From a bacterium (GTDB taxonomy: Bacteria > UBA4055), in NCBI GenBank assembly GCA_029559475.1, contig JAKQBN010000016.1:1-31252 (forward strand): 31,252 nucleotides of DNA, in the 5' to 3' direction. The position numbers and the translations under genes are program-made. The number at the start of each line of letters is the position of its first letter. Position 1 is the stretch's first letter. The notes beneath the pieces were generated by a model. It saw only the letters and a program-made list of their open reading frames with translations, did not search any database and had not been told where the DNA came from. This document shows, piece after piece, positions 1 to 31,252 of this stretch.

Positions 1-258
1 CTGTGCTTTTGTATCGCCATCTTTTGAAGATGCTGTTGAAATACAAAACGATCTTGAAAGACCTTTTGTATCTTTTTGAATGTACGCTCTGATACCGTCA
101 GTACTTATTACCATCAGAGTATCTGTTCCGTTCAGAACTCTGAGCCCGTCAGTGGATACATCAAGCACTTTATTGTTTGAGGCATCTTTAACTTCGAACA
201 AAGTTTCCGCATTCAGATAAATAATTATTCCTAATAACAGCATTAAATTTTTCTTCAT
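1..258 (-). CDS. Surface protein paralog, N-terminal part only (cut by window edge)
   Basis: The first 86 codons of a gene running off the left edge. The start ATG at 258 follows a GGAG about 7 bases upstream. The protein begins with a Sec-type signal peptide (MKKNLMLLLGIIIYLNA), then the module ETLFEVKDASNNKVLDV, TDGLRVLN, DTLMVIS and KGLSRSFCISTASSK. The same module, nearly residue for residue, follows the signal peptide in the three genes upstream, so this is a fourth paralog. The gap to the preceding gene is 24 bases, so the four are probably co-transcribed. The C-terminal type cannot be known from this window. Function is inferred as a cell-surface or secreted structural protein. Confidence 0.85.
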   Translation of the reverse strand, partial: MKKNLMLLLGIIIYLNAETLFEVKDASNNKVLDVSTDGLRVLNGTDTLMVISTDGIRAYIQKDTKGLSRSFCISTASSKDGDTKAQ

Positions 259-282
259 CTCTTGCTCCGATCTTAATAAATA

Positions 283-2010
283 CTATTTCTCTTTCATTTC
301 ATTCATTTCTTTCAAATGCAGATATTCTATTCCGTGTTCTTTAGAAAGTCCATACGATTCAGGGTGTAAATAGTAACCTTTTTCATCTGATTTTTTTTCT
401 GTTACCAATTCAACCGGATTCGCCTTAGCAAATTTATCATTTCTGACTCCGGTGATCTGCCATGATACTTCCATATCTAATATACCTCCGGCGATTTTAA
501 ACCTGTTATTACTGATTTTTTCCGCAATGTACAGATTAGCAGGTGCACCGATTGCTGTCAATTGATACCTGAAGTTTGTATTATATGATTCAAACCAGTC
601 CGGAAGAGTAACAATTGCAGTTCCATCTATACCAAGAATAACATTTCCGCTATAAACATTCAGTAATTCACTGCTTGAAACTGAAGAATGTGAAAGATAC
701 TTATTTTCCGGATCTTTTGGGTGATCGGATTTGAATTCGATGTAATCGTTAGCAGTTACCGTACCCGATACATATACATTTCCCTCGAAGTACCCTGCCC
801 ATGCTACAGCTCCACCGCTCGCAGTTCCATAAACACCGTATCTTGTGCCTGTTCCTGCGCCTTCAGCTTCTCCGAACAAACCGTAACCACTACCTGAAAC
901 ATTGTTAGTGTATCCTTCAACTCCTTTCCATTTGGAAACACCTTTTACTCCGATTCCGTAATTGTTCGTAATTGCGTGTTCTCCGTATATTGCCGGAGCG
1001 TCGCCAACAGGATTATCATCTATTATCTGGACTTTATATGAGGGGTCGATTCCTATTCCGAGTCTTCCGTTAATTTTTATATAATTACTATTGAAATCAC
1101 CATAGATTAAAGGTGTAGTAGTGCTAGAATTGTCAATATAAAGTTTGTTCGATCCGCTTTCCTGCGAACCTGCAGATCTTCCTATGCAGATATTCCCGTA
1201 GCCTGCTGTACTGCTTCCGCCCGCATACCTTCCGATATACACATTATCATAACCTGTCTGATTACTTTCGCCTGCTCCATGTCCTACAAAGACATTGTTG
1301 CCTCCGCTGGTTGTGTAAGAACCTGCAGAACTTCCAACAAAAGTGTTTGAAGATGCTGAACTGCTAGAATATCCTCCGGCAAAAGCTCCTAACAATGTAT
1401 TATTTCCTCCGGTGTTTTTTGCTCCAGATTCATTCCCGATAAAGGTGTTGTCGGAACCGTCGCTGTTGATCCTTCCGCTATTTGCACCGATGTAAGTATT
1501 GTGGAAACTGTTCGTTGCATATCTTCCGGATTCAAACCCTATAAAAGTATTATAATATCCATAATCGAACATATCCGGAATATCCGGTCCGGTTGTTGTG
1601 TTTCCTGAATAATTACCTATGAATACATTGTATTTAGCCCCTCCGATATTCTGACCTGCTTGAAGCCCAAGAAACATATTTTCAGGACTGAAATCCGTAT
1701 ACTCCTGTCCAAGTGTTCCTTCTCTAAGAACCGCTGATCCGGTACCTACCTCAAACACATTTGTAGTACCTTTTCCTTTTGAAGCTGCTGTTGAAATGCA
1801 GAAAGAACGTGATAATCCTTTTGTGTCATCAATATTTGCTTTTATTGCGTTTGAACTTATAACCATAAGCGTATCTCCCAGGTTCATTACGCGTAATCCG
1901 TCTGTAGATACGTCGAGAACTTTATTATTTGAAGAATCCTTTACTTCAAACAGAGTTTCCGTATGCAAACACAAAACAATTGTCATAACTAATAAAAAAT
2001 ATCTTTTCAT
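283..2010 (-). CDS. Modular surface protein with YadA-like head repeats and DHP/NKYL C-terminal module
   Basis: 575 residues. After a signal peptide (about residues 1-17) comes the N-module shared with its neighbours (about 18-75). A block of about ten repeats of 16-20 residues follows, each built on N-x-x-[IVL]-G-x-x-[AS]-G (NTFIGFESG, NVFVGHGAG, NVYIGRYAG), the pattern of left-handed beta-roll heads in trimeric autotransporters and tail fibres. Then come YGVYG-type glycine repeats and a C-terminal module from SDHPKDPENKYLSHS to the end. That module recurs in the next paralog and is known from secreted proteins of many phyla without an assigned function. No YadA anchor, OmpA, PorSS or S74 domain is visible, so the mode of attachment is unknown. 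No adhesin activity can be proved from sequence. Confidence 0.85.
   Translation of the reverse strand: MKRYFLLVMTIVLCLHTETLFEVKDSSNNKVLDVSTDGLRVMNLGDTLMVISSNAIKANIDDTKGLSRSFCISTAASKGKGTTNVFEVGTGSAVLREGTLGQEYTDFSPENMFLGLQAGQNIGGAKYNVFIGNYSGNTTTGPDIPDMFDYGYYNTFIGFESGRYATNSFHNTYIGANSGRINSDGSDNTFIGNESGAKNTGGNNTLLGAFAGGYSSSSASSNTFVGSSAGSYTTSGGNNVFVGHGAGESNQTGYDNVYIGRYAGGSSTAGYGNICIGRSAGSQESGSNKLYIDNSSTTTPLIYGDFNSNYIKINGRLGIGIDPSYKVQIIDDNPVGDAPAIYGEHAITNNYGIGVKGVSKWKGVEGYTNNVSGSGYGLFGEAEGAGTGTRYGVYGTASGGAVAWAGYFEGNVYVSGTVTANDYIEFKSDHPKDPENKYLSHSSVSSSELLNVYSGNVILGIDGTAIVTLPDWFESYNTNFRYQLTAIGAPANLYIAEKISNNRFKIAGGILDMEVSWQITGVRNDKFAKANPVELVTEKKSDEKGYYLHPESYGLSKEHGIEYLHLKEMNEMKEK
641..783. repeat. Dispersed repeat copy A (shared C-module DNA)
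   Basis: A 143-base segment aligning without gaps to 2400-2542. It encodes the YLSHSSVSSSE / FKSDHPKDPENK region in two neighbouring paralogs. Most differences are at third codon positions. It marks recent duplication or gene conversion between the two genes. Confidence 0.75.
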
Positions 2011-2038
2011 AAATCCTCCATTATGTTAAAATTTTAAT

Positions 2039-4117
2039 CTATTTTCCTCTTTTCTCGATATCGTTTTTATTATACAATGATTCTATACTTCTATCCTTTG
2101 ATCTTCCGAATACTTCGGGTGCGAGATAATATCCTTTTTCTGACCCATTCTTTTCCGTAACAACCTTTATAGGATAAGTTTTTGCATAATTATCGTTTCT
2201 CACAGCAGTGACCATCCATGACACTTTCATTCCCGCATTACCACCGCTAATATGAAAATTTCCATTCTCAAGCTCTTTTGATATATGTAGTCCGGGAGCA
2301 GAACTTCCTATTGCAGTCAACTGATATCTGAATTCGAAATTATATGCCTCAAACCATTCAGGCATTTGAACAGATCCATTACCTTTTTTGTCAAGTACAA
2401 CATTCCCGCTATAAACATTCAGCATTTCACTGCTTGAAACTGAAGAGTGTGAAAGATATTTGTTTTCAGGGTCTTTCGGGTGATCGGATTTGAACTCGAT
2501 GTAATCGTTCGCAGTTACCGTTCCTGTAACATATACATTCCCGCTGAAATATCCAGCATAATTTGTGGTTGCTCCAGATGCTGATCCATATACTCCATAA
2601 TTGACAGTTCCGGTCCCGCTTGAATAACCATATAAACCGTAATTATTTTCTCCACCAGATCCGTTTCCATATACACCATACCTCATGCCTGTCCCTGTTC
2701 CGTTCGATACTCCTCTGACTCCTGTTACGTATCCGGAAGTTGCAGTTCCGTTACCAATAACTCCTCTGTATCCCCCCTCGCCTGTAACACCGACTCCAAA
2801 ATTGTCTGTGACATTATGTTTTCCATAAACTGCAGGATTGTCATTACCAGATGTTTCATCTATGGAATGTAAAGAATAAACCGGTGAACCTATTCCTACA
2901 CCTAATTTTCCTGTAGCATATACTGTCTCTGCATTAAATGTCAGGTTCGTATTCGGAAATGTTCCCTTTATCAAAGGTGTAGTTGTGCTCGAGTTGGCTA
3001 TATAAAGCGAGTTGGAAAGATTTAGAGACTGCTTTCCTGCCTGATAGCCGATCATAACATTGTCTGATCCATAATTTAATTCTCCTGCCTGATAGCCGAG
3101 GAATAAGTTATCAGAACCAGTGCTCTGGACACCACTTCTGTACCCGAGAAATGTATTATTTTGTCCGTCAATATTCTTTCCGCCAGCCCAATAACCGATC
3201 ATAGTATTGTTGCTCATAGTATTGTCCATGCCTGCCATTTGACCAAAATAAGAATTGTTGCTCCCGCTTATATTATTCTGTCCCGAAAAAAATCCTACAA
3301 ATGAATTCCTGTCTCCATTGTAATTCAGCTCACCTGAGAATTCACCGATAAACATATTCTGACTTGACTCATTCATTCTGCCGGCATAGTTTCCAATAGC
3401 TATATTTTGTGATGTAGACGTTCCATCTGAGCCTGCTTTGTAGCCGATGTAAATATTATCCGACCCATAAGTATTGTTCTTACCTGCAACCCTTCCGATA
3501 TTTATATTCCTAAATCCGCTGGTATTAGATACACCTGAGCTGTCTCCGATAAAAACATTGTCGTAACCGCTCCCGTTATCATATCCGGAATTATTTCCTA
3601 TGAATACATTATTCTTACCCGCCTCAGGAAAAGGTGTACCCGGTGTCGATTCAATACCCGCCTGCAAACCTAAAAAAATATTATCGGGACTGAAATTTGT
3701 ATAAATATCTCCAGCTGTACCTTCACGCATTACAGTATTAACGTTCGACACTTTTAGAAAATTGGTACCAATGCTTTTTCCATGAGGTGCAGTTTGGCTG
3801 GCTACTCCGAATCCTGTACCAGTATCGCTTATCCAAAATCTTGTGCTGTCGCTTGTCAGCTTCATGAGATCAATACCTGATCCTTTTGATGAAGCAGTTG
3901 AAATACAAAACGAGCGTGATAAACCTTTTGAACTGCTTATGTTTGCTTTTATTTCGTTTGAACTTATGACCATTACAGTATCTCCCATGTTCATAATTCT
4001 CAGGCCGTCTGTAGAAACATCTAGCACTTTATTGTTCGAAGCATCTTTTACTTCAAATAGTGTTTCAGCAGAAAGAATCAATGCGGCAACCAATATAAAT
4101 TTGATGATGATCTTCAT
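2039..4117 (-). CDS. Modular surface protein, longest repeat head (about 13 repeats)
   Basis: 692 residues with a signal peptide (MKIIIKFILVAALILSA) and the shared N-module (about 18-75). One RFWISDTGTGFGV unit follows, which the S74 paralog upstream carries twice. About thirteen head repeats follow (NVFIGNNSG, NIYIGYKAG, NTMIGYWAG, NLFLGYQAG), then YGVYG/GLYG glycine-rich repeats. The last ~140 residues are the same DHP/NKYL module as in the paralog downstream. The cluster varies in repeat number while keeping its ends constant. Gaps to its neighbours are 28 and 18 bases, consistent with one operon. The beta-roll prediction follows from the repeat pattern; trimerisation and adhesion are inference. 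No membrane anchor is visible. Confidence 0.85.
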   Translation of the reverse strand: MKIIIKFILVAALILSAETLFEVKDASNNKVLDVSTDGLRIMNMGDTVMVISSNEIKANISSSKGLSRSFCISTASSKGSGIDLMKLTSDSTRFWISDTGTGFGVASQTAPHGKSIGTNFLKVSNVNTVMREGTAGDIYTNFSPDNIFLGLQAGIESTPGTPFPEAGKNNVFIGNNSGYDNGSGYDNVFIGDSSGVSNTSGFRNINIGRVAGKNNTYGSDNIYIGYKAGSDGTSTSQNIAIGNYAGRMNESSQNMFIGEFSGELNYNGDRNSFVGFFSGQNNISGSNNSYFGQMAGMDNTMSNNTMIGYWAGGKNIDGQNNTFLGYRSGVQSTGSDNLFLGYQAGELNYGSDNVMIGYQAGKQSLNLSNSLYIANSSTTTPLIKGTFPNTNLTFNAETVYATGKLGVGIGSPVYSLHSIDETSGNDNPAVYGKHNVTDNFGVGVTGEGGYRGVIGNGTATSGYVTGVRGVSNGTGTGMRYGVYGNGSGGENNYGLYGYSSGTGTVNYGVYGSASGATTNYAGYFSGNVYVTGTVTANDYIEFKSDHPKDPENKYLSHSSVSSSEMLNVYSGNVVLDKKGNGSVQMPEWFEAYNFEFRYQLTAIGSSAPGLHISKELENGNFHISGGNAGMKVSWMVTAVRNDNYAKTYPIKVVTEKNGSEKGYYLAPEVFGRSKDRSIESLYNKNDIEKRGK
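2400..2542. repeat. Dispersed repeat copy B (shared C-module DNA)
   Basis: Partner of the segment at 641-783, in the same orientation and of equal length. Both lie in the reading frame of their genes, so this is a duplicated coding module and not a mobile element. Confidence 0.75.
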
Positions 4118-4135
4118 TTAATCCACACTCCGTAT

Positions 4136-5857
4136 TTATTTTTTAATATTATTTTCAATTTTCTCGATTCGTTTCTTAAGTTCTTCATTTTCTGCTTTAA
4201 GTGCTTTAACTGCCTCAATAAGAACTGGCACAAGATCATTATATGAAACCGCTTTATAGCCTTCAGAGTCAGTTGAAACAGCTTCGGGGATCACTTTCTC
4301 AAGATCCTGAGCTATTACCCCGTAATGCTGTCCTTCTGAAAAACCTTTGTCTTTAAACTCATCTTTCTTCCATTCGTATTTTACACCTTCGATTGCACAG
4401 ATCTTGTTCAGCGCCTGATCAATTCCGATAATATTTTTTTTGAAACGTCTGTCAGATGTAGACCATGTCCCTGTTGCATACGCACTGCCTTGAACATAAA
4501 GCATATAAGTACTGTTATAGCCTGCATTTCCTATAGTAACCCTGTCGCCAAAAAAGTTATAAAGAGCACCGTACCCCCAGCTGAAGTAATTCTGAAGCGA
4601 TGCGTTCTGTCCCATCCAAATCGCTTCAAGACCGTCTACCCTTAAAGCTTCGTCTGAAGTGCCGTTTATATCTAATACACCTCCGACATTCACATTTGTA
4701 TCGAAATAAGCATTATCAGTTACCCATAATGCATCATAAATTGAAAATGCATACTGTTTTGTTGTACTTCCAGCTAATCCCTGACAAAAATAATTCGTAG
4801 GAGTTGTGCCCGTTCCGGGATTTGTGCTTAGTTTCATAAAAGTTCCGTTTACTGCAGCTGTTTCAGCAACTGTTAAAGTGCCGTTCAATGTTGCATCATC
4901 TTCAGCTATAAATGTGCCGTTTACTCTTGCATTGTTCGCTGTGTAAAACGTTCCGTAAATCTTAACTTCGTCTGTATCGAAATCTCCCCAGATAAGCGGA
5001 GTAGATAACTTTGAATTCTCAATATAAAGTTTATTTGAACCGGTTTCATTGAATCCTGCCTGATTTCCAATGAAAACGTTCCCGGTCCCTGTTTGGTTTT
5101 CTATTCCGGCATCATGACCGATTATAACATTATGATTCGCTGAAGTTCCTGACCATCCTGTTCTGTTCCCAATATAAACATTGTAGTTCCCGATATTATT
5201 TGAAAACCCGCTTTCACTACCGATAAAAATATTTCTTGTGGCGTTTCCGGCTGAAGATCCGAAAGAATTAAATCCTGCCTGAAAACCTATTATTGTATTG
5301 TGAACATTAAACTGCTCCCAGCCGGAAATTGAAGGCGCTAACTTGAATCCCGCCCCCTGACCGATCAGCGTATTATATCTGGAAATATTTGTAGTCATTG
5401 TATCGACACTACTACTTTTAGTAGAAATTCCAAATCCCCTGCCGGAATCGTTTATCCAGAATCTTGTGCTATCGCCTGTAACACGCATAATATTATTAAT
5501 ATCGCCCTTGGAAGTAGTTTTCGACGATACGCCGAACCCGGAACCCGTGTCGCTGATCCAGAACCTTGTACTGTCGGGAGTAAGTTTCATCAGGTCTTTA
5601 TCAGGTCCTTTAGATGATGCAGTCGATATACAAAAAGATCGAGACAATCCCTTACTACTCTCGAGATTCGCCTTTATTTCATTTGAGCTAATTACCATCA
5701 GCGTATCTCCCAGATTCATTATCCTAAGCCCGTCGGAAGATACATCTAAAACCTTGTTGTTCGAAGAGTCTTTAACTTCGAACAAAGTTTCCGGAAATGC
5801 AGAATGAATCAATAAAATCATCAATAATGCAAAAATATTTTTAATTTGTGATAACAT
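4136..5857 (-). CDS. Surface protein with head repeats and peptidase S74 (intramolecular chaperone) domain
   Basis: 573 residues. The start at 5857 is chosen because GGGAGG lies directly before it and the protein then opens with a signal peptide (MLSQIKNIFALLMILLIHSA). A longer frame to 5956 would run into the upstream gene and hide the signal. After the shared N-module come two RFWI(S/N)D units, about six head repeats (NVYIGNRTG, NVFIGNQAG), and NGTF-type stalk repeats. From about residue 466 there is a peptidase S74 domain with the S-D-x-R-x-K motif (Ser468, Lys473), GVIAQDLEKVIPEAV, and a C-terminal coiled coil of EELKKRIEKIENN type. In phage tail spikes this domain drives trimerisation and then cleaves itself off. 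It is the only S74 member among the complete paralogs here. Confidence 0.88.
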   Translation of the reverse strand: MLSQIKNIFALLMILLIHSAFPETLFEVKDSSNNKVLDVSSDGLRIMNLGDTLMVISSNEIKANLESSKGLSRSFCISTASSKGPDKDLMKLTPDSTRFWISDTGSGFGVSSKTTSKGDINNIMRVTGDSTRFWINDSGRGFGISTKSSSVDTMTTNISRYNTLIGQGAGFKLAPSISGWEQFNVHNTIIGFQAGFNSFGSSAGNATRNIFIGSESGFSNNIGNYNVYIGNRTGWSGTSANHNVIIGHDAGIENQTGTGNVFIGNQAGFNETGSNKLYIENSKLSTPLIWGDFDTDEVKIYGTFYTANNARVNGTFIAEDDATLNGTLTVAETAAVNGTFMKLSTNPGTGTTPTNYFCQGLAGSTTKQYAFSIYDALWVTDNAYFDTNVNVGGVLDINGTSDEALRVDGLEAIWMGQNASLQNYFSWGYGALYNFFGDRVTIGNAGYNSTYMLYVQGSAYATGTWSTSDRRFKKNIIGIDQALNKICAIEGVKYEWKKDEFKDKGFSEGQHYGVIAQDLEKVIPEAVSTDSEGYKAVSYNDLVPVLIEAVKALKAENEELKKRIEKIENNIKK

Positions 5858-5933
5858 TTTTCCTCCCATCTTCGTGAAGTTAATACGATACCCAATATAC
5901 ATACATATATAAATAAAACTGTGATACAGACCA

Positions 5934-8900
5934 CTATTTTGAAATAATTTTTTCAATTATTTCTTTCCCTCTCTCAATATACTCCATGAAATTTATTTCA
6001 CTTGCAGCTTTGAAACCTTTCTCGGCATATTCTTTTGATAAATCAGATCTGTTTTGTGAAAAATATAGATCTGCCAGTTCGATCATACCTTCCGCATAGC
6101 TATGCTTATACCCGAAATCCTCAGCGATTTTTATACCTTTGAGATAACTCTGTTCAGATTTTTCATGATTTTTCATGAACTTATATACATGGCCGAGATT
6201 AATAACAGCACTTGCCATTGTATTATAGTCAGATACTTCCTGACTTATATTATAGCTTCTTTTATGATATAAAATGGCTTTATTGTAGTTTTTTAAGTCT
6301 TTATACAAAAATCCTATATTGTTTAAAGTCTGAGCCATTTCAACTCTAATACCGAGCTCATCAATCAATTTCAATTTGGTCTCGTAATATTCCATAGCTT
6401 TTGTGTAGTCCCCTGTAATATGATATATTACGCCAATATTTCCAATTGCTGCAGCTTTTTCGCTTTTTAGATTTAGTTCTTCAGTTATTCCCAGCTGCAT
6501 ATTATAATATTTTAAGGCCTCGCTGAAATTTCCGCTGTAATCAAAAACAACACCCATTGCTCCGTATATTTTAGCTGTTATTTTTTTTCTGAGTTTTTCG
6601 TTCTCAATTAACTGTGCTTGATCTAAACCTGTATGGAAACATTTGACAGACTCTTCCATATTGCCAACCATAGTATTATTTTTCCCCATTGTAAAATAAG
6701 ATGTCGCAGCCTGGTAATATAACCTTAAGTCATTTTGAACGATAATCGCCTGCTTTAGTGTAGAATTTGATTTTTCAAAATCACCCTTATTGGCTAAGAT
6801 CAGACTCCGGTTCATTAAAGAATCCGATAATAGATTTCCATCCGACATTTTAGAAGATAAATCATACGTTACATCAGCAAGCTGAGAGCTTATCTGAATA
6901 TTTTGTATAAATCCAAAATAGAAATAGAATCTCTCTATGTTTAGTTTTATGAATTCTCTTACGTTATTTTTATCAAGAATTTCAAACTTATCTGCCCATT
7001 CGGATTCATATATGCCATTCTTTTTAGATAACAGCTCTGCAGCCCTGTCAAAATGATGCAGCGCTTGATCGTTTAGATAATTCTCTTTTGCCTGATAACC
7101 GGCTTTTTTATGATAATCCAGTGCTTTTTTGATATTCTCGGCATTCTCGTAATGATACGCCAGGATCGGATAATAGTTTTCTATCGAAGCCTCATGAATA
7201 TCCTCAATCGCTTCAGCTATGCTTTCATGAATCTCTCTAACTGTCTTTTTAAGCTGCATGTTGTAAACGACGTCCCTGATAACGCCGTATTTGAATAAAT
7301 AGCTGATCTCTGAGAAAAGTATGAGAATGTCTTCATTCTCAAGTTCTGTCAGGTTCTTTTCTATATTCGCATACCTGTCCCTGAACAGATAGCTTACAAG
7401 ATCGATCGGCACCTCATTGCCTATACAGGATGCTGATTTTAGAATATCTTTAAGTTCGGTTTTTAATTTATCGACCCTTGCCAGAATGATCTGATTAATT
7501 CCGGCCGGCAAATTCGATATATCCTTTATTTTGTTTTTCTTATCGAGTACTCCGTTTTCCTGAATATAAATAACAAGCTGCTCTAGATATAGAGGGTTCC
7601 TTCTGCTTTTTTCGTCAAGAACTTTTAATGTTTCGGAAGGAACTGTTTTTAATTTCAGTCTGTTTTTTACAAGATCCTTAAATTCCGCTTTATTCAGCGG
7701 TTTCAGGCTGATCCTTCTTTCTTTTCTAAAGTTTAGATCGATCGCGGATCCGTTGTCTCTGTATCTTGAATTGAACAGGATCGCGAAAGGTTTTCTTTTC
7801 AGAGAAACCGCTATCCTCTCGAAAAGTTTTACTGAGTCGCTGTCAATGAATACAGCATTGTCGACTTCAAAAACAAGTGGAGAGTATTCGCAGAAAGTTT
7901 TAAAAAAACTTATCAGACTTAACACGATAGAATTCTGTCTCTCGTTCGGCTCTTCCGATAAAATATCCGGATCAGAAACCTCAAGTCCGAGAAAATATGA
8001 AAGATATCCCTTATATATCAATAGTTCTTCTTTCAGACCCGAATCTGAAACGTGGATTAAGATCTTTTCGTATTTAACCGAGAACTTACGGGTGTTCTCT
8101 TTTCTTGAATTCTCATCGAAGTCGAAATATCTCTGAAAAAAATATCTGAAAGGATTATATGGTGCTTTAATAATCTCCTCGCAGGAAAAATAGAACCAGT
8201 TTATTTTTTTATGCGCTTTTTCGTATTCTCTTAAAAAATCCTGTCGTGTTTGATTTGTAAGCCTTGACTTTCCGATTCCGGCTTCACCGTCTATATAGAT
8301 CGTTCCGCAGTTTTTACCTTTTTCCAAAGGCATTAAGAATTTTTTAAGCTTTTCTCTTTCTTTTTTCCTTCCAATATAAGCACCTTTAAAAAATACGTCT
8401 TTAACTTCTGCTCTCCCATTTAATATATGTGTTGGAATAAGTCCGGCTCTGCCTTTATATTCGATGTCGGCCAGATGGCTGAAAAAGAAATTTTCATTCG
8501 TCGAAAGTTCTCTGTCGGTTAATACCTGCCCCCATTCAGCTTTCATCATGAATCTCGCGCTCTGGTTCACAGTATTGCCGAGACAGGTGAACTCATTTCT
8601 TAATTCAGAACCGTTGAATCCGCAGTAAACGATCCCTTTCGCAAGGCCGGCTCTTAATTTATTTCCAAATGATTCGATGAGTTTTGATATAAGCATCAGA
8701 GCTCTGAAGGAATTATTCTCGTACGATATCGGCGCACCGACAAAAAGAAGAATGTTGCCGCCCTTGTCGCCGAAATCGAGAACAGGATGAGACGCTCCGT
8801 ATATTTCTTTCAGATCATAAAGTTTTTTCATCAGATCATTTAAAATACCTTCTCCTTCGAACGAGATGAATATCGATATAATATCCCTGAACTCGCCAAC

Positions 8901-9608
8901 AGGAAATTCAGCTTCAAGCTTTCCTGTGAGTGTATAGATTAATTCCTTTTGAAAACCCTGTACTTCGTATTCTTTAGCATCAGATGAAATTTTTCCTGTT
9001 CTGACAGCTTTATAAAATTTCCGGCCGTAAAGCTCGGCTTCTTTAGTTTCCTGCAGATGTTTTCTTATAAAAGGGTATATCGAATCTGAAAGCCAGATTT
9101 CTCCTTTTGACGCGTTGTGCTCAGCCATGGCACAGAGATCGACTGCTTTACCGCTGAAATAGTATGTTTTCTCTGTAACACTTCCAGTGATTCCGCAAAT
9201 GCACTCGCCGTATGCTAGTCCTACTTTCACGCCGAATTCAAAGTCACCGAATTTTGACGTGTAAATCTTATTATCTTCAAAGAATCTGTTTGTGATTAAC
9301 GCAGCGTCAAGAACTTTCAAAGCGGTTTTCTCCAGATCCTTACCGGTCTCGAATAAAGCTGTAAAAGCATCGCCTGCGTATTTTGTAACATATCCACCTC
9401 TGTCATAAACAGCTTTAACAGTTGTTTCGAACAGGTATTTGAGTATGTCCGACAAAATCTCAGCGCCTTCCTGGCCATGCTTCATTAAAGCTTCTGTGGT
9501 TTTTGTAAAACCGGAAATGTCAACGAACATTGAGAAGCACGTGTACTTATCCTGATATTTATTTTCTTTCAGGTTGTTTATAACTTTTTCAGGCACAAGA
9601 TTCCGCAT
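5934..9608 (-). CDS. Soluble-adenylyl-cyclase-like protein: two cyclase domains, ATPase, TPR repeats
   Basis: 1224 residues, probably cytoplasmic, with no signal peptide. Start supported by GGAGAG upstream. The first class III cyclase domain (about 20-190) has FVDISGFT and KYAGDAF with metal aspartates Asp30 and Asp80. Where Asn and Arg are expected it reads GKAVDLCAMA. The second domain (about 235-405) lacks the aspartates but has GNTVNQSARF with the Asn and Arg. The two are thus complementary and likely form one active site. A Walker A (GEAGIGKS, about 440) opens an AAA/STAND-type ATPase region. From about 840 to the end there are TPR-like repeats (NIGVIYHITGDYTKAMEYY, NIGFLYKDLKNYNKAI). 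This is the order found in ADCY10. Product cAMP (or cGMP) is inferred. Its stop lies 76 bases before the surface-protein cluster on the same strand. Confidence 0.9.
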   Translation of the reverse strand: MRNLVPEKVINNLKENKYQDKYTCFSMFVDISGFTKTTEALMKHGQEGAEILSDILKYLFETTVKAVYDRGGYVTKYAGDAFTALFETGKDLEKTALKVLDAALITNRFFEDNKIYTSKFGDFEFGVKVGLAYGECICGITGSVTEKTYYFSGKAVDLCAMAEHNASKGEIWLSDSIYPFIRKHLQETKEAELYGRKFYKAVRTGKISSDAKEYEVQGFQKELIYTLTGKLEAEFPVGEFRDIISIFISFEGEGILNDLMKKLYDLKEIYGASHPVLDFGDKGGNILLFVGAPISYENNSFRALMLISKLIESFGNKLRAGLAKGIVYCGFNGSELRNEFTCLGNTVNQSARFMMKAEWGQVLTDRELSTNENFFFSHLADIEYKGRAGLIPTHILNGRAEVKDVFFKGAYIGRKKEREKLKKFLMPLEKGKNCGTIYIDGEAGIGKSRLTNQTRQDFLREYEKAHKKINWFYFSCEEIIKAPYNPFRYFFQRYFDFDENSRKENTRKFSVKYEKILIHVSDSGLKEELLIYKGYLSYFLGLEVSDPDILSEEPNERQNSIVLSLISFFKTFCEYSPLVFEVDNAVFIDSDSVKLFERIAVSLKRKPFAILFNSRYRDNGSAIDLNFRKERRISLKPLNKAEFKDLVKNRLKLKTVPSETLKVLDEKSRRNPLYLEQLVIYIQENGVLDKKNKIKDISNLPAGINQIILARVDKLKTELKDILKSASCIGNEVPIDLVSYLFRDRYANIEKNLTELENEDILILFSEISYLFKYGVIRDVVYNMQLKKTVREIHESIAEAIEDIHEASIENYYPILAYHYENAENIKKALDYHKKAGYQAKENYLNDQALHHFDRAAELLSKKNGIYESEWADKFEILDKNNVREFIKLNIERFYFYFGFIQNIQISSQLADVTYDLSSKMSDGNLLSDSLMNRSLILANKGDFEKSNSTLKQAIIVQNDLRLYYQAATSYFTMGKNNTMVGNMEESVKCFHTGLDQAQLIENEKLRKKITAKIYGAMGVVFDYSGNFSEALKYYNMQLGITEELNLKSEKAAAIGNIGVIYHITGDYTKAMEYYETKLKLIDELGIRVEMAQTLNNIGFLYKDLKNYNKAILYHKRSYNISQEVSDYNTMASAVINLGHVYKFMKNHEKSEQSYLKGIKIAEDFGYKHSYAEGMIELADLYFSQNRSDLSKEYAEKGFKAASEINFMEYIERGKEIIEKIISK

Positions 9609-9634
9609 CGGCCTCTCCTTAAACTTCTATTATT

Positions 9635-10003
9635 TTAACATATTGAGAATTCCAACCCGGGGATCAGATCTCTTACATCTGCTATGAATTGTTGAAAATT
9701 CTCGGGATAATTATTTGATCCGTAAGACTTTAATGTCAGCCTTCCTGCCTCGATATTTACGCTCCATGTAGATCCGTCCGAGCTTGTTTTATCCACATAC
9801 TGAGTGCTCCAAAGCCATATCTTGCGGTTTACGGTCTTCTTCCAGAATTTTCTCCAGTCCTCTTCCGAAGGGTCCCTTATTATCTGAGTTACCGGTCTTG
9901 TTGAGCTGTATAGAAGTTTGTGTTCCCTAAGGATAAGAGAATACGATCTGCCGTAAAATGAATTTAACGTTATTCTGAACACAACAGGCATCTCCGCATG
10001 CAT
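9635..10003 (-). CDS. Small protein of unknown function
   Basis: 122 residues, start at 10003 behind GGGGAG; a second Met at residue 5 is possible. I do not recognise a named family with confidence. It has no signal peptide or membrane segment. It is rich in Trp and aromatic residues (EEDWRKFWKKT, KIWLWSTQYVD) with DGSTWSVNIEAGRLTL and SYGSNNYPENF in the second half, a pattern I associate with small uncharacterised bacterial proteins. The spacing of 26 bases to the cyclase gene downstream suggests co-transcription. The 82-base AT-rich gap upstream (10004-10085) could hold a promoter, but none is convincing. Confidence 0.7.
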   Translation of the reverse strand: MHAEMPVVFRITLNSFYGRSYSLILREHKLLYSSTRPVTQIIRDPSEEDWRKFWKKTVNRKIWLWSTQYVDKTSSDGSTWSVNIEAGRLTLKSYGSNNYPENFQQFIADVRDLIPGLEFSIC

Positions 10004-10085
10004 CGCTCTACTCCCCGCACGTATATACTGATTAATAATTTATATATAATTGTTTTTAATTACAAGTATATTATTAAATAAAATG

Positions 10086-10811
10086 TTATATTTTTATTGT
10101 TTTGAATCTTTCGCCGTATCTGACTATTCTCGAGGATCTGGTCATTGATGAATGCTGAAAATAAAGCAGCGACTTATTACTGATGCAGCTTTCAAGAATT
10201 TCGCGTTTGATCTCGAATGTTTTTTCAATATCGTGATCTATTCCGGGAGAATTTCCGTTATTTATATGCCACACGGTCGGAATGATATCTCCGGCGAATA
10301 TGTGCTCCTGTCCGTTAATATTCACTTTGGCATACTGGAATCCTTCCGTGTGTCCGCCACAGAGAATGAGTTTTATTTTACCGTCAATACAAGCTGAACC
10401 GTGTATAAGTTCCATATTCCCTGATTCATAAAGATTTAAAAAAAGATTTTTTCTGATATCACTATCGCAATTAAGAAATCTCATCCATTCAGTTTCCTGT
10501 ATCAGATGTTTTGCATTTTTAAATATGCATTTTCCGTCAGAGTCAAAACTTCCGTTCGAATGATCGAAATGCAGATGAGTATAAATTATTTTAGTGATAT
10601 TTTCAGGACCAAGACCGTGATCTTTAATTGAGGTTAACAGCTTTCTGGGATACTTAACACTATATTTATCCGTATCGAAAAAAGAATTGTTACCGATGCC
10701 TGTATCAATAAGGATGTTCTGATCAGCATAGCTGATAAGATAACAGTTAACAGAAAGCCTGACGCTATCGTATCCTGTAAATTCGCCGTCAGTTAGTATA
10801 TGAATTTTCAT
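10086..10811 (-). CDS. MBL-fold metallo-hydrolase
   Basis: 241 residues of the metallo-beta-lactamase superfamily. The metal motif HLHFDH is at residues 79-84 (His79, His81, Asp83, His84). Further likely ligands are His in CGGHTEG (about 153), Asp in FAGDIIP (about 174) and His in FQHSS (about 219). The layout resembles AHL-lactonase/glyoxalase II-like hydrolases, but the substrate cannot be named. No signal peptide, so cytoplasmic. It starts 3 bases after the recJ stop, so it is translated from the recJ message, probably with coupling. Confidence 0.88.
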   Translation of the reverse strand: MKIHILTDGEFTGYDSVRLSVNCYLISYADQNILIDTGIGNNSFFDTDKYSVKYPRKLLTSIKDHGLGPENITKIIYTHLHFDHSNGSFDSDGKCIFKNAKHLIQETEWMRFLNCDSDIRKNLFLNLYESGNMELIHGSACIDGKIKLILCGGHTEGFQYAKVNINGQEHIFAGDIIPTVWHINNGNSPGIDHDIEKTFEIKREILESCISNKSLLYFQHSSMTRSSRIVRYGERFKTIKI

Positions 10812-10814
10812 CCG

Positions 10815-12575
10815 TCAGATTACTATATCCTGCAGTTTAAGCTGAATATACGAACTGCCGTTCCATACATTTTCTTCAATATAATAGGCGATTTTAAGAT
10901 TGGTTCTGATGTCGTTTATGCGGTCGTATTTATCCGCCATATTAAACCCTATTGCGTCGAATATTCTGCTGTTCTGCTTCAGTTTCAGCTTCAGGTGATT
11001 CTCTTTTACTTTCTGTTTCCTGTAATTGCAGTCGGCTTTATTTCCGACTATTTTGATCTCGCCTTCAACCTCAACATTATCCGAAGCAAAAACAGGCTGC
11101 TCGTTGGACGTTCCGAAAGGTTCGAACATATTCAGAATGCTTATAAGATTCTGATCTATGTCTTCGAATCCGATTTTCAGATCGATCTTTAAAAGCTGAT
11201 CGAAATCCTTTATCGGAATGTTTTTAGTAATAATTTCATTGAATTTTGCCTTAAAAGCAGGTATTTTCCCGCTTTCTATCTCGAATCCGGCCGCATAATC
11301 ATGCCCGCCGAAATTCTCCTGCTCTAGAAGTTCGAGCTTATAACACTCTGTAAGAACATCGTATATGTTCACGCCCGGAATGCTTCTGCAGGACCCTTTA
11401 CCTACTCCATTATTTATCGATATAACAACACTCGGTCTGTAATATTTCTCGACAAGTCTCGAAGCTACAATACCGATAACACCCACATGCCAGTTCTCGT
11501 TGGCGACGACGATCGCCTTGTCTTTTACAGGATCGAAATGATCCTGATCTTCGATGATCCTGATAGCTTCGACCAGAGTGTCTGTATCGAATTCTCTTCT
11601 TCTTTTATTTTCTGTTTCAAGCTCCTCTACTATTCCTGAAGCTTCTGCAGGATCGTTGCTGAGAAGAAGCTTGACAGCCCTGTTGGCATCACCCATCCTT
11701 CCGACAGCATTGAGCCTTGGAGCGATCCCGAACAAAATATTGCTAACTCTTATTTTTTTCTGATAAAAATTCAGCTTCTTCAGCAAGGCGGAAATACCGA
11801 CGTTCTTGCAATTTTCAAGATGCTTGAGACCTTCTGCAACTATTTTCCTATTCTCGCCGATCAGAGGAACGATATCTGCTGCAGTGCCTATTGTCGCTAT
11901 GTCGATGAATTCGGATATTATCTTTGGAGACATTTCATTCTTGATAAGAATTCCCTGAATGAGCTTGAACGCCACTCCTACGCCTGCGAGATGTTTATAA
12001 GGATAGGTACAATCAGACCGTTTGGGATCAATGATCGCATAAGCTGCCGGGAGTTCTTTATCCGGCTCGTGATGGTCTGTTATAATTACATCCACGCCGA
12101 CGGAGTTAGCGTAGTCGACCTCGTTTACTGATGTGATCCCGCAGTCGACCGTGATAATTAATGATACGCCGTTTTCAAAGGCATCTTTTATGCCTGCTTT
12201 GCTTAATCCGTAACCGTCTGATTCTCTGTTGGGTATTACATATTCAACTTTCAGACCCAGCCATTTAAGGAAGAACAGATAGAGCATCGACGTTGAAGTG
12301 ATCCCGTCCACATCGTAATCACCCCATATTTCAATTTTTTCGCGGTTAACAACTGCATCTGTGATTCTTGAAACCGCTTTATCCATGTCTTTAAGCAGGA
12401 AAGGTTCATAATAACTTGCTTTTTCAGGATTTAAAAACAGCTCTATTTCTTCTTTTGTTACTAAATTCCGTGCCGCCAAAAGTCTGATTACAGTTTCCGG
12501 CAGTCCGGTCTGGACCTTCAGGTTTTCAATTAATAGAGGATCTAACTCATTCGGATATTCCCATTTTTTTTCCAC
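10815..12575 (-). CDS. recJ: Single-stranded-DNA-specific exonuclease RecJ
   Basis: 586 residues, close to the usual RecJ length. It degrades ssDNA 5' to 3' in RecF-pathway recombination and in mismatch and base-excision repair. Visible phosphoesterase motifs are IWGDYDVDGITST, TVDCGIT and ITDHHEP (DHH, about 165-170), HLAGVGVAFKL, then the DHHA1 part with GVIGIVASRLVEKY, GKGSCRSI and FGGHDYAAGFEI, and a C-terminal OB-like domain. The start is a GTG at 12575, behind CAGGCAAGAA; no in-frame ATG nearby fits better. The MBL hydrolase follows 3 bases after the stop. Confidence 0.95.
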   Translation of the reverse strand: MEKKWEYPNELDPLLIENLKVQTGLPETVIRLLAARNLVTKEEIELFLNPEKASYYEPFLLKDMDKAVSRITDAVVNREKIEIWGDYDVDGITSTSMLYLFFLKWLGLKVEYVIPNRESDGYGLSKAGIKDAFENGVSLIITVDCGITSVNEVDYANSVGVDVIITDHHEPDKELPAAYAIIDPKRSDCTYPYKHLAGVGVAFKLIQGILIKNEMSPKIISEFIDIATIGTAADIVPLIGENRKIVAEGLKHLENCKNVGISALLKKLNFYQKKIRVSNILFGIAPRLNAVGRMGDANRAVKLLLSNDPAEASGIVEELETENKRRREFDTDTLVEAIRIIEDQDHFDPVKDKAIVVANENWHVGVIGIVASRLVEKYYRPSVVISINNGVGKGSCRSIPGVNIYDVLTECYKLELLEQENFGGHDYAAGFEIESGKIPAFKAKFNEIITKNIPIKDFDQLLKIDLKIGFEDIDQNLISILNMFEPFGTSNEQPVFASDNVEVEGEIKIVGNKADCNYRKQKVKENHLKLKLKQNSRIFDAIGFNMADKYDRINDIRTNLKIAYYIEENVWNGSSYIQLKLQDIVI

Positions 12576-12623
12576 TTCTTGCCTGTTTTATATTTAAAAT
12601 TAAAAAAATCATTTTAACCGTTT

Positions 12624-13406
12624 TTAACCTTTTACGATCTTAACTTTAAACTCTTTTAAGGTTTTTTCAAATATACTGTTGTCAAAATCCTTGTCGACAA
12701 CAAGCTTAATAACATTCTGCTCGATCTTAACTGTTCCGGCGATCTCGTGTTTTCTCAAGAACATCTGAAGTTCATTCTTGTTGTCATCCACCCAGATCCA
12801 TTCTAGATATTTTACTGCCTTGTTGTCGAGAGCATCCTGAGCGGCCTGTATTTCTCTGTCTTTATCCTCCTGAGGCATATCGCTGCTTTCAATCTCTTTT
12901 ATATATGAGTTAGTTTGATCCTCATCTGCCGGATCGAGTATCCTGTAAGCGTATATGTGAGCCATTCTCTTTTCGCCGTCGCCCGTAGTTATTTTAACTT
13001 TCTTAGCAAGTTTTCCGTTCAAAAAGATATAGTTTGGAACGTCCGTCGTGTAATTGTCATATATCCTTTCGGATTCGATATCGGTTCCGTCCCATGCGAA
13101 TTTCATATCGTAATCAAGCGTATAATGTTTGTCTTTATATTTAAGTTTCCCGTTCTTGGTCACCTGATCGTTGCCTTTCTGGGGTTCTTCTATCATAAGA
13201 TATGAATTCTCAGTAACGTTAACCCATATCTTCTGTACGGATTTATATTTTCTGAGCATATCAGAATTTTCTTCGGCGTTCTTAATAAGCTCTGCATCAC
13301 CCTCATATCTGATCTTTTCGATCTCGATATAGAGAGTGCCGAAAGGAACTTTGCAGAAAAGTACCGCGAACGTTAGCATAAATAATAAAAAAACTGTCTT
13401 CTTCAT
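12624..13406 (-). CDS. Exported protein of unknown function
   Basis: 260 residues with an N-terminal signal sequence (MKKTVFLLFMLTFAVLF, then Cys18). The residue before the Cys is Phe, which is a poor lipobox, so a soluble periplasmic protein is likelier than a lipoprotein. The rest is hydrophilic and beta-rich, with a Lys/Asp/Glu-rich stretch around 155-195. I do not recognise a family; some similarity in style to periplasmic LolA/outer-membrane sorting proteins is not enough for a call. Start supported by AAAGGA. It begins 22 bases after the 3' end of the RNase P RNA, with no terminator seen between them, so it may be read through from there. Confidence 0.75.
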   Translation of the reverse strand: MKKTVFLLFMLTFAVLFCKVPFGTLYIEIEKIRYEGDAELIKNAEENSDMLRKYKSVQKIWVNVTENSYLMIEEPQKGNDQVTKNGKLKYKDKHYTLDYDMKFAWDGTDIESERIYDNYTTDVPNYIFLNGKLAKKVKITTGDGEKRMAHIYAYRILDPADEDQTNSYIKEIESSDMPQEDKDREIQAAQDALDNKAVKYLEWIWVDDNKNELQMFLRKHEIAGTVKIEQNVIKLVVDKDFDNSIFEKTLKEFKVKIVKG

Positions 13407-13428
13407 TTATCCTTTCTATTTAAATTAC

Positions 13429-13763
13429 TAAGCCGGTCTGTAAGCCGAATTCTGTTATAATGGTCATTTATCTAACGCAACCTACCCTTCTTCCGGTACT
13501 TTCGCACTCGGACGAGCAGCCCGAAACGGAAGATTTATTTGGTCTTGCGCCGGATGGGGTTTACCTAGCCCGGCTGCCTTACGGCATCCGGCGGTGCGCT
13601 CTTACCGCACCTTTTCACCCTTACTACCTTTCGGAAGCGGTCTACTTTCTGTTGCACTTTCCGTGACATCGCTGCCCCCTGCCGTTAGCAGGCATCCCGC
13701 TCTATGGCGTTCGGACTTTCCTCATTCCGATATAATTCGGAACGCGACCATTCGACCGACTTA
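13429..13763 (-). ncRNA. rnpB: RNase P RNA (type A)
   Basis: The catalytic RNA of RNase P, which matures tRNA 5' ends. On the minus strand the conserved blocks appear in order: GAGGAAAGTCCGAACGCC (P4 and CR-I), GGTGAAAAGGTGCGGTAAGAG, GGCTAGGTAAACCCC (L15, with the GGU that pairs with tRNA CCA), GCGCAAGACCAAATAAATC, and ACAGAATTCGGCTTACAG near the 3' end (CR-V). The ends were set by P1: AAGTCGGTC at the 5' end pairs with GACCGGCTT at the 3' end. The RNA begins about 2 bases after the stop codon of the zinc-ribbon gene. No promoter was convincing at that junction, so processing from the nif3/zinc-ribbon transcript or a promoter inside that gene is likely. No T-tract terminator follows it. Confidence 0.96.
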
Positions 13764-13765
13764 TT

Positions 13766-14506
13766 TCAATCAGCATCTTTTACTTCATAGTACAATATCC
13801 TGCTGCACGCATCACACTGTACTATACTTTCGGCTCTTTTCAGCTCTGAAAGCTTTTGTGACGGAAGCACAGTAAAACAACCGCCGCAATGACCTTCGTT
13901 CGCAGGAACAACAGCTATCTGTCCCTTAGAGCCGTATATTCTCACATATAGATTATATAAATGTTTATCGGTTTTCGCAACTAAATTCTTTCTTTTTTCT
14001 TCAAGAGACTTCTGTTCTTCGTACGTTTCGGCCAGTTTTTCTTCCAGTTGGGTTTGTTTTTCTTTCAGCATCATAGATTTTTCAGATGAAATTTTAACTT
14101 TGACTTCAAGCTCTGAATTGTTTTTCTGAATATTATCGGCGAGTTCTCTCGTTTTTAGCTCTTCTTCTATTACAAGGCTTTCTCTGAATTCTATTTCTTT
14201 GATAAGTGCTTCGTATTCCTTATTGTTCGTTACCATATTTCTCTGAACTTTATATTTTTCGAGCATTATTCTTGAAGACTCTATAGTTGTTTTTGCTTCT
14301 TTCAGAGCGTTCTCGAGATCATCTTTGTTTTTTTCAAGTTCTGAAACATCAGCATTTATGCTTTCGATCTCCTGTTTCAGCTCATTAACTATATATGGCA
14401 GATTTCCTTTTGACTTCTCGATTGATGTCAGTTTGCTGTCTATATTCTGCAGTTCAATTAGCTTTTTTATTTTTTCCTGCATTTTTTCCAATGATTTGTT
14501 CTGCAT
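13766..14506 (-). CDS. Coiled-coil C4-type zinc-ribbon protein (DUF164/CdsZ-like)
   Basis: 246 residues. About 5-185 is one long charged coiled coil; the end is a zinc ribbon with Cys207-x2-Cys210 and Cys231-x2-Cys234 (GHCGGCFTVL and VQCDACSRIL). This is the architecture of the DUF164 family, whose structural homologues bind nucleic acid or act as scaffolds; the cellular role is unsettled. It lies 12 bases after nif3, with its AGGAGAGG site in that gap, and directly before rnpB. The nif3/DUF164 pairing is common in bacteria, so a shared function is likely but unproven. Confidence 0.9.
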   Translation of the reverse strand: MQNKSLEKMQEKIKKLIELQNIDSKLTSIEKSKGNLPYIVNELKQEIESINADVSELEKNKDDLENALKEAKTTIESSRIMLEKYKVQRNMVTNNKEYEALIKEIEFRESLVIEEELKTRELADNIQKNNSELEVKVKISSEKSMMLKEKQTQLEEKLAETYEEQKSLEEKRKNLVAKTDKHLYNLYVRIYGSKGQIAVVPANEGHCGGCFTVLPSQKLSELKRAESIVQCDACSRILYYEVKDAD

Positions 14507-14518
14507 TTCCTCTCCTGT

Positions 14519-15652
14519 CTATTTTAACTCTTTCAGACTTTTTACGACATCAGTATCTGTTTTTGACGTCTCTATCCGAAAGTTTCTTCCGATCGATCTT
14601 CTTAAATATTTATATAATCCTTCTTTTGCGAACTGTTCTGTTGAATGGTGAGTAGCATCGATCACATTGATATAATATGATGCTTCCTGATATAAATGAT
14701 GGCTGAACTCGGAAGTAAGGAAAACATCCGCACCCGCTTTATAAGCGAATTTCCATGAAGTTGCTCCGCTTCCTCCGCATACAGCTACTTTACCGATCTT
14801 GACTTTACTGTCTTTTACAGCTATTCTGAGAGTGTCAGTCCCAAGTTTTTCAGAAACAAGATAACAGAATTCTTTCAGACTCAGTTTTTTCTTTAGTTCG
14901 CCGATCGCTCCCAGTCCGAATCTGTCTGAATTATTGTCAAGCGGATAAACATCTATAACCGGTTCTTCGTAATGGTGAACGGATTTTATAGCGCTGACGA
15001 TTTTATCTTTATTCCACGCGCTCGCTACGGTCTCTATTCTTATTTCTTTAACCTTTTCGATCTTGCCCTTTTTCCCGATGAAAGGATCTGCACCCTCTCC
15101 CGGCCGGAAATCACCTTCGCCTGAAGCTGAGAAATAGCAATGATCGTAATTACCTATTACAGCTCCACCGGCATAATCAACGGCTGATTTGATCTTTTCT
15201 TCAGAGCCTGCCGGACAATAAACAACTAACTTATACAGCTCATTGACTTCAATATCTTTTACAGCTTTTATCGGGATAAGAGGTTTTATATTCTTCAGAC
15301 CTAAAGCTTCGGCAAGCAGATAACTGACACCGTCACTCAACAAGTCATAATTTGTATGGCATGAAATAAGTGAAATTTCATTCTTTATCAGAAACCTGAT
15401 CATATCTGAATAATATTCACCTTCGACAAGCTCACTAACAGGCTTTTTGAACAAAGGATGATGCGAAACTATCAGATTGCATTTTTTGGCTTTGGCTTCT
15501 TTGGCCACTTCGAGAGTCGGATTAAGCGCGGTAAGAATAGCTTTTACTTCTGCATTCTTGTCACCGATAAGCAGCCCGGATGGATCGTTCTTCCACTTAA
15601 CCTGCGGGATTATCTTTTTGTCGAGAATATTTAGAACTTCGACTACTCTCAT
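14519..15652 (-). CDS. Nif3-like dinuclear metal center protein (DUF34)
   Basis: 377 residues, the long form of the family with a middle insert domain between the two metal-binding halves. Metal motifs are SHHPLFK (His64, His65), CHTNYD (His99, Asp103) and the C-terminal TSEFSHHLYQE...DATHHSTE. The GTP cyclohydrolase 1 type 2 label used for this family rests on weak evidence, so I give the structural name. Start at 15652 behind CGGAG. The tRNA terminator ends 16 bases upstream, leaving no room for a promoter, so expression depends on readthrough or an unusual start. Confidence 0.92.
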   Translation of the reverse strand: MRVVEVLNILDKKIIPQVKWKNDPSGLLIGDKNAEVKAILTALNPTLEVAKEAKAKKCNLIVSHHPLFKKPVSELVEGEYYSDMIRFLIKNEISLISCHTNYDLLSDGVSYLLAEALGLKNIKPLIPIKAVKDIEVNELYKLVVYCPAGSEEKIKSAVDYAGGAVIGNYDHCYFSASGEGDFRPGEGADPFIGKKGKIEKVKEIRIETVASAWNKDKIVSAIKSVHHYEEPVIDVYPLDNNSDRFGLGAIGELKKKLSLKEFCYLVSEKLGTDTLRIAVKDSKVKIGKVAVCGGSGATSWKFAYKAGADVFLTSEFSHHLYQEASYYINVIDATHHSTEQFAKEGLYKYLRRSIGRNFRIETSKTDTDVVKSLKELK

Positions 15653-15668
15653 TTTGTCTCCGAATTAC

Positions 15669-15692
15669 AAAAAATGGCGCAGCATGGCGCCA
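15669..15692 (-). terminator. Intrinsic terminator after the tRNA
   Basis: On the minus strand: stem TGGCGC / GCGCCA (15687-15692 with 15675-15680), loop CATGCT, then six T residues (15669-15674). It lies 9 bases after the tRNA 3' end. Confidence 0.85.
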
Positions 15693-15701
15693 AATTTGTT
15701 G

Positions 15702-15775
15702 TGGGGGTACAGGGACTTGAACCCCGGACCAACAGATTATGAGTCTGCTGCTCTAACCGACTGAGCTATACCCCC
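15702..15775 (-). tRNA. tRNA with CAT anticodon (elongator Met, or Ile2 read by lysidine)
   Basis: 74 bases folding as a full cloverleaf: acceptor GGGGGTA/TACCCCC, D arm GCTC..GAGC, anticodon stem GCAGA/TCTGT around CTCATAA, T arm CGGGG/CCCTG with loop TTCAAGT, discriminator A. CCA is not encoded; CAA follows the discriminator. The G1:C72 pair and the lack of three G:C pairs in the anticodon stem exclude initiator tRNA. The variable loop TGGTC and the T arm look rather like Ile2(CAT), but elongator Met cannot be excluded by eye. It has its own promoter and terminator. Confidence 0.95.
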
Positions 15776-15800
15776 GGTACTGCATTTTTGCAGGATACCA

Positions 15801-15829
15801 AATATAATTCCGGAGACCTTGTTTGTCAA
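15801..15829 (-). promoter_or_regulatory. Near-consensus sigma-70 promoter of the tRNA
   Basis: On the minus strand TTGACA (15824-15829), a 17-base spacer and TATATT (15801-15806). It lies 26 bases before the tRNA 5' end, starting 7 bases after the methyltransferase stop codon. It is the best promoter in the window, as expected for a stable RNA. Confidence 0.88.
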
Positions 15830-15835
15830 GAAATT

Positions 15836-16549
15836 TTACAGTTTTATTTTCCTGTCGATTATTTCGAAAATGCTTCGAACGAAACCTGCTTCTTTTTTGT
15901 TTAATTTCATCCTGCGGAAAATATGACGGACGTTTTCCCTGATCTGATTTTTATTGTCGGATTTTTCCATGAGTTTTGTCTGGATTACTTTTTCGATTAT
16001 TGAAAATAATTCTTCTTTCCCTGCAACATCGATCAGGTCTTCTTTCTGTTCCTGATCTGATGTCCGCCTCTTTGAAATTTCATAAAGCGCCAGCATGACC
16101 GCGCTTGCGATATTGAGCGAGGAATACTCTTTTTCCGTCGGGATGACTACCAACTTATCTGCAAAGTCGGTCTCTTCGTTGACCAGGCCGTTAGTCTCGT
16201 TGCCGAACATGATGCCTATCTTTGTATTTTCCGGAAGTTCTGATATTTCATCGACCATCTCTTCAGGACTGACCGATTTATAAAACCTCCGCTTTCTCGC
16301 AGTGAAAGCATAAACTACGCTCAGATCTTTCACCTCTTTTTTCAAATCATCGCTGTACCTGAGATACTTAATGTGATCTTTAGCACCCGCGCACATAGTC
16401 AAAATTTCTTCTTCCGAGAAATTCATCTGATTTACAGATACGATATCGGTGAATCCGAAATTCTTCATTGCGCGGAGAATGGAGCCTACATTTCCCGGCG
16501 ACCAGATCCTGCATAATATTATTCTGACATTCTCTTTTTTCATAAACAT
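15836..16549 (-). CDS. TrmH/SpoU-family RNA 2'-O-methyltransferase, TrmJ-like
   Basis: 237 residues of the SPOUT fold. Motif 1 is SPGNVGSILRAMKNFGF; motif 2 is GIMFGNETNGL; motif 3 is SSLNIASAVMLALYEI. A C-terminal helical extension (about 165-237) is typical of TrmJ, which methylates position 32 of tRNAs with AdoMet. The exact target is inferred. The start is ATG at 16549 or 16543; there is no Shine-Dalgarno, because the bases upstream are the T-tract of the terminator of the upstream gene. It is followed by the tRNA promoter. Confidence 0.88.
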   Translation of the reverse strand: MFMKKENVRIILCRIWSPGNVGSILRAMKNFGFTDIVSVNQMNFSEEEILTMCAGAKDHIKYLRYSDDLKKEVKDLSVVYAFTARKRRFYKSVSPEEMVDEISELPENTKIGIMFGNETNGLVNEETDFADKLVVIPTEKEYSSLNIASAVMLALYEISKRRTSDQEQKEDLIDVAGKEELFSIIEKVIQTKLMEKSDNKNQIRENVRHIFRRMKLNKKEAGFVRSIFEIIDRKIKL

Positions 16550-16578
16550 AAAAAAGGGCGTAAATGAACGCCCTTTTT
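16550..16578 (-). terminator. Intrinsic terminator after the M18 aminopeptidase gene
   Basis: An 11-bp stem, AAAAAGGGCGT pairing with ACGCCCTTTTT (16551-16561 with 16568-16578), six-base loop, and a six-T tract on the minus strand ending at 16550. Its U-tract touches the start codon of the methyltransferase. By symmetry it could also work on the plus strand, but no gene there needs it. Confidence 0.88.
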
Positions 16579-16594
16579 ATTCAGCCTGTAAATT

Positions 16595-18019
16595 TTATAG
16601 ATATTTGTAGAAAGCTTTGTAAGCTTTGTATGTGTGGTAAATATCCGCTTTTGAAGCTACTTCAAAAGGAGAGTGCATTGACAATAGTGCCGTTCCGCAG
16701 TCAACTACATCCATTCCGTATTTTGCGAGATATTTTGCTATAGTTCCGCCTCCGCCCTGATCAACTTTTCCGAGTTCTGAAGATTGCCACAGGACTTTGT
16801 CTTTGTTAAGCGCTTTTCTGAGGTCTGCCACGAATTCGGCGTGAGCTTCGTTTGATCCGCTTTTTCCGCCTGATCCCGTAAATTTTGTTACGCACACTCC
16901 GTATCCCATTTTTGCAGCGTTCATAGGTTCGTTCACGCTTTTCCATTCGGGATCTATACCCGCGTTGACATCTGATGATAACAGTTTTGAATTTTCAAGC
17001 GCTTTGATAAGTGTGTTATAATCTCCCAGTCCGTAAAGCTGGAGAACATCGTTGACCATTCTTTCGACTATATTTGAATCAGCGCCTGCGTTACCTGCAG
17101 AACCGATCTCTTCTTTGTCAAAGAAGACCATCATGATATTTTTCTTAAATTCGCTATCTTTCATGTCGATTATCGCTTTCATACCCAGATATGCGCAGAT
17201 CCTGTCATCCTGACCGTGAGCTCCGACGAAGCTTCTGTCAAAACCAATATCTTTCGCTTCGCCCTGAGGCACAAGCTGAAGTTCAGCAGATACAAAATCT
17301 TCCTCTTTGATACCGTATTCTTTGTTCAGATAGTCAAGTATCGCAAGTTTGATAGCGTCTTTTCCGGTTTTGAATTTATAAGGTATCGAGCCTACGAGAA
17401 TATTCAGCTGTTCGCCTTCGATTATTTTTGAAGGTGTTTTCTGATACTGATCCTGAGCCAAGTGAGGAAGAATGTCATTGATGGTGAATACAAAATCACC
17501 CGGCTTTTCGCCGATAGAGACATTTATCGCTTTTCCGTTCTCGGTAACTATCACTCCGTGAAGAGCTAAGGGTCTGGTTACCCACTGGTACTTTTTTATT
17601 CCGCCGTAATAATGCGTTTTCATGTAAGCCATATCTTCAGATTCATAAAGCGGGATCTGTTTAAGATCGAGCCTCGGAACATCAATGTGAGCGCCGTTTA
17701 TCAGAAGTCCGTCTTTCAGTGATTTTGGATCTTTAATAACAAGCATTGCACCGCAAACTCCGTCATAGTTTATGAAAAGTTTTCTGTCGGTCTTTTTAGC
17801 TTTCTTTATATCAACGAAACCGAATTTCTTCGAAAGTTTTTCAACTGTAACCATAGCTTCTCTTTCGGTCTTGCTGTTGTTCAGAAAGCTTTTATAATCT
17901 TCCGACAACGTCATGATCTCGTCAAATTCTTTTTTCGGAATATCTTCCCAAGCATTCTTTTTCTTGAACAGAAGCTTTTCTCCGAGTTTTTCGAGGTCGC
18001 TTTTTTTCTTTTCTGCCAT
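16595..18019 (-). CDS. M18-family aminopeptidase
   Basis: 474 residues, the usual size of M18 (aspartyl/LAP4-type) zinc aminopeptidases, which trim N-terminal residues from peptides in the cytoplasm. Metal and catalytic motifs: GAHIDVPR (His111, Asp113), GAHGQDDRI, FFDKEEIGSAG with the Glu pair, a conserved Asp in SDVNAGIDP, and the late His in LLSMHSPFEV. The mid-domain KPGDFVFTINDILPHLAQ is also typical. Start at 18019 behind AAGGAG. It has its own promoter upstream and a strong terminator after the stop, so it is probably monocistronic. Confidence 0.93.
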   Translation of the reverse strand: MAEKKKSDLEKLGEKLLFKKKNAWEDIPKKEFDEIMTLSEDYKSFLNNSKTEREAMVTVEKLSKKFGFVDIKKAKKTDRKLFINYDGVCGAMLVIKDPKSLKDGLLINGAHIDVPRLDLKQIPLYESEDMAYMKTHYYGGIKKYQWVTRPLALHGVIVTENGKAINVSIGEKPGDFVFTINDILPHLAQDQYQKTPSKIIEGEQLNILVGSIPYKFKTGKDAIKLAILDYLNKEYGIKEEDFVSAELQLVPQGEAKDIGFDRSFVGAHGQDDRICAYLGMKAIIDMKDSEFKKNIMMVFFDKEEIGSAGNAGADSNIVERMVNDVLQLYGLGDYNTLIKALENSKLLSSDVNAGIDPEWKSVNEPMNAAKMGYGVCVTKFTGSGGKSGSNEAHAEFVADLRKALNKDKVLWQSSELGKVDQGGGGTIAKYLAKYGMDVVDCGTALLSMHSPFEVASKADIYHTYKAYKAFYKYL

Positions 18020-18066
18020 TTTGTTGCTCCTTCTATTTTAATTTTTTACATACAAAACAGGTTTTA

Positions 18067-18095
18067 AATTTAACCCCAAACTGTAAAATAGTCAA
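18067..18095 (-). promoter_or_regulatory. Candidate sigma-70 promoter of the M18 aminopeptidase gene
   Basis: TTGACT (18090-18095), 17-base spacer, TAAATT (18067-18072) on the minus strand, 48 bases before the start codon and just after the nth stop. Five of six -35 bases match consensus. Confidence 0.65.
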
Positions 18096-18101
18096 TATTA
18101 T

Positions 18102-18743
18102 TTACTTTTTCCTTGCCGGACAATCTTTGACTTTGCATTCACCGCACTTTGGCCCGATCGGTCTGCAGATGGTCTGCCCGAAAGCGACCATGAGATCGTT
18201 TATTTCGCTCCAGTACTTTTTCGGTATCTTTTCCATCAGCGCGAATTCAGTTTCTTCTGGTGTTTTTGTTGATACTGCACCCCAGCGGTTCGATATTCTG
18301 TGAACATGCGTGTCAACACAGATCGTATCCTGCCCGTATCCGAGTGAGAGGACAAGATTTGCGGTCTTTCTCCCGACTCCCTTGAAATCTAAAAGTACAT
18401 CTAATGAATCAGGCACTTTTGAATCGTATTTATCAATTAGAATTTGAGATGTTTCGATTATAGTTTTAGCCTTGGTTTTATAAAATCCGACCGGAAATAT
18501 CAGTTTCTGAATTTCATCCTCTGAAAGTTTTATCATCCTTTCGGGAGTATCAGCTTTCTCGAACAGCCTGTATGATGCTTTGGCTGTCACATCATCTTTT
18601 GTACGTAGAGATAATAATGTGCTGATTAGAACTTTGTAGGGGTCTTTTGTCTGAACTGATATCAAAGTGACTATAGGCGCATTCCATTTCTTATATTCTT
18701 CTCTTAGAATTTTTATGTTTTCTACGAACTTATTTTTATCCAT
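18102..18743 (-). CDS. nth: Endonuclease III (DNA glycosylase/AP lyase)
   Basis: 213 residues, normal length for Nth. It removes oxidised pyrimidines and nicks the AP site in base-excision repair. The helix-hairpin-helix is [14 protein letters not shown] with catalytic Lys126; the catalytic Asp144 is in [11 protein letters not shown]. The 4Fe-4S cluster is Cys193-x6-Cys200-x2-Cys203-x4-Cys208, the last spacing one residue shorter than in E. coli. Start ATG at 18743 with a weak AAGG. It is divergent from the phosphoesterase gene; the 66-base gap must hold both promoters. Confidence 0.95.
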
Positions 18744-18809
18744 TTTTAAACCTTATTTGAATTTTACTGTTTAAAGTGTTAAATTTAGCTAAACTTACGG
18801 GAAAAACCA

Positions 18810-19697
18810 ATGTCAAAAATTTATTACTTAATAATTATCCTCACTACTCTGAGCTGTTATTCTAAAGAACCTGTTTTTTCATTTGCTGTATTTTCTGATA
18901 ATCATGGAGAAGGAACTGAGCAAATAGAATTTAATAGAATGGCAGAATGGATAGAATCAAACAACTGCAGGTTTGTGATCGGAACAGGTGATCATGTTCA
19001 GGCTAAGACGAAGAATAGTTTTATTGATTTTCTTAAAAATAATAAATGGTGGAACAGTAATTTTTATCCGACTATCGCAGATAATGAAAACGGGAATTAC
19101 GGCAAAAATCAGGCTGACTGGGGATCTGGGAAAGAACTATTCAGCCTGACCGATTTAAAAAGCAGAGATAATGTTAAATTCGCTAAGAACGGAGTTGAAT
19201 ATCACGCTGTAATCAGTGAAAAAGGATTTAATGTTCATTTCATTTCGCTGCATTATCCCGATCAGCCTAATATTGATTCTATCGCGTTTAAAGAAAGTTC
19301 TAAAGAATATATGGTAGAAATTCTTAAAAAAATAGATAAGAAAGATAACGACATCATAACCATCGGAGCTCATTCTCGGCTAGGTTACTGGCTGGATAAG
19401 CTGGATTCTGAACAAAAAAAAATAGTCGATGAAAAAGCAGATCTTGTTCTTTCATCCACTACTCATGTTTTTAATATTTTTTCCGAGAATGGTGACTCGG
19501 GACCGCTCGCAGTAAATACCGGTTCAATAACAAGAGAAAGGCTCTGGAGTTCTCCCGGATTTCTAATGATTGATGTCTTTAATGATCCCGCAGAGATCGA
19601 AGTCTCATATATTGACTGTTCAAAAAAAGAATTCAAGCGTCCTGAGCTCTATTTCAAAGCCTCAAAAATCATCAACGGACGGATCACCAGATTCTAG
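18810..19697 (+). CDS. Exported calcineurin-like phosphoesterase with a changed metal site
   Basis: 295 residues, the only plus-strand gene before the thiamine operon. The N-terminus is a signal sequence (MSKIYYLIIILTTLSC) ending in Cys16, a possible but non-canonical lipobox (TLSC). Metallophosphatase motifs are SDNHGEG (D-x-H), GTGDHV, ADNENG in the place of GNHE/GDNE, and GAHSRLG. The last motif, usually GHxH, reads STTHVF, so the first His of the pair is replaced by Thr. Activity could be weakened or changed. The substrate is unknown; the protein probably faces the periplasm. Confidence 0.85.
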   Translation: MSKIYYLIIILTTLSCYSKEPVFSFAVFSDNHGEGTEQIEFNRMAEWIESNNCRFVIGTGDHVQAKTKNSFIDFLKNNKWWNSNFYPTIADNENGNYGKNQADWGSGKELFSLTDLKSRDNVKFAKNGVEYHAVISEKGFNVHFISLHYPDQPNIDSIAFKESSKEYMVEILKKIDKKDNDIITIGAHSRLGYWLDKLDSEQKKIVDEKADLVLSSTTHVFNIFSENGDSGPLAVNTGSITRERLWSSPGFLMIDVFNDPAEIEVSYIDCSKKEFKRPELYFKASKIINGRITRF

Positions 19698-19765
19698 AAC
19701 GAGTTCCGATATTCGTATAAAAGAAAAGTCGTTACCTTCTTTACCTGCCGGTACGGGTGAAATTC

Positions 19766-20365
19766 TTAAGTATATTTCCTTTTCAATATTTCTGAAGTAA
19801 TAATCGCGCTTCTTAGTTTGATTTTTGAATCTAAAAGGCTGACCTTAGTATGATGCTTATTTATAGGAGCAACATTTGGTAGCTGTTCTCTTCTAACGGA
19901 ATTCATATAAGCGCTGTTGTTGTCCAGATTCTTTACAAATCCGCTAACATTATCGTAAGAACTTGCGGCCGTATCGTATGTCTTACCGGAAACATCATAG
20001 CTTTTATCTTCTTTGTCGTAACTTCTATCTTCTGTTTCATATGAATAAGTTTCTTTTTCCGGTTCCTCATAAGAATGCACTTCTTCATAATTTTCTTTTT
20101 TTGAATATTCATCATCTCCGGCAGGTTTAACCTGTTCTGCGCGGTTCTTCATATCAGAAAATGTTTTCGATCCGGCAGTATTGGTATTAAGACCTTTAAG
20201 TTGCCTTAGTAATTCTCCGAGCTGTGGAGATGTTTCATTTGTAGGCATTCTTTTATTCTGATCTTTGAATACTTGTGGCTGCTGCTGGGAGGCCTGCTTT
20301 TTCTTATTCTTCGAAATTATCGAAGAAATTATTATTATAATTATAAAAATTACTATATTTTCCAT
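19766..20365 (-). CDS. Membrane-anchored protein with Tyr-Asp/Glu repeats, unknown function
   Basis: 199 residues. One N-terminal hydrophobic helix (residues 4-18, nearly all Ile) is followed by KNKKK, so the rest is probably cytoplasmic. Gln/Lys-rich linker, then about 95-140 an acidic, low-complexity stretch with Tyr every 7-8 residues (HSYEE, YSYETE, RSYDKE, KSYDV, KTYDT, SSYDN), then a basic C-terminus. No known family recognised. It sits behind floA where B. subtilis has yqfB, but no homology is visible. GGGAGG precedes the start, itself 18 bases behind the floA terminator. Confidence 0.75.
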   Translation of the reverse strand: MENIVIFIIIIIISSIISKNKKKQASQQQPQVFKDQNKRMPTNETSPQLGELLRQLKGLNTNTAGSKTFSDMKNRAEQVKPAGDDEYSKKENYEEVHSYEEPEKETYSYETEDRSYDKEDKSYDVSGKTYDTAASSYDNVSGFVKNLDNNSAYMNSVRREQLPNVAPINKHHTKVSLLDSKIKLRSAIITSEILKRKYT

Positions 20366-20383
20366 ATAAATATCCTCCCTTTT

Positions 20384-20421
20384 AAAAAATCAAACGAACG
20401 GGCAGATTTATCTGCCCGTTC
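20384..20421 (-). terminator. Intrinsic terminator after floA
   Basis: A perfect 12-bp stem GAACGGGCAGAT / ATCTGCCCGTTC (20396-20407 with 20410-20421), then GTTTGATTTTTT on the minus strand. The U-run starts a few bases after the stem, so efficiency may be partial. Confidence 0.75.
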
Positions 20422-20432
20422 TAAATCATATT

Positions 20433-21413
20433 TTAATTATTCTCTCCAGGTCCTGTAATATTTTCTCTCATTGAAGTATCTGCCTGGATATTTTTCATTT
20501 TGTAATAATCCATGATCCCCAGATTTCCATCTCTAAAAGCCTGAGCCATAGCTTTTGGAACTTCTGCTTCAGCTTCGACAACTTTTGATCTCATCTCTAC
20601 AACTCTTGCCTTCATTTCCTGCTCTTCGGCAACGGCCATTGCCCTTCTTGTTTCGGCTTTTGCCTGAGCTACTTTAAGGTCTGATGACGCCTGATCGGCC
20701 TGAAGTTCAGCGCCTACGTTCTTTCCGACATCCACATCGGCGATATCAATTGAAAGAATTTCGAAAGCGGTACCTGAATCAAGTCCTTTTTCAAGCACTT
20801 TTTTAGATATAAAATCAGGATTTTCAAGAACGACTTTGTAAGTCGCAGATGAACCTATAGCAGATACGATACCCTCGCCGACCCTTGCGATTATGGTCTC
20901 TTCTGTCGCACCTCCGACGAGAGTTTTAATATTCGTTCTTACAGTTACCCTTGCTTTTGCCCATAGCTGAATACCGTCTTTCGCTACGGCTCCGATCTTA
21001 CCCGTTGTTGGAGCGTCGATCACTCTTGGATTTACGGAAGTCTGAATAGCCTCAAGGATGTTTCTTCCGGCAAGGTCAATTCCGCAGGCCATAGTAAAAT
21101 TCAGTTCTATGCCCGCCTTGTCAGCAGCGATAAGAGCAGTCACTACCCTCAAAACATTTCCTCCCGATAGGTAATGAGTCTCAAGATCGTTCGTTGTCAG
21201 AGGGATTCCTGCTTTAGTGGCTGTTATCAGCGCATTGACTATTACGAAAGGCGGAACTTTTCTCAGCCTCATTCCGACAAGGGAACCGAGCGATACGTGA
21301 ACTCCTGCGAAAAGCGCGTTGATCCATAACGGAATAGGTACGAACGAAATGAATATCGAGAACAGAATTAGAGCTACGATCCCGATAATGATTATTAGTG
21401 CGGCTGTAGGCAT
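20433..21413 (-). CDS. floA: Flotillin-like protein FloA
   Basis: 326 residues, close to the 331 of B. subtilis FloA (YqfA). It scaffolds ordered membrane domains. An N-terminal membrane hairpin (about 4-37) leads into the FloA-specific SPFH domain ([46 protein letters not shown]) and a C-terminal Ala/Glu/Lys-rich coiled coil (about 235-300). Start at 21413 behind AAGGAG. It follows the NfeD protease gene by 26 bases, the standard pairing of these families, in which NfeD and flotillin act at the membrane together. Confidence 0.95.
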
Positions 21414-21439
21414 TTTATACTCCTTATTTTAATTAAACT

Positions 21440-22747
21440 TTATTTATCGTTTTTAACTACTATAATCTTGTTGCCCTCCACTTTCTCTACTCTTACTGTA
21501 TCTCCAGCAGGTATCATATCAGTTTTTGATATTGCCTGATAAACTTCGCCTTCGATCTCTATCTTTCCGGTGAGCTTAAGATCCGCAGTAACTTTTCCTG
21601 TTTTTCCGACTAAATCTTTATAGAATTTAGTATCACTTACTCCGGCGGCTTTTTCACTTTGATTCCGTATGATTATAAAATCAAGGAACTTCGATCCCGG
21701 AAGATATTTCACCATAAAGAATATTCCGATCAGCGACATTATGAACGAACTGCTAATGGCGGCACCTGCGTTCATAAGATCGTTCCCTGTAGGATTATCG
21801 CCGATCAGTGTCATAAAGAAAGATGCAAGAATTGCAAGAATGCCGAGAATACCCGTTACACCAAATCCCGGAATGATGACAAGCTCTATACCGAGCAGTA
21901 CCAGGCCCGTCAGAAATACTATAAGTTCAATGTAATCAGCCATATCGATTATATAATGAGACCCAAAAAATAAAACGAGTGCGATGATCCCGACCGTTCC
22001 TCCGACCCCCCAGCCTGCCGTCTTGATCTCGAAAATAAGACCGAGAAAGGCAAGGGTCATAAGAAGGGATGCTATTATAGGATTAGTTAAAAATCTGACG
22101 ACCCTTTCGGCCGCGCTTATCGTAATTCCGGAAACATCAGATGATGATATACCTAAATAAGAATACAGCTGTTCGTCGGTATGAACTACCGTGTCGCACA
22201 TATTATACTGAAGAGCTTCGTTTGAAGTAAGCGTGACGAGCTTACCTTTCTCGTTAAGACCGGGGACGAAAAAATCTTCGTCCACCATGGCTCTGGCTAT
22301 GTCCTTGTTCCTGCCGTTAATTTCTGCGGTTGAAGCTATTTCCGATCTGAAGTATGACTGGGCTTTCTCCGACTGTTTTTCCCCTTCCTGATCGACAACT
22401 GTAGCTGCTCCCATAGAGCTGCCGTCCGCCATTATGATCTTTTTGCAGCTCAAAGCGATCAGCGCACCGGCACTTATAGCTCTTTTATTAACGTAAGCTA
22501 TAGTTTGGATCGGAGAATTCAAAATGGCGTCTTTTATCTTCGCTGCTGAATCAACCCTGCCACCCATCGTGTTTATTTCGAAAATGATCATGTCGGAATT
22601 GTTATCGACAGCGGTTTCGATTCCTCTTTCGATATAGAATGAAACACCGTTGTCTATCATTCCCTCAACTTTGATCAGAGTGGCTTTTTCAGCAAATACA
22701 AAGAATAATAAAGCTGAGAACAGCAGAATTAATAAACCTTTTTTCAT
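21440..22747 (-). CDS. NfeD-family ClpP-class membrane serine protease
   Basis: 435 residues. Signal peptide/TM (1-19), then a periplasmic ClpP-like protease with a Ser-Lys dyad: Ser92 in KRAISAGALIALS and Lys128 in SEKAQSYFRSEIA, matching the 1510-N type. Three to four TM segments (about 210-350) follow, then a C-terminal NfeD OB-fold (GKTGKVTADLKLTGKIEIEG). This is the long NfeD1b/YqeZ form. Family members cut hydrophobic membrane-protein tails, e.g. stomatin. Start behind GGAGG. Upstream partner YbbR-domain gene is 21 bases away; floA follows. Confidence 0.93.
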   Translation of the reverse strand: MKKGLLILLFSALLFFVFAEKATLIKVEGMIDNGVSFYIERGIETAVDNNSDMIIFEINTMGGRVDSAAKIKDAILNSPIQTIAYVNKRAISAGALIALSCKKIIMADGSSMGAATVVDQEGEKQSEKAQSYFRSEIASTAEINGRNKDIARAMVDEDFFVPGLNEKGKLVTLTSNEALQYNMCDTVVHTDEQLYSYLGISSSDVSGITISAAERVVRFLTNPIIASLLMTLAFLGLIFEIKTAGWGVGGTVGIIALVLFFGSHYIIDMADYIELIVFLTGLVLLGIELVIIPGFGVTGILGILAILASFFMTLIGDNPTGNDLMNAGAAISSSFIMSLIGIFFMVKYLPGSKFLDFIIIRNQSEKAAGVSDTKFYKDLVGKTGKVTADLKLTGKIEIEGEVYQAISKTDMIPAGDTVRVEKVEGNKIIVVKNDK

Positions 22748-22768
22748 ATTTCCTCCATTGGACGGTTA

Positions 22769-23737
22769 TCAATAGCTTATAGCTTTTATTTTATCAGCAC
22801 TTGAACTCCATTCAAGATCAAGCTTCGTTTCGATCTTTAACGGAATTTGAAAATCAGTCTTATCCAGTTCGTTATAATCAACTGTCGCACCGAAACTTTC
22901 CGGAGTGATCTTCTGCAATTCGTCAACCGGACCGGTCACGCTTATATCAACAGCTACCGGATCGATTATAAGATTTATCTTTTCGGGCTTGTTGAGTATT
23001 CTGACGGGTGTCTTGAATACGGAGATCCCTTTTCTGGATATTTTCTGAAATACAGATACATTAGTACTGGAATATCTGATAACTTCGCTCTCGGGAAGTA
23101 TCAGTCTGATCTTTGTTGAATAATCTTTTATAAGATCGTTCTTTATGTCTTTTTCTGATTCTATTCTTTCGATCTTTTTTACCTTGGATTCCGGTCCGGA
23201 AATTGTGACCGAATCAGGTTCGGTTATAAAACCGCCGGAATTTATATAACCTGGAGCAAGGCTGATTTCGGAATTCACTTTTACTGGTACTTTTTTTGTT
23301 AATGATCTGTCGAACTGAAGGATTACTTCAAGCGGCTGGTATATACTCACCGGATCGATGTCCCTGTCGACCGTTTTGACGAACTGATCAGTATTGAGCC
23401 TGACATTTACCGAATCGGAAAAACCTGTAGCGTCGATCTCTAAAAATATTTCGTTATTGAAATCTGACATTAAAATAGCTTTCCCCTTTGATTTTATCTT
23501 CACCCTTGCTGTGGCGGGGATAGGATTGAGCAGCGTTTTTCCTTTCTGAATATTTGATACTGTTATCGGAATATTTATAATATTTTCAAAATCCTTCTGA
23601 AGATTTATATAGAACCATAACACAGTGCATAATATGAAAATTATCAGCTTCGTGACGAAATTATGCTTAACTGAATCCGCTAAAAAAATACCGGTATCGT
23701 ATAATACTTTTTTAAAAGTCTTTTTCCTTCTGTTCAT
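22769..23737 (-). CDS. YbbR-domain protein (CdaR-like)
   Basis: 322 residues. One N-terminal membrane helix (about 28-44, KLIIFILCTVLWFYINL) then extracytoplasmic YbbR-type beta domains, seen in the recurring INIPITVSNI / KVPVKVNSEI / VFKTPVRILN / DFQIPLKIET openings with SGP...KVKK and TGPVDELQ. In Firmicutes such proteins (CdaR) regulate the c-di-AMP cyclase CdaA, normally encoded next door. No cdaA is present in this window, so partner and role are open. First gene of a ybbR-nfeD-floA run; a promoter is proposed upstream. Confidence 0.88.
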   Translation of the reverse strand: MNRRKKTFKKVLYDTGIFLADSVKHNFVTKLIIFILCTVLWFYINLQKDFENIINIPITVSNIQKGKTLLNPIPATARVKIKSKGKAILMSDFNNEIFLEIDATGFSDSVNVRLNTDQFVKTVDRDIDPVSIYQPLEVILQFDRSLTKKVPVKVNSEISLAPGYINSGGFITEPDSVTISGPESKVKKIERIESEKDIKNDLIKDYSTKIRLILPESEVIRYSSTNVSVFQKISRKGISVFKTPVRILNKPEKINLIIDPVAVDISVTGPVDELQKITPESFGATVDYNELDKTDFQIPLKIETKLDLEWSSSADKIKAISY

Positions 23738-23771
23738 TGATACAACTTTCCAATAATAAATTTCACATCGT

Positions 23772-23800
23772 ATTTTAACTTATTTTAAGTCTAAAGTAAA
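23772..23800 (-). promoter_or_regulatory. Candidate promoter of the ybbR-nfeD-floA operon
   Basis: TTTACT (23795-23800), 17-base spacer, TAAAAT (23772-23777) on the minus strand, 34 bases before the start codon. The surroundings are very AT-rich, so chance matches are easy. Confidence 0.45.
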
Positions 23801-23880
23801 GAATAAAAGAATAAACTTTCGTTATTAATATGTTAAAAAATCATTACTCTTTTCTGCAAATCTTTCTTATATTTGACTTC

Positions 23881-23964
23881 GGCCCTGGGGGTGCCTTTAC
23901 GGCTGAGAGGGAATATCCCGACCCTTGGAACCTGATGCGGATAATACCGACGGAGGAAAGAGGC
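23881..23964 (+). promoter_or_regulatory. TPP riboswitch (THI element)
   Basis: Aptamer sensing thiamine diphosphate at the head of the thiamine operon. Conserved parts in order: GGGGGTGCC, GGCTGAGA, the P3 hairpin GGGA-ATA-TCCC, ACCCTTGGAACCTGAT, GCGGATAATACCGACGGAGG. P1 appears to be closed by CCT (23884-23886) with AGG (23961-23963). The GGAGG at 23952-23956 belongs to the conserved core and is also a good ribosome-binding site for the ATG at 23965. No terminator hairpin follows, so control is likely translational. A TATATT at 23868-23873 may be the -10 box; no clear -35 was found. Confidence 0.95.
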
Positions 23965-24015
23965 ATGAACAATATTTCAAAAATTACAGCATACATGACA
24001 GCCGGTCCTTCGTGA
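23965..24015 (+). CDS. Putative 16-residue leader peptide ORF
   Basis: ATG at 23965 opens 16 codons (MNNISKITAYMTAGPS) and a TGA at 24013-24015. GGAGG lies 8 bases before the ATG, inside the 3' part of the TPP aptamer, so ligand binding should block its translation. The TGA overlaps the end of the 5' arm of the hairpin that covers the thiM ribosome-binding site. It has no recognisable homologue and could be chance, but the placement of both ends is what a coupling ORF would need. Confidence 0.5.
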   Translation: MNNISKITAYMTAGPS

Positions 24016-24040
24016 TCAATATAAACCATTAACGAAGGAG
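24006..24040 (+). promoter_or_regulatory. Hairpin masking the thiM ribosome-binding site
   Basis: TCCTTCGT (24006-24013) is an exact 8-bp complement of ACGAAGGA (24032-24039), with an 18-base loop. The 3' arm contains the GAAGGAG that serves thiM (ATG at 24051, 10 bases on). The stem has no T-tract, so it is an SD sequestor and not a terminator. Confidence 0.65.
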
Positions 24041-24050
24041 TAGAAAGATT

Positions 24051-24875
24051 ATGTTCGAGAACATTTTTAACAATGTCAGTAAGAAACACCCGCTTGTGCA
24101 CTGTGTTACAAATTATGTGACTGTAAACGACTGCGCCAATATTCTTCTTGCAGCGGGAGCCGCGCCTATTATGGCAGACGATATCGGTGAAGTTAAAGAA
24201 ATAACCGCTATTTGCAATGCGCTGGCTCTTAATATCGGCACGCTTAACGAAAGAACTATAAATTCGATGTTCGCAGCCGGAAAAGAAGCTGTAAGGCTCG
24301 GACACCCGGTGATCCTTGATCCGGTCGGTGCGGGAGCATCTGCACTCAGAACAGATACAGCGTTAAGACTCATGAATGAGATTAATTTTACTGTCATCCG
24401 CGGTAACATTTCTGAGATCAAGACCATATCAAAAGGAACCGGTACAACGAGAGGAGTTGACGCGGATGTGAGCGATGCTGTTACGGAAGCGAACCTCAAT
24501 GAAGCTGTCAGATTCGTAAAAGAAATCAGCCGGCAGAAAAACGCAGTCATCGCCGTTACCGGAGCAATAGACATTGTTGCTGATTCCGATAAGGCTTATA
24601 TAATTCGCAACGGTCATCCCATGATGTCGCGCATTACAGGAACCGGATGCATGCTTAATGCTCTTATTGCGGCATATTGTGGCGCGAATACAGAAAACAC
24701 ATTAGATGCCGTTGCGGCATCAGTCGCGGCCATGGGTATATGCGGAGAGATCGCTTACGAAAAAACGGTTGGAGAAAATGGCGGTACAGGAACATTCCGT
24801 ATCAGGCTTATAGATGCAATGAGCAATCTTGACGCTGAAACTTTCTGGAAAAGAATAAAAGTAGAGATCCGATAA
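24051..24875 (+). CDS. thiM: Hydroxyethylthiazole kinase ThiM
   Basis: 274 residues, standard length. It phosphorylates 4-methyl-5-hydroxyethylthiazole for thiamine salvage. Family motifs: PLVHCVTNYVTVNDCANI, GAAPIMADD, LDPVGAGAS, VIRGNISEI, and the active-site loop ITGTGCMLNALIAAY with Cys200. First gene of the riboswitch-controlled operon; its GAAGGAG site is in a hairpin. The fused kinase-synthase gene follows after 16 bases. Confidence 0.96.
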   Translation: MFENIFNNVSKKHPLVHCVTNYVTVNDCANILLAAGAAPIMADDIGEVKEITAICNALALNIGTLNERTINSMFAAGKEAVRLGHPVILDPVGAGASALRTDTALRLMNEINFTVIRGNISEIKTISKGTGTTRGVDADVSDAVTEANLNEAVRFVKEISRQKNAVIAVTGAIDIVADSDKAYIIRNGHPMMSRITGTGCMLNALIAAYCGANTENTLDAVAASVAAMGICGEIAYEKTVGENGGTGTFRIRLIDAMSNLDAETFWKRIKVEIR

Positions 24876-24891
24876 TTTATAAAGGTCAATA

Positions 24892-25944
24892 ATGAACAAT
24901 GTTTACAGGATAATAGACGCTAATGTCAACAGGATTTCTGAAGGATTGAGAACTTTGGAGGACTTTTTCAGGTTCGCTTCGCCTGATAATCAATTGGACG
25001 AGAAACTGAGAAACTTGAGGCATCTTGTCCGAGAAGCTCTGAAAGAATTCGACGGTCTTATGATATCCAGCCGCGAATCTTTGAATGATAACGGGCTTAT
25101 TTTGTCGCAATCGTCAGATATTGACAGAAGATCGTCCCGAAAAGAGTTTGTTTCTGCGAATTTCAAAAGGATAGAAGAAGCGCTGAGAAGCGTTGAAGAA
25201 AATCTTAAACTTACTGGCAAAAATGATAAATCCAAATTAATTGAATCAATCAGATTTTCGGTCTATGAACTTGAAAAACAGGCTCTTTCTAAGCTCATTA
25301 AAAATTTGCCGACAGGGATTTACTGTATAACGGCTGAAGAATTTTCCAAAGGAAGATCGAATTTATTCGTGGCTAAAGAAATGATCTCCGCCGGAATAAA
25401 AGTGATACAATACCGTGAAAAGGAAGAAAGAAAATCCAGAAAAGTTATGCTTGAGGAGTGCCGCGAGATCAGAAAAATGACCCTTGACGCAGGCGCATTT
25501 TTCATAGTGAATGATTATCTTGATATCGCTTTGCTTTCTGATGCTGACGGAATTCACTGCGGGCAGACCGATCTGTTAGTATCGGACATAAGACAGCTCA
25601 GCTCCGATCTGATGATAGGCGTTTCGACAGAAACCCCTGAACAGGGAGAAAAAGCAGTATCGGACGGCGCGGATTATATCGGAATAGGTCCTGTTTTTAA
25701 AACAGGTACGAAAAAAGATGCCGCTGAACCGGTCGGCTTGAATTATCTGAAATATGCTGCTGAGAATATTAAGATCCCGTTCGTAGCTATCGGGGGGATC
25801 AAAGAACATAATCTGGACCAGGTTTTGAGAACAGGAACTTCATCTATAGCTATAATCACCGATATCACCGAAGCAAATGACATAAAGGCGAAAATTTCTG
25901 CATTAAATAAAGTAATCGATAAATATAATAAAATTACGGAATAG
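24892..25944 (+). CDS. ThiD2-ThiE fusion: HMP-P kinase and thiamine-phosphate synthase
   Basis: 350 residues, much longer than a ThiE alone (about 210). Residues 1-125 match the ThiD2 family, a kinase that makes HMP-PP from HMP-P but does not act on free HMP: NRISEGLRTLEDFFRF, LRNLRHLVREAL, SANFKRIEEALRSVEE. From about 140 comes the ThiE TIM barrel, which joins HMP-PP to thiazole phosphate: GIYCITAEEF, VIQYREKE, FFIVNDYLDIAL, DGIHCGQTDL, GADYIGIGPVFKTGTKKDA, VAIGGIKEHNL. Fusion places two successive steps in one chain. Start behind AAAGG; thiC begins 3 bases after the stop. Symbol left blank because it is a two-gene fusion (thiD2-thiE). Confidence 0.93.
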   Translation: MNNVYRIIDANVNRISEGLRTLEDFFRFASPDNQLDEKLRNLRHLVREALKEFDGLMISSRESLNDNGLILSQSSDIDRRSSRKEFVSANFKRIEEALRSVEENLKLTGKNDKSKLIESIRFSVYELEKQALSKLIKNLPTGIYCITAEEFSKGRSNLFVAKEMISAGIKVIQYREKEERKSRKVMLEECREIRKMTLDAGAFFIVNDYLDIALLSDADGIHCGQTDLLVSDIRQLSSDLMIGVSTETPEQGEKAVSDGADYIGIGPVFKTGTKKDAAEPVGLNYLKYAAENIKIPFVAIGGIKEHNLDQVLRTGTSSIAIITDITEANDIKAKISALNKVIDKYNKITE

Positions 25945-25947
25945 AAA

Positions 25948-27234
25948 ATGAATTACACTACACAGATGGACGCAGCCTGTAAGGGTATCATAACAGATCA
26001 GATGAAGGATGTGCTATCTTCGGAAAAGATATCTGAAAGCGACCTGCTGAAATTCATGTCCGAAGGCAAGATCGTTATACCTGCCAATAAAAATCATAAG
26101 AATCTCAAAGGCATCGGTATCGGCAAAGGTCTGAAAACGAAAGTGAATGTAAATCTGGGAGTATCAAAGGATTGCTTTAATCTCGACATGGAAATGAAAA
26201 AGGTACATAAAGCCCTAGAATACAAAACCGACGCGATCATGGACTTGAGCACATTCGGAGATACTCAGGCTTTTAGAAAAAAGCTCGTTGAAACATCACC
26301 GGTTATGCTCGGAACGGTTCCGATCTATGATGCCGTCAGGCAGTATATAGACAAGCCGATAAAAGATATTACTGTTGACGAATGGTTCGAGATCACTAAA
26401 AGACATATCGACGACGGTATAGATTTTCTGACTATCCATGCAGGACTGACGAAGGAAGTTGTCAAGCGCGTAAAAACCAACCGCAGGCTCACCCATGTCG
26501 TATCCCGCGGCGGATCAATATTAATGGAATGGATGGAAGAAAATAATGCCGAAAATCCTTTCTACGAACATTTCGAAAGACTTCTCGATCTTTGCGAAGA
26601 ATCTGATGTGACTTTAAGCCTCGGCGACGGTCTCAGACCGGGATGTTTAAAAGACAGCACTGATGCTCCTCAGATCCAGGAGCTCATCATGCTCGGAGAA
26701 CTTACTAAACAGGCATGGAAAAGAAAAGTTCAGGTAATGATCGAAGGCCCCGGCCATGTTCCTTTGAATGAAATAGCCGCGAATATGCAGCTTCAGAAAA
26801 AACTCTGCCATGGAGCGCCTTTCTATGTTCTCGGCCCTCTTGTGACTGACATCGCGCCCGGTTATGATCATATCACTTCAGCTATCGGCGGCACGCTGGC
26901 CGCTGCCAACGGCGCGAACTTCTTATGTTATGTAACGCCTGCAGAACATTTAAGATTACCTAATCTTGACGATATGAAGGAAGGGATAATCGCAGCAAGG
27001 ATAGCGGCGCATGCGGCAGATATTGCCAACGGACTTCCCGGAGCTATGGACTGGGATAACAAGATGAGCAAAGCCCGTCATGATCTTGACTGGAAAAAGC
27101 AGATTGAATTATCAATTGATCCCGAAAAAGCGAAAAGGTACCGTGAATCAGCACAACCCATTGACGAAGATGTGTGCTCGATGTGCGGCGAATTCTGCGC
27201 GGTTAAAAGAAGCAACAGGGTGCTGGATAAATAA
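25948..27234 (+). CDS. thiC: Phosphomethylpyrimidine synthase ThiC
   Basis: 428 residues, the short form lacking the N-terminal extension of enteric ThiC. A radical-SAM enzyme turning aminoimidazole ribotide into HMP phosphate, the pyrimidine half of thiamine. Motifs: [71 protein letters not shown]. The C-terminal cluster ligands are Cys410-x2-Cys413-x3-Cys417, one residue shorter than the Cx2Cx4C of E. coli ThiC. Start 3 bases after the thiE stop, so likely coupled. Confidence 0.96.
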
Positions 27235-27238
27235 ATTA

Positions 27239-28780
27239 ATGGTAAATTACAAGCAGATATTAATCTCCGTGATCATCTCCGGACTGATCCTCGGACTATG
27301 CTTTCCGCCGTTCGAAAGTACCTACGCCGTTCTGCTTTTGCTTCTGCCATTAATTCACGCTCTGTATTTAAAACCGGAACGTGCCGCTATGTCAGGATTC
27401 TTTTTCGGGCTGGCCATGTCCGTTGCTTCCTGCTACTGGATATTTTACAATGCGGGAGCTGATGCTAATTGGATTAAAGTGGTTTCGGGATTCGGCCTTT
27501 TTATTGTGAACGCGACTTTCTACGCTATTTTTGGGCTGCTGTATAAAGCTTCATTTAAAATATTCAAAGAGAAAGCTGTCTGGACTATCCCCCTATTGTG
27601 GGGAGGAATAGAGCATCTTATGCTGTGGGAGGAATTCGCGTTCCCGTGGACTTATCTCGCCCATCTTTTTACGGGAAAAACGAATTTTATCCAGTTCGCG
27701 GAATTTTTTGGCGTTATCTCAGTTTCTATAGTGATGATCTTTATTTCTGTCCTTCAGTATCTTGGATTGAAGGCATTTTCAGAGAAAGATTATTTCAAAT
27801 CGTCAGTAAAAATACAGGCCGCGCTTCTTATTATGGTGGTTCTTGTGCTTTTCGGCCAGATAAGATCGGAGAAGATTAAAGAACTTGAAGTTTCTGCCCC
27901 TAAGATTAAAGCTGCAATGATACATCCCTCGCTTGAGATCGAAGAGAAATGGAAATCGGAGAATTTCGAACGGATCGTCAGCGGTCAGTTCAAGCTAAGC
28001 GACCAGTCATTGAACGAAAACCCCGACCTGATAATCTGGGGAGAAAGCAATTTTCCCAAATATTTAGAGAATAATCCCGGATCCGTGCGCGATCTTGTAA
28101 TTTATAGCGCAGATAAGCAGGTCGATCTCTGCATAGGCTCTCTCGGATACGATTATTTCCCCGAAACCGATTCTTTCGACAAATACAACAGCGTTTTCTT
28201 TTTTGATCAGAATAATAATATCAGAAGATACGATAAGAGAAAACTGGTACCTTTCGGCGAAAGGTTCCCTCTGTCGCAGTATCTGACATTTTTAGAAGAA
28301 ATATCTTTAGGTCAGGCGAATTTTGATAAAGGAACGAATTATGAACCTTTCAAAATGACTAACGGACATAAATTCAATTCCAACATATGCTACGAAGGGC
28401 TTTTTCCGTATTATAACGCTATGATCGTTAGAAACGGCTCAGAGTTCATAGTCAATGTATCGAATGACGCCTGGTATGAAGGCTCTAAGCAGATCTACCA
28501 GCACAGCAGATTCAATGTATTCAGGGCGATCGAGAACAGAAGAAGCATTGTCAGACTGGCAAACAAAGCTGAAAACTCGGTTTTTCTTCCTTCGGGAGAA
28601 CAGAAGATCCTTTTCGATCACGCAGGAAGTTTGTATAAAGTCGTTGAATTCCCAATTAATAATTCTAAGACGGTCTTTACGGTTTACGGCAGATTTTTCG
28701 CAGCTTTTATTATTTTATTTAACTGTGCGATCCTCATTTTCAGTATTATATTGTATATTAAAGACAGAAAGCAGGCATAA
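27239..28780 (+). CDS. lnt: Apolipoprotein N-acyltransferase
   Basis: 513 residues from the ATG at 27239, the usual Lnt length. A frame open to 27080 would add 53 residues inside thiC and is rejected because the protein then would not begin at its first membrane helix (MVNYKQILISVIISGLILGL). It adds the third acyl chain to lipoproteins in the inner membrane. Six to seven TM helices (about 1-200), then the nitrilase-like domain with IIWGESNFP (Glu), YDKRKLVPFGERFP (Lys), SNICYEGLFPYY (Cys, about 384) and VNVSNDAWYEGS; a last TM at the C-terminus. It starts 4 bases after thiC; thiI overlaps its stop by one base. Why it is in a thiamine operon is unclear. Confidence 0.94.
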   Translation: MVNYKQILISVIISGLILGLCFPPFESTYAVLLLLLPLIHALYLKPERAAMSGFFFGLAMSVASCYWIFYNAGADANWIKVVSGFGLFIVNATFYAIFGLLYKASFKIFKEKAVWTIPLLWGGIEHLMLWEEFAFPWTYLAHLFTGKTNFIQFAEFFGVISVSIVMIFISVLQYLGLKAFSEKDYFKSSVKIQAALLIMVVLVLFGQIRSEKIKELEVSAPKIKAAMIHPSLEIEEKWKSENFERIVSGQFKLSDQSLNENPDLIIWGESNFPKYLENNPGSVRDLVIYSADKQVDLCIGSLGYDYFPETDSFDKYNSVFFFDQNNNIRRYDKRKLVPFGERFPLSQYLTFLEEISLGQANFDKGTNYEPFKMTNGHKFNSNICYEGLFPYYNAMIVRNGSEFIVNVSNDAWYEGSKQIYQHSRFNVFRAIENRRSIVRLANKAENSVFLPSGEQKILFDHAGSLYKVVEFPINNSKTVFTVYGRFFAAFIILFNCAILIFSIILYIKDRKQA

Positions 28781-29955
28781 TGAAAGTCATTTACCTTTTA
28801 AAATACGGCGAACTGATGCTGAAGCATAAAAATAAAAGATTTTTCGAAGATCTTGTTATTAAGAACTGCAATTCGGTTTTAAGGGAACATAAAGTAAAGA
28901 AATTAAAGCTTTTTGGAAGATTTCTGCTCGAAGCTGAAGTTGAAGATGATGTGGAAAAAGATGCGATCGCACATAAACTCAGCACGCGGGTATTCGGGAT
29001 TTCAAGCGTAAGCCCGGGAACGGTTGCCGGTTTGGATTATAAAAACATTTCTGAAGAATGCATCAGGCAGGCGGGAATTATCACCCGAACTGAAAACATT
29101 AAGACATTCAAGATCGATGTTAAAAGACCTTTTAAAAATGTCGAAATGAACTCGCTTGAATTCGCCAGCGAGCTCGGAGGCGATGTTCTCGATGCTTTTC
29201 CTGAATTGAAGGTAAAGCTCGTCGGACCTGACATGACGATATATGTCGAGATACTTCAGGAATTTTCGATAGTTTATTCAAAAAAATATAACTGTCTTCG
29301 CGGTCTGCCTGTCGGAAGTTCCGGAAAAGCAGGACTTCTGCTTTCGGGAGGGATCGATTCGCCGGTCGCAGGCTATCTTGCCCAGAAGCGCGGATGCTAC
29401 CTCAACTGCATATATTTTCACTCGCCGCCTCATACTTCCCAAAAAGCCAAAGATAAAGTGTTCGAACTTGCCAGAAAGCTATTGAATTATCAGACGCACA
29501 TTAGGATCTTTACGGTAGATTTCACAGAAACTCAGCTGATGTTCAAAAAACATACTGATCCGCAGTATTTCGTCGTGCTCGGCAGGCGTATGATGATGAG
29601 AATTGTCAATGAAATAGCGAGAAAATACGAGTTCAAAGCGCTGGTGACCGGAGAAAATCTGGGACAGGTTTCGAGCCAGACTCTGGAAAACCTTCATGCG
29701 ATAAATTCTATAGCGGAACTCCCTGTAATAAGGCCGCTGATATGCTTTGATAAAGAGGAAACGATAGAGATAGCCCGCAGGATAGGCACTTTCGATATTT
29801 CCACGCTGCCGTATGACGACTGCTGCACGCTTTTCCTTCCGCCGAATCCGAACACAAGATCAAAAATAATCAACTTGGAAAAAGAGGAAGCTAAGCTTGA
29901 CTATATGCAGATAGTTCACAGAGCTGTAGAAAGTATGCAAATAACTGATCTTTAA
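28780..29955 (+). CDS. thiI: tRNA 4-thiouridine synthase ThiI (no rhodanese domain)
   Basis: 391 residues. NFLD and THUMP domains (about 1-165), then a PP-loop ATPase with LLLSGGIDSPVAGYL (about 186-198), VTGENLGQVSSQTL and RPLICFDKEETIEIA, ending PYDDCCTLFLPP. It makes s4U at tRNA position 8 and, in some bacteria, passes sulfur to the thiazole branch. The C-terminal rhodanese domain of E. coli ThiI is missing, as in B. subtilis and many others. The ATG shares its A with the TAA of lnt (TAATG). Confidence 0.95.
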   Translation: MKVIYLLKYGELMLKHKNKRFFEDLVIKNCNSVLREHKVKKLKLFGRFLLEAEVEDDVEKDAIAHKLSTRVFGISSVSPGTVAGLDYKNISEECIRQAGIITRTENIKTFKIDVKRPFKNVEMNSLEFASELGGDVLDAFPELKVKLVGPDMTIYVEILQEFSIVYSKKYNCLRGLPVGSSGKAGLLLSGGIDSPVAGYLAQKRGCYLNCIYFHSPPHTSQKAKDKVFELARKLLNYQTHIRIFTVDFTETQLMFKKHTDPQYFVVLGRRMMMRIVNEIARKYEFKALVTGENLGQVSSQTLENLHAINSIAELPVIRPLICFDKEETIEIARRIGTFDISTLPYDDCCTLFLPPNPNTRSKIINLEKEEAKLDYMQIVHRAVESMQITDL

Positions 29956-29975
29956 ATAAAATCAAGGAACGGATC

Positions 29976-30332
29976 ATGAGAACTTTCAGAAAATTCATTT
30001 TTCCCGGGATACTCATACTTATCGGTCTCGCATGGTTTTTATCGGTTTTGGATATCTTCAGGTTCGATTACATCTGGACAGCGATCCTTTTATTCATAGG
30101 CGCTTCGATACTGGCTTCCGGCGGATTTACCAGAGGTTCTTTCGTATCCGGAATGTTCTTCGTGATCTGGGCGGCACTTCAGTTCTTCATAGACATCGAA
30201 GTTATGATAGACGATGTTCTTCTGCCTCTCCTGCTTCTCTCACTCGGTGCGCTTCTATTAATAAACAGGTCTTCGCTTATCCCTGAGAAGAATAGGAATA
30301 CCGAAAAAAAACAGGAAGATTCAGAGGAATAA
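29976..30332 (+). CDS. Small four-helix membrane protein (LiaI/LiaF-N or DUF5668-like)
   Basis: 118 residues with four predicted membrane helices (about 8-27, 32-48, 54-70, 79-96), as in FPGILILIGLAWFLSVLDIF, and a charged C-terminal tail (EKNRNTEKKQEDSEE). The pattern of short paired helices resembles the LiaI-LiaF-like/DUF5668 transmembrane group found in envelope stress systems; family assignment is tentative. AAGGAACGGATC precedes the start; 20 bases after thiI, probably last gene of the operon. It converges with the SDR gene 3 bases away. Confidence 0.7.
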   Translation: MRTFRKFIFPGILILIGLAWFLSVLDIFRFDYIWTAILLFIGASILASGGFTRGSFVSGMFFVIWAALQFFIDIEVMIDDVLLPLLLLSLGALLLINRSSLIPEKNRNTEKKQEDSEE

Positions 30333-30335
30333 AAT

Positions 30336-31106
30336 TTATTGCCTGTGAACTACCGTAGCTGATGCCTGAGATGCCGGTGTTACGGTCACCTCGCAGATCT
30401 GAACATGCACAGGCAGGCTTGCAGAAAAATAAACGATGTCCGCGATATCTTCTGCTCTTAGAGCCTTTAATCCCTGATATACCTTATTTGCCCTCTCCTT
30501 ATCACCGTGAAACCTCACAACGCTGAAATTAGTTTCTACCATGCCCGGCTGGATATTAGTTACTCTGATCGGAGTATCGACCGTATCCATCCTGAGTCCA
30601 TCGCTTATCAGCTTCACCGCTGCTTTAACCCCGCAGTAAACCGCCCCATTGGGATATGCCGCAGTACCTGCAATTGAACCCATATTTATCACATGACCCT
30701 TATTATTCTCTATCATCAAAGGCACAATATTCCTTGAAAGATATAACAATCCCTTAACATTCGAATCTATCATTTCGTCCCAGTCGTCAATACTTCCGGC
30801 CTGAAATTTATCCATGCCCAATGCTCCACCCGCATTATTTACAAGAATGTCTATCTTACGCCAGCTTTTGGGAAGTTCATCAATAACCGTTTTTACTTTC
30901 TGTCTGTCTCTGACATCAAGCTGATATGTCAGTATATCAGTATCGTATTTCTTATTAATCTCTCCTGCGACTTTGATCAGTTTATCTATGTTCCTCGAAC
31001 AGAGGATCAGCTTAGCACCGTTTTCAGCGAACTTTTCAGCACAGGCTTTACCGATCCCGCTGCCGGCTCCGGAAATGAATACTATTTTTGATTTAATCTT
31101 TTCCAT
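30336..31106 (-). CDS. SDR-family NAD(P)-dependent oxidoreductase
   Basis: 256 residues, a classical short-chain dehydrogenase. Cofactor motif SGAGSGIG (12-19), NNAG (90-93), catalytic Ser144, Tyr157 and Lys161 (YCGVK), then QPGMVETNF. Arg38 after the second strand (CSRNIDKL) suggests NADPH preference. Overall look is near the YdfG/serine 3-dehydrogenase-like group; the substrate is not determinable. Start behind AGGAG. No terminator space exists between it and the convergent membrane-protein gene. Confidence 0.92.
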   Translation of the reverse strand: MEKIKSKIVFISGAGSGIGKACAEKFAENGAKLILCSRNIDKLIKVAGEINKKYDTDILTYQLDVRDRQKVKTVIDELPKSWRKIDILVNNAGGALGMDKFQAGSIDDWDEMIDSNVKGLLYLSRNIVPLMIENNKGHVINMGSIAGTAAYPNGAVYCGVKAAVKLISDGLRMDTVDTPIRVTNIQPGMVETNFSVVRFHGDKERANKVYQGLKALRAEDIADIVYFSASLPVHVQICEVTVTPASQASATVVHRQ

Positions 31107-31252
31107 AAAAGACTCCTACTTATTTTTTGTTTAAATTTCGTTAAGTTTTTAATTAAATTTGTAATAGCAAGACAGCCTCATGTTTTCTAGGTCCCTGTTT
31201 ACGAACAAACCTCTAAAGGAGTCAGCTGCTTGCTGTTAATCCCGATAAGTTG
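31107..31252. other. Unassigned right-hand tail
   Basis: The first ~60 bases are AT-rich upstream sequence of the SDR gene. From about 31168 base composition becomes more balanced. On the minus strand an open stretch of 17 codons (QLIGINSKQLTPLEVCS) ends in TAA at 31199-31201 and could be the end of a gene lying beyond the window. No RNA gene or mobile element end can be recognised. Confidence 0.3.

Follow-up and report, generated by a model that had tools for sequence, protein, structure and literature searches.

A candidate TPP switch upstream of thiM that may act through a single shared anti-SD arm and that carries a start site traced to thiS

In the leader of a thiM-thiE-thiC operon, an 8-nt segment downstream from a TPP aptamer is complementary both to the aptamer core and to the Shine-Dalgarno (SD) sequence of thiM. 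Judging from these complementarities and from predicted folds, we give an even chance to the leader being a translational OFF switch in which this one anti-SD arm is shared between the two partners, next to a start site inherited from thiS. The locus lies in a 31,252-nt stretch of DNA, here called the window (contig JAKQBN010000016.1 of assembly GCA_029559475.1, GTDB lineage UBA4055).

The thiM leader and the two partners of its anti-SD arm

The candidate riboswitch lies upstream of the thiamine genes, in sense and on the same strand, and no second TPP aptamer was found in the genome. The elements considered below are the following (window coordinates).

23877..23975, + strand: TPP riboswitch aptamer (RF00059; cmscan 65.9 bits, cut-off 54.3)
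23950..23957, + strand: aptamer core strand ACGGAGGA, the 3' strand of P4 (from the sequence and the RF00059 alignment)
23952..23956, + strand: GGAGG, SD of the leader ORF here and of thiS in G004, G007, G008 and G009
23965..24015, + strand: 16-codon leader ORF MNNISKITAYMTAGPS (ATG 23965-23967, TGA 24013-24015)
24006..24013, + strand: anti-SD arm TCCTTCGT, able to pair with 24032-24039 or with 23950-23957 (duplex energies)
24032..24039, + strand: 3' arm ACGAAGGA over the thiM SD (from the sequence; identical in G006)
24051..24875, + strand: thiM, hydroxyethylthiazole kinase, with its ATG at 24051 (NF006830, 1.6e-91; TIGR00694 above cut-off)
24892..25944, + strand: thiE, thiamine phosphate synthase, PRK02615-like (gene annotation)
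25948..27234, + strand: thiC, phosphomethylpyrimidine synthase (gene annotation)

Two ordinary RNAs are also encoded in the window, a class A RNase P RNA (13425-13763, - strand) and a tRNA (15702-15775, - strand).

An earlier note on this DNA had read the region as a TPP riboswitch ahead of thiM, with the core GGAGG properly spaced for the ATG at 23965 and with a 16-codon ORF ending in TGA at the edge of a 5' arm that perfectly complements the thiM ribosome site over 8 bp. These sequence readings are confirmed: the aptamer scores above its RF00059 cut-off, the downstream gene is thiM, and the spacing from GGAGG to the leader ATG is 8 nt. The leader frame reads ATG AAC AAT ATT TCA AAA ATT ACA GCA TAC ATG ACA GCC GGT CCT TCG TGA. 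The thiM SD (GAAGGAG, 24034-24040) falls for the most part within ACGAAGGA, with which the arm TCCTTCGT forms a perfect 8-bp duplex of -10.6 kcal/mol; a complement of this quality over the thiM SD arose in 0.01% of dinucleotide-shuffled leaders.

A second 8-bp partner of the arm, the aptamer core, had been overlooked. TCCTTCGT pairs with ACGGAGGA over 8 bp, including one G-U pair, at -10.1 kcal/mol, a match seen in 0.2% of dinucleotide shuffles; a less strict mononucleotide test, with a 10-nt core strand as target, gave 2.1%. The core strand is both the SD of the leader ORF and a possible anti-anti-SD partner of the arm. Only one relative, G006, the nearest to the window, has the same layout. 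Its arm, TCCTCCGT, differs by a T-to-C change that converts the G-U pair with the core into G-C and breaks one pair with the thiM SD: core pairing becomes perfect (-13.0 kcal/mol) and the thiM SD duplex keeps 7 of 8 pairs around an internal C-A mismatch (-6.1 kcal/mol before loop cost). One arm is complementary to gene SD and aptamer in both genomes, with all 8 positions matched on either side in the window, and in G006 all 8 with the core and 7 of 8 with the SD. Both arms carry ACG ahead of the purine run, which counts in favor of a shared arm since it is needed by a switch of that kind and not by a plain SD hairpin.

Another complementarity, between CUUCG at the 5' edge of the aptamer (23877-23881) and CGAAG in the thiM SD (24033-24037), is present in both thiM genomes. 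This long-range pairing is used in the predicted G006 folds, yet it comprises only 5 bp and we treat it as unsupported.

Exchange of thiSGH for thiM and descent of the leader ORF

Within the family, 11 of the 13 genomes examined contain a TPP aptamer, and three expression platforms are found on it. In G004, G007, G008 and G009, the GGAGG of the aptamer lies 8-9 nt ahead of the thiS ATG and no other SD is present, the arrangement of a direct-SD riboswitch. In G003, G005, G011 and G012, an intrinsic terminator stands directly after the aptamer and before thiS. The window and G006 carry the short leader ORF and the candidate shared arm before thiM. The complete direct-SD loci (G004, G007 and G008) read NfeD, YbbR (divergent), riboswitch, thiS, thiG, thiH, thiE, thiC, and G005 has the same order behind its terminator platform; the G009 contig stops within thiG, leaving its gene order incomplete. 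In the window and G006 the order is NfeD, YbbR, riboswitch, thiM, thiE, thiC. The four direct-SD relatives share with the window the locus, between YbbR and thiE-thiC, as well as the aptamer (91% identical or nearly so), the GGAGG and an ATG at 8-9 nt. They differ in that their ORF is thiS at full length, with thiG and thiH behind it, and in having no anti-SD arm; their thiS genes offer at most a 6-nt T-rich match.

The thiC gene of G005 appears split into two frames (L106, 1535-2808), by a frameshift or an assembly error. In G002 (L010), the TPP aptamer precedes not thiS but a membrane protein 186 aa or more in length, possibly a thiamine-related transporter.

A search of the same 13 genomes, covering the family and phylum levels, found the riboswitch-thiM layout in the window and G006 only; thiM is absent from the other 11 family members. 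The best named matches of the window gene are in Firmicutes (67% identity to Tepidanaerobacter), which, together with its absence from those 11 members, suggests horizontal transfer. Full-length ThiG has no match in the window genome or in G006, both of which gave just weak barrel-type matches. The synteny, the lack of a full-length ThiG and the restriction of thiM to these two members indicate that thiSGH was swapped in place for thiM in their lineage. The window genome does have a second ThiS-family gene outside the window (G000:C8:9134-9325), although no full-length ThiG was found; this is probably a paralogue that acts as sulfur carrier in a different role.

The leader ORF most likely bears the mark of this exchange. 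Taken alone, an ATG suitably spaced from the core as SD is weak evidence, with a chance of about 9%. In an ungapped alignment with the 30 nt that follow the thiS ATG, however, the window leader agrees with four thiS genes at a mean of 17.25 of 30 positions, against 8.6 in shuffles (P 0.0001). The G006 leader gives a weak ungapped match (11.75, P 0.10), for which a single-base insertion accounts in the alignment; the assemblies are drafts, so that an assembly error is in principle a possible source of this one-base difference. Since the leader is colinear with the thiS start and the operons are syntenic, it most likely represents what decay has left of the 5' end of thiS rather than a purpose-built leader peptide, and the window copy most likely retains the ancestral frame. 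In G006 the +1 insertion yields 22 codons, a different peptide and a stop at the other arm. The two leaders are about 78% identical, ATGAACAAT is the same in both, and in both the ORF extends at least to the 5' arm. Measured against a direct-SD riboswitch, the SD and the ATG at 8 nt are in place; the ORF has just 16 codons (22 in G006) and the peptides differ.

Whether the arm itself derives from later thiS codons, as the CCTTCG of the Pro-Ser codons might suggest, is a point we do not claim: gapped alignments were non-significant in 7 of 8 cases, and the lone exception (G006 against the thiS of G008) had a P of 0.004 before correction. Firmicutes thiM loci were likewise set aside as a test of the window leader, being too distant. 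In 80 such loci subjected to a pattern scan, TPP cores were found upstream of thiM in 38; short ORFs starting from the core seemed no more frequent than chance, and core matches of at least 8 nt were few and mostly T-rich.

Predicted folds and the weight of the alternatives

The steps of a shared-arm switch can be put as follows. In the ancestor, as the relatives show, the riboswitch would have controlled thiS directly, the aptamer GGAGG being the thiS ribosome site. Replacement of thiSGH by thiM, documented by synteny, would have left behind the start of thiS in the form of a short leader ORF, and a new arm (24006-24013) would have arisen with the ability to pair with either the aptamer core or the thiM SD. 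Without TPP, the arm would pair with the core during transcription and the thiM SD would stay open; with TPP, the core would be held in P4 of the aptamer, leaving the arm free to close the thiM SD. At low TPP, ribosomes may still start on the leader, and they would then push in the same direction. The leader start is probably accessory or a relic.

Folds were predicted for both leaders; the predictions ignore TPP, tertiary contacts and ribosomes. In stepwise folding, before the thiM SD is transcribed, the arm is paired with the core at a probability of 0.999 in the window and 1.0 in G006. Forcing this helix in the window raises the predicted accessibility of the thiM SD from 0.15-0.16 to 0.37, and forcing the aptamer leaves the SD closed (0.15). 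At the full-length ligand-free equilibrium, the window favors pairing of the arm with the SD (P 0.98, by 3.5 kcal/mol), which speaks against the shared arm unless the switch is kinetic or otherwise assisted. In G006 the helix of arm and core persists in the full-length ligand-free fold (P 0.996-1.0). There the arm forms just a very weak hairpin with the thiM SD, and forcing the aptamer hardly lowers SD accessibility (from 0.39 to 0.34), a small difference between the two states that is a weakness of the model. An SD open when ligand-free and closed when bound is predicted for the window intermediates, not for the full-length equilibrium, and only slightly for G006.

What favors the shared arm is that its 8/8 match to the core is found in both genomes, preserved through the sole informative substitution, one that weakens pairing with the SD. 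In addition, pairing with the core is predicted to come first and, when forced, to make the thiM SD more accessible in the window, the arm is absent from the direct-SD relatives, and the window leader has no terminator, unlike those of G003, G005, G011 and G012. Since only two genomes, of the same genus, have the layout, the comparison comprises one informative substitution and no independent covariation, and settles nothing.

The reading put forward in the earlier note was a relay. TPP would block the SD embedded in the aptamer, so that the leader is translated only at low TPP; the ribosome finishing it would cover the 5' arm and free the thiM SD. In a variant of the relay, the ribosome would reinitiate at thiM. 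We find this possible though unlikely, and prefer the shared arm; either would give an OFF response at high TPP, and the two can work jointly. The start site assumed by the relay holds up by descent, its SD and ATG being those of thiS in four relatives. In the direct-SD relatives thiS and thiG overlap as TAATG, from which the order riboswitch, small ORF, coupled gene is probably ancestral. The identity of ATGAACAAT and the reach of the ORF to the 5' arm in both thiM genomes also agree with a relay, as does the predicted stability of the window hairpin in the ligand-free fold, which something must open. The later steps fare worse. The position of the ORF relative to the sequestor is not conserved: in G006, the sole comparable relative, the frame is shifted, the stop moves from the first arm to the second, the peptide is another one and the hairpin has a mismatch. 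In the ligand-free fold of G006, moreover, the leader's own SD is buried in the helix of core and arm (P 1.0), the opposite of what a relay requires. The earlier note had named either of two findings in relatives as evidence against its proposal, a lost leader frame or a lost 8-bp complementarity; in G006 both have partly occurred. Chance alone often leaves a 14-codon frame open up to the arm, and the aptamer dictates its core GGAGG regardless of any leader. A two-state switch using this arm would also be simpler, as it needs no leader peptide.

A combined form, about which we are doubtful, would be a natural ribo-attenuator born of gene loss: a direct-SD TPP riboswitch would have kept its SD and start after thiS was lost, translation of the stump would open the hairpin over the thiM SD, and the arm would double as anti-aptamer strand.

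We regard as improbable that the leader is an inert remnant of thiS, with the hairpin setting a constant level of thiM and any TPP control exerted otherwise, for example by Rho-dependent termination after untranslated leader RNA. The decay of the leader (the frameshift in G006, the roughly 78% identity between the two species) and the failure to keep a perfect stem between arm and SD would fit such a relic, and the TPP switches of E. coli thiC, thiM and tbpA also employ Rho-dependent termination (PMC11487190). On the other hand, chance would very rarely produce an 8-bp complement to the thiM SD, and G006 has kept the 3' arm without change. The aptamer shows good conservation, and so is probably still read out. 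Action through a transcription terminator, as the four relatives with a terminator right behind the aptamer might suggest, is highly improbable and was rejected for the window, in whose leader no terminator-like site was found between aptamer and thiM and no U run follows the hairpin.

Related systems and significance

The nearest functional parallels to a shared-arm switch are E. coli thiM and tbpA, which are translational TPP riboswitches (PMC3280964, PMC11487190). As envisaged here, they have a TPP aptamer, the SD of the first gene is closed when ligand is bound, an alternative pairing disrupts the free aptamer, and kinetic (cotranscriptional) control has been proposed (PMC3280964, PMC11487190). 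They differ in that the window aptamer has in its core what looks like a working SD, which together with its ATG goes back to thiS; for the E. coli switches, these papers describe no comparable leader ORF (PMC3280964, PMC11487190).

Anatomically, the closest match is the pe20 Mbox of M. tuberculosis, with an SD1 and uORF1 at the end of the aptamer, an anti-SD inside uORF1 and a downstream SD2; reporters showed the anti-SD to toggle between SD2 and SD1 (PMC12810186). It differs in sensing Mg2+, in belonging to another phylum, in that its SD2 opens another small ORF and in the involvement of Rho. When the start of uORF1 was removed, output rose about 1.3-fold (PMC12810186), a sign opposite to that expected from a relay.

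The relay, which the earlier note took to be apparently undescribed, has precedents. Its exact logic (a riboswitch-controlled ribosome site, a short ORF and a hairpin over a second ribosome site opened by the passing ribosome) has been engineered in synthetic ribo-attenuators (PMC5496857), which differ in their 150-bp native ORF and in a TAATG junction at the second start. In nature, the B12 riboswitch of M. tuberculosis ppe2 governs a uORF, uPPE2, whose translation is needed for PPE2 expression (PMC11260477). Such couplings lend a relay some plausibility, although in ppe2 the stop and start overlap as AUGA and the downstream gene lacks its own SD (PMC11260477), whereas the window thiM SD lies 18 nt past the stop codon. 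No TPP switch with such a leader ORF came up in the literature searched, which excluded most subscription journals.

In conclusion, the locus shows how a riboswitch can outlive the gene whose ribosome site it embeds. With three platforms on one aptamer in a small family of genomes, the change of platform becomes visible stepwise. If the leader proves to be needed, nature would here offer an example of a design that has so far come from engineers; if it is not, the locus would caution that a short ORF with its start inside an aptamer can be a relic.
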